Shown in pieces: positions 1 through 64,000 of a stretch of DNA of 64,000 nt. The stretch is from the NCBI GenBank assembly GCA_040754075.1, contig JBFMDH010000004.1:186001-250000 (forward strand), given 5' to 3'. Below the pieces are notes generated by a model that saw only the letters and a list, made by a program, of their open reading frames with translations, was not told where the DNA came from and made no database searches. The first letter of the stretch is position 1, and each line of letters starts with the position of its first letter. The translations under genes were made by a program, and so were the position numbers. The stretch comes from Acidobacteriota bacterium. Lineage in GTDB: Bacteria; Acidobacteriota; Blastocatellia; UBA7656.

Positions 1-321
1 GACTGAACCGCTCGCAGCGCGATGCAAAGAGGTCTTCATTGATAAAGAGCCGCGCAAATGGGAACGCCCATCCGATCACACTCCGGTTGTGGTTATTGTT
101 GAATGAACCGGCAATAACAGTAACCGGTCAGTCGCTCAAAAGTGACCGCAGCCGTCGATTCACAAATTATTTTTGTGTGACGGTGTTATTGGTGATGTTT
201 GTGAGAAATATTATTGGCAATGAGAAGAAATGAATTTGAGAAGATCACCTTAAATCCTAATCTTCTCATTATCAAAAATGGTTCTCACAAACATCACCCA
301 CGACACAAAATTCCTCAACAC
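1..321. other. Non-coding left edge with an inverted repeat
   Basis: No convincing gene is visible here. A 64-codon open frame at 39-233 on the plus strand has no ribosome-binding site and a composition unlike a bacterial protein. The stretch holds the long inverted repeat described separately (191-298). It lies downstream of the outer-membrane protein gene that ends at 322 on the minus strand, so it may contain that gene's transcription stop. Confidence 0.6.
191..298. repeat. Long interrupted inverted repeat (about 108 bp)
   Basis: The 17-base arm 191-207 is perfectly complementary to 282-298. A second, inner pair, 219-228 with 261-270, is a perfect 10-base match. The outer and inner arms are separated by exactly 11 bases on each side, about half of which also match. 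The transcript of either strand could therefore fold into one long hairpin with a bulge and a roughly 32-base loop. It could be a MITE-like repeat, a structured RNA or a strong bidirectional terminator. Confidence 0.7.
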
Positions 322-894
322 TTACCAGTGATAGCTCACCGAGACCGAACCCCGCAAAACGCTGAAAGGCGCTTCGACTGAGCGCAAGCGGCTGCTGTCA
401 GGGTAGCCGACGAAGACTCTGAATTCCGGGCGAATGGAGATATGTTTGTTCAGAAAAACTCTCAGTCCCGCGCCGAAATTGAATGCTCCGCCGCTTGAAC
501 TGACTTCGGGTGTAAACGGGTCTTCGGGGAACCGCGACCGATTTTGATGATTGACGAACCCTGCGCCGCCAATCACATAAGGCTGAACCTGTTTGGTGGA
601 AAAGTGATAAAGCAGATTTGCCGAAACAAAGGTGCCGGTTCCTTTAAAGACCACGCCGCTTCCGAAATTGCGTTCATGTCTGATGGTATTGATTGCGCCT
701 TCGATTTGTAGTTTGGGTGTGATGCGGTAGCCAACGCCGCCGCCGAAATCAAGCCCGCTGCCAATGCCGCCTTCATCATCATAAGCTTTGCCGCCGCCGA
801 TGCTGCCGAATACTTCGCCTTTTGGCGTGTAATCCTGCGCCAAAACCGTAGATGAAAAAGTGAGGAAAATGAAAAATAAAATGACTCGATACAT
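322..894 (-). CDS. Outer-membrane beta-barrel protein (OmpA-like/porin family)
   Basis: The 190-residue protein begins with a clear Sec signal peptide of about 19 residues ending at a Leu-Ala-Gln cleavage site. The mature part alternates hydrophobic and polar residues with many glycines and aromatics. It contains segments such as GGGVGYRITPKLQIEGAI and ends in an aromatic residue (Trp), as expected for BamA-recognised barrels. The size suits an eight-stranded OmpX/OmpW/OmpA-like barrel inserted in the outer membrane. No catalytic domain or peptidoglycan-binding domain is present, so the role (adhesion, structural or small-molecule passage) cannot be read from the sequence. The gene stands alone, transcribed away from tRNA-Ser. 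Confidence 0.75.
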   Translation of the reverse strand: MYRVILFFIFLTFSSTVLAQDYTPKGEVFGSIGGGKAYDDEGGIGSGLDFGGGVGYRITPKLQIEGAINTIRHERNFGSGVVFKGTGTFVSANLLYHFSTKQVQPYVIGGAGFVNHQNRSRFPEDPFTPEVSSSGGAFNFGAGLRVFLNKHISIRPEFRVFVGYPDSSRLRSVEAPFSVLRGSVSVSYHW

Positions 895-1140
895 AAACCT
901 TTACTCCTAAAATGTTTTACAAATCGCTGGGGCAAATGAAATTTGATTTTGAGTAGAGCAATGACCGTGCCGCGCCCTCGTTGATTCGTTAAAAGTTGTT
1001 TATCTGTTGGCGATTCGGTTGTTAGCAGGAAAGTCTTAACGAACGGTAAGCAAAGCGCAGATTCCACTGTGCAATTGAACCGTGACAGGTGAAAGAAAAT
1101 TCGGACACCGCAAAGGTATCGCGGTAAACTTCCTTCAAAA

Positions 1141-1168
1141 ATAAAACGGGGCTTATTAATAAGCCCCG
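1141..1168 (-). terminator. Rho-independent terminator of tRNA-Ser
   Basis: Positions 1147-1168 form a perfect 22-base palindrome with GGGGC/GCCCC stems. Read on the minus strand it is followed by a T-rich run (GTTTTATTTTTG). It sits immediately after the 3' CCA of tRNA-Ser, as expected for that transcript's stop. Confidence 0.85.
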
Positions 1169-1175
1169 TAAAAAC

Positions 1176-1269
<94 letters not shown>

Positions 1270-1284
1270 AAAAAATGAAGCCTC

Positions 1285-1313
1285 AGTATAGCCTACCGAT
1301 TTCTATCCTTCAA
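1285..1313 (-). promoter_or_regulatory. Sigma-70-type promoter of tRNA-Ser
   Basis: On the minus strand TTGAAG (1313-1308) and TATACT (1290-1285) are separated by 17 bases, a good match to the housekeeping consensus. Transcription would start about 8-10 bases before the tRNA 5' end at 1269. The site fills the 69-base gap between the stop of the KAP gene and the tRNA. Confidence 0.75.
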
Positions 1314-1338
1314 GCTGAGGTTGGTTTGTTTGTAATCT

Positions 1339-4300
1339 TTAAAAAGTAAATTCCTCTTCGAGGATTTTGAGTAAAGGTTCGTTCAGTGGTGGAATCTCAA
1401 GCACCTTCGCAATGTTCACAATTTCTTTAGGGTTTTTTATTGTAAAATCATTTTCACCGCCTTCCATATGGAAGTTCGATATGACAAAAGCTTGGCTAAC
1501 AAAGGCTGCTTCTGCTGTTGCCCAATCAACCTCAAATTCTTTTTGAGAGGGGCTTGCAGCCCACCCGTCGGATACCTCTCCCCGTCTGACTGCAACGCTT
1601 AGTACAGGTGCAATACTTTTAAGGCGTTTAATTTTAACTTTATCCCCGAAAGTATTTTTGTAGAGAATGTCACGCACGGTATCTCTAAACTTAGTGAATG
1701 ATTTTGAATGTATTTTTAGTGAATCAAGATTTTGCTTTAATGCCTGTTCTAACCAAGCTAAGCCAACATCTGTGTTCTGATTCAAAATAGGTACAAATAA
1801 ATCAGAAAGGACTCGTTCGTCTCCTTGAATAATTTCGGGACGGGTAATCTCTCTACCAAATAATTTTAGAAATAGATATGGAAACTCTCCGTTCCTCTCC
1901 AATGTAAGATTATATATTTTTTTACAAAGTATATTGCGTTCGGCAAAAGACGGTGATGAGTATTTGATTAAGAGGTTTTCTTCGGATTCCTGTAATCGAG
2001 CCAAAAATGAGCCAGATTCAGGGAGTTGAGAATTTAATATTAATGCGGACTGACCAAGTATTGCATCTTGAAAATTGGGTAAAGAAATAAGTTGATCGTT
2101 AATTGATAAACTGGCGATAAGTGTAAAAAGCTTGCCATCAGTTTGAAGGTCGGATAACCATTGCTCTTTGCTTATAGATTTTAAACCGCTTGAAACCCAG
2201 TTTATGAACTCATTATTTGAAAAACCATCATGATAAAGTATGAGTACATAAAATAAGACTTTATCCGAGTTAAATGAGAGTTTAGTCACTTCTATAAAAC
2301 TTTCGGGGTTGTTGACTAATTGATTGATCAATTTACTTAAAGAAAGTTCTTCCAAGGAAGTTTCAAATCTCAAACTCTTTTGAAACCCTTTTAACTTACT
2401 ATCTGGGATTAAGGCTTTAAACAAATCCCAGTTTTGATCAATGGTAGTTAAAGTAAAGAACATTGAGGAGGTTTCCTGGGAGGTAATGATTTTCAGACAC
2501 TCAATTGCTAATGCCCCTTTGGTTGGGTCGCCATCAAACAGGTTAATAATTAACTGGGTTTCACCATAGTTTATAAGAATTTCTGCAAGTTTTTCTGAGA
2601 ATACACTATATGCATTAATGGAGTTTTGCCCAAGCTCTTTCATCCAATCCTTAAATAATTGTGAAGGCGCTAAAAAATCGGGCGTAATTGATTTTGGATT
2701 ATCACGAAGCAAAATAAAAAGACCTAGCCCTATAGTTTGATAATATTCTTGCGATATTGCTAAAGATTTCAGGTCGCCTTTTTCAAATAATGCTTTTATT
2801 TGTGCGACGAAGTTTTTATCTGAAGCTACTTGTTGGAGCACCTTACGGGAAAGTTCATCTTCTACACTTAATTCAACCATGCATCCTAACAAAGGGTTGA
2901 GTTCAAGGTAAGGTAAAGGATTGGGTGAACGTAGTCTTGTAGCCATCGGTTCAATAATGCCTTGTGAGAAAACATTTATATGGGCTTGCTTTAATGATTC
3001 TCGGATTTGTTTCAAAGCTGCAATAGCAGCCTCGACATTCTGGATGGGGTAAGGGTGCCCGTCAATTTGTTTGGCAAAATTTGATGAGATATTGCCTAGA
3101 ATTTTAATTGTGAACTCTTCGCTAGAAAGCAGACTAAAAAGTCCTATAAGCCCTTGAGACATTTCATTATTTAGTGGTTGCCAAGTTGGGATTTTTAATG
3201 CAGTAGTTTTTATCGCATTTTTTATGAAGTCTATCTCTGTGGGAATTCTATGTTGGACTCTATCAGAAGGTGACAATGCTGCTCTTTTCTCTGGATTAAA
3301 TATCCCGCTTTCATAAAGACAGTACGCAGCAGTTGCCAAGGTTTTATTATCTAACAATTTCCAATCTAAGTGATTGTCTAAAGCTTGCCAAAAACCATTG
3401 TCATAGTGGCTGCGATATAAATCCTGTACTTTTTCAACGCTGCCAATTTCAAAAGCCTCTTTAAGCGGATTCATTAAAACGATTTGTTTTGCAGTTTCCG
3501 CATCAACATTAAAGGCGAGTGCCGCAAGGTTATCTTTAGGCTTATCATCAAGGAACCCTTCAACGACTTGGTGAGGTAAATCTCCCTTCAATAACTCTTC
3601 TACAACATTGATATTGAGGCGACGAAGTAAGGCATAATATGCCAAGTGCGATAATGGGATTTTGTTACACCACTGCATATGTAAGGAACCGATTTGATTA
3701 ACATATAAGATCAGTTGCCTTGGATTGGGCAAAATGTCCTGTTTATATAAAAACCAAACGTACAGCTTATAAATAATGTGAAATTCTGATTCTTGATGAT
3801 TCGGAAAAGCCTTCTGGCAAAGTTTGAATAGGTAATCTTGCCAGTTTGATAGTACAGGCGGAGGAACTTCAAATCGGATTTGAAAACATTTATCCAAAAA
3901 TGATAAAGCCAAAATGTTTTCATTCGCTTCGGCTTTTTTTATTGCCCTAGCATCATCTTTATTTACTGGTGAATTAACATTTTCCTGAGCATTTTGAGGT
4001 TTCGTAATTTCCTTTTTATTTTCGCTTCCAGTTTTGGGTTTATTCCATAAGCTTGAGATACCATCAAGGTCATACGGCATAATTATCCATAATCGTTTCA
4101 ACCATTCATTATTAGTATGAGTTCGGGGACGAAGGAAAGTCTGTAAGGTCGCCCAAATCTTCAAAGCTTCTGAAGGAGCAATGCGATCAAGATTGTCCAG
4201 CACTAGGACGATTTTCCTATCGTCCTTGGTGAGTGCTGCTTTCATTATTTCCCCAAATATTTTTTCAAATTCAACTGATGTTGGGTTCGTGGTTTTATTT

Positions 4301-5001
4301 GTTTTGGTTTGTTCTTTGGAAATGGCTTTGTTAATTAACATCGTCCAGATTAACGAGCGGATTTCTAATGATTGAGCGTTTTTCTTGCAAAGTTTTTGAT
4401 ATATCGCACCTATAAATTGACATATTGCACCTATAAAAACGGCAAATAAGGGGCTGAGTGTAAGTGTCAAACCTATTAAAAATTTTCCCGAGAGTGATGA
4501 GGATAAATCTATCGTCAAATTGTCTTTCAGTGCAGCATTTAAAAAAGCTACCCCAATGGGAACCAAGAAGAAGAGAACAATAACAATCATCCCAAACATT
4601 GTCACATGAGGCTTGTTTTTTGTTTTTTTTATCTCTTTTCTTTGGGCAATGATTTCTTTTTGTTCGCTCCAATAGTTAGAATCGATCCAATTATTTTGAA
4701 TTAAGTGATCAATTAACTCTTCGATAAAGGTTCTTCTTAATGGATCACCTTCATGCGCCCAAGCATCAAAAAGGAAGAATGTATAATTGGATTCGCCTAC
4801 AAACTTGGAGCAGATTTGATTCACTATCGTAGTTTTACCTGACCCCCAGTTACCTTCAAGTCCAATAGCTTTTCCGCCCTTTTCTTCGTGGCGAATGATT
4901 TCTGCAATAGCATCAGCAATTCTTTCAACAGCAGGAAAGATATTATTGTCTGCGGGATCATCGGGGATTAAATAAGTTCTACAGGTTCCTTGCATACTCA
5001 T
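1339..5001 (-). CDS. KAP-family P-loop NTPase with two membrane segments
   Basis: The 1220-residue protein has a Walker A motif at about residues 50-58 (GNWGSGKTT). A following FDAWAHEGDPLRR stretch is typical of the KAP family. Walker B is near residues 264-272 (VLVLDNLDR). Two hydrophobic segments (about 134-156 and 174-198) interrupt the NTPase domain, as in Kidins220/ARMS and PifA relatives. The remaining roughly 750 residues are helical, without a motif I recognise. KAP NTPases are membrane-attached; bacterial members are often on mobile DNA, and PifA of F plasmid excludes phage T7, so a defence role is possible but only inferred. The gene is visibly richer in A/T than its neighbours and stands alone, which suggests transfer. 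The start is ATG; a second in-frame ATG follows two codons later. Confidence 0.85.
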   Translation of the reverse strand: MSMQGTCRTYLIPDDPADNNIFPAVERIADAIAEIIRHEEKGGKAIGLEGNWGSGKTTIVNQICSKFVGESNYTFFLFDAWAHEGDPLRRTFIEELIDHLIQNNWIDSNYWSEQKEIIAQRKEIKKTKNKPHVTMFGMIVIVLFFLVPIGVAFLNAALKDNLTIDLSSSLSGKFLIGLTLTLSPLFAVFIGAICQFIGAIYQKLCKKNAQSLEIRSLIWTMLINKAISKEQTKTNKTTNPTSVEFEKIFGEIMKAALTKDDRKIVLVLDNLDRIAPSEALKIWATLQTFLRPRTHTNNEWLKRLWIIMPYDLDGISSLWNKPKTGSENKKEITKPQNAQENVNSPVNKDDARAIKKAEANENILALSFLDKCFQIRFEVPPPVLSNWQDYLFKLCQKAFPNHQESEFHIIYKLYVWFLYKQDILPNPRQLILYVNQIGSLHMQWCNKIPLSHLAYYALLRRLNINVVEELLKGDLPHQVVEGFLDDKPKDNLAALAFNVDAETAKQIVLMNPLKEAFEIGSVEKVQDLYRSHYDNGFWQALDNHLDWKLLDNKTLATAAYCLYESGIFNPEKRAALSPSDRVQHRIPTEIDFIKNAIKTTALKIPTWQPLNNEMSQGLIGLFSLLSSEEFTIKILGNISSNFAKQIDGHPYPIQNVEAAIAALKQIRESLKQAHINVFSQGIIEPMATRLRSPNPLPYLELNPLLGCMVELSVEDELSRKVLQQVASDKNFVAQIKALFEKGDLKSLAISQEYYQTIGLGLFILLRDNPKSITPDFLAPSQLFKDWMKELGQNSINAYSVFSEKLAEILINYGETQLIINLFDGDPTKGALAIECLKIITSQETSSMFFTLTTIDQNWDLFKALIPDSKLKGFQKSLRFETSLEELSLSKLINQLVNNPESFIEVTKLSFNSDKVLFYVLILYHDGFSNNEFINWVSSGLKSISKEQWLSDLQTDGKLFTLIASLSINDQLISLPNFQDAILGQSALILNSQLPESGSFLARLQESEENLLIKYSSPSFAERNILCKKIYNLTLERNGEFPYLFLKLFGREITRPEIIQGDERVLSDLFVPILNQNTDVGLAWLEQALKQNLDSLKIHSKSFTKFRDTVRDILYKNTFGDKVKIKRLKSIAPVLSVAVRRGEVSDGWAASPSQKEFEVDWATAEAAFVSQAFVISNFHMEGGENDFTIKNPKEIVNIAKVLEIPPLNEPLLKILEEEFTF

Positions 5002-5301
5002 TGAATTCCTCTAATCAGAAGGCGATATAATAAATGAGTTGCTTCGCTAAATTTGGATAATGATGTGTGCCAATATATTATTGTTAGAGAATAAAGGCAA
5101 ATTTGTTATCCGATTTTCATTGTTGCTAATTTTAATTGACCTGTTTGAACCTGTGGCGGTTTGTGGCGGCTTACTTTCTTGTTTTCCTTAACGCGCCGAT
5201 GGTAGAGTTAATTTGCTCTCAATGAATATAACTGCGACAAGTGAACAAACCTATTTTAAAGAGTCGGAATCAAACAGCCCCGAAATCAGTTTCCAAAAAG
5301 G
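5002..5301. other. Divergent intergenic region
   Basis: This separates the KAP gene (minus) from the penicillin-binding protein gene (plus). The half next to the KAP gene is very AT-rich. A 27-codon open frame starts at ATG 5222 and ends with a TGA (5303-5305) that overlaps the TTG start proposed for the next gene. It has no clear ribosome-binding site. No terminator or convincing operator is visible. Confidence 0.5.
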
Positions 5302-7851
5302 TTGAACAAATTGGCAACAGTAACCCGAAGAGCAAATCCTAAAGTGATTAAAAAAGCGCCCGCAAAAAAAAGCCTCTGGCGACGCATCTTTTCGCCCGTC
5401 ACGCTTTCCATTCTCGGTGTCTTGATTGCCATCGGTCTCGGCATTTTCGCTTATTTTTATCACACCTATTCGCAGATGATTGATGCGCGACTGCGCGGCG
5501 ACATCACCATTCGCACGACGGGTCTTTATGCCGCGCCGCGTACCATTCGCACAGGGCAACAAAGCTGGTCACTCACGTCGCTTAAAACCTATCTCGACAG
5601 CATCGGCTATGTCGAAAACGGCAAACAGGCTGATGTCAAACGCGGGCGCTATGAAATCAAAGGCAACACCATCGAGATTCAAACCAGCAACTCGGCAATT
5701 ATCAATAGCGTGCGCCAGTTTCCCAACATTGCCGTGACCTTCGCTAGTAGCGGCAAAGGGGTCGCGAAAATTACCGGTCTCGATAACAAAAAAAATCTCG
5801 ATTCGACACTGCTTGAACCCGAACTCTTAACCGCCATATCCAACGATAAACAGAATCAACGACAAAAAATTGTCTCTTACAAAGACCTGCCAAAAGATTA
5901 CATCAACGCGGTGGTTGCCATTGAAGACCGCCAGTTTTTCGAGCACAGCGGCATCAATGTTCGCGGCATTGCGCGCGCCTTGTGGCGCAACGTTGACGAA
6001 GGGCAGGTGCAGCAAGGCGGCTCTTCGATTACTCAACAACTGGTGAAAAACTTTTTTCTGTCATCAGAGCGCACCGTCAAACGCAAACTGCAAGAGATGA
6101 TGATTGCCATCACCCTTGAAACCAAACTGTCGAAAGAAGAGATATTTCAACTCTATGCCAATGAAATTTTCATGGGGCAAAACGGCAGTTATTCGATTAA
6201 CGGCGTAGGCGAAGCCGCCGAAGTCTATTTCAATAAAGATGTGTTGAATTTGAATTTGCAGGAGTGCGCCTTTTTAGCGGGCATCATTCGCGGACCAAGT
6301 CTCTATTCCCCATACAGCAATCCTGAGAAAGCCAAAGCCCGTCGCAATCAGGTTCTCGATTCGATGGTCGAAGCTAATTTCATTACCCGCGAACAAGCCG
6401 ACAAAGCCAAAGCTACGGAACTCAAAATCGAACCCAAGCGCAAAGTTTTAAATTCCGACGCGCCGTTTTTTGTTGATTATTTACAGAAACAATTGAACGA
6501 AGAATTCGCCAGTCGCGATTTCAATCACGATTCTTATCGCGTCTTTACAACCATTGATATGGATTTGCAACGCGCCGCCGATAAGGCAGTAAGCGATGGA
6601 CTGGCGGCGCTCGACCCGATATTTTCCAAACGCAAAAAAAATCCGGTGCCGCCGGGAACTCTGCAAGCGGCGCTCGTCGCGATGAATGCCAAGACCGGCG
6701 AAATTGTCGCCATGAGCGGCGGACGCGATTACAGCGCCTCGCAACTCAATCGCGCCGTTGAAGCCAATCGCCAACCGGGTTCGGTCTTCAAGCCCATCGT
6801 CTATGCCGCGGCGCTCAACACCGCTTTTGAAGACGCACAGGAAAATGTCATCACTCCGGCAACGGTTTTTCTTGATGCGCCGGAAACTTTTCTTTATGGC
6901 GGCGGCAAAACTTATCAGCCGGGAAATTTCGGCGATGTCTATTCCAATAAAGATGTGACGGTGCGCGATGCCTTGGTGCATTCATTGAATGTCGTCACGG
7001 TGCGCATTGCCGAGCGTGTCGGTTACAATCGGGTCTCACGGATGGCGGAAAAACTGGGATTGCCGCGCCCGCAAAATTTACCTTCGACGGCGCTCGGCGC
7101 AGCCGAAGCCACACCTTTGCAAGTCGCCTCGGCGTACACGGCATTCGCCAATGGCGGCAAACTCTCCGAAGCCCAGGTGATTAAACAGATCACCAATTCC
7201 GATGGCGGCTCAATCATCGAAGCCAAGAATCAAAAGCAACAGGTCTTGCGCCCGGAAATTTCCTGGTTGATGACATCAATCATGCAAGACGTGTTGGCGC
7301 GTGGCACAGCGGCGCGCGCCCGACAGATGGGCTTTACGGCGACAGCCGCAGGCAAGACCGGCACCTCGCGTGATGGTTGGTTTGCCGGATACACGCCCAA
7401 TCTGGTTTGTGTTGTGTGGGTCGGCTTTGATGACAATTCCGAACTCGGACTCGAAGGCTCGAAATCGGCGCTGCCTATCTGGACAGCGTTTATGAAACAG
7501 GCGCTGGCTCTAAGACCTGACCTCGGCGGCAATGAATTTACCAAGCCCGATACGCTTACCAGCGCAGAGATTGACCCGGCAACCGGGCTTTTATCCGATG
7601 ATACCTGTCCCAACCATCGCACAGAGTATTTTGTCGGCGGCACCGAACCGCAGATGACCTGTAGTTCAAAACCCGCGCAGGAAGGCGACGCGCCGCTCAA
7701 ACCCGAAACCGAACCTCAACCCGAAGAACCCGCTGACCCGATAGATAAAATGAAAAAAATTATGAAGGAAGCGGCAAAGGATGGGCGCGAAGAACGCAAA
7801 CCTAAAGCGGAAGAGAAGCCGCCGAATAAACCGGATAATCAGAAACCTTGA
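5302..7851 (+). CDS. Bifunctional class A penicillin-binding protein (PBP1B-like)
   Basis: This 849-residue enzyme polymerises glycan strands from lipid II and cross-links the stem peptides in the periplasm. A basic cytoplasmic tail is followed by one membrane anchor (about 33-55). A domain at about 60-150 resembles the UB2H region of PBP1B. The GT51 transglycosylase follows, with the catalytic Glu in EDRQFFEH (about 208) and GGSSITQQLVKN (about 239-250). The transpeptidase has SVFK (Ser about 494), SLN (about 561) and KTGTS (about 685). The C-terminal 70 residues are Pro/Glu/Lys-rich and probably disordered. All catalytic motifs are intact. The first in-frame start is TTG at 5302, with another TTG at 5311; no ATG precedes the membrane segment. 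The N terminus may be longer if a frameshift lies in the A-run near 5295-5299. Confidence 0.93.
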   Translation: MNKLATVTRRANPKVIKKAPAKKSLWRRIFSPVTLSILGVLIAIGLGIFAYFYHTYSQMIDARLRGDITIRTTGLYAAPRTIRTGQQSWSLTSLKTYLDSIGYVENGKQADVKRGRYEIKGNTIEIQTSNSAIINSVRQFPNIAVTFASSGKGVAKITGLDNKKNLDSTLLEPELLTAISNDKQNQRQKIVSYKDLPKDYINAVVAIEDRQFFEHSGINVRGIARALWRNVDEGQVQQGGSSITQQLVKNFFLSSERTVKRKLQEMMIAITLETKLSKEEIFQLYANEIFMGQNGSYSINGVGEAAEVYFNKDVLNLNLQECAFLAGIIRGPSLYSPYSNPEKAKARRNQVLDSMVEANFITREQADKAKATELKIEPKRKVLNSDAPFFVDYLQKQLNEEFASRDFNHDSYRVFTTIDMDLQRAADKAVSDGLAALDPIFSKRKKNPVPPGTLQAALVAMNAKTGEIVAMSGGRDYSASQLNRAVEANRQPGSVFKPIVYAAALNTAFEDAQENVITPATVFLDAPETFLYGGGKTYQPGNFGDVYSNKDVTVRDALVHSLNVVTVRIAERVGYNRVSRMAEKLGLPRPQNLPSTALGAAEATPLQVASAYTAFANGGKLSEAQVIKQITNSDGGSIIEAKNQKQQVLRPEISWLMTSIMQDVLARGTAARARQMGFTATAAGKTGTSRDGWFAGYTPNLVCVVWVGFDDNSELGLEGSKSALPIWTAFMKQALALRPDLGGNEFTKPDTLTSAEIDPATGLLSDDTCPNHRTEYFVGGTEPQMTCSSKPAQEGDAPLKPETEPQPEEPADPIDKMKKIMKEAAKDGREERKPKAEEKPPNKPDNQKP

Positions 7852-7873
7852 CTTCAGTGATTAAAAACCAACA

Positions 7874-8045
7874 GAGAACGGAACAAACGGAAATAACGGA
7901 ACAAACGGAAACGATATTGATTCTGAAATAATCGCCAGCCTTTTCCGCCTGTCGTTTGCCTTGATGAGTCCGCAAAGAGCGACCAATCATTGAATTAATT
8001 TCTGGTTTCCGTTTATTCCGTTATTTCTGTTTGTTCCGTATTCTC
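7874..8045. repeat. Hairpin-forming repeat with about 40-bp imperfect inverted arms
   Basis: Arm 7874-7912 is nearly complementary to 8005-8045, differing by a few substitutions and a 2-base insertion. Each arm itself contains tandem copies of a short ACGGAACAAACGGAAA-like unit. The arms enclose about 90 bases with no gene. Together with the flanks this accounts for the 474-base gap between the penicillin-binding protein gene and mgtE. The structure resembles a MITE or REP-type element, but no target-site duplication is obvious. Confidence 0.7.
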
Positions 8046-8158
8046 CCCCTTGCCTGATTGCCAGTCAGTTCACATTCTCAAAAAAAATTTTCACAAGAGG
8101 TATTTTTTTGTTTGCTCAAGGGTCTGCTTAATTGGGTAAACATCTCGGGTTCTCCTTC

Positions 8159-8192
8159 GGGGTGCGGGTAGTTTTATGCACCCCACTTTTTT
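8159..8192 (+). terminator. Rho-independent terminator-like hairpin upstream of mgtE
   Basis: GGGGTGC (8159-8165) pairs with GCACCCC (8178-8184) across a 12-base loop, followed by ACTTTTTTATTT. It could end the penicillin-binding protein transcript or act as a leader attenuator for mgtE. I looked for a magnesium (M-box) riboswitch here and did not recognise one. Confidence 0.7.
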
Positions 8193-8325
8193 ATTTAGCC
8201 CTGCCAATTAAAAAGCCTGATTTCGTCATAAAACCTAAGATAAAATTTGCAATTTTCAAATCAGCCGTTAAAATCTTGGTGCATTTGTATGGATACAGAT
8301 AGTAACAATTTAAGGAAAGTAGCTG

Positions 8326-9690
8326 ATGCGAGACGACCGCCTCAAACTGATGCTCGATTCAATCGTTCGACTTGCGCGCCGTGGCGCTATGTCGAATGCC
8401 GTAAACCTGCTCACTAAACTCCGCCCGGTTGACATCGCCCAAATCCTCGGGCAACTGCAAACTCACGACCGCGAAATTCTTTTCAAAAGTTTCCTCGATA
8501 ACGATTTAACCAAAGCCGCCGAAGCCCTTTCGGAAATTGAGACCGAAGACGCCGTTGAATTATTGGCTGGACTCAACCGCGAAGACGCGACCCGTTTATT
8601 GCAGGAATTGCCATCGGACGACGCGGCGGTGCTGGTTGCCGAAATGCCCGAAGAATCGCGCGAAGAGTTGCTTGAAGCCATGAAATTGGAACTCTCGACC
8701 GATGTGCAGGAGTTGCTCGGCTTTGCCGATGAAACCGCCGGTCGCATCATGACGCCCGATTTTTTTGCGCTGGATGAAGATTTAACCATTTCCGAAGCCA
8801 TCACCGCTTTGCAGCGCCGTTCGGAAGATTTCGAGATGGCATTTTATTTATATGTCATCGATTCGCGCAATCATTTGCTGGGCGTCGTCAGTCTCCGGCA
8901 GTTGTTACTCAATCCGCCATCCACGCCGCTCAAAAAAATCATGATGGGCGACGTGATTAAAGTGACAACCGACACCGATCAGGAAGAGGTCGCGCGCGTC
9001 GTTGCGACCTATAACCTGCTGGCGATTCCCGTGGTTGACAGCGAAAATAAGCTCGTCGGCATTATCACGGTTGACGACATCATTGACGTTATTCGCGAAG
9101 AAGCCACCGAAGATATTTATGCGCTGGCGGGTGTGAATGCTGATGAACGCGCCTTTGGTGATTGGATGACCTCAATGAAATTGCGACTACCGTGGCTGGC
9201 ATTGACGCTCGGTACGGCGCTTTTAGGTGTAGCAGTGGTGCAATTTTTTATCGGGACGATTCAAACGAATACCTGGCTTGCGGCGTTGATTCCGGTAGTC
9301 GTGACGATGGGAAGTTATGCTGCAACGCAAACCATGACGGTAGTCGTTCGCGGGTTGCAACTTGGCGAAATCGATTGGGAGAACAGTTGGCGCGTAATGG
9401 CTAAAGAATTACTGGTTGGTTTTGTGACCGGCGTGGCAATTGCGCTGTTGGTTTTTGGGGTCATTTGGTTGTGGTTTGATTTGCAACTTGGGGCAATCAT
9501 CGGGGTGACCATGATTCCGAGTATTTTACTTGCGGGACTCATCGGTACATTGATTCCCGTGGTGCTTAAACGCTTTCACTTCGACCCGGCGCTGGCGTCT
9601 TCGGTGTTTGTGGTGACGCTTACCGACGTGTTGGCGTTATTCGGCTATCTTGGTATTGCCAGTTTATCAATCAAATATCTGGGCAAATAG
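8326..9690 (+). CDS. mgtE: Magnesium transporter MgtE
   Basis: The 454-residue protein has the full MgtE order. A helical cytoplasmic N domain (about 1-130, rich in EE/LL repeats) comes first, then two CBS domains (about 140-260; the second reads VDDIIDVIREEATEDI). Five membrane helices (about 285-450) follow, with conserved segments AALIPVVVTMGSYAATQ and SVFVVTLTDVLALFGYLG. MgtE forms a homodimeric inner-membrane Mg2+ channel whose N and CBS domains close the pore when cytosolic Mg2+ is high. Length and key regions are normal. The ATG at 8326 is preceded by AAGGAAAG. The next gene starts 2 bases after the stop, so the two are probably cotranscribed. Confidence 0.95.
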   Translation: MRDDRLKLMLDSIVRLARRGAMSNAVNLLTKLRPVDIAQILGQLQTHDREILFKSFLDNDLTKAAEALSEIETEDAVELLAGLNREDATRLLQELPSDDAAVLVAEMPEESREELLEAMKLELSTDVQELLGFADETAGRIMTPDFFALDEDLTISEAITALQRRSEDFEMAFYLYVIDSRNHLLGVVSLRQLLLNPPSTPLKKIMMGDVIKVTTDTDQEEVARVVATYNLLAIPVVDSENKLVGIITVDDIIDVIREEATEDIYALAGVNADERAFGDWMTSMKLRLPWLALTLGTALLGVAVVQFFIGTIQTNTWLAALIPVVVTMGSYAATQTMTVVVRGLQLGEIDWENSWRVMAKELLVGFVTGVAIALLVFGVIWLWFDLQLGAIIGVTMIPSILLAGLIGTLIPVVLKRFHFDPALASSVFVVTLTDVLALFGYLGIASLSIKYLGK

Positions 9691-9692
9691 CA

Positions 9693-10049
9693 ATGTTCAA
9701 TTCATCTGAAAGCGAACAAGAGGTTGAAAAATCTCTATTCCGGCAACGCATAAAGACGATTATTATCGGTTCGCTGCTGGCTGTCGTTTTAGGACTGGTC
9801 ATCGTCAACACTTTCACCTACTTTCAATACGGCGGCACCATGTTCGACCGTTTTTTTGAAAAAAAATCGGAAGATAAAACCAGTCCCGATGCCGGCAGGT
9901 TCGCTTATGCCAAAGGCACGGGCGATTACCTCGGCATCATTCGCAGCGAAGGCAGACATCCAAGCCGTGGTTGGGTTTATTACATCGAACAACCCGGCGG
10001 ACAGTTGATGGCAACCGCGAAAGAAAAGGTCGAAGTCCGCGACAAATAA
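9693..10049 (+). CDS. Small single-pass membrane protein, function unknown
   Basis: This 118-residue protein has a charged N terminus of about 20 residues, one strong membrane helix (about 26-45), then a soluble tail rich in charged residues and Gly. I do not recognise the family. Its ATG lies two bases after the mgtE stop and has no independent promoter space, so translation is probably coupled to mgtE. A role near the transporter is a guess from position only. The tail contains two tyrosines and a GDYLGIIRSEGRHPSRGWVYY stretch that looks like a small beta-rich fold. Confidence 0.7.
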   Translation: MFNSSESEQEVEKSLFRQRIKTIIIGSLLAVVLGLVIVNTFTYFQYGGTMFDRFFEKKSEDKTSPDAGRFAYAKGTGDYLGIIRSEGRHPSRGWVYYIEQPGGQLMATAKEKVEVRDK

Positions 10050-10189
10050 TTCGACCGCGTGTCGCCTGGCGATAGGCATACTTCGCTAAACGGAGCCGCT
10101 GGCAATTGATTTTACTTGAGGTTTTTCAGACGCGGTCAAAGACCGTTTGCTCAACCTCAGTAGCAAGCCGCGTTATTCTTAATGCCTGC

Positions 10190-12412
10190 CTATTGAAAAT
10201 TAGAAAGCAACAAAAGATCAAACGTCCACAGTCGCCTGGTGATGACCAGATTTTTGCCATCCGCCGACAGGTCAAATATCAACCGTCCCTCAAGCTTCAA
10301 ATCGGTAATGCGTTTGGCAGGGCTGCCGTCGAGCGGCTGCATCCAGATGTTTGAAAAGCCCTCCTGGTCAACTGCATACAACAGCGCCCGCCCATCGGCT
10401 GTCCAACGAGTCTCAGGCACCAAAGGAATATCCGGCGACAAGTCAAAGCTTTTTTCGAGTTGTCCGTTGTCAAATGAGATGACGAGAATTTTATGGCGAT
10501 GGGTCGTTTTCGGGTCGCGGGCAAAAAAGGCGACGTGTTTGCCATCAGGCGAAATTGATGCACGGTTGGCTTGCCTGGCGAGAAAAACCGGCTGCCCGCC
10601 ATCTATCGGAACTTTCCACAACGAGTAGGCTTTATCGCCCGGAGCCACAGAGTAATACATCACCCACTTGCTGTCGGGCGAACATTGAGGAAATTTTTCT
10701 CCACCGCCTGAAGTCAAGGGTATGGGATTGCTGCCATCGCTTTCCATTCGCCAGATATTGAAGGCATCAGCGCGATTGGACGCAAAGACGATATAGCGCC
10801 CATCGCGCGAAGCCGTTTGGTGTGTATCAACGCTGCTTTCGGAAGTCAGTCGCTGACTTCCTGTGCCATCGGCATTCATGCGCCAGATGTCCCAATTACC
10901 ATTTTCGAGTGATGAATAAACGATTCGCCCATCAGCAGCAAAGCACACATCGGAATAATAGCCGGTTCCGAAGGTGAGTTTTTTCGCCGGGCTATTCTCG
11001 TTCAGCGGCGCTACCCAGAGTTCCGAAAGCAGTTGAGTTTGAATCGCGGCAATTTTTCTGGAATCGGCTGCCGAATTCAGGCTGAAATATTCTTTTGAGT
11101 CGTTGGTAACCCGATGGACTTCACCTTTCGGGTAAGAGACATACCAGACCTGTCCGGGTTGTGAATCAATCTCTTTAGCGGTTATCAACAATCCGCTGCC
11201 ATCGGCGAGCCATTCCACCCAGCGTGTCCAAAACCATTTTTTGTTGGTGAGCGGGATTTGCTTGCCATCTGCGAGACTGATACCAATCAAACCGTTTTGC
11301 AGGTTAAAGGTTTCGCCGCAGCCAATCGTACAGGCAATCATTTTGCCATCAGGCGACCACGCCGGAACTTTGAAATAATCGGTAATCGGGCGAGTGGCAA
11401 GCTGGCGTTCTTCGCTGCCATCGGCATTGGCAATCATCAGCGCGCTTTCGCTTTCCGAATTGCGTATAAACACCATCTGCCGGTCATCGGGCGAAAGCGC
11501 AATAACCGCTTCGATTCCCTCAGCGAGTTTAGTCGATATGCCGCCAAGCGCGGGCATTTTATAAAGCACATTCTCGTGGTCGCCCACTTTCCGCTTCACC
11601 AGATAGAGGTAATTGCCATCGTGCGAAAAGGTCAGGCTGTTGTAGGTCGCAGCTTCCGGCGGCACAATCTGCTGGGCGCTGCCGGTCGCCAGTTGACGCA
11701 ACCATAAACTATCGCGGTTGCCCTGCTTGACTGAATAAACCACATGCCTGCCATCGGGCGAAATGGTGGCGCGCGGGGTCGTGCCGGTGAGCGTCAGTTG
11801 ATTGACCGTCAATTCTTGAAAAGGCGTTGAATGAGTCGCCCGCCAATAGCGTATGAACGCATAGGTGATCGCCGAAAGCAGGATCAGTGATACCGTCAAA
11901 AGCGCAACCATTCTTCTTTTATAAATTCGATATGGCTCCTTGACCTTGGGGAAGCTGCCGGTGGTTATCGTTGATGTGGGTGGCAGGTGGTTCGCAACTT
12001 CCGCTTCATCCGCTTCAAAGGTTTCGGCAATAGTGACGTGCGCTTCCCGGTTTTCGATAATCGTTACCTCTTCGTCAGTGAAGGGCACCTGCTTGACCTG
12101 GGCTACGAAACGATAGCCGAGACCCGGAACCGTAGCGATGAAGCGATTGTCATTGCGACTCTCACCGAAAATTTTTCTCAAGGTATAGATATTTTGTGTC
12201 AGGTTGTTTTCTTCAACCGCCGTATCAGGCCAAATCTTCTGCATCAACTCATCTTTTTCAATCGTCTTGCCGCTGCGTTCGGTGAGCGCCAGCAATAAAT
12301 CAAACACCTTTGGGGCGAGCGGCACAATCTCGCCGCTGCGTAGTAGCCTGCGCTTGCCAACATCCATGCGAAACTCGCCAAATTCATAAAAGTTCTTTTT
12401 TTGCTGATACAT
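10190..12412 (-). CDS. Winged-helix transcription regulator with membrane anchor and PD40/TolB-like propeller
   Basis: The 740-residue protein starts with an OmpR/PhoB-type winged-helix domain (about 8-110; LTERSGKTIEKDELMQKIWP, then a wing with FIATVPGLGYRFV). A linker and one membrane helix (about 168-190) follow. A long C-terminal part is built of PD40 repeats (motifs such as SPDGRHVVYS, SPDGKMIACT, SADGKNLVIT). It is therefore a CadC-like one-component regulator: DNA binding inside, beta-propeller sensor outside the inner membrane. Such proteins are abundant in Acidobacteria. The ligand and target genes are unknown. It is divergent from the small CxxC protein at 12598, with 185 bases between them. 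Confidence 0.88.
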   Translation of the reverse strand: MYQQKKNFYEFGEFRMDVGKRRLLRSGEIVPLAPKVFDLLLALTERSGKTIEKDELMQKIWPDTAVEENNLTQNIYTLRKIFGESRNDNRFIATVPGLGYRFVAQVKQVPFTDEEVTIIENREAHVTIAETFEADEAEVANHLPPTSTITTGSFPKVKEPYRIYKRRMVALLTVSLILLSAITYAFIRYWRATHSTPFQELTVNQLTLTGTTPRATISPDGRHVVYSVKQGNRDSLWLRQLATGSAQQIVPPEAATYNSLTFSHDGNYLYLVKRKVGDHENVLYKMPALGGISTKLAEGIEAVIALSPDDRQMVFIRNSESESALMIANADGSEERQLATRPITDYFKVPAWSPDGKMIACTIGCGETFNLQNGLIGISLADGKQIPLTNKKWFWTRWVEWLADGSGLLITAKEIDSQPGQVWYVSYPKGEVHRVTNDSKEYFSLNSAADSRKIAAIQTQLLSELWVAPLNENSPAKKLTFGTGYYSDVCFAADGRIVYSSLENGNWDIWRMNADGTGSQRLTSESSVDTHQTASRDGRYIVFASNRADAFNIWRMESDGSNPIPLTSGGGEKFPQCSPDSKWVMYYSVAPGDKAYSLWKVPIDGGQPVFLARQANRASISPDGKHVAFFARDPKTTHRHKILVISFDNGQLEKSFDLSPDIPLVPETRWTADGRALLYAVDQEGFSNIWMQPLDGSPAKRITDLKLEGRLIFDLSADGKNLVITRRLWTFDLLLLSNFQ

Positions 12413-12597
12413 AACTGTCTTGAGAAATTTCTTGAGAAACCCCTTGAGAAGATTTTTGAGAAGAATTTATCGGTTTCCTAAGTATTTCCTTGCCTTTGAT
12501 GAACTAAGTTCTCTGACGCGATGAAGCAGTGGATTGACACCCTGCGGGAAAGTTAAAGCCGCGCTCATTGTAATGGAAATCAGTAGTCGGAGGCAAT

Positions 12598-12951
12598 GTG
12601 AAGAAAGAGCGACACGTAGAAATCAAATTAAAGACCGAGCGCACCATTTCGATTAAATCAAGCCGGTCACTCACGACTTTTTGTGAACCGTGCGGCAAAG
12701 AGGTGCAGATGTTCACACCGGGACAGGCGGCGCTCATCAGCGGACTCACTTCACGCGAGGTCTACCATCGCGTCGAAGTCGGCGGCGTTCACTTCACCGA
12801 GACTGCTGAAGGATTGCTTCTGGTTTGTCTCGAATCGCTTCTCAGCTATCAATCCTCGCCAGGCGAATCGGGCATTGAAATCGAAGAACGCGATACCCCG
12901 ACTCGACCGCTTCAAGAACCTTGTTCTTCAACAGAGCGCGAAAATCATTAA
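12598..12951 (+). CDS. Small CxxC/HTH-like protein divergent from the regulator
   Basis: The 117-residue protein has CEPCGKEVQMFTPGQAA near residues 29-45, a possible zinc-binding CxxC. A helix-turn-helix-like segment follows (ALISGLTSREVYHRVEVG), resembling the MerR/excisionase (HTH_17) pattern, then EGLLLVCLESLL. The C-terminal tail is polar. The start is GTG at 12598, chosen because GGAGG lies 6-7 bases upstream and no ATG fits. A clear homologue is encoded at 23506-23769, also divergent from a winged-helix regulator. The role is inferred: a DNA-binding or adaptor protein working with the divergent regulator. Confidence 0.75.
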   Translation: MKKERHVEIKLKTERTISIKSSRSLTTFCEPCGKEVQMFTPGQAALISGLTSREVYHRVEVGGVHFTETAEGLLLVCLESLLSYQSSPGESGIEIEERDTPTRPLQEPCSSTERENH

Positions 12952-12999
12952 CTCGCTGCTTTCAACAGGCTGCAAAAAAAAAGAAAGGAACAGAAGGAA

Positions 13000-13491
13000 A
13001 TGAACCACAAACAACTGCTCAACGGACTTTTAATATTGACGCTTGTCCTGATTGCTCAAATGTACACTGCGTTACAAACGTCGGTTGCCGGCAAATCGGA
13101 ATCTGGCAAGTGGCAACCGGTTACGGCGATTCGTCGTGCTGATCAATCTGGCAATCCGGACATCACATCCGATGCCAGCCGGTCATCGCGGATTCCTACG
13201 CCGCCATATCCGATTCAGACGGAAAATATGATGGCGCTTTCGACTGCGCAAGCGACCATTCTCGCGCAACTTTTCAGATGCGATGATATTCGTCTTCAAC
13301 ATACCTCAAGCTTTGCGGTCCTGACTGCCGAAGCGGCGCGCAGGGCAGCATCTATTTCAATTTTGACAACCTCGCCGGTCAATCTATCGAGCGCAATGTT
13401 GCCAACTATATTTTTAAGAATTCTATGCAACCACGCGAATGCAACCGCTGAAAATTTAATTGCTTGCTCACTTGATTATCAGATTGGTTGA
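13000..13491 (+). CDS. Exported or membrane-anchored hypothetical protein, possibly frameshifted
   Basis: The 163-residue open frame starts at ATG 13000 after GGAACAGAAGGAA and begins with a signal-anchor-like hydrophobic stretch (LLNGLLILTLVLIAQMYTAL). I do not recognise the rest. From about 13200 the frame becomes rich in Ala/Thr/Ser/Leu. Meanwhile another frame (codons beginning at 13341) gives a more protein-like sequence, QGSIYFNFDNLAGQSIERN, ending at TGA 13450-13452. That suggests a frameshift or decay in the second half. Only the N-terminal half should be trusted. It is followed by another exported protein gene at 13591. Confidence 0.45.
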   Translation: MNHKQLLNGLLILTLVLIAQMYTALQTSVAGKSESGKWQPVTAIRRADQSGNPDITSDASRSSRIPTPPYPIQTENMMALSTAQATILAQLFRCDDIRLQHTSSFAVLTAEAARRAASISILTTSPVNLSSAMLPTIFLRILCNHANATAENLIACSLDYQIG

Positions 13492-13590
13492 TAGAAATGC
13501 TGAGGAAATCAGGAGAGCCATCGCTCTTACGGTCTGCGGTTTATCTCATTTGTATAAAAACTGAAAACTACCAATTTTAGGAGAACATTA

Positions 13591-14139
13591 ATGTACAACA
13601 GAAAAATCAAACATCTTATCGGTTTGTTCATTCTTTTTGTCGGAGTCGTGCTCGCCATTCCGGTTACGAGAGCAGACGACAATCACCATTTGCTGAAATT
13701 ACCTCCCGGTGTCTGTGACAGTTTGGAAGTCCCGGAGGGTCAAAATCTGGTCTTTCGTGCCTATGCGCTTGGCGTGCAAATCTACAGATGGAACGGCATC
13801 GGTTGGGATTTTGTCGCACCGGCAGCGACTTTATATGCCGACTCAAACTATCGCGGAAAGGTCGGCATTCATTACGCAGGACCCACCTGGGAGAGCAACA
13901 GCGGCGGCAATGTCGTCGCCAGACGTCTTGCAGGTTGCACACCGGATTCGACGGCTATCCCCTGGTTACTGTTGCAAGCGGTATCGACTGATGGCGCGGG
14001 CATTTTCAGCAAAGTGACCTTCATACAACGGGTGAACACCACCGGTGGGTTAGCGCCTGCCACGCAGGGTTCAAGCATTGGCGAAGAAAGGAAAGTGCCC
14101 TACACGGCGGAGTATTACTTCTACCGCGGTGAAGATTAA
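13591..14139 (+). CDS. Secreted DUF3455-family protein
   Basis: The 182-residue protein has a signal peptide of about 28 residues (LFILFVGVVLAIPVTRA). The mature part carries the features of DUF3455: GVQIYRWNGIGWDFVAPAATL, GIHYAGPTWES, TAIPWLLLQA, FIQRVNTTGGLAPA and VPYTAEYYFY. DUF3455 proteins are exported and of unknown biochemical function. The ATG at 13591 is preceded by AGGAGAACATTA. Two cysteines (about residues 42 and 116 of the precursor) could form a disulfide in the periplasm. Confidence 0.85.
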   Translation: MYNRKIKHLIGLFILFVGVVLAIPVTRADDNHHLLKLPPGVCDSLEVPEGQNLVFRAYALGVQIYRWNGIGWDFVAPAATLYADSNYRGKVGIHYAGPTWESNSGGNVVARRLAGCTPDSTAIPWLLLQAVSTDGAGIFSKVTFIQRVNTTGGLAPATQGSSIGEERKVPYTAEYYFYRGED

Positions 14140-14267
14140 TTCATTCACGCCAGGCAGACCGGTGAGTAGTCGCGATGGCATCACTAAATCGGAGAGTCGC
14201 CGCTGCTCGCCCGTCTGTCACCGGTTCAACGTTTATTTCCCATAATTAATTTCAAAGGAGTGAAATC

Positions 14268-15092
14268 ATGAATAGCATAACTGCTTCCGTTTCGGAGTTG
14301 GAAAGTTTGAAGTCCAAATTGAAAACCACCTGGATGTCGGGCGATTTCGATAAGATTGCTCAAATCATTGAAGCGGGCGGCGAAGAATTTATTGCCCGCT
14401 TGCAAATAAAGCCCGGAACCCAGGTGTTAGATGTCGCTTGTGGCACCGGCAATCTGTCGCTTCCGGCGGCGCGCGCCGGTGCCATCGTGACCGGCGTGGA
14501 TATTGCGCCGAATCTGTTGACCACCGCGCGGGCGCGCGCGCAAGCCGAAGAAATCAAAATCCAATTTGATGAAGGCGATGCCGAAGCCCTGCCTTATGCC
14601 AATGGTAGGTTTGATGAAGTCGTGACCATGTTCGGCGCAATGTTCGCCCCGCAACCGCAGGTCGTCGCCTGGGAACTGACGCGCGTCTGCCGTTTGGGCG
14701 GACGATTGGCAATGGCGAACTGGACGCCCGCTGGCTTTATCGGTCAACTATTTAAAATCACCAGCCAACACGTTCCACCGCCGCCGATGCCTTCACCTTT
14801 GTTGTGGGGCGATGAAGAGAGAGTGCAGGAACGTTTGCGCACAGGCTTTACCGACCTGCAACTTAACCGGCGCGAACTCATCATGGATTTTTCCATGACG
14901 CCAGCCGAAGCCGTCGAGTTTTTCCGCACCTGGTACGGACCTACGCTTCGCGCCTTCGCAGCCTTGAGCGAAGCCGGGCAGTCGGCATTGCGCCGCGACC
15001 TCGTGACGCTTTGGACAGAGCATAACCGCGCGACGGATGGCACAACCCGCATCGTTGCCGAATATCTCGAAGTCGTTGCCAGGCGCGCTTAA
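14268..15092 (+). CDS. Class I SAM-dependent methyltransferase
   Basis: The 274-residue protein has the Rossmann methyltransferase core. Motif I is VLDVACGTGNLSLPAARAG (about 56-74), an acidic Asp ends strand 2 (VTGVDIAP), and motif IV-like FDEVVTMFGAMFAPQP is near 120. This is the Methyltransf_11/25 type. The C-terminal third (about 185-270) has PAEAVEFFRTWYGPTL, typical of a substrate lid. The substrate cannot be deduced. AAGGAG precedes the ATG by 7 bases. It follows the DUF3455 gene after 128 bases and may be separately transcribed. Confidence 0.88.
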   Translation: MNSITASVSELESLKSKLKTTWMSGDFDKIAQIIEAGGEEFIARLQIKPGTQVLDVACGTGNLSLPAARAGAIVTGVDIAPNLLTTARARAQAEEIKIQFDEGDAEALPYANGRFDEVVTMFGAMFAPQPQVVAWELTRVCRLGGRLAMANWTPAGFIGQLFKITSQHVPPPPMPSPLLWGDEERVQERLRTGFTDLQLNRRELIMDFSMTPAEAVEFFRTWYGPTLRAFAALSEAGQSALRRDLVTLWTEHNRATDGTTRIVAEYLEVVARRA

Positions 15093-15288
15093 CCGGTACG
15101 TCAGTGGTCGCGCCAATCTTTTGTTAAACCTGAAGGGCGGCAAACGATTCATTGCCGCCCACCTTGAATTTTCAAAATTATTCACTCAAGCCAAGGTCTG
15201 GCAGGTTGAAGATTTTCGCAACTTACTTTTCACCAAGAGCGAAACCCCAAACTTGAATCAGACAATCGATGATTTAGGAGAGCAACAT

Positions 15289-16695
15289 ATGAAACGAATG
15301 TTTAAGAGCAGTTCATTAATTTTGATATTAGCAATGCTGGTGACCTCAACTCTGGCGCAAAGTCGACAGAATGCCCCCGTAGCTAAAGCTCAATCAGGCG
15401 CTATGGAAAAAAGCGGCAATACCCCGGGTCGAATTGCCAAGTTTACGGACAACAAAAATGTCGGTGATTCCAACATCACCGAAAGCGATGGCAAAATTGG
15501 CATCGGCACAGCAACGCCAACCTCACCATTGACCGTGCAGGGCATGATTGAAACCACTCTTGGCGGTTACAAATTCCCCGATGGCACGATGCAGACCACC
15601 GCAGGATTAGCATCGGTTTTTCGCGACAATACACTTAAAGGCAACGGCACACAGGCATCGCCATCAGGTGTGGCGGTTCCGCTCAATCTGACGGGTGACG
15701 TCACCTTTGGCAGCGTGCTAGTGGTTTCCAACACCCACGAAGTCAGCACCGGTGTTACAGCCAGCGGCGGGGCAGGCGGCGCAGGGGTGCGCGGTCAAGG
15801 CGGCAATGACGACTTTTTAGGTGGACCCGGCGTGGTTGGTCAGGGTGGGGCAACGACTGGCGGCTTTACCCCTGGCGGCACAGGTGTGGCTGGCGTTGGT
15901 GGTCATGCCGAAAACGGGCAAGGTGGCGCTGGACTGATTGGCGATGGCGGTGAAAGTACCGGCGGTGATGGCGGCACGGGCGTGTCCGGGCAAGGCGCTC
16001 GCGGCATCAACGGCAACGGCGGCAAAGGTCTCCGCGCGCTGGGCGGTTCCAGCGGTGGCGCTGGCACACGCGGCGGCACCGGGCTTGAAGTAGTCAAAGG
16101 GTTCGGCGTCAATGGCGGAGCCGATGGATTGGCGGGAAATTTCCTCGGCAATGTTCAGGTCATCGGTAATGTTCATATCACCGGCACTCTCTCAAAGGGC
16201 GGCGGTTCGTTCAAGATTGACCATCCCTTAGACCCCGAAAACAAGTACCTGTCACATTCCTTCGTCGAATCGCCCGACATGATGAACATTTATAACGGCA
16301 ACATCACCACCGATGTGAATGGTCGGGCGGTGGTTGAACTGCCGGAATGGTTCGAGGCGTTGAATAAGGATTTTCGCTATCAACTCACGGTTGTCGGGCA
16401 ATTCGCGCAAGCCATCGTCGCCGAAAAAGTCAAAGGTAATCACTTCGTTATTCAAACCAATGCGCCGAACATTGAAGTCAGTTGGCAGGTCACGGGCATT
16501 CGTCACGACAACTGGGCAAATTCCCACCGCATTCCGGTTGAAGAAATGAAATCCGACAACGAACGCGGGCTTTATCTGCACCCGGAAGTGTTCACTCAAC
16601 CTGAAGAGAAGAGCGTGATGATGGTGCGCTATCCTGAGCGTCTGCTTGAAGCCAAAAAGCGCCGCGAGGCAGCCGCGCAGTCGCCGCGTCAATAG
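15289..16695 (+). CDS. Exported glycine-rich surface protein with tail-fibre-like head
   Basis: The 468-residue protein (ATG 15289, preceded by AGGAGAGC; an upstream extension of the frame overlaps the methyltransferase and is rejected) has a Sec signal peptide ending near ALAQ-like residues 20-22. A stretch at about 60-105, GKIGIGTATPTSPLTVQG and PDGTMQTTA, resembles bacterial and phage fibre proteins. About 130 residues of Gly-rich repeats follow (GVVGQGG, GVSGQGARG units, about 160-290). A C-terminal domain begins with LSHSFVESPDMMNIYNGNIT and contains YQLTVVGQFAQAIVA and VSWQVTGIRHD. The last domain looks like a conserved beta-rich unit shared among environmental bacteria. A surface or matrix role is inferred. 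Confidence 0.75.
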   Translation: MKRMFKSSSLILILAMLVTSTLAQSRQNAPVAKAQSGAMEKSGNTPGRIAKFTDNKNVGDSNITESDGKIGIGTATPTSPLTVQGMIETTLGGYKFPDGTMQTTAGLASVFRDNTLKGNGTQASPSGVAVPLNLTGDVTFGSVLVVSNTHEVSTGVTASGGAGGAGVRGQGGNDDFLGGPGVVGQGGATTGGFTPGGTGVAGVGGHAENGQGGAGLIGDGGESTGGDGGTGVSGQGARGINGNGGKGLRALGGSSGGAGTRGGTGLEVVKGFGVNGGADGLAGNFLGNVQVIGNVHITGTLSKGGGSFKIDHPLDPENKYLSHSFVESPDMMNIYNGNITTDVNGRAVVELPEWFEALNKDFRYQLTVVGQFAQAIVAEKVKGNHFVIQTNAPNIEVSWQVTGIRHDNWANSHRIPVEEMKSDNERGLYLHPEVFTQPEEKSVMMVRYPERLLEAKKRREAAAQSPRQ

Positions 16696-16826
16696 AACCA
16701 TAGGCAAATGGCGTTTGCTGGAAACCCTTTCGTGGTTTGAGAGAGCAACGCCATTTGTCCATCGGCTTTCAGAATTTTTTATTGAGCTGAAAATAATAAA
16801 TAGTTGAAGGAAGGAGCGATTTGATT

Positions 16827-17750
16827 ATGGCTAGTATAGGACCACGTGAATATGCATCGAAATATTGGAATATGGAAGTGCCGATGATTAACGACGATAA
16901 TGAGATTACTAAAATTGAAAAAATTAACTTTAAAAAATACCGGCTCCACCAGGGGTGGAAGGATAATATCGCGCCTCCGGGACACGCGGAGTTTTTACAG
17001 GCAACAACCGCTTATGCCTATCGCTTAATCTCAAAAGAGAAACCCGTCAGATTGGTGGTTAAAAATATCTGGGGCGGTAAAAACGAAATCATCGTCTCGA
17101 CTATGGATACATTCAGAAAAAAAATTCAGGTGCGGGCAGTGCAGGCATTTTCCGGCAAAGGTTCGCCCGAAGATGTGCAACTCACTTTACAACTGGTGGC
17201 GCGCTGTGGACTCGCCAATAATGGATTGCAACGCTATTGCGATGAAACGGTTGACCAATATGCAAGGCTCGGTTTGGATTGCAATGGTTTTGTGGGCAAT
17301 TACCTCACTTATCGAAACGACACGGTCAAATGGAGTATAGAAGGTCCCAAAAGAAATCTGAGTGAAACCGGAATAAGAACCATCGTCGAATCTTTTGGCA
17401 CAAGACCGGTAACCAATGTCGATGATATGCTCACCCCTCGCATGTACGTTTTAGGGCTGGTTGACGGCAGCGGAACGGTCATTGACCAGTATGCCCCTAA
17501 TGGCGGCGTCGGGCATATTATGATTACTGAAGCAGTCAATAGCGCGCGCAAACAATCGGTCTATCCGCCAATTCCTAAAGAGTATTTAAATGACAAACAC
17601 CTTTGGTATATGGGCGTAGAATCCACACCCGCCGTTGGTTTGTCGCGGATTGCTTATGTGATTTTGAAAATCAACAAATACGGTGTCGCGACCGTCTGGC
17701 GTAATGAGGTGAAAAGCCTGGTCAATGTGAAAATCTATCCGGTCAGTTAA
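16827..17750 (+). CDS. Hypothetical protein, possible papain-like (NlpC/P60-type) hydrolase
   Basis: The 307-residue protein has no signal peptide. A segment LDCNGFVGNYLTYRND (about 150-165) places Cys at the start of a helix, as in NlpC/P60 and CHAP hydrolases. A later GGVGHIMITEAV (about 230) supplies a candidate catalytic His at a strand start. These are the two hallmarks of the papain-like fold, but the surrounding sequence is not a family I recognise, so this is tentative. The ATG at 16827 is preferred over TTG 16821 because AAGGAG (16811-16816) is then at normal spacing. The gene stands alone between the glycine-rich protein and UPF0182. Confidence 0.55.
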   Translation: MASIGPREYASKYWNMEVPMINDDNEITKIEKINFKKYRLHQGWKDNIAPPGHAEFLQATTAYAYRLISKEKPVRLVVKNIWGGKNEIIVSTMDTFRKKIQVRAVQAFSGKGSPEDVQLTLQLVARCGLANNGLQRYCDETVDQYARLGLDCNGFVGNYLTYRNDTVKWSIEGPKRNLSETGIRTIVESFGTRPVTNVDDMLTPRMYVLGLVDGSGTVIDQYAPNGGVGHIMITEAVNSARKQSVYPPIPKEYLNDKHLWYMGVESTPAVGLSRIAYVILKINKYGVATVWRNEVKSLVNVKIYPVS

Positions 17751-17980
17751 GCAGGGTTGGTTTTGGCAGTCAACATTCATTCTCAGGATTTTTCGATTAA
17801 GAGACCGGCAAAAGCGCGCGGAACAGATGGAAAGGCGAATCCAAAATCATTCCGTTTGTTTCGCGCGCGATATGCAGTTGATAAAAAGTGGCGTTCGCTA
17901 CTCAATAACCCGATGGCACCCGCAATAGTGAGCCGCAATGTTGATTTGCTGAGCGTGCGGGCTTGAATTATGATTGCGGC

Positions 17981-20860
17981 ATGGAAAACGGATCTTTTAT
18001 TGATGATGACGTAGTTGACATCACGCCGCGCAAACGCCGCCCCTGGCTTCGGTGGCTGATTGCCATTGTCGTTTTACTATTTTTGTTCGGCTCCTCGTTG
18101 CTTTCCATTTACATCGATGCGTTGTGGTTTTCTTCGGAAGGCTATTCGGATGTCTACTGGTATAAATTCAAACTTGGCGGCTGGTTGTTTCTCATCTTTT
18201 TTGTCGTCACCTTTTTACTGATTCGTTTACCCTTTTATTTATTGAATCGCGCTTTACCGGCGCTCACTGAACGTCCGCGTGTCAAATTCGCGTCGGTTCA
18301 AGACCTTCGGGATATTAATTTGCTGCCGGTGATTTATCGTCCGGGAGTGTGGATTTTATCGGCGGTCGTGGCGTTTTTTTCGGCAATGAACCTGAGCAGC
18401 GAATGGGCGGATTTTGCGCTCTACCTGAACGCCGCAAACACCGGCGTGACGGATGCGATTTTCAACCGCGATATCAGTTTCTATCTCTTTAAACTGCCGG
18501 TCTGGGATTTGCTTGCCAACTGGTTTCTCGCCATCTGTTTCGTGCTGTTTATTGCGACAAGTTTGCTGGCGCTATATGTGAGTTACATCGAACGCATGCG
18601 CGGCGGCGATACGGTGAAAACCAATAAACAAACGGTTGCGGCAATCAGCATTGCCAGTGCGCTGCTTGCGCTTGGTTTTGCCTTGAATACCTATTTGAAT
18701 CGCTTTGAATATCTCAGTAAACGACACGACCTGTTTTCCGGCGCAAACTATACCGATGTCAATGTGAGTCTGCCCGGTCTAACCGTCGTTATTGTGGTTT
18801 TGCTGCTTGCCCTGGTTGCTTTGCTTGCCAATGCCCTGGTGATGAAACGTGTGCGCATCATCGTCTGGAGCGCCATTATTATCGTGGCGACGTGGGTGAT
18901 TGCGATTGGCATTTTGCCGTCATCGACCTATTCGTTTTCCGTCAAGCCCAATGAACTGGCGAAAGAATCGCCCTACATTCAACATAACATCATCGCCACC
19001 AGAACGGCTTTCGGGGTTGACCGGTTTGAAGAGCGTCCCCTGCAACCGACGCCAAGCGTGACGCCCGCGCACATTCAAAACAATCGCGACACCTTGAATA
19101 ATCTCCGGCTCTGGGATCGCGACACCCTGCAAAAAGTGCTCGGTCAAATTCAAGCGATTCGTACTTATTACAAATTTGAAACGCCCGATGTTGACCGTTA
19201 TACCGTCAATGGCAAACTCCGGCAGGTGCTGCTTGCGCCGCGCGAGATGGATGTTGAGCAATTGCCCGAACAATCGCGCAATTGGATCAATCAACATATC
19301 GTTTATACGCACGGGTACGGCGTAACCGTGTCAACCGTCAATGAATTTTCGAGCGAAGGGCAACCCAATCTTTTACTGAAAAATATGCCGGTTGAAAGCG
19401 CTTCGCCGGATTTGAAAATCACCCGCCCGGAAATTTATTTTGGTGAATCGACCGATTCCCATGTCTATGTGAAAACCAAACCCCAGGGCGGAACCCTCCC
19501 TGAATTTAACTATCCGGCAGAAGGCGACAACGATTCTTACAATGTATATGAAGGGCAATCGGGAATCGCGGTTGGCGGATTGTTCCGCAAACTGGCGCTC
19601 TCGGTTTATCTGGGCGACGGAACCAATCTGCTGTTTTCCGATTATGTAACCGCGGACTCGCGGGTTTTGATGCGCCGCGATATTGAACAGCGCATTAAAA
19701 CCATTGCGCCGTTTTTAATGTATGACGATGACCCCTACATCGTCATCGGCAAGGACGGAAAACTTTACTGGATGATTGATGCCTTCACCTATTCAGACCG
19801 TTACCCTTATTCGACGGCTTATCGAGCCGCCGGTCAAAATGTGAATTACATTCGCAACTCGGTAAAAGTGGTGGTCGATGCCTATGAAGGCACGGCGAAG
19901 TTTTATGTCTTTGAACCGGATGACGCGATCATCAAATCGTATCAAAACATTTTCCCGCAGCTTTTCAAACCGGCAAGCGAAATGCCGGAGGATTTGCGCG
20001 AACACGTCCGCTATCCGAGTTTGCTCGTCAGTTTGCAGGCATTTGTTTACACCCTCTATCACATTCAAAACTCGCAGACTTTTTATAATCACGAAGACCT
20101 CTGGGCGATTGCCACCGAAGAAGGACTGAATGCGCAAAATAAGGAGGTCAATTACATGCGCCCTTACCATGTGTTGTTGCAGTTGCCGGGAACCGAAGGG
20201 CGTTTGGAATTTGCCAATATTTTACCGTTTACGCCTGCCGGTGAAGGGCGCAACAACATGATTGGCTGGCTGGCGGCGCGCAGCGATGGCGAAAAATATG
20301 GGCGCACCCTGGTTTATAGTTTTCCTAAAAATGTGACGATTAATGGACCCACGCAGATTCGCGCCCGGGTCAATCAGGATGCCTACCTGTCGCAGCAAAT
20401 GACCCTGTGGAATCAAAAGGGTTCAAGGCTGATTCGCGGCAGTATGCTGGTCATTCCGCTTGCCGATGCCTTGATGTATGTCGAGCCGTTTTATCTGCAA
20501 GCCGAAAACAGCCCGTTGCCGGAACTGCGTCAGGTGGCAATTGCCACGCAAGACCGGCTGGTGTCGGGAAAGACTTTTGAAGAAGCCTTGAATGCGTTGA
20601 TGCCCGGACTGGCAGCCCAAACGCCGGTTAGTGGTCAAGTCGCGCAACCCTCACCCACACCGTCAACCGATAAACCGTCAACTGATAAACCGTCAACCGG
20701 GCAACCATCGGAAATTGAGCGGTTGGCGAAGCAGGCTCAACAACTCATTACCGATTATGAACGCCTGTCTGCCGAAGGCAAACATCGCGATGCCGGCGAG
20801 AAGCTTGATCAATTGAAACAGGTGTTAAGCGAACTGGCGAAAAGGCGAAGCGGACAATAA
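17981..20860 (+). CDS. UPF0182 family integral membrane protein
   Basis: The 959-residue protein has about seven membrane helices in the first 300 residues. A very large extracytoplasmic domain follows, with UPF0182 hallmarks: DRYPYSTAYRAAGQNVNYIRNSVKVVVDAY, cited here in parts as SDRYPYS and NYIRNSVKVVVDAYEG, and PELRQVAIATQDRL near the end. The C terminus carries tandem PSTDKP repeats (about 890-905) and a coiled-coil tail. The family is widespread in Actinobacteria, Cyanobacteria and Acidobacteria with unknown biochemical role. ATG 17981 is chosen over TTG 17963 because it begins the acidic tail before the first helix. Confidence 0.92.
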   Translation: MENGSFIDDDVVDITPRKRRPWLRWLIAIVVLLFLFGSSLLSIYIDALWFSSEGYSDVYWYKFKLGGWLFLIFFVVTFLLIRLPFYLLNRALPALTERPRVKFASVQDLRDINLLPVIYRPGVWILSAVVAFFSAMNLSSEWADFALYLNAANTGVTDAIFNRDISFYLFKLPVWDLLANWFLAICFVLFIATSLLALYVSYIERMRGGDTVKTNKQTVAAISIASALLALGFALNTYLNRFEYLSKRHDLFSGANYTDVNVSLPGLTVVIVVLLLALVALLANALVMKRVRIIVWSAIIIVATWVIAIGILPSSTYSFSVKPNELAKESPYIQHNIIATRTAFGVDRFEERPLQPTPSVTPAHIQNNRDTLNNLRLWDRDTLQKVLGQIQAIRTYYKFETPDVDRYTVNGKLRQVLLAPREMDVEQLPEQSRNWINQHIVYTHGYGVTVSTVNEFSSEGQPNLLLKNMPVESASPDLKITRPEIYFGESTDSHVYVKTKPQGGTLPEFNYPAEGDNDSYNVYEGQSGIAVGGLFRKLALSVYLGDGTNLLFSDYVTADSRVLMRRDIEQRIKTIAPFLMYDDDPYIVIGKDGKLYWMIDAFTYSDRYPYSTAYRAAGQNVNYIRNSVKVVVDAYEGTAKFYVFEPDDAIIKSYQNIFPQLFKPASEMPEDLREHVRYPSLLVSLQAFVYTLYHIQNSQTFYNHEDLWAIATEEGLNAQNKEVNYMRPYHVLLQLPGTEGRLEFANILPFTPAGEGRNNMIGWLAARSDGEKYGRTLVYSFPKNVTINGPTQIRARVNQDAYLSQQMTLWNQKGSRLIRGSMLVIPLADALMYVEPFYLQAENSPLPELRQVAIATQDRLVSGKTFEEALNALMPGLAAQTPVSGQVAQPSPTPSTDKPSTDKPSTGQPSEIERLAKQAQQLITDYERLSAEGKHRDAGEKLDQLKQVLSELAKRRSGQ

Positions 20861-20960
20861 CTCTGAAAAGTTGGTTGCCTGTCGGGGGCTGACGACATTT
20901 TTGGTTTCCTGCAAAGACGCGGTTAAACACCGCTACTTCGAGGGGTCTTACTTCATTTTT

Positions 20961-23342
20961 TCAATTCAAACCGGCGAGCCGTTTTTTAGCGGTGATGATT
21001 TCGGGAATATCTGCGTCTGCCGCTTTCCAGGTTTGCAGAAATTCCCGGTAATAGCGGAGCGATTGTTCGCCGTCGCCTTTTCTCGCATAAGCCTCTGCCA
21101 GATAAAAATGTGCCAGCGGATAATGGGGATTGATTTTCAAGATGCGTTGAAATTCATCAATAGCCTCATCAAACTGACCGAGTTGTAGATAAGCTTTGGC
21201 GAGACAATCTTCATACGAATAAATATTCCAGGAGAGCGGGCGATGGCGCAGCGTTTCTTTGAAATGTTCGATAGCTTCAATGGATTTTCCTTCCTGTAAA
21301 GCAAGCGTGCCTTGCAGACTGTAGAAAAGTCGCAAGAAACCGCGATGTTTATACTGTGTGAAGGGAATGGTCGCCAGGACTTCAGGTTTTAAATTCTCTA
21401 CCGCCTGGCGATCCCCTCGCGCCAAAAACGTATACAGAAGGCTCATATTATTTAACGTATTCAGTCGCATGACTTGCTTTGCCAAATTGGTGGCGCGTTT
21501 GAGATCGCCTTTTTGCAAATAGACAAACGCCTGACATTCACGAGCGCGGGCGCGCTGGCGGTCGTTTGCAGCAATTTGCGCAAGTCGTTCGTACTGTTCA
21601 AGCGCGGCACGGTAGCGACCTTGCTGAAAGTATGTATGACCGAGATGGATAATGTTGACGCCGGATTCCGGGTTGATGGTTAAAGCGTGATTGTATGTTG
21701 CGATGGCTTCATCATAACGACCGAGCCACTGATAAAAAGCTGCCAGACTGTCATAGGCATTGGGGTCTTGCGGCGCGAGTTGAATGTAGCGTTCAAAAGC
21801 CGCTTGGGCTTCGTCATTTTTGCCCTGCATCTGATAGGTTTCTCCCATCGCGTTGTAAAGGTCTTTAGCCTCGGGGTCAATAATCACGCCTTGTTTGAGA
21901 ACCGCCAGAGTTTCTTCATAATTTTCCTGCGCCAGCAACAACCAACTGAGTCGTTGATAGGCTTCAACCTCCAGCGGATATTTTTCCAAAAGCTCCTGAT
22001 AGGTTTTGATTGCCTGCTCGGTATCATAGTTGGCGTTGGCAGACCAGGCGGCAATGAACAATCGTTCTTTATCGCTTAACCGCTCGCCCAGTTCGAGGGC
22101 TTTGGCAAAATAGGGTTTGGCTTTGTCGCCCTGCCCCAGGCGCACTGCATAGACATAACCGATGCGCGCATAAGCCATCGCAAATTCGCTATCGAGTGCT
22201 ATGGCTTTTTCAAGTAATTCGAGAGCTTCAGGGAATTGAAACATCTGCGTTTGCTCAAGCGCGAGCGAATAGTAACGATAGGCATTGATGTTGTCGGTCA
22301 TTACGGCGGCGAAAGGCTGCTCTTTCTCTACGCTGGTTACGCCGAGATGCGCCGTGAGTTTGTGTGATAACGCATCAACGCCTGCCAGAATCTGGTCGGG
22401 TGTATCGGCTGTCATCCCTTCGGCGGCGATGAGATTACCGGTGCGCGTGTCGTGAATCTGCGCGTCGATGCGAACCTGATCGCCAAGTTTAGCGAAACTT
22501 CCAAGAATGATGACTTCGGCTTGAGTTTTTTGCGCAAGGTCTAAAGCTTCATCCAGGCGAACCGTGGCGGCGCGCTGGTGTCCTGTGCGTTCAAACAAAA
22601 GGTGGAGTTGCTGGCGGCTGAGTACCGACAGACGATTGGAACGCGACAGGTTGGTGATCATCATATCCGCCAGACCTTCGCGTAACCAATCCAGTTCCGC
22701 AGTGGCGGATTGATTTTCAAAAAATAACACAGCCACAGATTTTTTCCCCGGCGCTTTCGATAAAGTGACTTCGGCTGTCGAACGACCGGCAGCCAATAAT
22801 TTCACTCCGGCATACAGACTCAATCCGATGATTAAGCATCCGGCAATCATGACGACCCCCTGCACCCATCGAGTCTTTAAAAAAGGTTTCCGGGGAGGCG
22901 TGGGTGAGAATAAGGCTTCACGGTTGGCGGGCAGGTTTTGAATTTCTTCTTGAATCTCATATTCAACTGAGGTGATTTCTTCGGTCTCTTCAAAAATCAA
23001 ACTGCCGGTGCGAATTTCATCAAGGTTACCGATAAAGCGATAGCCGGTTTTGGCAAATGTCTTGATGAAGCGTGGCTGTCTGGAATTGTCGCCAAGGGCT
23101 TTGCGGATTTCGACAATCGCCTGCACCAGCGCGTCATCCGTTACCGCGATGCCTTGCCAGACCTCCTGAATTAACTCGTCTTTGGTAACCAGCCGTTGGC
23201 GTTGTTCCAGCAGATAGGTGAGCACCGCCAGGGATTTTGGGCGCAGGAAGAAGGTTTCGCCGTCGCGGCGAATGCAGCCTTGCGCCAGGAGAATTTCGAC
23301 CCCTGCCGCAAAATATACCCGCTGCCCCACTTCATTCATCAT
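20961..23342 (-). CDS. Winged-helix transcription regulator with membrane anchor, TolB/FlgO-like domain and TPR repeats
   Basis: The 793-residue protein has an N-terminal OmpR/PhoB-type winged helix (about 10-108; LVTKDELIQEVWQGIAV and FIKTFAKTGYRFIGN). One membrane helix (about 163-186) follows. A domain beginning KSVAVLFFENQSATAELDWL (about 202-340) is of the kind found with adenylate cyclases and TPR regulators. About ten TPR repeats run to the end (for example FPEALELLEKAIALDSEFAMAYARIGY). It belongs to the same general class as the regulator at 10190 but uses TPRs instead of a PD40 propeller outside the membrane. It is divergent from the small CxxC protein at 23506. Confidence 0.88.
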   Translation of the reverse strand: MMNEVGQRVYFAAGVEILLAQGCIRRDGETFFLRPKSLAVLTYLLEQRQRLVTKDELIQEVWQGIAVTDDALVQAIVEIRKALGDNSRQPRFIKTFAKTGYRFIGNLDEIRTGSLIFEETEEITSVEYEIQEEIQNLPANREALFSPTPPRKPFLKTRWVQGVVMIAGCLIIGLSLYAGVKLLAAGRSTAEVTLSKAPGKKSVAVLFFENQSATAELDWLREGLADMMITNLSRSNRLSVLSRQQLHLLFERTGHQRAATVRLDEALDLAQKTQAEVIILGSFAKLGDQVRIDAQIHDTRTGNLIAAEGMTADTPDQILAGVDALSHKLTAHLGVTSVEKEQPFAAVMTDNINAYRYYSLALEQTQMFQFPEALELLEKAIALDSEFAMAYARIGYVYAVRLGQGDKAKPYFAKALELGERLSDKERLFIAAWSANANYDTEQAIKTYQELLEKYPLEVEAYQRLSWLLLAQENYEETLAVLKQGVIIDPEAKDLYNAMGETYQMQGKNDEAQAAFERYIQLAPQDPNAYDSLAAFYQWLGRYDEAIATYNHALTINPESGVNIIHLGHTYFQQGRYRAALEQYERLAQIAANDRQRARARECQAFVYLQKGDLKRATNLAKQVMRLNTLNNMSLLYTFLARGDRQAVENLKPEVLATIPFTQYKHRGFLRLFYSLQGTLALQEGKSIEAIEHFKETLRHRPLSWNIYSYEDCLAKAYLQLGQFDEAIDEFQRILKINPHYPLAHFYLAEAYARKGDGEQSLRYYREFLQTWKAADADIPEIITAKKRLAGLN

Positions 23343-23505
23343 GTTTGAAACCCTGTATTTCGGTGATTTCGGAAAAATCTCGTGACTTTTTCGTTACTTT
23401 ACCGGGCGATTTTGCCATAAGTGGTGATGACCTGATTTGAGGTCTGGTGCAGCAAATCGCCGGATAACGGCGCGGATTATACCACAACTGCAAGGCAAAA
23501 TAACG

Positions 23506-23769
23506 ATGATCAAACGCAACACGAAGATGAAAATTATCACCATCCGCCGTCATAAAACGTTCAGTTTGCCTGTGGAAGTTTTACGCCGTCATTGTCCGGT
23601 TTGCCAATGTGAGGTCGAAATGATGACCACCAGGTATATGGCAAAGATATCAGATGATGAACTTCAAAGACTGGTCAGGTTGATTGAGACAGGACAGGCG
23701 CACGCCATGCAAATTGTCAATGGCAGCTTACTCATTTGTACAAATTCACCTGCTCCTGACGAACTCTAA
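23506..23769 (+). CDS. Small CxxC protein divergent from the TPR regulator
   Basis: The 87-residue protein contains HCPVCQCEVEMMTTRYMAKI (about 29-48) and ends with a VNGSLLICTNS segment. It aligns along most of its length with the protein at 12598-12951: a CxxC followed by E-V-x-M, a helical middle, a Gly-x-x-His, then Gly-x-Leu-Leu-x-Cys. The cysteines may bind zinc. The start is placed at ATG 23506; the frame stays open to 23437, but no ribosome-binding site supports that. A second ATG at 23527 is also possible. A function with the divergent regulator is inferred from the repeated arrangement. Confidence 0.65.
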   Translation: MIKRNTKMKIITIRRHKTFSLPVEVLRRHCPVCQCEVEMMTTRYMAKISDDELQRLVRLIETGQAHAMQIVNGSLLICTNSPAPDEL

Positions 23770-24023
23770 CCGTCAATGTCCTAAGTTCAGGTTAGACCCA
23801 AATGAATTGCCATAAAGATGAACAGGGCTGGGAAAGCCAGTCGGGTCTATAGAGCAGATTAACCAGGAATCACTTTGAATAGGATAGCTAACTTCAGGAG
23901 TTCTACGACCGTTGTATCTGTTCAAGTTTAAACAGACCGTCAGAGTCGTTGCGCTCCAACCGGTCTTCGTGCGCCAAACAGGAACGAAACCTCAATAATT
24001 CACCAATGCAAGGAGGAATGGGT

Positions 24024-27000
24024 ATGACTCAACGCAAGAAATTCGCGCTTTGTATGGTTTTCATTTTAGTTGCCAACTTGCCGGCAATCTTTTCGAGCGC
24101 GTCCATTTTGCCGTCAGCACCCGGCTTTAAATCGCCAGCGAAGGACAGCCCAACCTCACCCCTTGCCAGTATGCTCAATGCAGACGGAACGCTCAATTTG
24201 AAGACCGGTTTTAGTGGCAGCTTGAATGCGAGCGGTTGGCGTATGGAAACCACCGAGTCGGGAGAGCCGCGCTTTATTCAACAGTCGCCACAGGCAGCGG
24301 GCGACGAGAAATGGGATACGCAATTCAACAATCCCGGTGCTAATAGCACGGTCAATGTCATCACCATTAACGGTTCGGATATTTATTTCGGCGGCGGCTT
24401 CACAGCCATCGGCAATATCGCCGCCAACCGTATCGCCAGGTGGAACACCACTACAAATACCTGGTCGGCGTTTGGCAACGGTGTTAGTCACTCGGTCTAT
24501 GCGATTGCCATTAGCGGTGCGGACATCTATGTCGGCGGCGATTTTACAACCGTTATCGGGGTTAGCGGAACCCCGAAGATTGCCAAATGGAACACCACGA
24601 CGAGCACTTGGTCGGCGCTTGGCACGGGCGCTGATAACGCAGTCAACGCCCTCGCCTTCGTCGGTTCAGACCTTTACGCTGCCGGTCTTTTCTCGAGTAT
24701 GAGCGGCGTGAGTGGCACAAGTCGCATTGCCAAGTGGAACGGCAGCAGTTGGTCGGCAGTTGGCACGGGCACAGGCGCTAATCTCGGACTCAACTCGCTT
24801 GCCGTCAATGGAACCGATTTGTATATCGGCGGCGGCGTCACCAATATCCACGGCGTCGCTGTTAGCCGCGTCGCTAAATATGCCACCACCACAGGGACTT
24901 GGTCGGCGCTTGGCAACATCGCCACCAATTCGCTCAACAACAGCGTCAATGCGCTTGCCATTAGTGGCGGCTTTCTTTATGTCGGCGGCAGTTTCACCAG
25001 CGTCACAGGGGTTAGCGGCACGAGTGGCATTGCGCGTTTCAACCTGACGACGAATACCTGGTCAACGGTTGGCGGCGGCGTTAGCGGCACGGTCTTCGCT
25101 CTCGGCGTCAACGGCTCGGATATTTATGTCGGTGGCAACATCACGCTGGCAGGCGGCGGCAGCGTTAATCGTGTTGCCAGGTTCGACGGCAGCAGTTGGT
25201 CGGCGCTGGGAACATTGAGCAATAACGGTGTGATTGGCGAAAGCGCGACCGTCAATGCTTTTGCGGCGAGCGGGGGTTTTGTTTATGTCGGCGGTTTTTT
25301 TAGCAATGCTGGGAACGGCGCGGGAAATTGCCTTGCAAGATGGAACGGCAGCAGTTGGTCGGCGATTATTAGCGGCAACGGTATCGGCAGTAATGGGCTG
25401 GGGGCTGTCAACGCCATTGCCGTGAACGGTACGGATGTCTATGTTGGCGGACGCTTCACGGGAGTTGGCGGCATTCCCGCCAACGGTATAGCCAAATGGA
25501 ACGGCACAACCTGGTCAGCGATGGGGACGGGTCTCGTTGGCATTGCCGGTCTGGGCATTGCCAACGCCATTGCCGTAAACGGTACGGATGTTTATGTCGG
25601 CGGATTCTTTTCGACCGCCGGAGGCGTGAGCGCCAATAACATTGCCAAATGGAACGGCACGAGTTGGTCGGCGCTCGGCAGTCCGACCAACGGCGTCAAC
25701 AACGAAGTCAAAGCCATCGCCGTAAACAGCAGCGGCGAGGTTTATGTCGGGGGGGCTTTTACTGCGGCAGGGGGAGCCAGCGTCAATCGAATCGCCAGGT
25801 GGAGCGGTACGAGTTGGTCGGCGCTTGGCAGTCCGACCAATGGCGTTGATAGCATCGTCAACGCCATTGCCGCAAGCGGCACGGACATTTATGTAGGTGG
25901 ACAATTTACGACGGCGGGCGGGGGTAGTGCCATTCGTATTGCCAAATGGAATGGCACGAGTTGGTCGGCGATGGGTAGCGGCATCGGCAACACGGTCAGA
26001 GCTATTGCCGTGAACAGCGCCGACCTTTATGTTGGCGGCGACTTCACTGGCGGCGTCGCGCGTTGGAACGGCACGAGTTGGGTGGCTTTGGGAAGCGGCG
26101 TCAACGGTATCGTCAACGCGATAGGGGTGAACGGCGCGGATGTCTATGTCGGCGGATTTTTTACAACGGCGGGCGGCTCCGGCGCTAGTCACATCGCCCG
26201 TTGGGACGGTGCGAATTGGACAACGCTAGGTAGCGGCATGAGCGGCGAGGTTAAAGCGATCAAGTTGACGAACAGCGACGCTTTTGTCGGCGGCAGTTTT
26301 TTAATTGCCGGTATCGTTCCCTCGACGTACTTTGCCAAATATCAAATTGCTACGTCGTTTGTCAGCAGTTCAAGCACCGATTGGCATACCGCTTCTAATT
26401 GGGGCGGCGGGCAAGTGCCGTCGGCAACTGATGACATTAATCTTCCCGGCGGCGGAATCACAGATATTACCTCAACGGACGTGACCGCACGCAACTTGAC
26501 GGTGGCTTCCGGTCGCACCCTCAACATCAACGCTGGTCGCACACTTACCGTAAATGGCAGCTTGAATGTTGCAGGGACAATTGCCGGAAGCGGCACCCTC
26601 ATCTTCAATGGTTCGCTATTCGAGCATAACAGCGCCTCAGCGATTCCGAATGCAATCTTTCAAGGCAGCGCCGCACAAACCATTGCCGGCAATGGCAACG
26701 GCACTTTCACCAATTTAACCATCAATAATTCAGTGGGGGTAACCTTGGCTGCGAATCTTGCAGTAAACGGCGCGCTAAATCTGACGACCGATCTCAATAC
26801 CGGGTCATTCGTTTTAATCATGCCCAATTCAGCAACCTCAACCGGCGCTGGCGATGTGGTTGGTAATGTGAAGCGCACAGGTATCGTCAACGGCTCAACC
26901 ATCGCGTTTGGCAATGTTGATAATAACCTCACCTTTAATTCAGGGACGCCGCCTGCGGATGTCACCATCAATTTAGCCAAATCAATGCCTTCAAGTATAA

Positions 27001-29732
27001 CCAACGTCATCAATCGCCTCTATACCATTTCACCAAATGGCGGTATAGGATATGCGGCGACTTTGCGGTTGCGTTATCTCGATTCCGAAATTGGCAGTTT
27101 GAATGAGAACAATTTGCATTTATGGCGATACAATGGTTCCGCCTGGGAAGATAAAAATGGCACGGTGAATACTGCAAACAATTATGTCGAAGCGACAGGG
27201 ATTTCGACATTTTCACCCTGGGCAATCGCTACCCCGGCAGCCCCAACTGCAATAACCCTCATTCAGTTTCAAGCCACCGCTTTTGACGATGGCGCAGTGC
27301 TCGAATGGCAAACCGGTTTTGAAGTCGATAATCTCGGTTTTAACATTCACAAAGAATCATCCGGCACACTTACGAAAATCAATGCGCAATTGATTGCCGG
27401 GTCAGCTTTGCAAATTGGCTCACACACGCCGCTCGCTTCGGGCGGACGCTACAGCCTATGGGATGCATCGCTTGCGGGTTGCAAAACCGCGGATTGTCAA
27501 AATCAACGGTACTGGTTGGAAGATGTTGACCTGAGCGGCGAATCCACCTGGCACGGTCCCTTCCTGATTCAACACCTCAGTGGACGCGCGTCACTGCGCG
27601 CTCAATCGGAATCCTTTAGTAAACTTGCCGAATCATCATCACCCACTAAGCATTCTCAGATGATGATGCCCGTCGCCAAATATCCGGCAAGCGAAGGTTC
27701 AGCGATTTCGCTTCAACCGATTCTCGCATCCGGCAAAGCCATAAAAATTGCTATCAATCACCCCGGATGGTTTCGTATTTCAAAGGCTGAACTGATTGCC
27801 GCAGGTCTTGATGAACGCCTTGACCCCAGACGTTTACAACTATTCGTTGATGGACGGGAGATTCCTTGCATAGTGACAGGCGAGCAGGACGGTCATCTGG
27901 ATGATGGCGATGGGCTTGAATTTTACGGACTGGGATTGGATACACCGGCAACCGATAAACGCATTTACTGGTTGGTTGTCAGCCCGCAATTTGGCAAACG
28001 CCTCAATAAAATTGCCAACGTGAAGGGACTGCCGCTCAACAGCAGCTTTCCCTGTACGGTTGAACGCCAAGACCGCTTTATCTATTTCTCGGCTTTGCAA
28101 AACGGTGAGGCAGAAAATTTCTTCGGTTCATTGGTTCTCAATAATCCCACCAATCAACGCCTGACGCTTAAAGACCTCGGCGAAACAAAAGCGGTTCGCG
28201 CCACTCTTGAAGTCGCCTTGCAAGGCGTGACCGCGATAAGCCATCGCGTTAGTGTAAATCTCAACGGCTCGTTACTGGGGTTTATGCAGTATGAAGCGCA
28301 GCAAGCCGGCAAACAAACGTTTAGCTTTCCGCAAGCTTTACTCCGCGAAGGTGAAAATATTGTTACCTTGCAATCGCTCAACACCACGAATGATTTCAGC
28401 CTGGTAAATTACATCCGCCTGACTTATCCGAGACGATTCAACGCCGACAATGATGAATTAAATTTCAATGCCAATCCTGGCGAACAAATTACCGTCAGCG
28501 GTTTCACTGCAAAAGCCGTTCGGGTTTTCGATATTACCGATGGCGATAATCCTCTGGAAATTGAAGCGGCGATTGAAGAGGGAAGCGCAGGCTATTCGGC
28601 GACCTTTACAGCAAGCGGTAAAGGTGAACGCCGGTTGTTTGCCACCGTCATCCATCAGGCAGAACAGGCGGTTTATCTGAAAGCCGATGTGCCATCCAGA
28701 TTGCAGCATCCGTCAAATGCCGCAGACTTTTTAATCATTACCAATGGCAGATTCGTTGACAGTTTGAAAACCTTGGCAGAAACACGCAACCAACAAGGGT
28801 TACGAACGCTTATCGTTGACCTCGAAGATATTTTTGATGAATTTGCTTTTGGGCATAAATCGCCGCAGGCGATTAAAGATTTTTTAAGTTATGCGAATCG
28901 CAACTGGCGCGGGCGACCTCGCGCATTGATGCTTGTCGGTGATGCCAGCTACGACCAGAGAAATTATCTGGGGTTTGGCGAGCAGGATTTGATGCCGACT
29001 AAAATTGTCGGCACACAATTTTTGGAAACCGCAAGCGATGACTGGTTTGCCGATTTCAACGGCGACGGAATTTCCGATCTCCCGGTTGGTCGTTTGCCGG
29101 TGCGCACCGTTGAAGAGGTTGAGCGAGTGGTTCGCAAACTCATCGCATACGAGACGGCATCGCCATCGCGTGAAATGGTTTTGGTTGCAGACCACGACAG
29201 CCAATTCAATTTTGAACAGGCATCGCAAGCGTTGCGTCAGTTCATTCCCAGACAAATTTCGGTTCAGGAAATATTTCGTTCACAGATGAGTGATGCGACA
29301 GCCAAAGCCGAACTGCTTGCGGCAATTCAGCGCGGGCAAAAATTGATTAATTACAGCGGTCATGGCTCATCGGCTATCTGGCGCGGACATTTGTTGACCA
29401 CTGATGATGTGCCATTTTTGACGGGGATTGACCATCCGGCAGTGTTTGTCAACATGACCTGTTTAAATGGTTATTTTTCGGATGCTTTAATTGAATCGCT
29501 CGCCGAAGCCTTGATCAAAGCGGATGGCGGAGCCATCGCTGTCTGGTCATCCTCTGCAATGACGCCCCCGCAAAGTCAGGCATTGATGAATCAGGCGTTT
29601 TATCGCGCCTTGTTTAACGGGGGGCGAGTAACGTTTGGCGAAGCCGCACAACAGGCTAAAGCGGCAATTCAAGATTTGGATTGTCGCAAGAGTTGGAATT
29701 TGCTTGGCGACCCGACCATGAAAATCCGTTAG
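24024..29732 (+). CDS. Giant secreted protein: beta-propeller-like repeats plus C25 (gingipain-type) cysteine peptidase
   Basis: The 1902-residue protein has a signal peptide (residues about 1-26). About fourteen repeats of roughly 45-50 residues fill about 100-775, with the pattern AIAVNGTDVYVGGxFTxAGG...IAKWNGTSWSALG. A beta-helix-like stretch (about 785-870) and a linker with FSPWAIATPAAPT follow. The C-terminal peptidase C25 domain runs from about 1570 to 1900. There the candidate catalytic His is in INYSGHGSS (residue 1780) and Cys in VNMTCLNGYF (residue 1813); it ends with WNLLGDPTMKI. C25 enzymes are secreted endopeptidases. No type IX sorting domain is visible after the peptidase. ATG 24024 is chosen because AAGGAGG at 24010-24016 is at ideal spacing. 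Confidence 0.88.
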   Translation: MTQRKKFALCMVFILVANLPAIFSSASILPSAPGFKSPAKDSPTSPLASMLNADGTLNLKTGFSGSLNASGWRMETTESGEPRFIQQSPQAAGDEKWDTQFNNPGANSTVNVITINGSDIYFGGGFTAIGNIAANRIARWNTTTNTWSAFGNGVSHSVYAIAISGADIYVGGDFTTVIGVSGTPKIAKWNTTTSTWSALGTGADNAVNALAFVGSDLYAAGLFSSMSGVSGTSRIAKWNGSSWSAVGTGTGANLGLNSLAVNGTDLYIGGGVTNIHGVAVSRVAKYATTTGTWSALGNIATNSLNNSVNALAISGGFLYVGGSFTSVTGVSGTSGIARFNLTTNTWSTVGGGVSGTVFALGVNGSDIYVGGNITLAGGGSVNRVARFDGSSWSALGTLSNNGVIGESATVNAFAASGGFVYVGGFFSNAGNGAGNCLARWNGSSWSAIISGNGIGSNGLGAVNAIAVNGTDVYVGGRFTGVGGIPANGIAKWNGTTWSAMGTGLVGIAGLGIANAIAVNGTDVYVGGFFSTAGGVSANNIAKWNGTSWSALGSPTNGVNNEVKAIAVNSSGEVYVGGAFTAAGGASVNRIARWSGTSWSALGSPTNGVDSIVNAIAASGTDIYVGGQFTTAGGGSAIRIAKWNGTSWSAMGSGIGNTVRAIAVNSADLYVGGDFTGGVARWNGTSWVALGSGVNGIVNAIGVNGADVYVGGFFTTAGGSGASHIARWDGANWTTLGSGMSGEVKAIKLTNSDAFVGGSFLIAGIVPSTYFAKYQIATSFVSSSSTDWHTASNWGGGQVPSATDDINLPGGGITDITSTDVTARNLTVASGRTLNINAGRTLTVNGSLNVAGTIAGSGTLIFNGSLFEHNSASAIPNAIFQGSAAQTIAGNGNGTFTNLTINNSVGVTLAANLAVNGALNLTTDLNTGSFVLIMPNSATSTGAGDVVGNVKRTGIVNGSTIAFGNVDNNLTFNSGTPPADVTINLAKSMPSSITNVINRLYTISPNGGIGYAATLRLRYLDSEIGSLNENNLHLWRYNGSAWEDKNGTVNTANNYVEATGISTFSPWAIATPAAPTAITLIQFQATAFDDGAVLEWQTGFEVDNLGFNIHKESSGTLTKINAQLIAGSALQIGSHTPLASGGRYSLWDASLAGCKTADCQNQRYWLEDVDLSGESTWHGPFLIQHLSGRASLRAQSESFSKLAESSSPTKHSQMMMPVAKYPASEGSAISLQPILASGKAIKIAINHPGWFRISKAELIAAGLDERLDPRRLQLFVDGREIPCIVTGEQDGHLDDGDGLEFYGLGLDTPATDKRIYWLVVSPQFGKRLNKIANVKGLPLNSSFPCTVERQDRFIYFSALQNGEAENFFGSLVLNNPTNQRLTLKDLGETKAVRATLEVALQGVTAISHRVSVNLNGSLLGFMQYEAQQAGKQTFSFPQALLREGENIVTLQSLNTTNDFSLVNYIRLTYPRRFNADNDELNFNANPGEQITVSGFTAKAVRVFDITDGDNPLEIEAAIEEGSAGYSATFTASGKGERRLFATVIHQAEQAVYLKADVPSRLQHPSNAADFLIITNGRFVDSLKTLAETRNQQGLRTLIVDLEDIFDEFAFGHKSPQAIKDFLSYANRNWRGRPRALMLVGDASYDQRNYLGFGEQDLMPTKIVGTQFLETASDDWFADFNGDGISDLPVGRLPVRTVEEVERVVRKLIAYETASPSREMVLVADHDSQFNFEQASQALRQFIPRQISVQEIFRSQMSDATAKAELLAAIQRGQKLINYSGHGSSAIWRGHLLTTDDVPFLTGIDHPAVFVNMTCLNGYFSDALIESLAEALIKADGGAIAVWSSSAMTPPQSQALMNQAFYRALFNGGRVTFGEAAQQAKAAIQDLDCRKSWNLLGDPTMKIR
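24350..26330 (+). repeat. Tandem coding repeats of the propeller region
   Basis: About fourteen diverged units of roughly 130-160 bases encode the propeller-like blades. Blocks such as GGCACGAGTTGGTCGGCG recur almost unchanged in the later copies (about 25650-26080), so recent duplication or gene conversion is likely. The repetition also creates long open frames on other strands and frames here that are not genes. Confidence 0.8.
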
Positions 29733-29736
29733 GTGA

Positions 29737-30693
29737 TTAAAGTTTGGGTGTTAACGCCGAAATTAAAAACCGGTTGACACGGTCAATGTATATTTGCGGA
29801 TTCGCCTGATAAGCGTGCCCATGAATAGCGGTTTGGTCGCCTTCGACAATCATCAACTCTTTTTCATTACTTGAAGACGCATTGTACAAAGCCTCTGTGA
29901 TATTCGGTGGCATTCGCTTGTCGAGTTTGCCGGAGATGAAAAAGATAGGGACTTTGCCCATCGCTTTCACCGCACCAAGCGCATTGAGTTTCGCGCCGTC
30001 AAAAGCGGCGCGTTGTTCAATGAAATATCCGATTTCGTTAGCCAGCGGAAAAGCCGGAAGGCGCAAAAAAACCTTGATGTGATGCGCCAGCGTATCTTCA
30101 AATGAAAGAAAGGCGCTATCGGCAATCACCGCAGAAATCTCAGGGGTTTCGGCAGCCGCCATCAAGGCGGTGACTGCGCCCATCGAAATGCCATACAGCA
30201 CAATTTTGTCCTGACTACTTATCTCTTCGTGAATAAATTTAACGGCGGCTTCGGCATCGAGGCGTTCGTGATAGCCGAGACTAACGCGGGCTTCGCCACT
30301 TGCGCCGTGATTGCGTGAATCATAGAGCAACGCGCCGTAACCGAGTTTCCACAAATCGACAGCGCGCTCCAAAAGCTCCCGCCGCGAACGAAACAGCCCA
30401 TGCGAAAAAATGATTGTGGTTTTTTTATCGCGACTCGGCAACCGCCAGGCGCTGATTTTGATACCGTCGGAGGTTTGAAATTCGACATCTTTGAATTCTG
30501 CGCCGAAGGTGGCGGGCGTTTCCGTCAACTTCCGATCTATTGGACGAGTCGTCGCGCCCGTAACCAGCCGCGCGAATCCGTAGGGCAACACGCCATAAAC
30601 CAGGATGATTGCCAGAATGAAAAGTGTAATGAGCGCGCGTTTAAGATAGCGCCACCATTTGCCGGGTTTTCTTTTCGTCAGTTCTTGAGCCAT
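29737..30693 (-). CDS. Alpha/beta hydrolase with N-terminal membrane anchor
   Basis: The 318-residue protein has one hydrophobic segment near residues 15-37. A serine hydrolase core follows: oxyanion-side IIFSHGLFRSRREL (about 94-107), nucleophile elbow YGISMGAV (Ser about 170), a DKRMPP acidic region (about 258) and a late His in IHGHAY (about 292). It resembles the BAAT/YqkD-like group that is tethered to the membrane with the active site outside. The substrate is unknown. Its stop lies 5 bases from the stop of the convergent C25 protein gene, with no terminator between them. Confidence 0.85.
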   Translation of the reverse strand: MAQELTKRKPGKWWRYLKRALITLFILAIILVYGVLPYGFARLVTGATTRPIDRKLTETPATFGAEFKDVEFQTSDGIKISAWRLPSRDKKTTIIFSHGLFRSRRELLERAVDLWKLGYGALLYDSRNHGASGEARVSLGYHERLDAEAAVKFIHEEISSQDKIVLYGISMGAVTALMAAAETPEISAVIADSAFLSFEDTLAHHIKVFLRLPAFPLANEIGYFIEQRAAFDGAKLNALGAVKAMGKVPIFFISGKLDKRMPPNITEALYNASSSNEKELMIVEGDQTAIHGHAYQANPQIYIDRVNRFLISALTPKL

Positions 30694-30757
30694 TGATATG
30701 TTGAGCCTGTTTAAAAAAAATAGTTCTCAGTCAGTTGATTGAACGATGCGCCAAGGG

Positions 30758-31990
30758 TTAAGGGTTGCCGGATTCGTTCGATTTCTGATGCGGTTCACCC
30801 ATCATCAAAATAAAAACTGCGGCAGCCAGGGTCACCACGCCGCAGAAAATGCCGACAGCGTGATAGCCATAGCGGTCATAAAGCAGCCCGCTGGCACTGG
30901 TTGAAACCGCAATGCCGATTTGTGAAGCCGTGTTACGCATGGCGACGAGCGCGCCGCGCGCCTGAGCGGGGACGAGTTCGGTTGCCAGGGCTTGCAAGGG
31001 TCCTTGACGAAAAGCGAAAGCGAGCGCCGCAATCGAAAAGGTAACAAATAAAAGAACTCCCAAATCGAATTGCGGAATGACAAACAGCATGCTTGCCAGC
31101 AATAACGTGCTGAGCAACGAGACGGAGCGTTTGCCGAATTTATCGGCAAATGGGCCTGCGACAAATGCGCCGATGAGCGAGATGATACCAACCGCTATGA
31201 ATACCAATCCCACCTGACGTGGCTGCAAGGTAAATCTTTTCGCGAGCCACGAACCCAGAAATGCCAGGAACCCTACGAAACCGCACGATACGCAAAATGC
31301 CGCAAGGATTGAGGCAATGCGTTCGCGGGTATGAAACGCCAATTTGATATTGGCAAAACGCCGCGATTCTTCAACGACGTGCCGAGTGATGAAATGTTTA
31401 TCTTCAGGCAGATAGACCAGTACCGAGATGAATGCCAGAAAAGCGACGATGCCAAAGACTGCGAAACTGAACCGCCACCCCTGCGATTGCGCGATGACCG
31501 TGGCAAGTGGCACACCGATAACAAGCGCGCCGAAATAGCCCGCCTGCACCACACTCATCGCCACGCCGCGACGTTCATAGGGAAAAAAATCGCCGACGTA
31601 GGCAATTGAACAGGTTGAAATGGTTCCTGCGGCAAGCCCGGTGAGCAAACGCACCAGTGCCAGCGTTACAGGGGATTTGATGATAATCGTGGCAAGCAGC
31701 GACAGTCCGAAAAGAACAGCGGCGAATAGTAAAAACTTGCGCCGTCCGAATTTATCCGATAACGGGCCGACGAACAACGCCGCAAAGGCTGCGGCAAGCG
31801 CATAAGTCGGCAGCATCTGCCCGCCGACTTGTCCCGCCTCAAGCCCGAAATCTCTGGCAATCAGTGGCAACAGCGGTGAAATCATTTGATTATCGCTGGT
31901 GCCTAAAAAGAAAAGTAAAAAGAGAATCGCCATCACCAAAGAAGCCTTTGGTAATGTTTGTACAGTGTGCGCCGTTGTAGTCTCTTCCAA
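30758..31990 (-). CDS. MFS transporter
   Basis: The 410-residue protein has 12 predicted membrane helices. The cytoplasmic loop 2-3 signature GPLSDKFGRRKFLLFAA is at about 76-92, and a second copy, GPFADKFGKRSVSLL, is in the second half, both typical of the major facilitator superfamily. The overall look fits drug:H+ antiporter or sugar-efflux-type members. No substrate can be assigned. It lies 64 bases upstream of the hydrolase gene on the same strand and may form an operon with it. Confidence 0.88.
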   Translation of the reverse strand: MEETTTAHTVQTLPKASLVMAILFLLFFLGTSDNQMISPLLPLIARDFGLEAGQVGGQMLPTYALAAAFAALFVGPLSDKFGRRKFLLFAAVLFGLSLLATIIIKSPVTLALVRLLTGLAAGTISTCSIAYVGDFFPYERRGVAMSVVQAGYFGALVIGVPLATVIAQSQGWRFSFAVFGIVAFLAFISVLVYLPEDKHFITRHVVEESRRFANIKLAFHTRERIASILAAFCVSCGFVGFLAFLGSWLAKRFTLQPRQVGLVFIAVGIISLIGAFVAGPFADKFGKRSVSLLSTLLLASMLFVIPQFDLGVLLFVTFSIAALAFAFRQGPLQALATELVPAQARGALVAMRNTASQIGIAVSTSASGLLYDRYGYHAVGIFCGVVTLAAAVFILMMGEPHQKSNESGNP

Positions 31991-32105
31991 TACCCCTCGC
32001 TGAAGTTTTGATTTAGCCGGGAAAGTAAAAGTCTAAACGGTCACGAGTGGGAAGGCAAAAGCAAATCGATTTTGAAGTTGGTGTGACACAATCTTGTTTT
32101 GAATA

Positions 32106-32119
32106 GACCATAAATGGTC
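32106..32119. promoter_or_regulatory. 14-bp perfect palindrome, candidate activator site
   Basis: GACCAT-AA-ATGGTC is a perfect palindrome about 100 bases upstream of the sigma-54-like promoter of the first pilin gene. That is the distance expected for an enhancer-binding activator. No second copy was found by eye in front of the other sigma-54-like promoters, so the assignment is weak. Confidence 0.3.
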
Positions 32120-32215
32120 ATTTTGCATATGAGCAGATTTTTGAGACGCCATAAAATTTACCCGGAAAATCAAACTTTTGGTTATGCCTTCCCCGTATCG
32201 GTAACGCAGAAGAAC

Positions 32216-32230
32216 TGGCATATAGATTGC
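32216..32230 (+). promoter_or_regulatory. Sigma-54-type promoter of the first pilin gene
   Basis: TGGCATATAGATTGC has the invariant GG-N10-GC core with TGGCA and TTGC boxes. Initiation about 12 bases after the GC would give a short leader that still contains the GAGGAGG ribosome-binding site at about 32244-32251 before ATG 32258. Confidence 0.6.
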
Positions 32231-32257
32231 TGAAAAACCGGAATGAGGAGGGAAAGC

Positions 32258-32749
32258 ATGAAGCCGCAAAGAGGGTTCTCACTGATTGAGTTGCTTATCG
32301 TCGTCGCCATCATCGGCGTATTGGCGGCAATTGCGATCCCGAATTTGTTGAGTTCCCGTCGCGCTTCTAATGAAGCCTCGGCAATCAGTTCCGTGAGAAG
32401 TATCGGGTCGGCGCAAATCGCTTATCGATTTACTACCGGCCAAGGTTACAATTACTGTAACTCGTTAGCTACCCTTGGCGTTGATCAACGACTGGATACG
32501 GTGCTCTCTGCTGGCACCAAAGCCGGATATAACTTTTCCTGTACAGGAGTTGATGCTACGTCAACGTCACCAGCTTATTTCGACACCATCGCAAATCCAC
32601 AATCCAGAGGCCAGTTTGGTACGGGCAACCGGTCATTTGGCTCAAATGACACCTTTATCATTTATGTGCGCGAGGATGGTAGCGATATTACGATAGGCTC
32701 TCCTCCGCCAGGTGATCGCACCCCGCCCAGTTCGGTGCCTTTGAATTAA
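32258..32749 (+). CDS. Type IV pilin-like protein (PilA/GspG type), copy 1
   Basis: The 163-residue precursor has a short basic leader and the prepilin peptidase site G|FSLIELLIVVAIIGVL (G before F, E at position 5 of the mature form). The hydrophobic N-terminal helix follows, then ASNEASAISSVRSIGSAQI. The C-terminal part has GTGNRSFGSNDTFIIYV, a motif shared with the other two copies. Two cysteines (about 68 and 92) could form a disulfide. ATG 32258 follows GAGGAGGGAAAG; a methionine five codons upstream is rejected because it would bury the ribosome-binding site. It is probably assembled in a type IV pilus or related filament. Confidence 0.88.
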   Translation: MKPQRGFSLIELLIVVAIIGVLAAIAIPNLLSSRRASNEASAISSVRSIGSAQIAYRFTTGQGYNYCNSLATLGVDQRLDTVLSAGTKAGYNFSCTGVDATSTSPAYFDTIANPQSRGQFGTGNRSFGSNDTFIIYVREDGSDITIGSPPPGDRTPPSSVPLN

Positions 32750-32833
32750 CCGCTTCACGCCGCCTTAATCCGAAACCACGAAGTTGTAGAATCGCCATTC
32801 TCAGCAATGCTTTGGTGCTTTACAATCAACTGC

Positions 32834-33592
32834 ATGAAGTTGACGATTCTCGGATCAGGCACCTTAATTCCCAATGGAAAAAAAAATTCCGCAGGTTTTT
32901 TTGTTGAAACTTCCAACGCTAGAATTATGCTTGATTGTGGAGCCGGTACACTTCACGCCCTTGCGCGTTTCGGGGTTGAATGGCAATCCTTAACCCACCT
33001 GTTTCTCAGCCATTTTCACGTTGATCACATCGGCGAGTTAGCCTCATTATTTTTCGCCCTCCGTTATGGTTTAAGCCGCGAACGTCAGCAGCCGCTGATG
33101 CTGATTGCGCCTCAAGGCATCGACCGCATTCTTGAATGCCTGAAACAGGCGTTCGGTGAAAAAATATTTAATCCGCCATTTCCGTTTCAGCAACGGGTTG
33201 TTGCCGCCGGTGATACTTTGCAAATCGCTGACGATTGTCATCTTACATTTGCTAAAACTCCACATACCGATGAAAGCCTGGCGATTAAAATAATCAGTGA
33301 AGGAAAGACGCTCGGTTATACGGGCGACACGGATTTCAGTGAAAGCCTGATGCGGTTTTTTCATCATACAGATTTGCTGATTTCAGAGTGCGCTTATCTG
33401 GAACCTCAAGCAGGAAAAAAACACCTTTCAATTACGGATTTGGGGAAATTAGCTATGGGTTCTGAGGTTAATCAACTGGTGATTACTCATACCTATTTCA
33501 ATTTGCCGGAGGCTGAGATACAACAACGTCTGGGAGCAATATTTACCGGGGAGATAATCATCGGCAGCGACGGTTTGTCGTTGGAAGTTTAA
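32834..33592 (+). CDS. Metallo-beta-lactamase-fold hydrolase, RNase Z-like
   Basis: The 252-residue protein begins with MKLTILGSGTLIPNG and has SHFHVDHIGE (HxHxDH metal motif, about 60-69). It also has TGDTDFSE (about 161), ECAYLEPQ (about 183) and a final LVITHTYFN (about 220), which together supply the two-zinc site of the RNase Z/ElaC branch. The long flexible arm typical of tRNase Z is not evident, so it may be an orphan phosphodiesterase rather than the tRNA 3'-processing enzyme. ATG 32834 opens the conserved beta strand. The gene lies between two pilin genes, but no functional link is known. Confidence 0.82.
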   Translation: MKLTILGSGTLIPNGKKNSAGFFVETSNARIMLDCGAGTLHALARFGVEWQSLTHLFLSHFHVDHIGELASLFFALRYGLSRERQQPLMLIAPQGIDRILECLKQAFGEKIFNPPFPFQQRVVAAGDTLQIADDCHLTFAKTPHTDESLAIKIISEGKTLGYTGDTDFSESLMRFFHHTDLLISECAYLEPQAGKKHLSITDLGKLAMGSEVNQLVITHTYFNLPEAEIQQRLGAIFTGEIIIGSDGLSLEV

Positions 33593-33953
33593 TTATATCT
33601 TAGGCTTAGAGGATTCGGTGAGGCTCAGAAAAGCAAGCGCCGCAACCCTGCTTTTTAATCACTGCCACTCCTTCTCAATTATCAGAAAATTCTCCGTTGA
33701 CAAAAAGCGTGTTAATGACAGGAATTGGCAATCTGGTATAACGGTTTTTGTTAAAAAGGGGCAAGAACCGGTCTTTTGAAATCCCGGATGGCTGGAATAT
33801 CCCCAATCAATGCTTCATTTCACCATTCGGGGCGCAGGTTGCGAGAAGTTGGCACAAGCTTTGCGAATGGAACGACTGTCACAGCACTGATGAGCCGTTA
33901 GGACGGTGAAAGCCTGCGGCAATGATAGGCAACCAAAATTTAAGGAGAATAAA
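33593..33953 (+). other. Intergenic leader of the second pilin gene
   Basis: This 361-base gap has no gene. It contains the sigma-54-type promoter at 33850-33864 and, further upstream, AT-rich DNA suitable for activator binding and bending. AAGGAG lies just before ATG 33954. No terminator for the RNase Z-like gene is obvious. Confidence 0.6.
33850..33864 (+). promoter_or_regulatory. Sigma-54-type promoter of the second pilin gene
   Basis: TGGCACAAGCTTTGC matches TGGCAC-N5-TTGC exactly, with the GG-N10-GC spacing. Transcription would begin near 33876, leaving a leader of roughly 78 bases before ATG 33954. Sigma-54 control of pilA through PilR is established in several proteobacteria. Confidence 0.75.
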
Positions 33954-34445
33954 ATGAGAAAAGAAAAAGGATTTTCGCTAATTGAGTTATTAATCGTCGT
34001 TGCGATTATCGGTATCATCGCCGCAATCGCTATTCCGAATTTGTTGAAATCGAGACAGGCCGCTAACGAAGCATCAGCTATCGGCAGTGTGCGCACCATC
34101 GGTTCAGCGCAAGCCACATATCAATCGACCTCAGGCAGAGGCAGAGATTTCGCTGTCAGTTTGACCGTGTTAAACGCCGATGGTCAAGTTGACTCGGCTC
34201 TTGGCGTTGGCCAAAAAAGCGGCTTCAATTTCAGCTGCGTTGGTGTTGCTGCCGTTGCCGGTGGTCTTCCGTCCTATTTTGACACCCAGGCTGAGCCGCA
34301 ATCGACAGGTACTTTCGGTACAGGCAATCGCAGTTTCAGTTCAAATGAAACCTATGTGATTTATCAGATTGCCGGTGGAACGGCTGTAGATGGTGCTACC
34401 CCTCCGGGCAACCGTGCTCCGACGGGTATGTCGCCAATCGAATAA
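33954..34445 (+). CDS. Type IV pilin-like protein, copy 2
   Basis: The 163-residue precursor has the leader MRKEKG and the cleavage/assembly segment FSLIELLIVVAIIGIIAAIA. It continues with AANEASAIGSVRTIGSAQAT and carries GTGNRSFSSNETYVIYQ near the C terminus. It is the closest of the three to a classical major pilin: strong ribosome-binding site (AAGGAG), dedicated sigma-54-like promoter and a strong terminator, suggesting high, regulated expression. There is a single cysteine (about 101), so no internal disulfide is expected. Confidence 0.9.
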   Translation: MRKEKGFSLIELLIVVAIIGIIAAIAIPNLLKSRQAANEASAIGSVRTIGSAQATYQSTSGRGRDFAVSLTVLNADGQVDSALGVGQKSGFNFSCVGVAAVAGGLPSYFDTQAEPQSTGTFGTGNRSFSSNETYVIYQIAGGTAVDGATPPGNRAPTGMSPIE

Positions 34446-34470
34446 CCTTCGAGTCTAATCAAAAGATTAA

Positions 34471-34505
34471 AACGGGGAAGCCTTTCAACGGCTTCCCCGT
34501 TTGTG
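34471..34505 (+). terminator. Rho-independent terminator after pilin copy 2
   Basis: AACGGGGAAGCC (34471-34482) pairs with GGCTTCCCCGTT (34490-34502 region) across a short loop, followed by a T-containing run (TTTGTGTT). It would separate the transcript of this pilin from the next. Confidence 0.85.
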
Positions 34506-34631
34506 TTATAGTTCGCTCCATCAGTTCAAAATTTCGCGGAACCAACAAATAACCTCCGCGTTCGATTGCGTAAGAAAGCGCCAAACGCTCCCTGAAAAGG
34601 GTAGTTAGATTCTAGAAGAACTGAGGAGAGA

Positions 34632-35120
34632 ATGATGGATAAGAAAAAGCAGAGAGGTTTTTCGCTGATCGAGTTGCTTATCGTCGTCGCAATCATCGGC
34701 ATTATCGCAGCCATAGCCATCCCGAATTTGCTCAAATCTCAACAGGCTGCACGCGAAACCGCAGCCATGCGTGAAGTTCAGGCTTTGGGCACTGTACAGT
34801 TACAATATCAAGTGACCAAGGGACACGGAAAATTCGCCACTTTGCAAGAACTCGGTGCCAATGCTTATGTCGATGCCAATATGGCTTCGGGCATCAAGGG
34901 CGGTTATATCTTTACTTCCGAACCGGTTTCGGCGGGAGAAAAAATGCCATCTATGTATGACACCACCGCCAAGCCCGGCTCCACCGGGACTTTCGGAACC
35001 GGCAACCGTTCCTTTTATTCCAATGAAACCAATGTGGTCTATTCGGCAGAAGGCGATCAACCGCCAACCGCAACCCCGCAAGACCGCATTCCGAAAAACG
35101 GTCAGCCGATTTCTAATTAA
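34632..35120 (+). CDS. Type IV pilin-like protein, copy 3
   Basis: The 162-residue precursor has leader MMDKKKQRG then FSLIELLIVVAIIGIIAAIA, and the mature N-terminal helix continues with AARETAAMREVQALG. The C-terminal half contains GTGNRSFYSNETNVVYS. It lacks cysteines and is more diverged than copies 1 and 2, so it may be a minor pilin. GAGGAGAG precedes the ATG pair at 34632/34635. No sigma-54-like site was found upstream, unlike the other two copies. Confidence 0.87.
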   Translation: MMDKKKQRGFSLIELLIVVAIIGIIAAIAIPNLLKSQQAARETAAMREVQALGTVQLQYQVTKGHGKFATLQELGANAYVDANMASGIKGGYIFTSEPVSAGEKMPSMYDTTAKPGSTGTFGTGNRSFYSNETNVVYSAEGDQPPTATPQDRIPKNGQPISN

Positions 35121-35127
35121 TCAATCT

Positions 35128-35165
35128 GAGTGGGCAGTTTAAATTCAGACTTAAACTGCCCACTC
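35128..35165. terminator. Strong hairpin after pilin copy 3
   Basis: A 15-base arm (35128-35142) is perfectly complementary to 35151-35165 with an 8-base loop. No T-run follows, so it may act as a stabiliser of the pilin mRNA 3' end or as a factor-assisted stop. Confidence 0.7.
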
Positions 35166-35266
35166 AACCAATAACTTTCCGCCCTCAATTTCAGCCCTCC
35201 TGATTCAAGCCTTTTTAGTTCGTGGTTTAATTCAAATTCTAGCCCCGCTGAAGAATCAATACCGAT

Positions 35267-37282
35267 ATGGCGAAAACCGATACCGTAGCGAAACGCTTAG
35301 AAAAGGGCATTGCTAAATCCTCAAAAGTTCAACCTGTCGATGCGCCGCAAACCAATCTGTTGTTGCGAGCACTTGACCGAATGGATGTTTCGCGAGTCAT
35401 TCTCTTGCTTTGTTTACTCATTGGAATTTCATATGCAAATTCGCTGGGCGGCGATTTCGTTCATGATGATATTGACCAGATTCTCAAAAACCCCGATATA
35501 CGCAGTTGGGATAATCTTAGCAAAGCCTTTACCACACACGTCTGGCAATTTCGCGAACGTCCCGAATGGTTGAGAATTCCGATTCCGCCGCCTTATTACC
35601 GCCCATTGTTTACGGTTTTGTTCACGGTTGAATACCAACTGTTCGGCATTTGGCAACAGGGCTGGCATCTGGTGAGTGTCTTACTGCATATCTTTTGTTC
35701 TATCGGTGTCTTTTTTGTCTTGATGCAGTTATCGCGCAACCGAATGATAGCCGTCATCACCGCAGCGATTTTTGCTGTCTATTCCATACACGTTGAATCC
35801 GTCAGTTGGATTAGCGGGGTGACCGACCCTTTATTTGGCACATTCTTTCTCTGGGCTTTTTATTTTTATTTGCGCTACAAAGAAGAGCAGAAAACCCGGT
35901 TGTTGATTTATTCCACTTTGCTTTTTGCCGGGGCGGCGTTTTCCAAAGAAACCGCATTGACCTTTGTGCCCCTGATTTTTGTTTTTGAAATCATCGGATT
36001 TAATCATGATTCACCATCAGGCGGATCGCTTAAAAAATCCAAAGGCTCCTTTGATTTCATCGCTTCGCTAAAAAAAGCTGTGGTGATGAGTTTGCCATAT
36101 GCGGGTGTAGTTGTTGTCTATTTGCTTGCCCGTTTTCTGGTGCTTGGAAGTTTAACCTGGTATAACCCAGCCGCGTACCATGGGCCGCGTATTCATATAC
36201 TCTGGACATTGCCATGGGTCGTTTGTACCTACCTGCTACATCTGCTTTTTCCGTTTAATATGAGCATTGCTTATGCGACCGATTATGTGAAATCGCCCGC
36301 GTCGGCAAGCTTTATTTTTCCGACGCTGGCACTGCTGATCATCACCGGCAGTTTGATTTATTATCACTCCAGAATCAGCAAAGCGGTGTGGCAGGCATTC
36401 GCTTTTTTGGTTGTTCCGTTGCTGTTGGTTTTCGATATTCGCCAGCTGTCGGTCGAATACCTGATTGCTGACCGTTATCTTTATCTTTCAGTGGTTGGTT
36501 TCGGATATCTCATTGCAATGGGCATCGCGAAATTAGCCGACAAAGAAGAGCAACGCATTCATCGACAGATGAAAACACCATCGGCTGTCGAACGCCTCGG
36601 TTTAAGCTCGGCGTTGGTGATTATCCTGTTGACGTTTTCAATTGTCGTGACGACCAGAGAGAATCAAGCGTGGGCAGATGGTTATTCGCTATGGGCGGCG
36701 GCGGCGCGCGTGCGCCCGAATTTCTGGGCGACGCATTACAATGCCGGACTTGAACTCATTAAAGCCAAGCGATTTGCGGAAGCTCGCGACGCCCTGCTTC
36801 GCGCCGCTGACATTACTGCCGCAGAGCCGACGGTGTTTAATGAACTCGGGCAGGCTTATATGGGACTCGGTGAAAACTCGCGGGCGATAGAGAGTTTTAA
36901 ACGCGCGCTCGATATTGACCCTGAGACTTTTGAAGCCCTCAATAATCTCGGCACGATTTATTTCAATTCCGGCGATTTCGTTTCAGCCGAACGCTATTTT
37001 AAATCTTCACTGTCGCTGAAGCCGCAAGCGGTATCTTCGCGCTTCAATCTGGCAATGTGTTACAGCCGTCAAAATCGTTTCCAGGAAGCGATTCCTGAAT
37101 TGGAAAATTCGGCTAAGTATGCGCCCGATGATGGCGAAGTCTTATACGAACTCGGTCTCGCTTATGAAAAGGTTGGGCGCAAAACCGATGCTCTTGCCAC
37201 CTGGCAAAAAGCCTCGGCGCTCAAGAATACAGAGGCGTTGCGTAATAAAATTAATGACGGGTTAAATCGCCTGAGAAGTTAA
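35267..37282 (+). CDS. GT-C-type membrane glycosyltransferase with C-terminal TPR (TMTC-like)
   Basis: The 671-residue protein has about ten membrane helices (about 40-470). The first outer loop contains GDFVHDDIDQILKNP and a YYRPLFTVLFTVEYQLFG segment, as in the TMTC/GT-C protein O-mannosyltransferase group, where the acidic pair in loop 1 is catalytic. About five TPR repeats follow (about 485-660; for example PTVFNELGQAYMGLGENSRAIESF, quoted in part as AYMGLGENSRAIESF). Such proteins transfer sugars from a polyprenyl carrier to exported proteins. Its position after three pilin genes suggests pilin or filament glycosylation, which is inference. Confidence 0.78.
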   Translation: MAKTDTVAKRLEKGIAKSSKVQPVDAPQTNLLLRALDRMDVSRVILLLCLLIGISYANSLGGDFVHDDIDQILKNPDIRSWDNLSKAFTTHVWQFRERPEWLRIPIPPPYYRPLFTVLFTVEYQLFGIWQQGWHLVSVLLHIFCSIGVFFVLMQLSRNRMIAVITAAIFAVYSIHVESVSWISGVTDPLFGTFFLWAFYFYLRYKEEQKTRLLIYSTLLFAGAAFSKETALTFVPLIFVFEIIGFNHDSPSGGSLKKSKGSFDFIASLKKAVVMSLPYAGVVVVYLLARFLVLGSLTWYNPAAYHGPRIHILWTLPWVVCTYLLHLLFPFNMSIAYATDYVKSPASASFIFPTLALLIITGSLIYYHSRISKAVWQAFAFLVVPLLLVFDIRQLSVEYLIADRYLYLSVVGFGYLIAMGIAKLADKEEQRIHRQMKTPSAVERLGLSSALVIILLTFSIVVTTRENQAWADGYSLWAAAARVRPNFWATHYNAGLELIKAKRFAEARDALLRAADITAAEPTVFNELGQAYMGLGENSRAIESFKRALDIDPETFEALNNLGTIYFNSGDFVSAERYFKSSLSLKPQAVSSRFNLAMCYSRQNRFQEAIPELENSAKYAPDDGEVLYELGLAYEKVGRKTDALATWQKASALKNTEALRNKINDGLNRLRS

Positions 37283-37332
37283 TGACTTTTAGAGATTGGC
37301 GATAGCTTTTCTCTTATAGGCGTTTGGTGGAG

Positions 37333-37740
37333 CTATTCGACACGTTCAGCGCGTCCACCATGTTTGACTATCACGCTTGGACGTTTGCTCGGCACCAGGG
37401 CGTGGCGCGTCCGTTCATTTGCTTGAAACATTTCCGAGCCGATGTTATCGCGGATGTAGTGGAGGAAATTTTCAAATTCGCGCTGCATCTGATTCATGCG
37501 TTCGCGCATGTTTAAAATAACCGACACGCCTGCCAGATTCACGCCCATATCGCGTGTAAGATTTAAAATAATTTCCAGACGTTCGATGTCTTCTTCAGTG
37601 TAATAACGGGTTCCTTTGGGCGAACGCGATGGTTTAATCAAGCCTTCGCGTTCATACAGCCTGAGCGTTTGTTGATGCACGCCATATTGTTCAGCAACGA
37701 CGCTGATGGTGAATTTCTTGGATTTCTTAGAGTTTCTCAT
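37333..37740 (-). CDS. hspR: HspR, MerR-family heat-shock repressor
   Basis: The 135-residue protein has the MerR-type winged helix (FTISVVAEQYGVHQQTLRLY, then EGLIKPSRSPKGTRYYTEED). The HspR-specific stretch RDMGVNLAGVSVILNMRERM follows, with a short coiled coil. HspR binds HAIR inverted repeats and represses the dnaK operon, using DnaK as co-repressor in Streptomyces. It is the last gene of the dnaK cluster here, as in actinobacteria, and a HAIR-like site overlaps the dnaK promoter. ATG 37740 is chosen over TTG 37758 because it begins the basic N terminus. The gene ends convergently 51 bases from the glycosyltransferase gene. Confidence 0.9.
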   Translation of the reverse strand: MRNSKKSKKFTISVVAEQYGVHQQTLRLYEREGLIKPSRSPKGTRYYTEEDIERLEIILNLTRDMGVNLAGVSVILNMRERMNQMQREFENFLHYIRDNIGSEMFQANERTRHALVPSKRPSVIVKHGGRAERVE

Positions 37741-37782
37741 AACCGTTACTCTGTTCAATATGGTATTGCCATCGTTTTTGGG

Positions 37783-38079
37783 TTAGGGTTCAACCTGCTT
37801 TTGCGTGCGTTCTTCATCATCACCTTTGCTGCCGGTTTCATGTCTGCCTTCATCCTGATCTTTCAAAAATTCAACTGCGGCGCGTTTGTTGCGCGTATCG
37901 CCGACAAATTTATCCAATTCCAACATTCCGGCTCGCAATAAAGATTGCTTGCTTTCAACCAATTCGTTTTCAAATTCCTGCGCTGTGCGATTGCGTCGTC
38001 GGTTATCCTCTCTGATTAACGCCCAGATCATCAGAACAAAGATAATGGCAACGACAACCCAGGCGATTAACTCATACAT
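37783..38079 (-). CDS. Small membrane protein in the dnaK cluster
   Basis: The 98-residue protein has one membrane helix at the N terminus (LIAWVVVAIIFVLMIWALI) and a charged, largely helical cytoplasmic tail ending in a Lys/Glu/Asp-rich region. I do not recognise the family. It lies between the DnaJ-like gene and hspR, 57 bases and 42 bases from them, so it is probably cotranscribed under heat-shock control. A role as a membrane-linked partner of the chaperones is speculation from position. Confidence 0.7.
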   Translation of the reverse strand: MYELIAWVVVAIIFVLMIWALIREDNRRRNRTAQEFENELVESKQSLLRAGMLELDKFVGDTRNKRAAVEFLKDQDEGRHETGSKGDDEERTQKQVEP

Positions 38080-38135
38080 AAAACCTCAATAGCGCGATTT
38101 TATACTCGCTAAAACCGAATCCCTCACGCTGCGTC

Positions 38136-39044
38136 TTATTCCAAACCCATTTCTGCGCGCGGATTCTCAGGGTTTTTCTTGGCGTACTCGTGCAGCAATT
38201 CTTTGGTCTCTTCGCTGATCACTTTCGGCAAAACAATTTTGACTTCAACATACTGATCGCCGCGCATGCCGTCGCCGCGTAAACTCGGCACCCCTTTTTC
38301 ACGCAAACGAAAACGCTGCCCCGATTGGGTTCCCGGCGGGATTTTAAGCCGCGCTTTGCCTCCAATGGTTGGCACTTCAATCTTTGCGCCAAGCGCCGCT
38401 TCGGGAACTGTAATCGGAATTGTGCAATAGATATTATCGCCTTTGCGTTTGAAATACGGATGTTGACCGACGTTGGTGACAATGAATAAATCGCCCGCCG
38501 CGCCGCCAAACAATCCGTTGTTGCCTTTTCCTGCTACCCGTATGCGTGAACCGGTATCGACCCCGGCAGGAATTTTAACGGAAATCTTTTCGCGTCCGTG
38601 GGTACGGGGAATTTCAACATTCAACGTGGTGCCATGCATGGCATCATCAAAAGAAATCGAAACCGGATATTCCAAATCCGCGCCGCGTTCGGCTTGGGTG
38701 TAGGCTTGCGAAGCGCGCCCGCGAAGATTCGAGAAAATTTCCGAAAAGACATCCTGAAAATTTCCGGCATCAAAACGCGAAAAATCAAAACCGCCACCGG
38801 CTGCGGCTTCCGCTGTGATGTTGTCTGAGTAATAGCCGAATTTATCGTAAATACCGCGCTTCTTTTCATCCGAGAGAATATCGAAAGCCTCGGAAATATC
38901 TTTGAACTTTTCCTCAGCGACTTTATCGCCGGGATTGACGTCCGGGTGATATTTCCGCGCCAATTTACGATAGGCTTTCTTTATCTCTTCGGGCTTGGCG
39001 TTACGTGAAACACCAAGCGCGGCATAATAATCTTTCTTGGACAT
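38136..39044 (-). CDS. DnaJ-family co-chaperone without zinc finger (CbpA-like)
   Basis: The 302-residue protein has a J domain (about 1-68, with the HPD motif in [11 protein letters not shown]) and a Gly/Phe-containing linker. Two C-terminal beta-sandwich substrate domains follow (for example [19 protein letters not shown] and [20 protein letters not shown]). The CxxCxGxG repeats of classical DnaJ are absent, so it is CbpA/class II-like. It stimulates DnaK ATPase and delivers clients. ATG 39044 starts the J domain directly; the 25-codon upstream extension is non-conserved. It lies 87 bases after dnaK on the same strand. Confidence 0.93.
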
Positions 39045-39064
39045 AACGCTTTGTGCTGGTGCTT

Positions 39065-39120
39065 GGTGCTTTGCCTGTATGTTTAATCTGAGAATGGCTA
39101 AACACAAAGTGCAAAGCACC
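39065..39120. repeat. Inverted repeat in the dnaK-dnaJ spacer
   Basis: GGTGCTTTGC (39065-39074) is perfectly complementary to GCAAAGCACC (39111-39120). The hairpin would form in the mRNA between the dnaK stop and the DnaJ-like start, and could set the ratio of the two products by stabilising or attenuating the message. Confidence 0.55.
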
Positions 39121-39131
39121 CAGCGCCATTA

Positions 39132-41042
39132 CTATTTCTTGTCATCAACATCAACAAAATCGGCGTCGATGACATCGTCACCGCCACCCCCGCCAGTGTT
39201 GCTGCCTGCGGCTGCTCCACTGGCGCTACCGCCTGCTTGACTTGATGCCGTCTGTTGATACATCACTTCGGCAATCTTATGCGAAGATTTCGCCAATTGC
39301 TCGAACGCCGCGTTGATTTCATCGGCGCTTTGCGATTCGAGTTTGCCTTTGGCTTCAGTAATCGCTGCCTCAACTTCGGTGATGGTCGAAGCATCAATCT
39401 TGTCGCGGTTATCGGCAATAGTCTTCTCGATTTGATAAATCATGCCATCGAGTTTGTTGCGCGCTTCGATGCGTTCGCGCTCGCGCTTGTCTTCGTCGGC
39501 ATGTGATTCGGCATCGCGCATCATGCGGTCAATCTCTTCTTTCGATAGACCGGACGAAGCGGTGATGGTGATTTTCTGTTCGCGTCCGGTGCCCAAATCT
39601 TTCGCAGAGACATTGGCAATGCCATTGGCATCAATGTCGAAAGCGACTTCAATTTGCGGCATACCACGCGGCGCGGGCGGAATGCCAACCAGATGGAATT
39701 TGCCGAGCGTGCGGTTTTGTCCAGCCATCGAGCGTTCGCCCTGCAACACATGAACTTCAACCGAGGTTTGATTGTCTGATGCGGTCGAAAAGACTTCCGA
39801 TTTGCGGGTCGGAATCGTGGTGTTGCGATCAATCAATTTGGTGAACACTCCGCCAAGCGTTTCAATACCGAGTGAAAGCGGAGTGACGTCAAGCAACAAT
39901 AAATCTTTGACTTCGCCGCCCAGAACGCCTGCCTGAATGGCTGCGCCAACGGCGACCACTTCGTCAGGGTTGACGCCCTTGTGGGGGTCTTTGCCGAAGA
40001 ATTCTTTCACCATCTGCTGAACTTTCGGAATGCGCGTCGAACCGCCAACCAGCACGACTTCATCAATCTGATTGGGTTTCAATCCCGCATCATTCAATGC
40101 CGCTTTACAAGGTTCAATGGTGCGACGCAGCAGGTCGTCAACCAGTTGCTCGAATCTGGCGCGCGTCAACTTCATAACCAGGTGTTTGGGGCCTGAAGCA
40201 TCGGCGGTGATAAACGGCAGGTTGATTTCCGATTCCATCGTCGATGAGAGTTCAATTTTGGCTTTTTCCGCGGCTTCTTTCAGGCGTTGCAAAGCCATCT
40301 TGTCTTTCGACAAATCAATGCCCTGATCTTTTTTGAATTCATCAATGATCCAATCAATCAGTCGTTGATCAATGTTATCACCGCCAAGGTGGGTGTCGCC
40401 GTTGGTCGATTTCACCTCAACGACGCCTTCGCCGACTTCGAGAATCGAAATATCGAAAGTGCCGCCGCCAAAGTCGAAAACCGCAATGGTTTCGTCTTTC
40501 TTCTTATCGAGACCGTAAGCCAGAGCCGCAGCCGTCGGTTCGTTGACGATGCGCAAGACTTCCAGTCCGGCAATCCGCCCAGCGTCTTTGGTCGCCTGAC
40601 GTTGCGAGTCATTAAAGTAAGCGGGCACCGTGATGACTGCCTGCGTCACTTTTTGACCGAGATGGTCTTCGGCTGCCTGTTTCAATTTTTGCAAAATCAT
40701 TGCAGAAATTTCCGGTGGCGACCATTCTTTGCCACCCGCAGCGATACGAACATCATTTCCAGCCGGGGTGACTTTGTAAGGAATCATCTTCATCTCTTCG
40801 TTGACTTCATCATAACGTCGCCCCATAAATCGCTTGATTGAATAGACCGTATTTTCAGGATTGGTGACGGCTTGGCGCTTTGCCACTTGCCCGACTAAGC
40901 GATTGCCATCTTTGGTGAATGCGACGACCGAGGGCGTGGTGCGCGACCCTTCGGCGTTGGTGATGACAACAGGTTCACCGCCTTCCATTACAGCAACTAC
41001 AGAATTCGTTGTACCCAGGTCAATGCCTATTATTTTACTCAT
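39132..41042 (-). CDS. dnaK: Chaperone DnaK (Hsp70)
   Basis: The 636-residue protein opens with [20 protein letters not shown] and has the Hsp70 signatures [16 protein letters not shown] (about 192-207) and [17 protein letters not shown] (about 333-349). It has the substrate-binding domain ([17 protein letters not shown]) and a Gly-rich tail ending in an acidic [14 protein letters not shown]-like motif. Length and motifs are complete. It refolds or protects proteins with the DnaJ-like partner downstream. GGAGG lies 11 bases before the ATG. grpE, normally beside it, is not in this cluster or elsewhere in the window. Confidence 0.98.
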
Positions 41043-41364
41043 TTTCTTATAAGCCTCCGATTTTTATAAGGTCGAAGCTATCTTAAAAATTTGAGTGTGT
41101 TATTGTCAAGTTTTTTGTTTGTTGGTCAGTCAAAAAGCTAGCTTGAATGATTGAAAATGCCGGTTTATCCCGTCGTCAAGATAATTTAAAGCGAGAAAAC
41201 CCTGTTTAGAGAGTTTTATTCCTATCAATTTTAGTTCTTAAAAATTTTACGATTTCTGCATTGTTTTTACTTTGATTTACGTCTGTTGGTTAGCGGGGGT
41301 AGTTGAAATTACCTGAGTTGATAAAATTCTTAAAAAGTAACCGAAATTGCAAAGGAGAAGTGCG
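41043..41364. other. Divergent regulatory region of dnaK and the BON-protein gene
   Basis: This 322-base region has no gene. It holds the dnaK promoter with its HAIR-like operator (41080-41110, minus strand). On the other side it holds AT-rich DNA with AAAGGAGAAG just before ATG 41365. No promoter for the BON gene could be assigned with confidence. Confidence 0.6.
41080..41110 (-). promoter_or_regulatory. dnaK promoter overlapped by a HAIR-like HspR operator
   Basis: On the minus strand TTGACA (41109-41104) and TAAGAT (41085-41080) are 18 bases apart, a good sigma-70-type promoter 38 bases upstream of the dnaK start. CTTGACA-N7-ACTCAAA (41110-41090) matches the HAIR consensus CTTGAGT-N7-ACTCAAG at 11 of 14 arm positions with the exact 7-base spacer. 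It covers the -35 box, so HspR binding would block RNA polymerase. Confidence 0.72.
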
Positions 41365-41721
41365 ATGAAAAAAATAACCTCACTGTTTTTAGTCGTTTGG
41401 CTATTAGCGATTGCCGGATTTGCGGTTCAGGAAGGAAAAACCACCACCAAAAAAGCCTCTACAAAAGAGAGCGTTGACTGCTCAAAAGTGGATGATGCAA
41501 AAATCGCGGCTGATGTGAAAGAGAAATTCGCCAATACTAAGACCCTGAAGGATGCCGGCATTGAAGTTGCGGTTCAGGGTGGTAAAGTGACGCTTACCGG
41601 AAAAGTTCAAAAAGGGGCGACCAAAGGGTTAGCCACACGCCAGGCAAAACGGGTTTCATGTGTCAAAGATGTTGTAAATGAAATAGCGGTCGAGAGTGCG
41701 CCTACGAAAAGCACAAAGTGA
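41365..41721 (+). CDS. Exported BON-domain protein
   Basis: The 118-residue protein has a Sec signal peptide (ITSLFLVVWLLAIAGFA) and a Lys/Thr-rich linker. A single BON domain (about 45-115) follows: IAADVKEKFANTKTLKDAGI, VAVQGGKVTLTGKV and VSCVKDVVNEIAV. BON domains bind phospholipid or help stabilise the envelope; OsmY of E. coli is a periplasmic example. Two cysteines (in DCSKVDD and VSCVKD) may form a disulfide. ATG 41365 follows AAAGGAGAAGTGCG. It is monocistronic, ending at a strong terminator. Confidence 0.85.
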   Translation: MKKITSLFLVVWLLAIAGFAVQEGKTTTKKASTKESVDCSKVDDAKIAADVKEKFANTKTLKDAGIEVAVQGGKVTLTGKVQKGATKGLATRQAKRVSCVKDVVNEIAVESAPTKSTK

Positions 41722-41738
41722 AGTCTGCTATTTTTGCT

Positions 41739-41779
41739 ACCACGCGCAGGTGAAGGTTATCTGCGCGTGGTGTTTTTTT
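41739..41779 (+). terminator. Rho-independent terminator of the BON-protein gene
   Basis: ACCACGCGCAG (41739-41749) pairs perfectly with CTGCGCGTGGT (41761-41771) across an 11-base loop and is followed by GTTTTTTTA. Confidence 0.92.
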
Positions 41780-41825
41780 ATCGCCTGAACCCTTCCCATT
41801 TCACTAACCTGGCGAGGAATCCGAA

Positions 41826-44800
41826 ATGAAAAGCCTTGAATGGAAACCTGTAGTTGCGACCTTGTTACTCTCGGTTTTGCTGCTTGGGCAAATCGCTTAC
41901 CCGGATGATTTGGACAACCTCATTTTTACCGGTGAAGTTAAAGATAACGCGCAGGCGGTGATCATTTCAGCGAAGGTGCAGGTACGCAACCTCGCGACCC
42001 ATATCGAGCGACAGGTTGAAACCGATACTCGTGGACAATTTAAAATTCTGGTAAGCGAACCGGGGCGTTATGAGATTAAAGTGAGCGCCGAAGGTTTCAA
42101 GGAAGCCACTAAACAATTCGACACCGTAACCGGTCGCAAAATCGTTGCGGATTTTATATTGATACCCGCAGGTATTACCGAACAAATGGTCGTTCAAGCG
42201 GCAACTGGTTTGTCGATTGATACGACGCGCACCGTCGCAGGTGACACCGTTGACCGTAAAGAGCTTGAGAGTTTGCCGATTCTCAATCGCGACCCCCTGC
42301 AACTCATTTTTCTATTAGGGGGCGCAAGCGAAGCGCCGCTCTCGACGGCTGAGCTTGCAGATGAAGGTCGCGGGGTATTTCTCAGAAACTCACCCGAAGA
42401 AGCCGGAATTTTTTCGCTCACAGGTGCGCCGGCGACTTCCAACAACATCACCATTGATGGATTCGATAATAATGATGACCGCGCGGCGCGCGAACGCATC
42501 AAACTTTCACCCGAAAACCTCGCCGAAATGCAAATCATCACCAATCAATACGCCGCAGAATACGGACGCGCTTCGGGCGGACGTATCAATTTGCGCACGC
42601 GCAGCGGCGGCGCAACTTTTCACGGTGAAGCCTACAGCTATTTCAGCGATGAATCTTTGAATGCCAACACCTATTTTCGCAACGCCCGTGGACTCGGACG
42701 CATTCCACAATCGGAATATCGTAATGGCGCAGTTTTTTCCGGGCACCTCATCAACCAAAAAAATTTTTTCTTTGTCGGGTTTGAAAGATTAGAGGTTAGC
42801 GATTTTGCCGAAATCAACACCTTTGTGCCAACCCAAAGCCATCCGCTTTTTGCTCTGCCAAAACCCAACACGCCATTTTCTTCAACCGAGCAAGTCGGAT
42901 TGCTGTTTGAAGAAATCTCGACGCCGGAAACCAATAACACTTTGAATGCCCGCGCCGATTTCAATTTGTCGAATTCGCATACTGCGGCTTTGCGATTCGA
43001 TTTATCGCGTGGAGAAAATAAACGCGGATTTTCAGGGGGCAGCCGTCTGGCGGAAACCCTGCTGATTGCCGGACGCAATTCCGACTCCTTGAGCTTCACG
43101 GATAATTGGATATTGTCGAATCATCTAATCAGCCAGATGCGCGCGCAGTTTTCGCGATTGTTGCCGCGTTCGAGCGCCGAGATTGATTCCATTGGCGTCA
43201 TCATCAACGAACCGAGCCGGGTCGTTGCCGGAGCGTTTACCGGCAGCGATTCCGCACCGGCTTTTTCACGAGAAGAACGACGCGGGCAAATTCAAGATAA
43301 CCTGTCGCTCATTCGCGGCGCGCATTTCATCAAGACCGGATTCGATGTTCAGTTGGTGCGTTCAACTTTCAATAATTTATTCGCCACCGGCGGACAATAT
43401 ACCTTTGAAACCGTTGATGATTTTCTTGCCAATCGCCCGTCGCGATTCATTCAACGGTTCGATACCACCAGCCGCGCGCGTAACAATGTTATTGGTTTAT
43501 TTGTTCAGGACGAATGGCGCATCAAACCGAATCTCACTCTCGCTTACGGCGCGCGTTGGGACAGTGAATCGATTTTGAATGACCGCAATAATTTCAGCCC
43601 GCGCCTGGCAATCGCCTGGGACCCGTTTGGCGGCGCGCTGTCGCGGTCGAAAAAATTTGCGCCGGGAAAAACCTTAATCCGCGCGGGCTTTGGTCTTTTT
43701 TACAACCGCGCCTTGCTCAGAACGATTGATGATTTTTCGCTCGGCAAATCATCCATCACCGTTGATTCAAATATCACCCCCGATATTTTATCATCCGTGC
43801 AGTTTCCCAATCCGATACTCGATAACACCCTCGTTCAACGTTACGGCGTGGTTGAAACAGACTTTCTTAGACGCATCAGTCCTGACCTTGAAATTCCTTA
43901 CACCTTGCAAACCGGCATTGGCATTGAACGACAATTAAGTAAAAACGCCGTCGTCACTATTGATTACATTTTCACACGCGGCATGCATCTGTGGCGCGAA
44001 ACCAATATCAATGCGCCGCGCCTGCCCGCAGGGTTTGCCAGTTTTACCGAGTATTTATTAAGTCGCGATTTTGATAACCGTCCGGTTCAAGGCGCGCGCC
44101 CGATTATCAACGCCAATGCCGATATTGTGCGCTTCGATTTGGGGACGAACACTTCAACGGCTTCAAGCGCCATTCAATCCATCAACGGCATACGCCTTTT
44201 AACTCTCGGATTGAACACCCAGCGTTCAAGCAACCTCAGCACGGTGTTGAGAATTTTGCGAAACCTCAGACCCGACCCATCGCTTACCCAAGTTGAACTT
44301 CTCGAATCAACCGGCAATTCCTTTTATCACGGCGGGATTTTTTCCTTACGCTATCGTCTATCAAATTGGGCGACGTTGCGAACGGTTTATACGCTATCGA
44401 AATTTATTGATGAAGGCACCACCAACACCGCCTCGCCGCAAAATTTAAGTGACCGACGGGCTGAGCGAAGTTTATCTTTGCAAGACCAGCGGCATCGCTT
44501 CACCTTGAGCGGCATTTTTCAACTGCCAAAAATCAAAATCACTCTCGCGCCGATTTTTTCCCTCGGTTCGGCAAGACCTTTCAATATCGGCGCAGGCTTT
44601 GATCGCAATTTGAATGATATTGCAAACGACCGCCCCAATTTCATTTCAGAGATTGCGAGACCGGTTTGGCGAAAGCCCAATTCCAATGCGGCAACGGATG
44701 TGAAAAGCGCCCTCGCGCTTGCTCCCTTGGGTTCGGATGGCAACTTGCCGCGCAATTACGGCAGAGGACCCGGCACCTTTACTTTCAATATTCGCGCATC

Positions 44801-44984
44801 GAGAACCTTTCACTTGACAGAACAAATTCGCCTGCGTCCGGCGATTGATGTGTTCAATGTATTAAATCACACGGTCTTTAATTTTGGTTCGGAATTCGTT
44901 GATCGCGACGACGCAGATTTTCTCGTCCCGCGCCGTACCCAACGCCCACGCACCATTCAATTGAATGTAAAGGTGGATTTTTAA
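41826..44984 (+). CDS. Oar-like TonB-dependent outer-membrane receptor with carboxypeptidase-regulatory domain
   Basis: The 1052-residue protein has a signal peptide. An N-terminal carboxypeptidase-regulatory-like beta-sandwich (about 28-118; FTGEVKDNAQAVIISAKVQV) follows, then a plug domain (about 125-250, with TIDGFDNNDDRAARERIKLS and AEYGRASGGRINLRTRSGGA). The 22-stranded barrel ends in an aromatic-rich strand (IQLNVKVDF). This architecture is characteristic of Acidobacteria and Bacteroidetes/myxobacterial Oar proteins. The ligand (glycan, peptide or other) is unknown, and no SusD partner lies nearby. C-terminal Phe fits BAM-dependent insertion. The weak GGCGAGGA upstream serves as ribosome-binding site. 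Confidence 0.9.
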   Translation: MKSLEWKPVVATLLLSVLLLGQIAYPDDLDNLIFTGEVKDNAQAVIISAKVQVRNLATHIERQVETDTRGQFKILVSEPGRYEIKVSAEGFKEATKQFDTVTGRKIVADFILIPAGITEQMVVQAATGLSIDTTRTVAGDTVDRKELESLPILNRDPLQLIFLLGGASEAPLSTAELADEGRGVFLRNSPEEAGIFSLTGAPATSNNITIDGFDNNDDRAARERIKLSPENLAEMQIITNQYAAEYGRASGGRINLRTRSGGATFHGEAYSYFSDESLNANTYFRNARGLGRIPQSEYRNGAVFSGHLINQKNFFFVGFERLEVSDFAEINTFVPTQSHPLFALPKPNTPFSSTEQVGLLFEEISTPETNNTLNARADFNLSNSHTAALRFDLSRGENKRGFSGGSRLAETLLIAGRNSDSLSFTDNWILSNHLISQMRAQFSRLLPRSSAEIDSIGVIINEPSRVVAGAFTGSDSAPAFSREERRGQIQDNLSLIRGAHFIKTGFDVQLVRSTFNNLFATGGQYTFETVDDFLANRPSRFIQRFDTTSRARNNVIGLFVQDEWRIKPNLTLAYGARWDSESILNDRNNFSPRLAIAWDPFGGALSRSKKFAPGKTLIRAGFGLFYNRALLRTIDDFSLGKSSITVDSNITPDILSSVQFPNPILDNTLVQRYGVVETDFLRRISPDLEIPYTLQTGIGIERQLSKNAVVTIDYIFTRGMHLWRETNINAPRLPAGFASFTEYLLSRDFDNRPVQGARPIINANADIVRFDLGTNTSTASSAIQSINGIRLLTLGLNTQRSSNLSTVLRILRNLRPDPSLTQVELLESTGNSFYHGGIFSLRYRLSNWATLRTVYTLSKFIDEGTTNTASPQNLSDRRAERSLSLQDQRHRFTLSGIFQLPKIKITLAPIFSLGSARPFNIGAGFDRNLNDIANDRPNFISEIARPVWRKPNSNAATDVKSALALAPLGSDGNLPRNYGRGPGTFTFNIRASRTFHLTEQIRLRPAIDVFNVLNHTVFNFGSEFVDRDDADFLVPRRTQRPRTIQLNVKVDF

Positions 44985-45173
44985 TCGTCACTGGGCGATG
45001 CCAGACGGATTTATTTGAACTCCAAACCGATTAAGTGAAGGAAGAAAAGCCATGAACGATTTATCGCCTCTGTCTGGAAAGTGAAGGATGCGAGTAAACC
45101 GCGAAAATGTCTGTTCCGGGAGCCACTGAACGGTTGGCTACGGATAGTGAAATTGCCTGAAAAATTGAAGAGA

Positions 45174-45899
45174 ATGATGAATTATCTTAAAGAACTCACC
45201 TTTCCTGTCGGTCTATCGCTTAGTGTTTCGATGTTCTTAGCGATATGCGCATTCGGACAAACGTTGAGTCGCGATCATTTGTCAATCACTGATCAAACTA
45301 CCATTACTCAACCGGTATCCGATGATGTTTCGCTGATAACGATTGCCTATGGAAAACTAGCGAAATACATCAAAGCTGCGTATATCTGGCAAAGCAACGG
45401 AGAGCGACCATTAAACCGGCAAGGCAGATCCGAGAAATTAGCGGACAACGGAAGCTCAATCAGTTTTGAGATTAAAAACATACGCACCGGCGCTATAGAA
45501 GATATTTATCAAGACATTTATGGCGAGCGGGTTTCCAAACCGCAAGGGGATATTTTGAATGTCGGGCAAATGACTGTCAGGTTAAATAATGGGTCGGAGC
45601 GTATTGCCTATAAAGCGGAATGGGGAATCAATCAATCGAATTCTTTGGTAGAGGATTGGCAACACACCACTTTTGAAGAGGTATTAAGAAGGGTAGGGAC
45701 AACCCTTCCACCGGTTAAAAAATATACGGCTTACGACGTGAAGGTAAAATTTGGCAAAAAGGAAAAAAGCTATAAGGCAATGATTCTGCATCACGAAATG
45801 ACATCATCATCAACTTTGCAGTTCAGCTTTTTGGATAACATCGTCGGTCAAATCGCTTTGACGAAGGCATTTTATGAAACACGTCCAGCGATAGAATAA
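45174..45899 (+). CDS. Exported hypothetical protein
   Basis: From ATG 45174 (GAAGAGA upstream) the 241-residue protein has a hydrophobic signal-like segment (LSLSVSMFLAICAFG) followed by a polar, beta-rich domain without a motif I recognise. The open frame continues upstream to GTG 45081, giving a basic extension (KPRKCLFREPLNGW) that is less likely. Just before it, ATG 45052 with a good GAAGGAAG site opens only ten codons before a stop. That may mean the true start was lost by a frameshift. It lies downstream of the Oar-like receptor on the same strand, but a link is not evident. Confidence 0.6.
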   Translation: MMNYLKELTFPVGLSLSVSMFLAICAFGQTLSRDHLSITDQTTITQPVSDDVSLITIAYGKLAKYIKAAYIWQSNGERPLNRQGRSEKLADNGSSISFEIKNIRTGAIEDIYQDIYGERVSKPQGDILNVGQMTVRLNNGSERIAYKAEWGINQSNSLVEDWQHTTFEEVLRRVGTTLPPVKKYTAYDVKVKFGKKEKSYKAMILHHEMTSSSTLQFSFLDNIVGQIALTKAFYETRPAIE

Positions 45900-45922
45900 A
45901 CAACAAGTTTTACAGTCAAAAG

Positions 45923-46123
45923 GTGTATACAACTTTTTCCGTTTTTAACCTTTTACACAGGTATGATGATTCAAACTCTATCAACGTCATAGCCCTTGAC
46001 TACAAAACCTCGAAACGCCAAGACCAGCATGGGAACTTATTTCGCTACCGCGCCAAGGTGCGTGATGCACAGGGCGCAAGTGTCGGCAGGTGGGCTTGGG
46101 ATGTCTTTTTCAAACGCCAATAA
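45923..46123 (+). pseudogene. Probable remnant of the C terminus of a larger protein
   Basis: The 66-codon frame ends with DYKTSKRQDQHGNLFRYRAK and GRWAWDVFFKRQ, a pattern that looks like a conserved beta-rich C-terminal module of longer exported proteins. The first 25 codons do not look conserved and no ribosome-binding site precedes the proposed GTG start. It stops one base short of the convergent rhomboid gene. I read it as a 3' gene remnant left by deletion, but a short real gene is possible. Confidence 0.4.
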
Positions 46124-46124
46124 T

Positions 46125-47849
46125 TCAGGCGAGTTTGCCGAGTTTTGAGGCGCTCTGAAAATTCAAGGCGCGTTGTGGAAAGGCTTTGGCATTTGGCGGG
46201 AGCGTGAGAGGCGTGGTCGGTTGAACCAGTTTTCCGGTGGCGCGGGTGAGTCGCGCTTTGCATTCGGCTAAACCGATGCGGGCGCGTGCCGCATAGGCGC
46301 TCTGGTAATCGTTGATGTCAACCTTTTCAAATAATTTGATTGCCAGTTGAATGTCCTGTGAAGCGAAAGCGGCTTCTGCGCCTTGCACACAGGCGCGCGG
46401 TACAGCCGCATCATCAGGACAGCATCTGACGAAGCGAAAATATTCAATCGCGGCTTCGTGCCGCATATCAATCTCTTCAAGATATTCACACAATTTGAAC
46501 CAGTCTTCTGCCGGAATGTTCGGTTCGATTTTATTATCCGGGAATGCCAGCAAGAGATTGTCATAGGCGTAAAGCGCCGCTTCTTTATCGCTGTTTTCGA
46601 TGTGATGGCGAATCAGTTGCGTGTAAATGGTATTGAGTTTGTCATAATCGCGGGTCTTTTCATAAACCTGCGCGAGCGCCATCAGCAGTTCAGGTTTGCC
46701 CGGATGGGTTACTAACAAAGCTTTCAGTTTACTTTCTGCCTGCTCAAATGCGCCGGTGTCCAGGAGATGAATGGCTTCGGCAATTTTGGGTGAAAGTTGA
46801 TAAGCAATTTTCGCTTCGATTTTTGGATTGATGTACTTTTCTTCGATGCGATAAGCCTTCATTAGAAAAGCAAAGGCGGCACCGAAAATGAAACCGGCAA
46901 TGTGACAACGATAGCTGACGCCATCAAAATTGCGCGTTTTATAGGTGAAAAACCACCACAACAGAATTTGATTTAAAAAGAAAAATGCCATGTAGTAATA
47001 GCTTTTCACTAAAGCGACGCCATACGATTTTTTTCCGAATGCCATCATCGGCAGCGCCAATGGAATCGAAACCCAACCCATTTTCATGCGGGTTTTGGGA
47101 AGCCGAACCAGAAATGCACCCATCAATGCCGACACCGCCCCCGATGCGCCGATGAGTCCGGTGCCGCTTACCGCATCAGGGATTGCCGAAACCACTGCTC
47201 CCAATAAAAAGAAGCCCAGAAAAAGTGGTCGTCCCCAAAGGTCTTCAAGGCTGAATGCCACCGCAAACAACATAATCAGGTTAAACAACAGATGAACCGG
47301 AAAAACGATGCCCAGGATGCGACTGTTGGAATGTAAAAACGAATAGGTGAGCAATTGATAGGCTTTGTACTTTCCGTCGCGTACCAATCCATATTGATTG
47401 TAGAGATGTTCCTGATCGGCGATTTCTAATTTTTCGATGAGCGGTTGCAATTCAGCGCGCAATTGAATGGCGGTGGCGCTGCGAGTAAAACTGCGAACTT
47501 CATCAGCCAGGTCGGGTTCTTTTCTTAATCTCTCCTCGAATGAAGTGAGTTCCTTGGCGAATAAACCTGTGGCTTTCAGGCGGTTTCTGACATTTTCATC
47601 AGCCAGAATATCGCGGTTATCATCGATAAAAACTTTTATATATTTGAAGGCTTTTTCGCGGTCGCTATCCTGTTTAACCGTAACCGGAAGACTGACGAAA
47701 TAGATGATGGTATTTAGCGCAAGAATGGCGAAGGTAATAATCGGTAGTCGCCTGACGATGGAATTTTCATTGCCCAGCGGAATAAAAAAGAAAAGCACTT
47801 GAAACGCCCAAACTAAAATCAGGAGAGTTAATAAAATCGTGTCTAACAT
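46125..47849 (-). CDS. Rhomboid-family intramembrane serine protease with C-terminal TPR repeats
   Basis: The 574-residue protein has two N-terminal membrane helices (about 5-25 and 36-56) and a 90-residue helical insertion. The rhomboid core (about 165-330) follows: HLLFNL (His 186, Asn 190), nucleophile GASGA (Ser 236) and CHIAGF (His 316) form the expected Ser-His dyad. TPR-like repeats (about 360-540) follow. Rhomboids cleave transmembrane helices of substrate proteins; the TPRs probably recruit partners. All catalytic residues are present. No cotranscribed gene is evident. Confidence 0.9.
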   Translation of the reverse strand: MLDTILLTLLILVWAFQVLFFFIPLGNENSIVRRLPIITFAILALNTIIYFVSLPVTVKQDSDREKAFKYIKVFIDDNRDILADENVRNRLKATGLFAKELTSFEERLRKEPDLADEVRSFTRSATAIQLRAELQPLIEKLEIADQEHLYNQYGLVRDGKYKAYQLLTYSFLHSNSRILGIVFPVHLLFNLIMLFAVAFSLEDLWGRPLFLGFFLLGAVVSAIPDAVSGTGLIGASGAVSALMGAFLVRLPKTRMKMGWVSIPLALPMMAFGKKSYGVALVKSYYYMAFFFLNQILLWWFFTYKTRNFDGVSYRCHIAGFIFGAAFAFLMKAYRIEEKYINPKIEAKIAYQLSPKIAEAIHLLDTGAFEQAESKLKALLVTHPGKPELLMALAQVYEKTRDYDKLNTIYTQLIRHHIENSDKEAALYAYDNLLLAFPDNKIEPNIPAEDWFKLCEYLEEIDMRHEAAIEYFRFVRCCPDDAAVPRACVQGAEAAFASQDIQLAIKLFEKVDINDYQSAYAARARIGLAECKARLTRATGKLVQPTTPLTLPPNAKAFPQRALNFQSASKLGKLA

Positions 47850-47986
47850 AAAACTGGCGCTTTCTAAATCAGCTTCTGTTAATCAGTAGAGGCGCTTTGT
47901 GGAGGCAGCAGGAGTTTGTTCGGTTAATCGCTCTTTAATGATAATTCAGAGCATTTTCGGTAGCAACAGTTATTGTTAGTAACAAA

Positions 47987-48006
47987 AGCAAGCCCAGGAG
48001 CTTGCC
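47987..48006 (-). terminator. Rho-independent terminator of the glycine-zipper stress gene
   Basis: GCAAGC and GCTTGC pair across a 6-base loop. On the minus strand the stem is followed by TTTTGTTACT. It is about 85 bases beyond the stop codon at 48091. Confidence 0.7.
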
Positions 48007-48033
48007 TCTGTCCGGTGAGTAAATTTATCAATC

Positions 48034-48094
48034 AATCTTAAAGCCACGTAGCAATCTCAAATGAATGAATCTTAAAGCCACGTAGCAATCTCAA
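48034..48094. repeat. 27-bp direct repeat overlapping a gene end
   Basis: The 27 bases 48034-48060 recur exactly at 48068-48094, a period of 34 bases. The second copy includes the stop codon and last codon of the gene ending at 48091. The 3' end was therefore duplicated into the untranslated region, probably by slippage. Confidence 0.9.
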
Positions 48095-48660
48095 GGGTGC
48101 TCCGCAGCGTGGTAGTGTTCCTTACTGGCATCACGCAATCCAATCCACCAATCTTCTCGCGCCGCGTTCACACTTTCTGCTCCGGCTTGCATTAAAATAT
48201 CGCGGATTTGCGATTCCTGTTCTTCATCATCAAATAAACAAATTACCAATGAGCGCCCTTGTTTGAGCGAATCTTTATAAACATAGGATTCATCAATCGG
48301 GATACCTTTATTCAGGTCATCTTCCAATTTCTCGCCAACGGCAACGCCACCCAAAGCCCCAAGCAAAGCGCCTGCGGCAATGCCGAAAGCGATAATCGTA
48401 CCGACTCCCGGTATCAACGCGCTTATGGCAATGGCTCCTAAACTACCTGCGCCGGCACCAACGGCTCCGCCAACCACGCCACCTATCGCCGAACCCATTC
48501 CCGGTTGCTCACCTTCAGAGGTCGGGATATTGGCAACCTCCTGTTCGGATGATTGTGGAGTAAGGCGAATAATATTTTTTTCATCGATTCCCTGAGCGCG
48601 CAGATTATCAACCGCTCGTTTTGCATCTCTATTTGCTTTAAAAACGCCGACAAGTTCCAT
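48091..48660 (-). CDS. Glycine-zipper general stress protein
   Basis: The 189-residue protein begins with MELVGVFKANRDAKRAVDNL, an N-terminal fold like the heat-induced/general stress family (YflT type). A highly hydrophobic Gly/Ala-rich centre follows (about 58-115; SAIGGVVGGAVGAGAGSLG), typical of glycine-zipper membrane-inserting segments. The C-terminal half contains VICLFDDEEQESQIRDILMQ. It probably associates with the inner membrane under stress. A sigma-54-type promoter lies 41 bases upstream of its ATG, divergent from that of the gene at 48965. Confidence 0.75.
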   Translation of the reverse strand: MELVGVFKANRDAKRAVDNLRAQGIDEKNIIRLTPQSSEQEVANIPTSEGEQPGMGSAIGGVVGGAVGAGAGSLGAIAISALIPGVGTIIAFGIAAGALLGALGGVAVGEKLEDDLNKGIPIDESYVYKDSLKQGRSLVICLFDDEEQESQIRDILMQAGAESVNAAREDWWIGLRDASKEHYHAAEHP

Positions 48661-48700
48661 AAGTCATTCCTCGCTGATTAAGTTTTCTCCCATTTGAGTT

Positions 48701-48715
48701 GCAAGCTTTATGCCG
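48701..48715 (-). promoter_or_regulatory. Sigma-54-type promoter of the glycine-zipper gene
   Basis: Read on the minus strand, CGGCATAAAGCTTGC keeps the GG-N10-GC core and a TTGCA -12 box, with C in place of the usual T at the first -24 position. Initiation near 48689 would leave a leader of about 29 bases. Confidence 0.55.
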
Positions 48716-48892
48716 TCCCGAAATTGCTGCGCCGAGACATTTATTTTTTCAGCAAGAAGAAAAGTGCTTTTGCTTTAATGGCGTTCTTTTTTGTTACGCT
48801 GCCTGTATTGGATTCCTACAAAACTGCTGGTTACTTCCCTTGAATTTTTTACTCATCAGTAAATTTATTCAACGAAAGCGCGACTTAACCTT

Positions 48893-48907
48893 CGGCATAT
48901 GGTTTGC
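48893..48907 (+). promoter_or_regulatory. Sigma-54-type promoter of the gene at 48965
   Basis: CGGCATATGGTTTGC has the GG-N10-GC core and the same -24 box as the divergent promoter at 48715-48701. Initiation near 48919 would leave a leader of about 45 bases holding AAGGAGGAGG. Confidence 0.55.
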
Positions 48908-48964
48908 GCTTGGGTTGTCGGAAGGTTTGAGAACGAACCAGTTTTGAAGGAGGAGGATTTCAAA

Positions 48965-49300
48965 ATGTCTACGAGAGCAGAAAGCGGTTTTTTGGTATCG
49001 GAACAGCCTGTTCATCAAACATCGGGGATATTTGCTGCCTTGAAAGATTTCATCAATCGTATTTTTGGTTGTTGGCATAAGGAGATGAGCCGTCCGTTCA
49101 CTATTGAAGGCGAAACCTATCGGGTTTGTCTACATTGTGGCGCTCGCCGACAATTCAAACGCGAAAGCTGGGAAACTCAGGGGCGATATTATTTTGAAGA
49201 TGCTTCGCCTGCAAGAACCAGAGGTCAAGTTGCACCGGTTAAAATCTCCAGATTACCGAACGAACAATTGGCGTTACCGCTGAAAACCAGTTTCAACTAA
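48965..49300 (+). CDS. Small protein with two cysteine/histidine motifs, function unknown
   Basis: The 111-residue protein has CWHKEMSRPF (about 38-47) and, after a short strand, YRVCLHCGARRQFK (about 55-68). The spaced Cys/His residues could bind zinc. The C-terminal third is polar and likely disordered. I do not recognise the family. ATG 48965 follows AAGGAGGAGGATTTCAAA, a very strong ribosome-binding site, so it may be made in quantity when induced. It is divergent from the glycine-zipper gene and shares the sigma-54-type promoter arrangement. Confidence 0.7.
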   Translation: MSTRAESGFLVSEQPVHQTSGIFAALKDFINRIFGCWHKEMSRPFTIEGETYRVCLHCGARRQFKRESWETQGRYYFEDASPARTRGQVAPVKISRLPNEQLALPLKTSFN

Positions 49301-49692
49301 GTAGATAAAAAATGAATTGTTGATGTTTGATAATTCATAAATTTGCGGTGCGCTGCCTACGGAAGCGTTCTCCCTGGCTGTTGTAACAATCAAGTACATA
49401 AAAAATGTGGATGTACCGTTTCTTTGCTCAAGGGTTTTCAGCCTGACTCTATCTCAAACACATTTTTTAAAGTTAAGTAAGCAACGTTGTTTGTTCATCA
49501 ATGGCGGTTTGGCTCGCTCTTTGCAAATGACAAGATTGTCAAAAAAATAGAATTAATCTGGTTGAATTTTAAAGCGGTCAGGCGTTCAGCGATGATCGCT
49601 TGAATTTCTTTTAAAGATTAACTCTAAATCCAGAAAACAAAATTCAAGTATCTCTTTGCTACCTGCGTTACGAATTAAAAGGAGATTTAGCG
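49301..49692 (+). other. Long leader of the YqjD/YqjE-like operon
   Basis: This 392-base gap has no gene. It contains the sigma-54-type promoter at 49510-49524, AT-rich flanking DNA and AAAGGAGA just before ATG 49693. The predicted leader of about 155 bases is long enough for post-transcriptional control, but no clear fold was recognised. Confidence 0.6.
49510..49524 (+). promoter_or_regulatory. Sigma-54-type promoter of the YqjD/YqjE-like operon
   Basis: TGGCTCGCTCTTTGC, preceded by T and followed by A, matches TTGGCACG-N4-TTGCA at all but one of the defined positions, with exact GG-N10-GC spacing. Confidence 0.7.
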
Positions 49693-50052
49693 ATGACTTA
49701 TTCAAACAATCCTTCAGATATAGCGAATCGTGCTGATGAAACATTCAATAGACCTTCACAACCATCGGGGTTTAACCAGATAAAAACCACGGTTGCCGAA
49801 AAGTTACACTCGGCTGCCGATGCCTTGAGTCAAAAGACCAGGCAAAACGCCAACCAACAAAAAGAGGGAATCACCAACTACGGAAACCAAGCCGCCGATT
49901 GGCTTCATCGTTCTGCCGATTACATTCACGATTTTGATCCCAAACGAGTGAAATCCGATTTGCAAAATCAGGTGCGAACCAATCCAGGGCGCACCTTGCT
50001 GATTGCAGGGGCTGCCGGATTGTTACTTGGCGCATTACTTCGTCGGAGGTAA
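49693..50052 (+). CDS. YqjD/ElaB-like membrane-anchored protein (DUF883 type)
   Basis: The 119-residue protein has a hydrophilic, helical N-terminal part (about 1-90) and a C-terminal membrane anchor NPGRTLLIAGAAGLLLGALL followed by RRR. This is the arrangement of the ElaB/YqjD family. E. coli YqjD binds ribosomes at the inner membrane in stationary phase, a function not proven here. It opens a four-gene stress operon; the next gene starts 5 bases after its stop. ATG 49693 follows AAAGGAGA. Confidence 0.75.
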   Translation: MTYSNNPSDIANRADETFNRPSQPSGFNQIKTTVAEKLHSAADALSQKTRQNANQQKEGITNYGNQAADWLHRSADYIHDFDPKRVKSDLQNQVRTNPGRTLLIAGAAGLLLGALLRRR

Positions 50053-50057
50053 TTAAC

Positions 50058-50477
50058 ATGCAACCGAAACAGGAAACCATAAAATCGCTTCAAGCCAATA
50101 CTCGCGAAGAATCCCTGACCACTCTGCTTAGAGAGCTGGCAAGCAACTCCGCGGCTTTGGTGCGCGATGAACTGGCGCTTGCCAAACAGGAAATGAGCGA
50201 AAAAATTGCTTCGCTCAACAGCGGCATCATGGTAACGGCAATCGGGTCGATACTCGCTTTGCTTTCTCTGATGGTTTTATCGGCTGCCGCAGTAATTGTC
50301 TTAGCGCCTTATGCGGGCTTATGGCAGTCGGCTCTGATGATCGGCTTGGGATTAGCCATCGTCGGCGGAAGCATTGCCCTTACCGGAATTCAAAAAATCA
50401 AAGCGATTAAATTAAAACCTGAAAAGACCGTAAAAACTTTAGAAGAGGATAAACAATGGTTGAAAGAAATAAGCTGA
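50058..50477 (+). CDS. YqjE-like membrane protein (phage holin III/DUF1469-like)
   Basis: The 139-residue protein has an amphipathic N-terminal helix (LTTLLRELASNSAALVRDEL). Two strong membrane helices follow (about 56-79 and 90-112; IGSILALLSLMVLSAAAVIV and SALMIGLGLAIVGGSIAL), then a basic tail. This is the Holin-X/YqjE pattern found with YqjD and DUF3618 genes across bacteria. It is not necessarily a phage gene. Its 3' end overlaps the next gene by 22 bases. Confidence 0.78.
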   Translation: MQPKQETIKSLQANTREESLTTLLRELASNSAALVRDELALAKQEMSEKIASLNSGIMVTAIGSILALLSLMVLSAAAVIVLAPYAGLWQSALMIGLGLAIVGGSIALTGIQKIKAIKLKPEKTVKTLEEDKQWLKEIS

Positions 50478-50986
50478 TTTCGCGAAGCAATTCCGAAACT
50501 CGTGAAGATGACCGAAGCGCCGATGAGATTCGTCGAGATATTGCCAACCGTCGCGAATCTTTAACGGGAACTGTCGAACGTCTCGGCGATCACATACAAC
50601 AACGTCTCGACTGGCGACAATATGTGGCTGATTATCCTTTTGTGGCTATAGGGGTGGCTGCCGGTGTCGGTTTTCTATTTTCAGGAATGTTCAAACGAAC
50701 GCCGACGCCTGGCGAGCGCATTATGGATGCGGTAGCCGAAAGCCTCGAAGATATGCGTGATCGTTTGTACTCGACTTTCGATGATTTGCCTTTGAAAAAA
50801 AATGGTGTGGGCAAAACCGTTAAGGCTGCGGCAACCGCGATAATCACCAAACAAATTGCCGATTATTTGAAGGATAAATTAACCGCAAAAATCGAATCGT
50901 CAAATAATCGAATCAAGCAAGCCGATATATCCACACCCAAAGAAGAACGCGCGCGAACCGCTGTGAATTCTGAGATGGGTACTTAA
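50456..50986 (+). CDS. DUF3618-like membrane protein
   Basis: The 176-residue protein starts with the DUF3618 signature RSADEIRRDIANRRESLTGT and continues through DWRQYVADYPFVAIGVAAGV, one membrane segment (about 60-78). The C-terminal part is helical and charged. It is translationally coupled to the YqjE-like gene by overlap. The family is of unknown biochemical role but is repeatedly found with the two preceding genes, which supports the operon call. Confidence 0.78.
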   Translation: MVERNKLISRSNSETREDDRSADEIRRDIANRRESLTGTVERLGDHIQQRLDWRQYVADYPFVAIGVAAGVGFLFSGMFKRTPTPGERIMDAVAESLEDMRDRLYSTFDDLPLKKNGVGKTVKAAATAIITKQIADYLKDKLTAKIESSNNRIKQADISTPKEERARTAVNSEMGT

Positions 50987-51034
50987 TTTTTAACGGACGC
51001 CATGTCCATTTTATTAAACTATCAGGGAGGAATT

Positions 51035-51448
51035 ATGGAAAGTACACCAAAAAGAGCACAAGAAACCGGAAAAACTTCTGTCCCGGAGCGTAAAGACATG
51101 CCTTCTACCGGACAATCGCAACCAGTAACTGCTACGACGCCAAACCGTCAATCAACGGATGAGCAAACCCTCATGGATCAAGGGACGGAAATCATAGAAC
51201 AGGCAAAACAGAAAGTTACGGATGTTTATAATCAAACGGCTCAATCGGTCACTCATGGTTATGAAAACATCAAAGCCTATGGACAAAAAAATCCCGGAAC
51301 CATGACCTTGATTGCGTTTGGCGCAGGAGTTGGTGTAGGGCTGTTGCTTGCCAACGGGATGATGAATTCGCGCAGCACCAGAGCCGGGCGAATCGTTCCA
51401 CCGGTTCTTAACGCGCTTTCCGATATCGCATCACAAGTTTTGCGATAG
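51035..51448 (+). CDS. Membrane-anchored helical stress protein
   Basis: The 137-residue protein (ATG 51035, directly after GGGAGGAATT; an upstream ATG at 51002 lacks a site) has a polar N-terminal half. A helical middle follows (QKVTDVYNQTAQSVTHGYEN), then one membrane segment NPGTMTLIAFGAGVGVGLLL. The NPG(R/T)-TL start of the anchor resembles the first gene of the operon, so it is probably a diverged DUF883-type paralogue. It ends the operon. Confidence 0.7.
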   Translation: MESTPKRAQETGKTSVPERKDMPSTGQSQPVTATTPNRQSTDEQTLMDQGTEIIEQAKQKVTDVYNQTAQSVTHGYENIKAYGQKNPGTMTLIAFGAGVGVGLLLANGMMNSRSTRAGRIVPPVLNALSDIASQVLR

Positions 51449-51553
51449 GTTGGTCAAATCGATAATTTGCTGAAGCTTTCAAAGAGTGATAACCAGACCT
51501 CATACAGGTCATCCGTAAGGTTGAAGGTTATCGCTCTTTGATTGCTGTGGGAT

Positions 51554-52819
51554 TTAATTATTTTGAGCAGAGTTTACCGATTTTTCTTCGCTTTTTTCGA
51601 CACTATCAATTTTGTCTTTGGGTACGACGATAACGGCGGGAATGCGCAAAAGATGTTTACCCGGCGGGGTGCTGCCGCGCTGCAATTCGGGATTCAAATC
51701 AACCAGTGAACTGTAAGAAACGTTCAGCTTTTTCGCCAGCGGGCGTAAATCGGTTTGTTGAGCGATGGTTCGGGTCTCATATTTCGGCGTATATGAAGGC
51801 GGCAATTGAAATCCGTAACGTTCAGGATTTTTCGCAATGTTGACGACCGCAATGATTGCCGGAACATAATTGCGGGTTTCACGCGCTAAGTATCCTGCGC
51901 CGTGCAATGCCCAAAAGTCTCTGGTGCCCGCGCGATTGATCGCCGAATCGACATTGCCGGGACCGGTGTTATAAGCCGCAAGCGCCAACGTCCAGTTACC
52001 ACGGAAATAATTCGATAGATACTTCAAATATTTTGCCGCCGCGCGGGTTGATTTTTCCGGGTTCGAGCGTTCATCCAGCCAGTAGGTTTGCGTGAGTCCA
52101 AAGTCCGCGCCGGTTCCGGGCATAAATTGCCAGATGCCCTTTGCCCCGGCATACGAAACGGCATAAGGATTCCAACTCGATTCCACTTGCGCAAGCCAGA
52201 TGAAATCGGTCGGCACACCTTCTTCTTTGAAAATCCGCGTTGCCATTTCGCGATAACGGACAGAGCGGTTCAATCCGACTTCCATCGTCACACGTCCCTT
52301 GCCTTTGGTGAAATAGCTGATGAATTGCCGCACCGAGTAAGGCAGGTGTGTGTCATTAACATATTTGGGAACGGCGTTTTTCGGCTCGTTATCTTCGGCT
52401 ACGACTTCATCGAGTTCGGCTTCCGAAAGTGTGGCGATTTTATCGAGCGGCGACGGTTCATAACGTTGTTCGCTGAATCCGCCGTCTTTTTGTTCGAGCG
52501 AAGCGATTTGATACCGATTGACTTTTTCAATCAGTTGTCGGTAATAGATGCGCAACTGGTCGTCGCTGCGAATATCGATTGAGCCAATCAGTATGGAATC
52601 AACCGCCTGATCAAATTCGCGGCGGGCTAATTCGTATTGCCCGTTGGTATAGGCTTCCTGCCCCTTTACAAAATGTCTCTCGGCAGTTTTGATTAATTCG
52701 TCAATCTCTAATTGTTTATTGTTTTGAGCCTGGTCAGATGCGTAGGCAAATAATGGCAACGAAGAAATAAAAAAAGTAAGTAATAATGCCGATACAATTT
52801 TTAACGAATGCTTTTTCAT
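51554..52819 (-). CDS. Membrane-bound lytic transglycosylase (SLT domain plus LysM), MltD-like
   Basis: The 421-residue protein has a signal peptide (IVSALLLTFFISSLPLFAYA). A helical region (about 35-170) is followed by an SLT/GH23 domain (about 200-340): catalytic Glu in VESSWNPYAVSYAGAKGIWQ, FMPGTG, and ALAAYNTGPGNV. A C-terminal LysM-like module (about 350-400) is present. It cleaves peptidoglycan between MurNAc and GlcNAc with formation of 1,6-anhydroMurNAc. ATG 52819 begins the signal peptide; the 91-codon upstream frame overlaps the region divergent from cutC and is not real coding sequence. Confidence 0.9.
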   Translation of the reverse strand: MKKHSLKIVSALLLTFFISSLPLFAYASDQAQNNKQLEIDELIKTAERHFVKGQEAYTNGQYELARREFDQAVDSILIGSIDIRSDDQLRIYYRQLIEKVNRYQIASLEQKDGGFSEQRYEPSPLDKIATLSEAELDEVVAEDNEPKNAVPKYVNDTHLPYSVRQFISYFTKGKGRVTMEVGLNRSVRYREMATRIFKEEGVPTDFIWLAQVESSWNPYAVSYAGAKGIWQFMPGTGADFGLTQTYWLDERSNPEKSTRAAAKYLKYLSNYFRGNWTLALAAYNTGPGNVDSAINRAGTRDFWALHGAGYLARETRNYVPAIIAVVNIAKNPERYGFQLPPSYTPKYETRTIAQQTDLRPLAKKLNVSYSSLVDLNPELQRGSTPPGKHLLRIPAVIVVPKDKIDSVEKSEEKSVNSAQNN

Positions 52820-52969
52820 ATTTATTTTTAATGTTATAGCAATCTTTGCAAACGCCGTTGGGTGATTGCAGGTTCGATTTTTTATTATAACCGATACTCG
52901 CTGGCTTTTAGCAAAGGTTTTCTTCAGCGAATTTTCGTCATGCGGGGGATCACTTTTTAATACGAATCG

Positions 52970-53680
52970 ATGAGTCAGACCGTTACAAATCAGCAACCGT
53001 TGCCGCGCCTCCTTGAAGTGATTGTCTGCACGGTGGAAGATGCCATTGCTGCCGAAAACGGCGGAGCCGGGCGGCTTGAAATCATCAGCCACTTTGAAGT
53101 CGGCGGGTTAACTCCGGCTGTTGAATTGGTGCGTGAAATTTTAAATGCAGTTGCAATTCCCGCGCGCGTTATGCTCAGAGAGAACGCCGGTTTCAATATC
53201 AATGCAAAAGAACTGAAAAAACTGGCAAACGATGCTAAGCGATTTGCTGAACTTGGCGTCGATGGGTTGGTGCTCGGATTTTTACGCGACGGAGAAATTG
53301 ATGTCGAGGCAATGAATGCGGTGCTTGGGTGCGCGCCGAAAATGAAAGCGACTTTTCATCGGGCTTTTGAACAAATGGATGACCCCTTTAAAGCGATTAC
53401 GGTATTAAAAAACTTCACCCAGATTGATCGGATTTTAACCAGTGGCAGACCTGGCGAGTGGCAGCGAAATATTGAATTTCTTAAAGCGCTTCAACAAACT
53501 GCACAACCGGAAATTGCTATACTGGTTGGCGGTGGATTAGACGCGCAAAAACTGCAAACTCTGGGTGCGGAATCTACTCTGCGTGAATTCCATGTGGGCA
53601 GAAGCGCGCGCCTCGGCGAACAACTTGACGAGGGAGTTGATGCCGAAAAAGTTTCTCGGTTGCTGCGCTTGCTTAACTGA
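52970..53680 (+). CDS. cutC: CutC family protein
   Basis: The 236-residue TIM-barrel protein has family features LEVIVCTVEDAIAAENGGAGR-like opening (quoted in part: EVIVCTVEDAIAAENGGA), LGVDGLVLGFL, MKATFHRAFEQMDD, RILTSGRPGEW and ILVGGGLDAQ. CutC was first linked to copper tolerance in E. coli, but its enzymatic role is unsettled and the name should be taken as a family label. Length is normal. It is cytoplasmic. It is divergent from the transglycosylase gene and its stop is 8 bases from the end of the convergent response regulator gene. Confidence 0.92.
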   Translation: MSQTVTNQQPLPRLLEVIVCTVEDAIAAENGGAGRLEIISHFEVGGLTPAVELVREILNAVAIPARVMLRENAGFNINAKELKKLANDAKRFAELGVDGLVLGFLRDGEIDVEAMNAVLGCAPKMKATFHRAFEQMDDPFKAITVLKNFTQIDRILTSGRPGEWQRNIEFLKALQQTAQPEIAILVGGGLDAQKLQTLGAESTLREFHVGRSARLGEQLDEGVDAEKVSRLLRLLN

Positions 53681-53687
53681 AGATAAC

Positions 53688-55055
53688 TTACTCGGCGTTA
53701 TCTTTGAGATTGATATTGAATCGTTCAGCCATGCGATAAAGCGTGCGCCGGTCAATCTTCATAATTTCGGCAGCGCGCGTGCGACTGCCGCCCACCTGTT
53801 GCAGCACATGCACCAGATAGCGGCGTTCCAATTCGTCAAGCGAGGGTAAATCATCAAACAGCGTCTGTAATTTTTCGCCGCGATTGCTGCCCACCTGATT
53901 GCGAACTTTTTCCTGTAAATCACTCGGCGTAATAACCGAACCACGCACATACAAAGCGGCGTGTTCGATGGTGTTTTCAAGTTCACGAACATTGCCGGGC
54001 CAATCGTATTGTTCGAGCAATGACAACGCCTCTGAAGAGATAGAAGTGGCAACCGTTCCTGCTGATTTCGCGCGTTTGAGAGCGTGAGCCGCAAGCAGTT
54101 GGATGTCTTCACGCCGTTCTCTGAGCGGCGGCACACGCAACGTCACCACGCTTAACCGATAAAACAGGTCTTCGCGAAACCGCCCTTCTTTGACCTCCTG
54201 TTCGAGATGGCGATTGGTGGCTGCCAGGATTCGCACATCGACGTGAATATTTTTAGTGCCGCCGACTCTGCGAATTTCGCTCTCCTGCAAGACGCGCAAC
54301 AATTTCACCTGCATGTTCAAACTGGTTTCGCCGATTTCATCAAGAAAAATGGTGCCGCCGTCAGCGTCTTCAAAGAGACCGCGTTTGTCTGCATAAGCGC
54401 CTGTGAAACTGCCTTTCATATGCCCGAACAATTCGGCTTCAAGCAGGGTTTCGGTTAAAGCGCCGCAGTTGATGGCTAAGAACGCGCCGTTATGGCGCAA
54501 ACTGTTGCGGTGAATCGCGCGCGCCACCAGTTCTTTGCCGGTGCCCGATTCCCCGGTAATCAATACGGTCGAGCGCGATGGCGCAACCACGGCAATCTGT
54601 TTATAGAGGTCAATCATTTTCGGGCTGTGCCCGATAAGCCCCGATGATTCGCTGTACTCTTTCAAAATGACTGCCTGGGTTTCTTCGGTCTTCTGTTGGG
54701 TGAGAGCACGTTTGGCGGTGGCGATGATTTCCGAAATATTGAACGGTTTGCTGATGTAATCGAAAGCCCCTTCGCGAACCGCTTCGACGGCGGTTTCGAG
54801 CGACCCGAAGCCGCTAATCAAAATGACCTCGGATTGTGGTGAGATGGTTTTGAACTCTTTGAGCAGGGCAACCCCATTGATTTTGCTGCCCAGATTAATA
54901 TCGGAAACAATCAAGTCGAAGCGTTGGCGATTCACCGCAGCGATGGCGGCTTCGGCAGATTGACTGGAGGTCACTTGCCAGCCTTCTTCGGAAAAAATTT
55001 CGGAAAGAAAATTGCAGGTTTCCAAATCGTCGTCAATAACCAGAATTTGTTTCAT
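53688..55055 (-). CDS. NtrC-family sigma-54-dependent response regulator
   Basis: The 455-residue protein has a receiver domain (about 1-120; acidic pocket DDD at 8-10, phosphorylated Asp 52, Lys in SKPF). An AAA+ domain (about 140-375) follows, with Walker A ITGESGTGKELVARAI, loop 1 GSFTGA in place of the usual GAFTGA, and Walker B GGTIFLDEIGE. A Fis-type HTH lies at the C terminus (GGSRTRAAEIMKIDRRTLYR). It activates transcription by RNA polymerase with sigma-54 when phosphorylated. ATG 55055 is chosen over TTG 55070; the gene starts 8 bases after the kinase stop, so the two are translated together. Confidence 0.95.
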   Translation of the reverse strand: MKQILVIDDDLETCNFLSEIFSEEGWQVTSSQSAEAAIAAVNRQRFDLIVSDINLGSKINGVALLKEFKTISPQSEVILISGFGSLETAVEAVREGAFDYISKPFNISEIIATAKRALTQQKTEETQAVILKEYSESSGLIGHSPKMIDLYKQIAVVAPSRSTVLITGESGTGKELVARAIHRNSLRHNGAFLAINCGALTETLLEAELFGHMKGSFTGAYADKRGLFEDADGGTIFLDEIGETSLNMQVKLLRVLQESEIRRVGGTKNIHVDVRILAATNRHLEQEVKEGRFREDLFYRLSVVTLRVPPLRERREDIQLLAAHALKRAKSAGTVATSISSEALSLLEQYDWPGNVRELENTIEHAALYVRGSVITPSDLQEKVRNQVGSNRGEKLQTLFDDLPSLDELERRYLVHVLQQVGGSRTRAAEIMKIDRRTLYRMAERFNINLKDNAE

Positions 55056-55063
55056 GATTTCTC

Positions 55064-56731
55064 TCACCAAATTATAGTCGCATTGCGTATGCCCCCTGAT
55101 TCATTAACAAAATTTTCTGCTTTCGGCAATTTAATTAAGAAATTTGTGAGTTTGCCGGTTTCACTTTCAGCGCGAATCTCGCCGCCATGTTCGAGAATAA
55201 TCTGTTTGACAATGGTTAGCCCAAGCCCGGTTCCGCCCTGTTCACGCTTGGTTGAAAACAGCGGCTCAAAAATTAAACCAATCTCTTCGACGGGTATGCC
55301 TTTTCCTGTGTCGGAGATTTTGATGAGAATATTTTCTTCTTCCAGGCTGGTCGCCACTAACAAATTGCCACCTTCGGGCATGGCATCGAGACTGTTGTTA
55401 ATCAAATTGAGGAAGACCTGTTGCAACTGGTCTGCATTGGCATAGATTGTCGGAAGATTGTCAGCCAGAGCTTTTGACAATTTTACCTGCCGCGACGACA
55501 GCGTCGGTTGCATGGCATAGAGAATATTTTCAAGGATTTTGTTGATGTCGCCGGTTGCATATTTCGGGCGCGGGCGTTTGATGGCATCCAGCATGGCGCG
55601 AACGATTTCGGTGACGCGGTCAATCTGCGCTTCGATAACCGCCAGACGATTGGTGATGCGTTCATCGGTGGTGCGGGCGCGAAGCAGTTGCACATGACCG
55701 GAAATTAAATTCAAGGGAGTGCCGACTTCGTGCGCGAATTGCGCGGCAAGTTGCCCGGCGGTTGCGAGCTTTTCAAGTTTTGAAAGCTCTTTCTGCATTT
55801 CAAACAAATGCAGGTTGGCGTCTTCGAGTTGTTCGCTGCGTTCGGAAATTTCGATGGTCGCTTCGCGAATGCGGGCTTCCAGCAGCGCGTGTTCCTGATG
55901 TAACTGTTCAGCCATGCGATTAAATTGATTGGTCAACATTCCCAATTCATCCTGCGAAGCGATAGGAACTTCAATCGCCAGATCGCCGCTTTGGGCTTTT
56001 GACATTGCCGCCAGTAAATTATCGAGCGGAATATAAATCAGGTATTTGAAAAGAAAATAGACCAATAAGGTGATGGTAATAATCGTCAGGATGAATGAAG
56101 GGAGAAGCGTTTTGCGCAGCAACGTCCCGAAACTTTGCGATTCATCAAACGACAGCAACAATTGGACAACGCCGAATTGGTTGACGCCTCTATCATCGGA
56201 AATATCGATGCTGGCTTCGACAGTGATTAAAGTCTGATCGCCCTGATGTCTGGTCGCAATGATTTCGCGATTGCCCGTGCCAATCGGCTTAAAAGCCTTG
56301 CTTGAGCCGTTGGGGGATTGAACGGTTGCAGGAATTAACAGGGTTTCAACCCACTCGCCCGTAGCGTTTTTATAATAAACCCGCGCTTCGACAATCTCTT
56401 TGTGAGCGTTTAAAAAACTCTGTTCGAGAATTTTTTTGCTCTCTGTCCAGACGGGAACGAATGCTTCAGCCTGGGCATCTGCGAAACGGTTTTCGGGAGG
56501 TTTATCCTGCGATTTTTTATTGATGATGACGTTTTGTTCAATGATTTCGGCAACCCGAACCGCAAGCAATTCGGATTGATATTTTTCATCTTCAGCGGTG
56601 AGGTTGTTAATCGTGAGATTGGAAAAATAACCGGCAACCGTAAACACCACAATCAACACAATCGAAATCAACAGGGTGGTTTTCGTATGCAATTTGAGGG
56701 CGGCAAAACTGAACCTCTTGGGAAATTTCAT
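55064..56731 (-). CDS. Membrane sensor histidine kinase paired with the NtrC-type regulator
   Basis: The 555-residue protein has two membrane helices (about 18-37 and 212-232) around a periplasmic sensor of about 175 residues. A HAMP domain (about 233-285) is followed by a coiled coil, then HisKA with phospho-acceptor His in AAQFAHEVGTPLNLISGHVQ. The HATPase_c domain has an N box (NLINNSLDAM), G1 (KISDTGKGIP) and G2 (GGTGLGLTIVKQI). The layout matches NtrB/ZraS-like kinases that drive sigma-54 activators. The signal is unknown. All catalytic boxes are intact. Confidence 0.94.
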   Translation of the reverse strand: MKFPKRFSFAALKLHTKTTLLISIVLIVVFTVAGYFSNLTINNLTAEDEKYQSELLAVRVAEIIEQNVIINKKSQDKPPENRFADAQAEAFVPVWTESKKILEQSFLNAHKEIVEARVYYKNATGEWVETLLIPATVQSPNGSSKAFKPIGTGNREIIATRHQGDQTLITVEASIDISDDRGVNQFGVVQLLLSFDESQSFGTLLRKTLLPSFILTIITITLLVYFLFKYLIYIPLDNLLAAMSKAQSGDLAIEVPIASQDELGMLTNQFNRMAEQLHQEHALLEARIREATIEISERSEQLEDANLHLFEMQKELSKLEKLATAGQLAAQFAHEVGTPLNLISGHVQLLRARTTDERITNRLAVIEAQIDRVTEIVRAMLDAIKRPRPKYATGDINKILENILYAMQPTLSSRQVKLSKALADNLPTIYANADQLQQVFLNLINNSLDAMPEGGNLLVATSLEEENILIKISDTGKGIPVEEIGLIFEPLFSTKREQGGTGLGLTIVKQIILEHGGEIRAESETGKLTNFLIKLPKAENFVNESGGIRNATIIW

Positions 56732-57079
56732 GGCGCAACCACTTTAAAAACTATTGAGGGGGTTCAAACCATTAATCATTTATCTGGAATTTGCGTGCCA
56801 GAGTTACCCGTTCAGTTAAGTGCTGAAATTTCAGCCTTAAACAATTTTGACGGCTAAAAAAACGGCATTTAAAACGTGACGATTTTGAAAGCTCTGACCA
56901 TAAAGCCACGCCTGCGGTAAACTTTAATTTATAATTCATTCACAACCGAATGAGCTAAGCATCCAATGGGTTAGGCAGCAACCGGCAAGCCGTAGTATGA
57001 TTGGCAATCAGCAAGAAAAATAACAAAGCCTAAACACAGGACGCAGCGATAAAATAAACTCGGAAAGGTCTGCGCGATA

Positions 57080-57763
57080 ATGAACAGTTCAAAAGAGAGA
57101 TTGAAAGCCCTGCAGGCGATTCAAGCCAAAAAAGAAGCCCTCGCAAAACATATTACACGCGCTCACGAACAGGAACATGCTCCGACTCACGTCAGTCGTA
57201 TTGAGACTGCCAAAAAATTTATCGGCGATGAATTGAAAAAACTGACGCCGCAGGAACGCGAAATCATCGAACGTTTCGTCAATCACCGGCAGGTCGCCCG
57301 CAACGTCACTTCCGAATATGAAGAGCAATTGACCTTTGGCGAAAAACTCGCGGATCGTTTTGCCGAGGTGATGGGGTCATGGCGCTTCATCGTTGCGCAA
57401 ACCATTTTGCTTACCATCTGGGTCATTTTAAATATTACCGCTTTTATTAATCACTGGGACCCCTATCCGTTTATCCTGCTCAATCTCGCGCTTTCATTTC
57501 AAGCCGCTTATGCTGCGCCGATTATTATGATGAGTCAAAACCGGCAGGCTGATAAAGACCGTCTGCAATCGCGCAACGATTATGAAGTCAATCTGAAGGC
57601 GGAAATGGAAATCCTGCAACTGCATGAAAAGTTCAATGATTTGCGCGATTCGCTGTGGGTTGAACTGGTGGAGATGCAACAACAGCAACTCGAAATTCTC
57701 GAAGAGATTGTCAAACATATCCGCGTGCAGGAAGACCCCACTAACGAAGATGAACCGGTTTGA
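57080..57763 (+). CDS. DUF1003 family membrane protein
   Basis: The 227-residue protein has a helical N-terminal region (about 1-90). Two membrane helices follow (about 106-128 and 133-155; WRFIVAQTILLTIWVILNIT and FILLNLALSFQAAYAAPIIM), then MMSQNRQADKDRLQSRNDYE and a coiled-coil tail. This is the DUF1003 pattern, whose members occur widely and whose function is not established. ATG 57080 lies after GGAAAGGTCTGCGCGATA. It stands between the two-component genes and the PP2C gene. Confidence 0.88.
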   Translation: MNSSKERLKALQAIQAKKEALAKHITRAHEQEHAPTHVSRIETAKKFIGDELKKLTPQEREIIERFVNHRQVARNVTSEYEEQLTFGEKLADRFAEVMGSWRFIVAQTILLTIWVILNITAFINHWDPYPFILLNLALSFQAAYAAPIIMMSQNRQADKDRLQSRNDYEVNLKAEMEILQLHEKFNDLRDSLWVELVEMQQQQLEILEEIVKHIRVQEDPTNEDEPV

Positions 57764-57956
57764 AGATGAGCTAATTTTTTGTGGCATTTGTGCGCGCGCT
57801 GCAAAGAAGCCACAGCTACCTTAAACCGATGAGGCAGCAAACGACCGTCGCGCAAACCGCAATAAACCTCGAAAAATCGGCTTAAAACTGCATATTTCTT
57901 CGGTTTATAACGAATTGCATAGAGTCGGTGAATCCCTGAACGGATTGATTAATTAC

Positions 57957-57971
57957 TGGCACGCCTTTTGC
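57957..57971 (+). promoter_or_regulatory. Sigma-54-type promoter of the PP2C gene
   Basis: TGGCACGCCTTTTGC matches the sigma-54 consensus TGGCACG-N4-TTGC exactly. Initiation near 57983 would leave a leader of about 50 bases before ATG 58033. Confidence 0.78.
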
Positions 57972-58032
57972 CAAACTACGGATGCCAGCTTAAAAGAACA
58001 CAGATGAGAGGGAAACACAGGAGAGTTCTGTT

Positions 58033-58896
58033 ATGGGTGGTCTATCTTTAATTCCGGCGAAAGAGATTTTTGTTTCGGTTTTCGCACAAACCGATGTGGG
58101 AATGAAACGCCAAGCCAACGAGGATACTTACTTGATTGCCGATTTAAATTCAGGAAATTCCAATCTCCGGTTCGGCGTGACCTCGCACAGAGTCGGCGAC
58201 CGTGGCAGTTTGATGATTGTATCGGACGGCATGGGCGGACACCGCGCCGGTGATGTAGCAAGCGATCTGGCAACCCAAATCGTTCTGGATTCCTTGCTCA
58301 ATTTCCCGGAAACCTTGCAGGCGAGCGAGCGTTTGGATAGAGCCACGCGCATTGCCAATCGCATCGTTTGCAATTGCTCGGAAAAAAATCCTGAGCTTGC
58401 CGGAATGGGCACGACGATGACCGCCGTTTTGGTCGAAGGCACGAATGCTTATATTTCACAGGTCGGTGATTCACGCGCCTATTTAATCAGAGACGATGAC
58501 ATCACCCAGCTCACCAGAGATCAATCGCTTCTGCAATTGCTGCTTGATACCGGACAGCTTGAGCCAACCGATGCCGCGAGCCAGCCGAACAATGTGATTA
58601 TGCAGGCAATAGGCATTTCACCGTATCTCGAACCGGAAATTACCAATGTCGAATTGCGCCGTGATGATTATCTGGTGATTTGCAGCGACGGGTTATCGAA
58701 TAAAATCGAGCCGCAGGAAATTCTCGAAGTGGTTCAAGCTGCCGTGCGACTCGATATTGCCTGCCGCAAACTGGTGGCGATGGCGAATGCCCGGGGCGGT
58801 GAAGATAACATCACGGTCATCATTGCGCGCTTTGATGGCGAAGCCTTTGATTCACGAAGCCGAAACGAAATATTGAGAGTACATAGCATCAACTAG
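58033..58896 (+). CDS. PP2C-type serine/threonine protein phosphatase (Stp1-like)
   Basis: The 287-residue cytoplasmic protein has the metal-binding PP2C motifs in order: VGMKRQANEDTYLI (about 18-31), MIVSDGMGGHRAGD (about 61-74), GMGTTMTAVLV (about 126-136), ISQVGDSRAYLIR (about 142-154), VICSDGLSN (about 214-222) and GGEDNITVIIARF (about 254-266). It would reverse Ser/Thr phosphorylation by Hanks-type kinases, using Mn/Mg. No kinase gene is adjacent. GGAGAGT precedes the ATG. A sigma-54-type promoter lies 62 bases upstream, an unusual regulator for this family. Confidence 0.94.
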   Translation: MGGLSLIPAKEIFVSVFAQTDVGMKRQANEDTYLIADLNSGNSNLRFGVTSHRVGDRGSLMIVSDGMGGHRAGDVASDLATQIVLDSLLNFPETLQASERLDRATRIANRIVCNCSEKNPELAGMGTTMTAVLVEGTNAYISQVGDSRAYLIRDDDITQLTRDQSLLQLLLDTGQLEPTDAASQPNNVIMQAIGISPYLEPEITNVELRRDDYLVICSDGLSNKIEPQEILEVVQAAVRLDIACRKLVAMANARGGEDNITVIIARFDGEAFDSRSRNEILRVHSIN

Positions 58897-59491
58897 CAAA
58901 ATCCTTGGTTGATTCTCCGAATAAATGGTTCGGAGGGTAATCAGACCTTGAGGGGGTAGTAAAAGGTTTGATTGCCAATTGAGAGTAGCCTGTAGGTAAC
59001 GCCGATGAAACCAGCGGCACGAGTTCGCTCGTTGAAAATCGCGCGCCCGGTTCGCACCGACGGCTATTTGCAGGCTTCTCTTTTTATTTGAAAATTTTTT
59101 CTCCCAAGCCAATACACCGAGCAAGAGGTTCGATAGTGATTTTGCTCCTGGTGTTCCTGGTGAGCTTTGAGTGATGCCGAAACACGCAAAGTTCACCAGG
59201 GATACCAGGAGCATTTTTTTGTAATGACAAACCCTCCAAAAGCGATTCGCGCAAATGTCTTATACCGGTCAGTCATTGCGCGAGCATTTCTCAAAATCGA
59301 AAGCGGTTATTTCTCGAAAATAAAAATCAAGCCAGCAGATTGGGCAGAGGCGGCTAAATGCCATCCGTCAAATCCGTTTTATCCGCCCAATCCGAGGATA
59401 AATTTCAACTTTTATGAGTGTGCTGGTATCAATTTGAGCGAGCAATAAACCCTGTCTATTTTGCGCGGGTGAAAGAAAAATATTCATTGTC
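58897..59491. other. Gene-free region between the PP2C gene and the tRNA operon
   Basis: No gene with a convincing start and composition is visible in these nearly 600 bases. A 93-codon plus-strand frame at 59167-59448 overlaps the hairpin below and includes low-complexity AT/CC-rich DNA, so it is not accepted. The main feature is the long hairpin with T-run at 59143-59220. Confidence 0.6.
59143..59220 (+). terminator. Long hairpin followed by a T-run
   Basis: Bases 59143-59165 are complementary to 59191-59213 at about 20 of 23 positions, with a loop of about 25 bases, followed directly by seven T residues. It could be the terminator of the PP2C transcript or the end of an unannotated small RNA starting downstream of 58896. 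Confidence 0.75.
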
Positions 59492-59521
59492 TTGACAGCC
59501 CGAAGAGCGAGTCCGTATAGT
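59492..59521 (+). promoter_or_regulatory. Sigma-70-type promoter of the tRNA operon
   Basis: TTGACA (59492-59497) and TATAGT (59516-59521) are 18 bases apart. Transcription would begin about 8 bases before the tRNA-Val 5' end at 59537. Confidence 0.85.
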
Positions 59522-59536
59522 ACATCTTTCGCCGTT

Positions 59537-59612
59537 GGGCGGTTAGCTCAGTTGGTAGAGCATCGGTCTTACAAACCGGGGGTCACTGGTTCGAGTCCAG
59601 TATCGCCCACCA
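59537..59612 (+). tRNA. tRNA-Val(TAC)
   Basis: This is a standard 76-nt cloverleaf including encoded CCA. The acceptor GGGCGGT pairs with ATCGCCC, the D arm is GCTCAGTTGGTAGAGC, the anticodon loop CTTACAA gives TAC, and the T arm is CTGGTTCGAGTCCAG. It reads GUA and probably other GUN codons. First gene of a two-tRNA operon. Confidence 0.97.
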
Positions 59613-59664
59613 TCAAGGTTGCACTCATTTGCGTATTTGAAAATTGATAAAATCTTTGCAAGTT

Positions 59665-60898
<1,234 letters not shown>

Positions 60899-60908
60899 CG
60901 TTCCTCCT

Positions 60909-61118
60909 TTAGGGCAGATTTATTTCCAATAGGTCATAGATGACGTATAGCCTACAGGTAGGGCATAACGCGGCTCTTGTTTCGCATCGAGGGCCGTAGT
61001 TCTTCTTCAACCACTTTCGGTAGTAAGCTAATAACTTCCTGCTCTCCGGCGCTGGCTCGAAATCAAGCTGGCCGAACTTTACTACTTCACCTTCTTTGAC
61101 AATGATTGGTTTGGGCAT
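60909..61118 (-). CDS. Small hypothetical protein of the element
   Basis: The 69-residue protein begins MPKPIIVKEGEVVKFGQLDF and contains CETRAALCPTCRLYV (about 47-61). Its three cysteines include a CPTC pair that may bind zinc. I do not recognise a family. It ends 11 bases before the integrase start and probably shares its transcript, a position often held by excisionase-like or accessory regulators. No ribosome-binding site is strong; weak purine runs precede ATG 61118. Confidence 0.6.
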   Translation of the reverse strand: MPKPIIVKEGEVVKFGQLDFEPAPESRKLLAYYRKWLKKNYGPRCETRAALCPTCRLYVIYDLLEINLP

Positions 61119-61132
61119 AGTAGAATTGCGGG

Positions 61133-61294
61133 TTAATGCTTAACCTTCTTTCTAACGATTATCTCCCAGTCACCAAGTTGCTTTTCACCGTTATATACTT
61201 GTTCTTGAGTGATAGTCATTGTTTCGGCTGCCGTTTCAGCACATTGTTTTATTAGCCAGAAGCATATTGCATTTAGTTTTTCTACTTCGTTCAT
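61133..61294 (-). CDS. Small hypothetical protein of the element
   Basis: From ATG 61294 (GGGAG 9 bases upstream) this is a 53-residue helical protein: NEVEKLNAICFWLIKQCAET, then a short strand region LGDWEIIVRKKVKH. The frame remains open 8 codons further up, but that would place the ribosome-binding site inside the gene. No family is recognised. It is closely packed with its neighbours (14 bases to the next gene). Confidence 0.55.
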   Translation of the reverse strand: MNEVEKLNAICFWLIKQCAETAAETMTITQEQVYNGEKQLGDWEIIVRKKVKH

Positions 61295-61355
61295 AACCCT
61301 ATTACTCCCGCCAGCCAATGAAGTATGGCTGACAATAAATATTCAAGTTTGGCTT

Positions 61356-61634
61356 TCATAGAATCTTCTCCACGTCTGACAGATCATAGGCGAGTATGTA
61401 CAGACAATTATCTTTCAACATATCGTTGGCAAACTGTTCTTGATAGGTTGTGCGCTTATTCTTTCCCACCTTCGCCTCAATACCTATGAAGCGGCCAGTG
61501 CCCTTTTGCCAGCCAATAATATCGGGTGATCCAACCGGGGCAAGTTGTACTCGGTATTGCTTACGCTCTCCGGTGTACATTGCGCCGCTGTTATTGCGCC
61601 AGACGGTATGACCTTTGAAGCGAAGATAATGCAA
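61356..61634 (-). CDS. VRR-NUC domain nuclease
   Basis: The 92-residue protein has the VRR-NUC pattern: HTVWRNNSGAMYTG, GSPDIIGWQKGTGRFIGIEA (the PD...ExK core with Asp in SPDI and Glu in IEAKVGK) and TYQEQFANDML. Such small phage nucleases act on branched or flap DNA. The homologous region seems to extend upstream (frame reads KETQLVNQILHYLRFKGH) to a stop near 61676 without ATG, GTG or TTG. The true start may be a rare codon such as CTG at 61664 or ATT, with TTG 61634 as the first conventional choice. Confidence 0.72.
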   Translation of the reverse strand: MHYLRFKGHTVWRNNSGAMYTGERKQYRVQLAPVGSPDIIGWQKGTGRFIGIEAKVGKNKRTTYQEQFANDMLKDNCLYILAYDLSDVEKIL

Positions 61635-61679
61635 AATTTGATTTACTAACTGGGTTTCTTTCAGATGGGTAGGGATTAA

Positions 61680-62075
61680 TTAAATACTCAAAGCTTGTTG
61701 ACCAGTTGTAGCGGGCTGGGGTTTGAGGCTGGGACAATCTCTTGTATGGAAGGAAAGTAAAATAAAGGAATCACAGCAGACTGCGCTAGAAGCGAAATTT
61801 GCCTCTTGGCGGGGACTTTCTTTCGGGATGGCTCTTTTATCGTCTTTGGGTGTTTCCGTTGAAACCAACCTGAGCCAATTAACGCCCGCACCATGTTTCC
61901 TCCCGCATCTCCCCCGACATAGCTCTTTTTGGATGGGGAACCTCTTATGCGCTGCGTTTACTCCATCAATAAGGTCTTGCACTCGCCTACGATAATCACG
62001 AAAAGGAATCTCATTAGAGCAATGCCAAGCCCCGTCTGATAGCAAGTCTAAAATGAACTGATGTTGATTACTCAT
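61680..62075 (-). CDS. Hypothetical protein of the element
   Basis: The 131-residue protein has an N-terminal stretch MSNQHQFILDLLSDGAWHCS and RDYRRRVQDLIDGVN that looks like a small winged-helix or helical DNA-binding fold. Cys-rich patches follow (ELCRGRCGRKHG), then a polar tail. I do not recognise a family. GGAGG precedes ATG 62075, which overlaps the stop of the upstream HNH gene (ATGA), indicating translational coupling. The tail beyond about residue 75 looks low in conservation. Confidence 0.6.
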   Translation of the reverse strand: MSNQHQFILDLLSDGAWHCSNEIPFRDYRRRVQDLIDGVNAAHKRFPIQKELCRGRCGRKHGAGVNWLRLVSTETPKDDKRAIPKESPRQEANFASSAVCCDSFILLSFHTRDCPSLKPQPATTGQQALSI

Positions 62076-62578
62076 AGCTTGCCTCCGTGAATGGCGTTTG
62101 GAAAATTCAAGTTTGCAAATTCTCCGAACATATCTTTAGCGTAAATATCGTATACCATTGCTGCATGGCACTCGTTCTCGAATGTGCCAAAGCTATACTT
62201 TCTTCCTTGGAATGTGGTCTGAGCTTGCCAAGCTTTCTTGTGTTTATTGTTGGCAATATGGACTCCTTTATAGGTAGATTGCGTGCCGTTATGCTTCGGA
62301 CAGTTCGCCTGGTTCTGTGACTTCGTAGCAAGTCGGATGTTTTGCCTGCGATTATCCAAGGTGTCCAGGTTGATGTGATCTACTTCCAGTCCCTTTGGCG
62401 CATCAAGAATCATCCGGTGCATATAAATATGCTTGTAGTTTATTTTAGTGCTAGCGTACCCCTTAGAGCTGTAGAACCATTTATACTGACTTAACCAGCT
62501 ATAATCTTCAGCATCAACTATTGCAACCCTACCTCTTGTTAGGGGTATTTGTTTAATGGTTTCTCGTTGGCCGGTCAT
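62072..62578 (-). CDS. HNH endonuclease with AP2 DNA-binding domain
   Basis: From ATG 62578 the 168-residue protein has an N-terminal beta region (RVAIVDAEDYSWLSQYKW). An HNH nuclease core follows: YMHRMILDAPKGLEVDHINL, then DNRRQNIRLATKSQNQ. A C-terminal AP2-like domain has STYKGVHIANNKHKKAWQAQ and FGTFENECHAAMVYDIYAKD. This is a homing-type endonuclease common in phages. A TTG at 62626 in the same frame is possible, but that extension is not needed for the fold. A 14-15 codon frame with a good site (ATG near 62637) precedes it. Confidence 0.85.
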   Translation of the reverse strand: MTGQRETIKQIPLTRGRVAIVDAEDYSWLSQYKWFYSSKGYASTKINYKHIYMHRMILDAPKGLEVDHINLDTLDNRRQNIRLATKSQNQANCPKHNGTQSTYKGVHIANNKHKKAWQAQTTFQGRKYSFGTFENECHAAMVYDIYAKDMFGEFANLNFPNAIHGGKL

Positions 62579-62668
62579 TTTGATTTCATTTAATTGTTTT
62601 ATCTTGGAGGAAACGCGCACAGGCAAACTCCATTATCTCCCTTGGGGTTTAATTGCTCTGGGCGTTTT

Positions 62669-62929
62669 TTAATAGTGGATTCTACGCAATTGCTCTAGTG
62701 GTAGTGGTGGTTTATCTTTATAAGGATTTTCTCTCATGAATCTATTCCCATCCATTACACCACCAATATAAGTAATTATCCCTAAAAGAACTTTATCTTT
62801 TCCCTCAACCGTTTGCTCGTTAATGGCATCTTGTAGCGCCAATTCGATACTCTGCAAAGCCTCGTCCAACCAAGCCGTAGGTGGAAAAGTTCTATGTTGG
62901 TCAGCTTCGTAATTTGAAACACGTTCCAT
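62669..62929 (-). CDS. Small hypothetical protein of the element
   Basis: The 86-residue protein is mainly helical (AWLDEALQSIELALQDAINE and KVLLGIITYIGGVMDGNRFM) with a Pro-rich C terminus (DKPPLPLEQLRRIHY). No family is recognised. No strong ribosome-binding site precedes ATG 62929. Upstream lie 166 bases with short hairpins (for example GGAGCTTTAGCTCC near 62991), perhaps a promoter-terminator boundary within the element. Confidence 0.6.
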   Translation of the reverse strand: MERVSNYEADQHRTFPPTAWLDEALQSIELALQDAINEQTVEGKDKVLLGIITYIGGVMDGNRFMRENPYKDKPPLPLEQLRRIHY

Positions 62930-63095
62930 TTATTTAGCGTTGGTCGCTACCCTATTTAATTATTGGTGGGACTTCTGCGGTAGCAGAATGGAGCTTTAGC
63001 TCCTTAAACAGCCTCTTAACCGGAGTGAGAAGAAAGTCAATGGCCAAACGTAGTGAGCCGTAGGGTAGCCTTTACTTTCTTCGAGCGGAGGTTAT

Positions 63096-63617
63096 TTAAT
63101 CTCTCCACCACCAAATATGAGGATCAAAAATATCTATCTTAACGCGGGTAGGGTCTTCTAGTTTTTCCCAATCTTCTTTAGCCCAAACGTGGTCAGGAAA
63201 CCTATCAGCGCCGTCAACCACTACAGTAAATGCACCTTGGTCTAACATTACATAGTCAATCAAGGCTGGTGTTTCCCGCCAGTAAATCTTTGTTCCCTTA
63301 ACTAACTTGTTCCAATCAAACTCCATCAATTTTGGTAACGTAGTCAGAATCCGACGCGAAGCATAATCAGGTTCTCTGCAAAACTCTTCAAATACCTGTT
63401 CCCCATTACGGAAATAGTGAATCGTTCCGCCCTTACGCCATTCTTCTCCTGATAATTCGCTCTCTTTAAGATAGGTATATGGCTCATAGGAGAATGACCA
63501 AAGGATTCTATGGCCGTTAAATGGGATACCATCAACTTCATAATGGGCGTCCCAATGACCTTGTTTTTCTACCCACTCCAATTCTTTCTCCTTACCATTG
63601 ATATTGACTGTATTCAT
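63096..63617 (-). CDS. Hypothetical protein of the element
   Basis: The 173-residue protein is rich in Trp, Tyr and charged residues and reads as a soluble beta-rich fold (VEKQGHWDAHYEVDGIPFNG, FDPHIWWWRD at the end). No motif or family is recognised. GGAGAG lies about 9 bases before ATG 63617. A low-complexity Cys count and no signal peptide indicate a cytoplasmic protein. Confidence 0.65.
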   Translation of the reverse strand: MNTVNINGKEKELEWVEKQGHWDAHYEVDGIPFNGHRILWSFSYEPYTYLKESELSGEEWRKGGTIHYFRNGEQVFEEFCREPDYASRRILTTLPKLMEFDWNKLVKGTKIYWRETPALIDYVMLDQGAFTVVVDGADRFPDHVWAKEDWEKLEDPTRVKIDIFDPHIWWWRD

Positions 63618-63647
63618 ATTCGCTACTCTCCGCCGTCAGTGCGGCGA

Positions 63648-63920
63648 TTAATTATGTTTAAAACTAAAAGGTATATGGCTTGGGTTCCTTAGATTCTTTC
63701 CGTTGTTTAGTAGCTTATCAGCGATAGTGGTCATCCCTTTTACAAACTGGTCCTCAATTAGAATCATTTTCTCTCTACTGATTTTCACCTTTCTCTTCTC
63801 TCCGGTATCTCTATTAAAACCTTTCAAAAAGTAAACATTGCCGCCTTGATTGCCATTAGGTTTTGAATAGACCCAGTATTTCATGTATTTTGTTTGGTAA
63901 TAACAATGATCTGTTCTCAT
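63648..63920 (-). CDS. Small hypothetical protein of the element
   Basis: The 90-residue protein begins MRTDHCYYQTKYMKYWVYSK and continues with NVYFLKGFNRDTGEKRKVKI, a basic, Tyr-rich fold that could bind nucleic acid; this is only a composition-based guess. It starts one base after the stop of the partial gene at the window edge, so the two are coupled. Confidence 0.6.
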   Translation of the reverse strand: MRTDHCYYQTKYMKYWVYSKPNGNQGGNVYFLKGFNRDTGEKRKVKISREKMILIEDQFVKGMTTIADKLLNNGKNLRNPSHIPFSFKHN

Positions 63921-63921
63921 C

Positions 63922-64000
63922 TCATTTTGTATTCAAAGATGCTGCCAGCTCTGCCGCTTTCACGAACAGGCCAGCAGCGGTTTTAATTTGTTTCAATCTG
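63922..64000 (-). CDS. Partial gene at the right edge
   Basis: The last 25 codons of a minus-strand gene run off the window: the frame reads QIKTAAGLFVKAAELAASLN followed by TK and TGA (63924-63922). The helical, Ala-rich end is unremarkable. The stop is one base before the ATG of the next gene (63920), a typical coupled junction. Confidence 0.65.
   Translation of the reverse strand, partial: RLKQIKTAAGLFVKAAELAASLNTK

Follow-up and report, generated by a model that had tools for sequence, protein, structure and literature searches.

Membrane stress-protection genes of an Acidobacteriota bacterium appear to be switched on through sigma-54

Introduction

Two-component sigma-54 stress regulons are known from Desulfovibrio and the phage shock (Psp) response is known to run on sigma-54 in E. 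coli; the locus described here would be a variant of these. In Desulfovibrio vulgaris, as here, NtrC-type regulators of two-component systems go together with sigma-54 promoters and are assigned to stress, DVU3305 to general stress and DVU1419 and DVU3381 to envelope stress (PMC4641369). That organism belongs to another phylum, and the portion of the paper used here names no YqjD/YqjE or YflT targets (PMC4641369). In the phage shock response, membrane-stress genes are likewise placed on sigma-54 with an enhancer-binding protein (PMC9239133, PMC3162934), and Psp is under sigma-54 control in E. coli (PMC9239133), but the genes of our locus are not psp genes and PspF has no receiver domain (PMC3162934), unlike the NtrC-type regulators considered below. 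Psp has also been reconstructed in Acidobacteriota, where the excerpted text describes no sigma-54 promoters (PMC9239133).

The yqjCDEK/elaB genes of E. coli share with our locus a YqjD-YqjE-type pair of small membrane proteins, but they depend on sigma-S (RpoS), whereas a sigma-54 site is found here (PMC10746276, PMC6389858). According to the excerpts of the same reports, the yqjD promoter lies about 100 bp ahead of the start, and in stationary-phase cells YqjD and ElaB, both requiring RpoS, bind to ribosomes at the inner membrane (PMC10746276, PMC6389858). When the host genome was compared with the proteobacterial RpoS model, no match passed the cut-off, the best four reaching 234-292 bits against 378.7.

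Genome-wide predictions of sigma-54 regulons, in the parts of the text drawn on here, tie sigma-54 to the bacterial exterior, as is proposed for our locus, and include UspA-type stress proteins in Planctomycetia (PMC3162934, PMC12316311); the string "Acidobacteri" is absent from both main texts. Among the matches listed for open-licence papers (titles and starts of abstracts), we found no report of sigma-54 regulation in Acidobacteria/Acidobacteriota, and none of such control among those on RpoN, general stress and YqjD or on YqjD, ElaB and sigma54. Searches of open-licence papers on the general stress response of Acidobacteriota and on sigma factors of Blastocatellia returned none. Here we describe a locus within a 64,000-nucleotide stretch of an Acidobacteriota genome (the window), in which a membrane stress-protection gene set appears to be switched on via sigma-54.

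Results

Genes and promoter sites of the locus

The first-pass annotation had placed three sigma-54-type promoters on what it called an envelope-stress locus. The genes and sites concerned are as follows.

48091..48660, minus strand: YflT-like glycine-zipper protein, 189 aa; Pfam YflT E 0.0003, under the curated cut-off
48700..48715, minus strand: probable sigma-54 promoter of the YflT-like glycine-zipper gene, CGGCATAAAGCTTGCA; 14.2 bits
48893..48908, plus strand: possible weak sigma-54 promoter of the Cys/His gene, CGGCATATGGTTTGCG; 11.4 bits
48965..49300, plus strand: small Cys/His protein, 111 aa; ribosome-site-like GGAGG ahead of the ATG at 48965
49510..49525, plus strand: predicted sigma-54 promoter of the YqjD/YqjE-like operon, TGGCTCGCTCTTTGCA; 16.8 bits
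49693..50052, plus strand: YqjD-like protein, 119 aa; weak DUF883 C-terminal zipper, Pfam E 0.0098, under the cut-off
50058..50477, plus strand: YqjE-like membrane protein, Phage_holin_3_6, 139 aa; PF07332 at 92 bits, above the cut-off
50456..50986, plus strand: DUF3618/DUF883-like protein, 176 aa; Pfam E 1e-5 and 5e-5, both just under the cut-off
51035..51448, plus strand: DUF3918-like zipper protein, 137 aa, the operon's last gene; Pfam E 0.0043, under the cut-off

The operon products are small membrane and glycine-zipper proteins, and the gene order, including the DUF3918-like last gene, is identical in L224-L226. Only the YqjE-like protein (PF07332) among the six genes passes its Pfam cut-off, and the Pfam search gave no family for the Cys/His protein. 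The label "envelope stress" is not borne out, since the families resemble general or stationary-phase stress proteins more and most of the family labels lie under curated cut-offs. Just beyond the end of the YflT-like gene, at about 48038-48094, a stretch of about 28 bases (cttaaagccacgtagcaatctcaa and neighbours) is present in two tandem copies.

Direct reading of the sequence gives CGGCATAAAGCTTGC on the minus strand at 48715-48701 (next base A), CGGCATATGGTTTGC on the plus strand at 48893-48907 (next base G) and TGGCTCGCTCTTTGC on the plus strand at 49510-49524 (next base A), so that all three sites lie where they had been placed and carry the GG-N10-GC core. The sites were scored with an approximate 12-position sigma-54 matrix, whose frequencies approximate those of compilations and whose maximum is 19.65 bits. 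The fixed-spacing elements TGGCACR-N4-TTGCW are present at 49510 and 48700, and weakly at 48893. The distance from the site to the called start codon is 40 bp for 48700, 57 bp for 48893 and 168 bp for 49510, and transcription starts are predicted near 49536 for the 49510 site and near 48690 for the 48700 site. The CGGCAT -24 box shared by the two divergent promoters had been regarded as unusual, but 1.64 Mb of the host genome contain 20 copies of CGGCAT-N5-TTGC, 16 of them within genes.

Chance matches and upstream enrichment

The bare GG-N10-GC core was dropped as evidence for a promoter, given that 547 copies occur in the window. The commonness of the core and the presence of at least four RpoD-like factors in the host genome favour a reading in which the sites match by chance and sigma-70-type factors drive the genes, a reading which fits 48893 best. 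Against it, matches to the full pattern are enriched upstream of genes, and only with the right spacer. This enrichment was measured in 1.64 Mb, or 22% of the host genome (7.58 Mb, 68 contigs), with genes called by a simple codon-usage caller, a spacer of 4 taken as right and spacers of 2, 3, 5 and 6 as wrong-spacer controls; an upstream match is intergenic and lies 5-400 bp before a same-strand gene, the 400-bp limit excluding sites farther out. Among the 33 right-spacer matches that reach 14 bits, 15 are upstream and the other 18 lie outside such regions, whereas 4 of 150 wrong-spacer matches are upstream (3/38, 0/31, 1/40 and 0/41).

Leaving out the window and a stretch of contig C7 that had been chosen on purpose, the upstream counts are 14/64 versus 11/330 for wrong spacers at 13 bits or more, 6/24 versus 4/145 at 14 bits or more, and 6/13 versus 2/58 at 15 bits or more. 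The proposal of sigma-54 promoters, which was to be given up if such matches proved equally common inside genes, is therefore not refuted by this comparison. Within the window, the six right-spacer matches of at least 13.9 bits (957, 32216, 33850, 48700, 49510 and 57957) are all intergenic and upstream of a called gene on the correct strand, and the two wrong-spacer matches at this threshold are both within genes.

We derived chance expectations from wrong-spacer matches in host intergenic DNA. A match of at least 14.1 bits on either strand of the 304-bp divergent gap is expected 0.0027 times, one of at least 16.6 bits on the plus strand of the 392-bp gap 0.0004 times, and one of at least 11.2 bits in the divergent gap 0.027 times. 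Consequently, 49510 and 48700 lie far beyond chance, while 48893 is marginal on its own.

A search of the whole genome for the consensus with one mismatch gave a modest excess, 386 versus 287 for the reversed pattern. The exact consensus TGGCNCGNNNNTTGCW occurs eight times in the host genome, including 49510: four copies are inside genes, two are intergenic with no called gene in reach, and two are upstream of genes (49510 and C4 63963). The genome encodes one RpoN domain and 31 activator domains above 200 bits.

Conservation across the class

Relatives of YqjE are present in 39 of 118 genomes of the class; the search matched 43 places, of which 30 were cut out as loci and scanned, the host included. 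A right-spacer site of at least 12 bits lies within up to 1.5 kb upstream in 20 of these 30 loci and is missing from the other 10, and the wrong spacers give 1, 0, 2 and 3 of 30; this conservation of the yqjD site is the second argument against chance matches, which we regard as a very improbable explanation. Directly upstream of YqjD, a site of at least 12.5 bits is found in 11 of 20 larger neighbourhoods and none in nine. Across 28 stretches from relatives, 20 of 34 right-spacer matches of at least 13.3 bits are upstream of a gene, versus 5 of 91 with wrong spacers. Of three YqjE relatives from outside the class (L290, L291 and L292), only L291 has a site of at least 12 bits upstream of some gene, and this site is not clearly assignable to the YqjE operon.

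YflT relatives occur in 52 of the 118 class genomes. We scanned 23 of 30 loci (L134-L156), seven partial or weak ones being left out, and found a site of at least 14 bits in five, namely the host and four loci of one genus whose -12 box is GCGCA (wrong spacers 1, 0, 0 and 0); the remaining 18 of the 22 scanned non-host loci have no site at this threshold. Relatives of the Cys/His protein are found in 27 of 297 genomes of the phylum, and among 29 loci other than the host's a site of at least 12 bits is absent from 28 and present in one.

These counts make 49510 firm and 48700 probable. Judged from sequence comparison, 49510 is almost certainly a sigma-54 promoter and 48700 very likely one, whereas the chances that 48893 is a promoter are about even. 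Of the three promoters first proposed, that of the YqjD/YqjE/DUF3618-like operon thus stands, as a strong site conserved class-wide, and that of the YflT-like gene stands less firmly, as a strong site kept in 4 of 22 other loci; the weak third one could not be upheld.

A palindrome upstream of the -24 boxes

Two perfect copies of the palindrome TGTA-N9-TACA, which the first-pass annotation does not mention, lie in the intergenic DNA of the locus.

48804..48820, no strand: putative activator site TGTATTGGATTCCTACA, roughly halfway between the two divergent promoters, with 88 bp separating it from 48715 and 72 bp from 48893
49382..49398, no strand: putative activator site TGTAACAATCAAGTACA, 111 bp upstream of 49510

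The window holds a third perfect copy, at 36224-36240, inside the ORF 35267-37282. In the 1.64 Mb there are six perfect copies, three of them intergenic, of which the 48804 and 49382 copies are two. Of 28 host sigma-54 promoters (12.7 bits or more), seven have a copy with at least 7 of 8 positions 50-190 bp upstream, versus 28 of 1299 gene upstream regions (p 4e-6). Without the two copies that defined the motif the count is 5/26 (p 0.0002), and when a site shared by two divergent promoters is also counted once it is 4/25 (p 0.002). In the reverse test, a sigma-54 site of at least 13 bits lies at 40-180 bp from 7 of 47 intergenic N9 palindromes, whereas ten other spacings together gave 16 of 492 (p 0.002, or 0.024 once the two defining copies are removed).

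Among 20 YqjDE promoters of the class, TGTA ranks first of 256 half-sites at N9. At 7/8 or better, N9 is the best spacing, found in nine of the 20, with N6 (8/20) and N4 (6/20) close behind; several of the nine come from a single conserved block of family f3. The other 11 promoters remain under 7/8, including those of the regulator-bearing genomes G004 and G027. TGTA-N9-TACA ranked top in screens of both 13 and 27 promoters; the screen confined to the 13 stress promoters did not outdo random sets, 15 of 40 of which did equally well, and one of 40 random sets equalled the screen of 27.

The longer pattern TGTANNAATCNANTACA, built from the two window copies, is not enriched with up to two mismatches (2 found versus 1.2 expected), and a second count gave 25 versus 8-72 for six shuffled patterns. 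Words common to the window's promoters were also tried as a signal and were uninformative. In family f3 (L125-L133), a conserved block of 49-51 bp, TGTAY ... GTAY ... CAACAA, lies upstream of the YqjD-type sigma-54 promoter, its start being 92-157 bp ahead of the -24 box in all nine loci examined; its profile gave nothing convincing in 1.2 Mb of the host genome (best E 6.3).

The difference in upstream blocks between two clades could mean that the sigma-54 sites are real but that regulators of different clades bind different upstream sites, the palindromes being partly due to chance. Consistent with several activators of this kind are the YqjDE promoters of G004 and G027, which have no palindrome, and the different regulators that adjoin the operon in the host genome and in G001. 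The first rank of TGTA among the half-sites at N9 and the enrichment of the palindrome at other host sigma-54 promoters speak against it, and we consider this explanation rather unlikely. TGTA-N9-TACA itself is more likely than not the activator site.

Candidate activator proteins

The nearest activator is encoded in the window itself.

53688..55055, minus strand: NtrC-type response regulator with a sigma-54 interaction domain and a GSFTG loop, 2.2 kb past the operon
55064..56731, minus strand: histidine kinase beside this regulator

The operon and the YflT-like gene might have sigma-54 promoters served by this regulator and its kinase. Its proximity speaks in favour, as only one of the 31 strong activator domains in 7.58 Mb is on contig C4, and sigma-54-like sites lie upstream of its kinase (56785, 13.1 bits, with TTCC instead of TTGC) and of a nearby PP2C gene (57957, 17.0 bits). 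In the stretches fetched from G001, G002, G003 and G007, however, its orthologues do not lie beside the stress operon, and at E 1e-130, with 14 candidates scored per genome, the regulator is missing from at least five genomes (G053, G074, G100, G102 and G107) which keep the yqjD-type sigma-54 promoter. Moreover, no counterpart of the kinase's sigma-54 site was seen in four relatives, where the 350 bp searched reached at best 3.5-7.4 bits, and neither the regulator's own promoter nor the PP2C promoter has a palindrome of 7/8. The window regulator, our first choice by proximity, was demoted on these four grounds of orthologue position, absences, lack of a palindrome and an unconserved kinase site, and we now regard it as an unlikely activator of the locus.

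A kinase or regulator adjoins the operon in 2 of 20 neighbourhoods. In G001, a PAS hybrid kinase and another NtrC-type regulator come after the operon on its own strand, with BON-domain and CsbD genes farther on, on the opposite strand. In G027, the operon is followed by a kinase, beyond which the contig stops. The host orthologue of the G001 regulator is encoded at C7 27872-29401 (62% identity over 2-505 of 506). Receiver, AAA+ sigma-54 and Fis-type helix-turn-helix domains were all found in the G001 orthologue, and the sigma-54 domain and a GAFTG loop in the C7 regulator. The last helix is nearly identical between the C7 and G001 regulators and differs in the window regulator; in four f3 genomes the match to the C7 regulator ends before its DNA-binding end.

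The 40-kb stretch around the C7 regulator contains five upstream sigma-54 sites of 13.1-17.0 bits. One precedes a GlsB/YeaQ-type gene (Transgly_assoc), and a 7/8 palindrome lies between the divergent sigma-54 sites of this gene and of the kinase operon. A second G001 copy shows the same layout. With respect to the locus, it is evenly balanced whether the C7 regulator is its activator.

Sigma-54 sites are dense around the C7 regulator (G000:C7 32039-40942; L258:22224-44894 of joined C7). This cluster also includes the site GGGCACGGGGCTTGCC (13.2 bits), 421 bp before a gene with YflT-like similarity at C7 35620. This site is divergent to a further sigma-54 site, and a 7/8 palindrome stands between the two. 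In G027, near the orthologue of the C7 regulator, a 13.0-bit site (L261:3494-3509) lies 230 bp upstream of a gene named Dps-like from its sequence.

Other sigma-54 sites of the host genome

Sigma-54 sites were also seen at individual genes of further stress families, namely PfpI (13.8 bits), DUF4142 (12.8 bits) and GlsB/YeaQ-type (15.3-15.5 bits). The best site of the sample, TGGCACGGGTGTTGCA at G000:C4 63963 (L035:3963-3978; 19.5 bits), lies ahead of an 81-aa ORF, after which comes an RpoD-type sigma factor paralogue at C4 64567-66222 (L035:4567-6222; NF004208 above the cut-off). A cascade from RpoN to a sigma-70-type factor through this site is possible; no TGTA-N9-TACA of at least 6/8 was found upstream of it.

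In the window, 15.3-bit sites at 32216-32231 and 33850-33865, both on the plus strand, lie upstream of two pilin-like genes, the first recognized by its N-methylation motif and the second judged by its N-terminus. Pilin genes are a kind of target of PilR-type activators elsewhere. An outer-membrane beta-barrel gene (322-894) has a 16.8-bit site 63 bp upstream, at 957-972 on the minus strand. The 17.0-bit site at 57957-57972 on the plus strand lies upstream of an Stp1-type PP2C phosphatase gene (58033-58896, plus strand) near the window's NtrC-type regulator, and a related PP2C gene near the orthologous regulator in G001 also has a site (12.7 bits).

Discussion

Sigma-54 promoters are silent without an activator, unlike those of sigma-70-type factors. 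The explanation that we favour, with some reserve, is that RpoN together with an NtrC-type regulator binding the palindrome, most likely the C7 regulator, drives the YqjD/YqjE-like operon and the YflT-like gene. Both would be transcribed by RNA polymerase with sigma-54, which would wait at the -24/-12 site until activated. A kinase would phosphorylate the NtrC-type regulator, which would bind TGTA-N9-TACA 72-111 bp upstream of the -24 boxes, form an AAA+ ring and open the promoter through its GAFTGA-type loop and ATP hydrolysis. Phosphorylation by a kinase, the AAA+ ring and opening through a GAFTGA-type loop are established for NtrC-type activators. The YflT-like gene could be served by the palindrome in the divergent gap, and so, more weakly, could the Cys/His gene. 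As activator, the best candidate would be the product of C7 27872-29401 with its upstream kinase genes, itself encoded within a sigma-54 cluster, and we infer from these comparisons that RpoN and this regulator may act at the locus. Because the G001 kinase has PAS domains, the signal is perhaps redox, oxygen or energy state.

A broader scenario can be sketched tentatively. Within this acidobacteriotal branch, sigma-54 might, together with a PAS-kinase/NtrC pair and a TGTA-N9-TACA enhancer, have taken over a general, stationary-phase type stress set (YqjD/YqjE, YflT, GlsB/YeaQ-type, DUF4142, PfpI and perhaps Dps) that is run by sigma-S, sigma-B or EcfG elsewhere, and might feed an RpoD paralogue through a perfect-consensus sigma-54 promoter, in a cascade like RpoN-RpoS of Borrelia. 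We consider this speculative.

The proposed promoter, enhancer and activator are open to direct testing. If the assignment is true, with conserved stress genes under sigma-54 here but under sigma-S in E. coli, phyla could exchange the sigma factor that serves a given gene set, and particular kinases would govern how these bacteria respond to stress.
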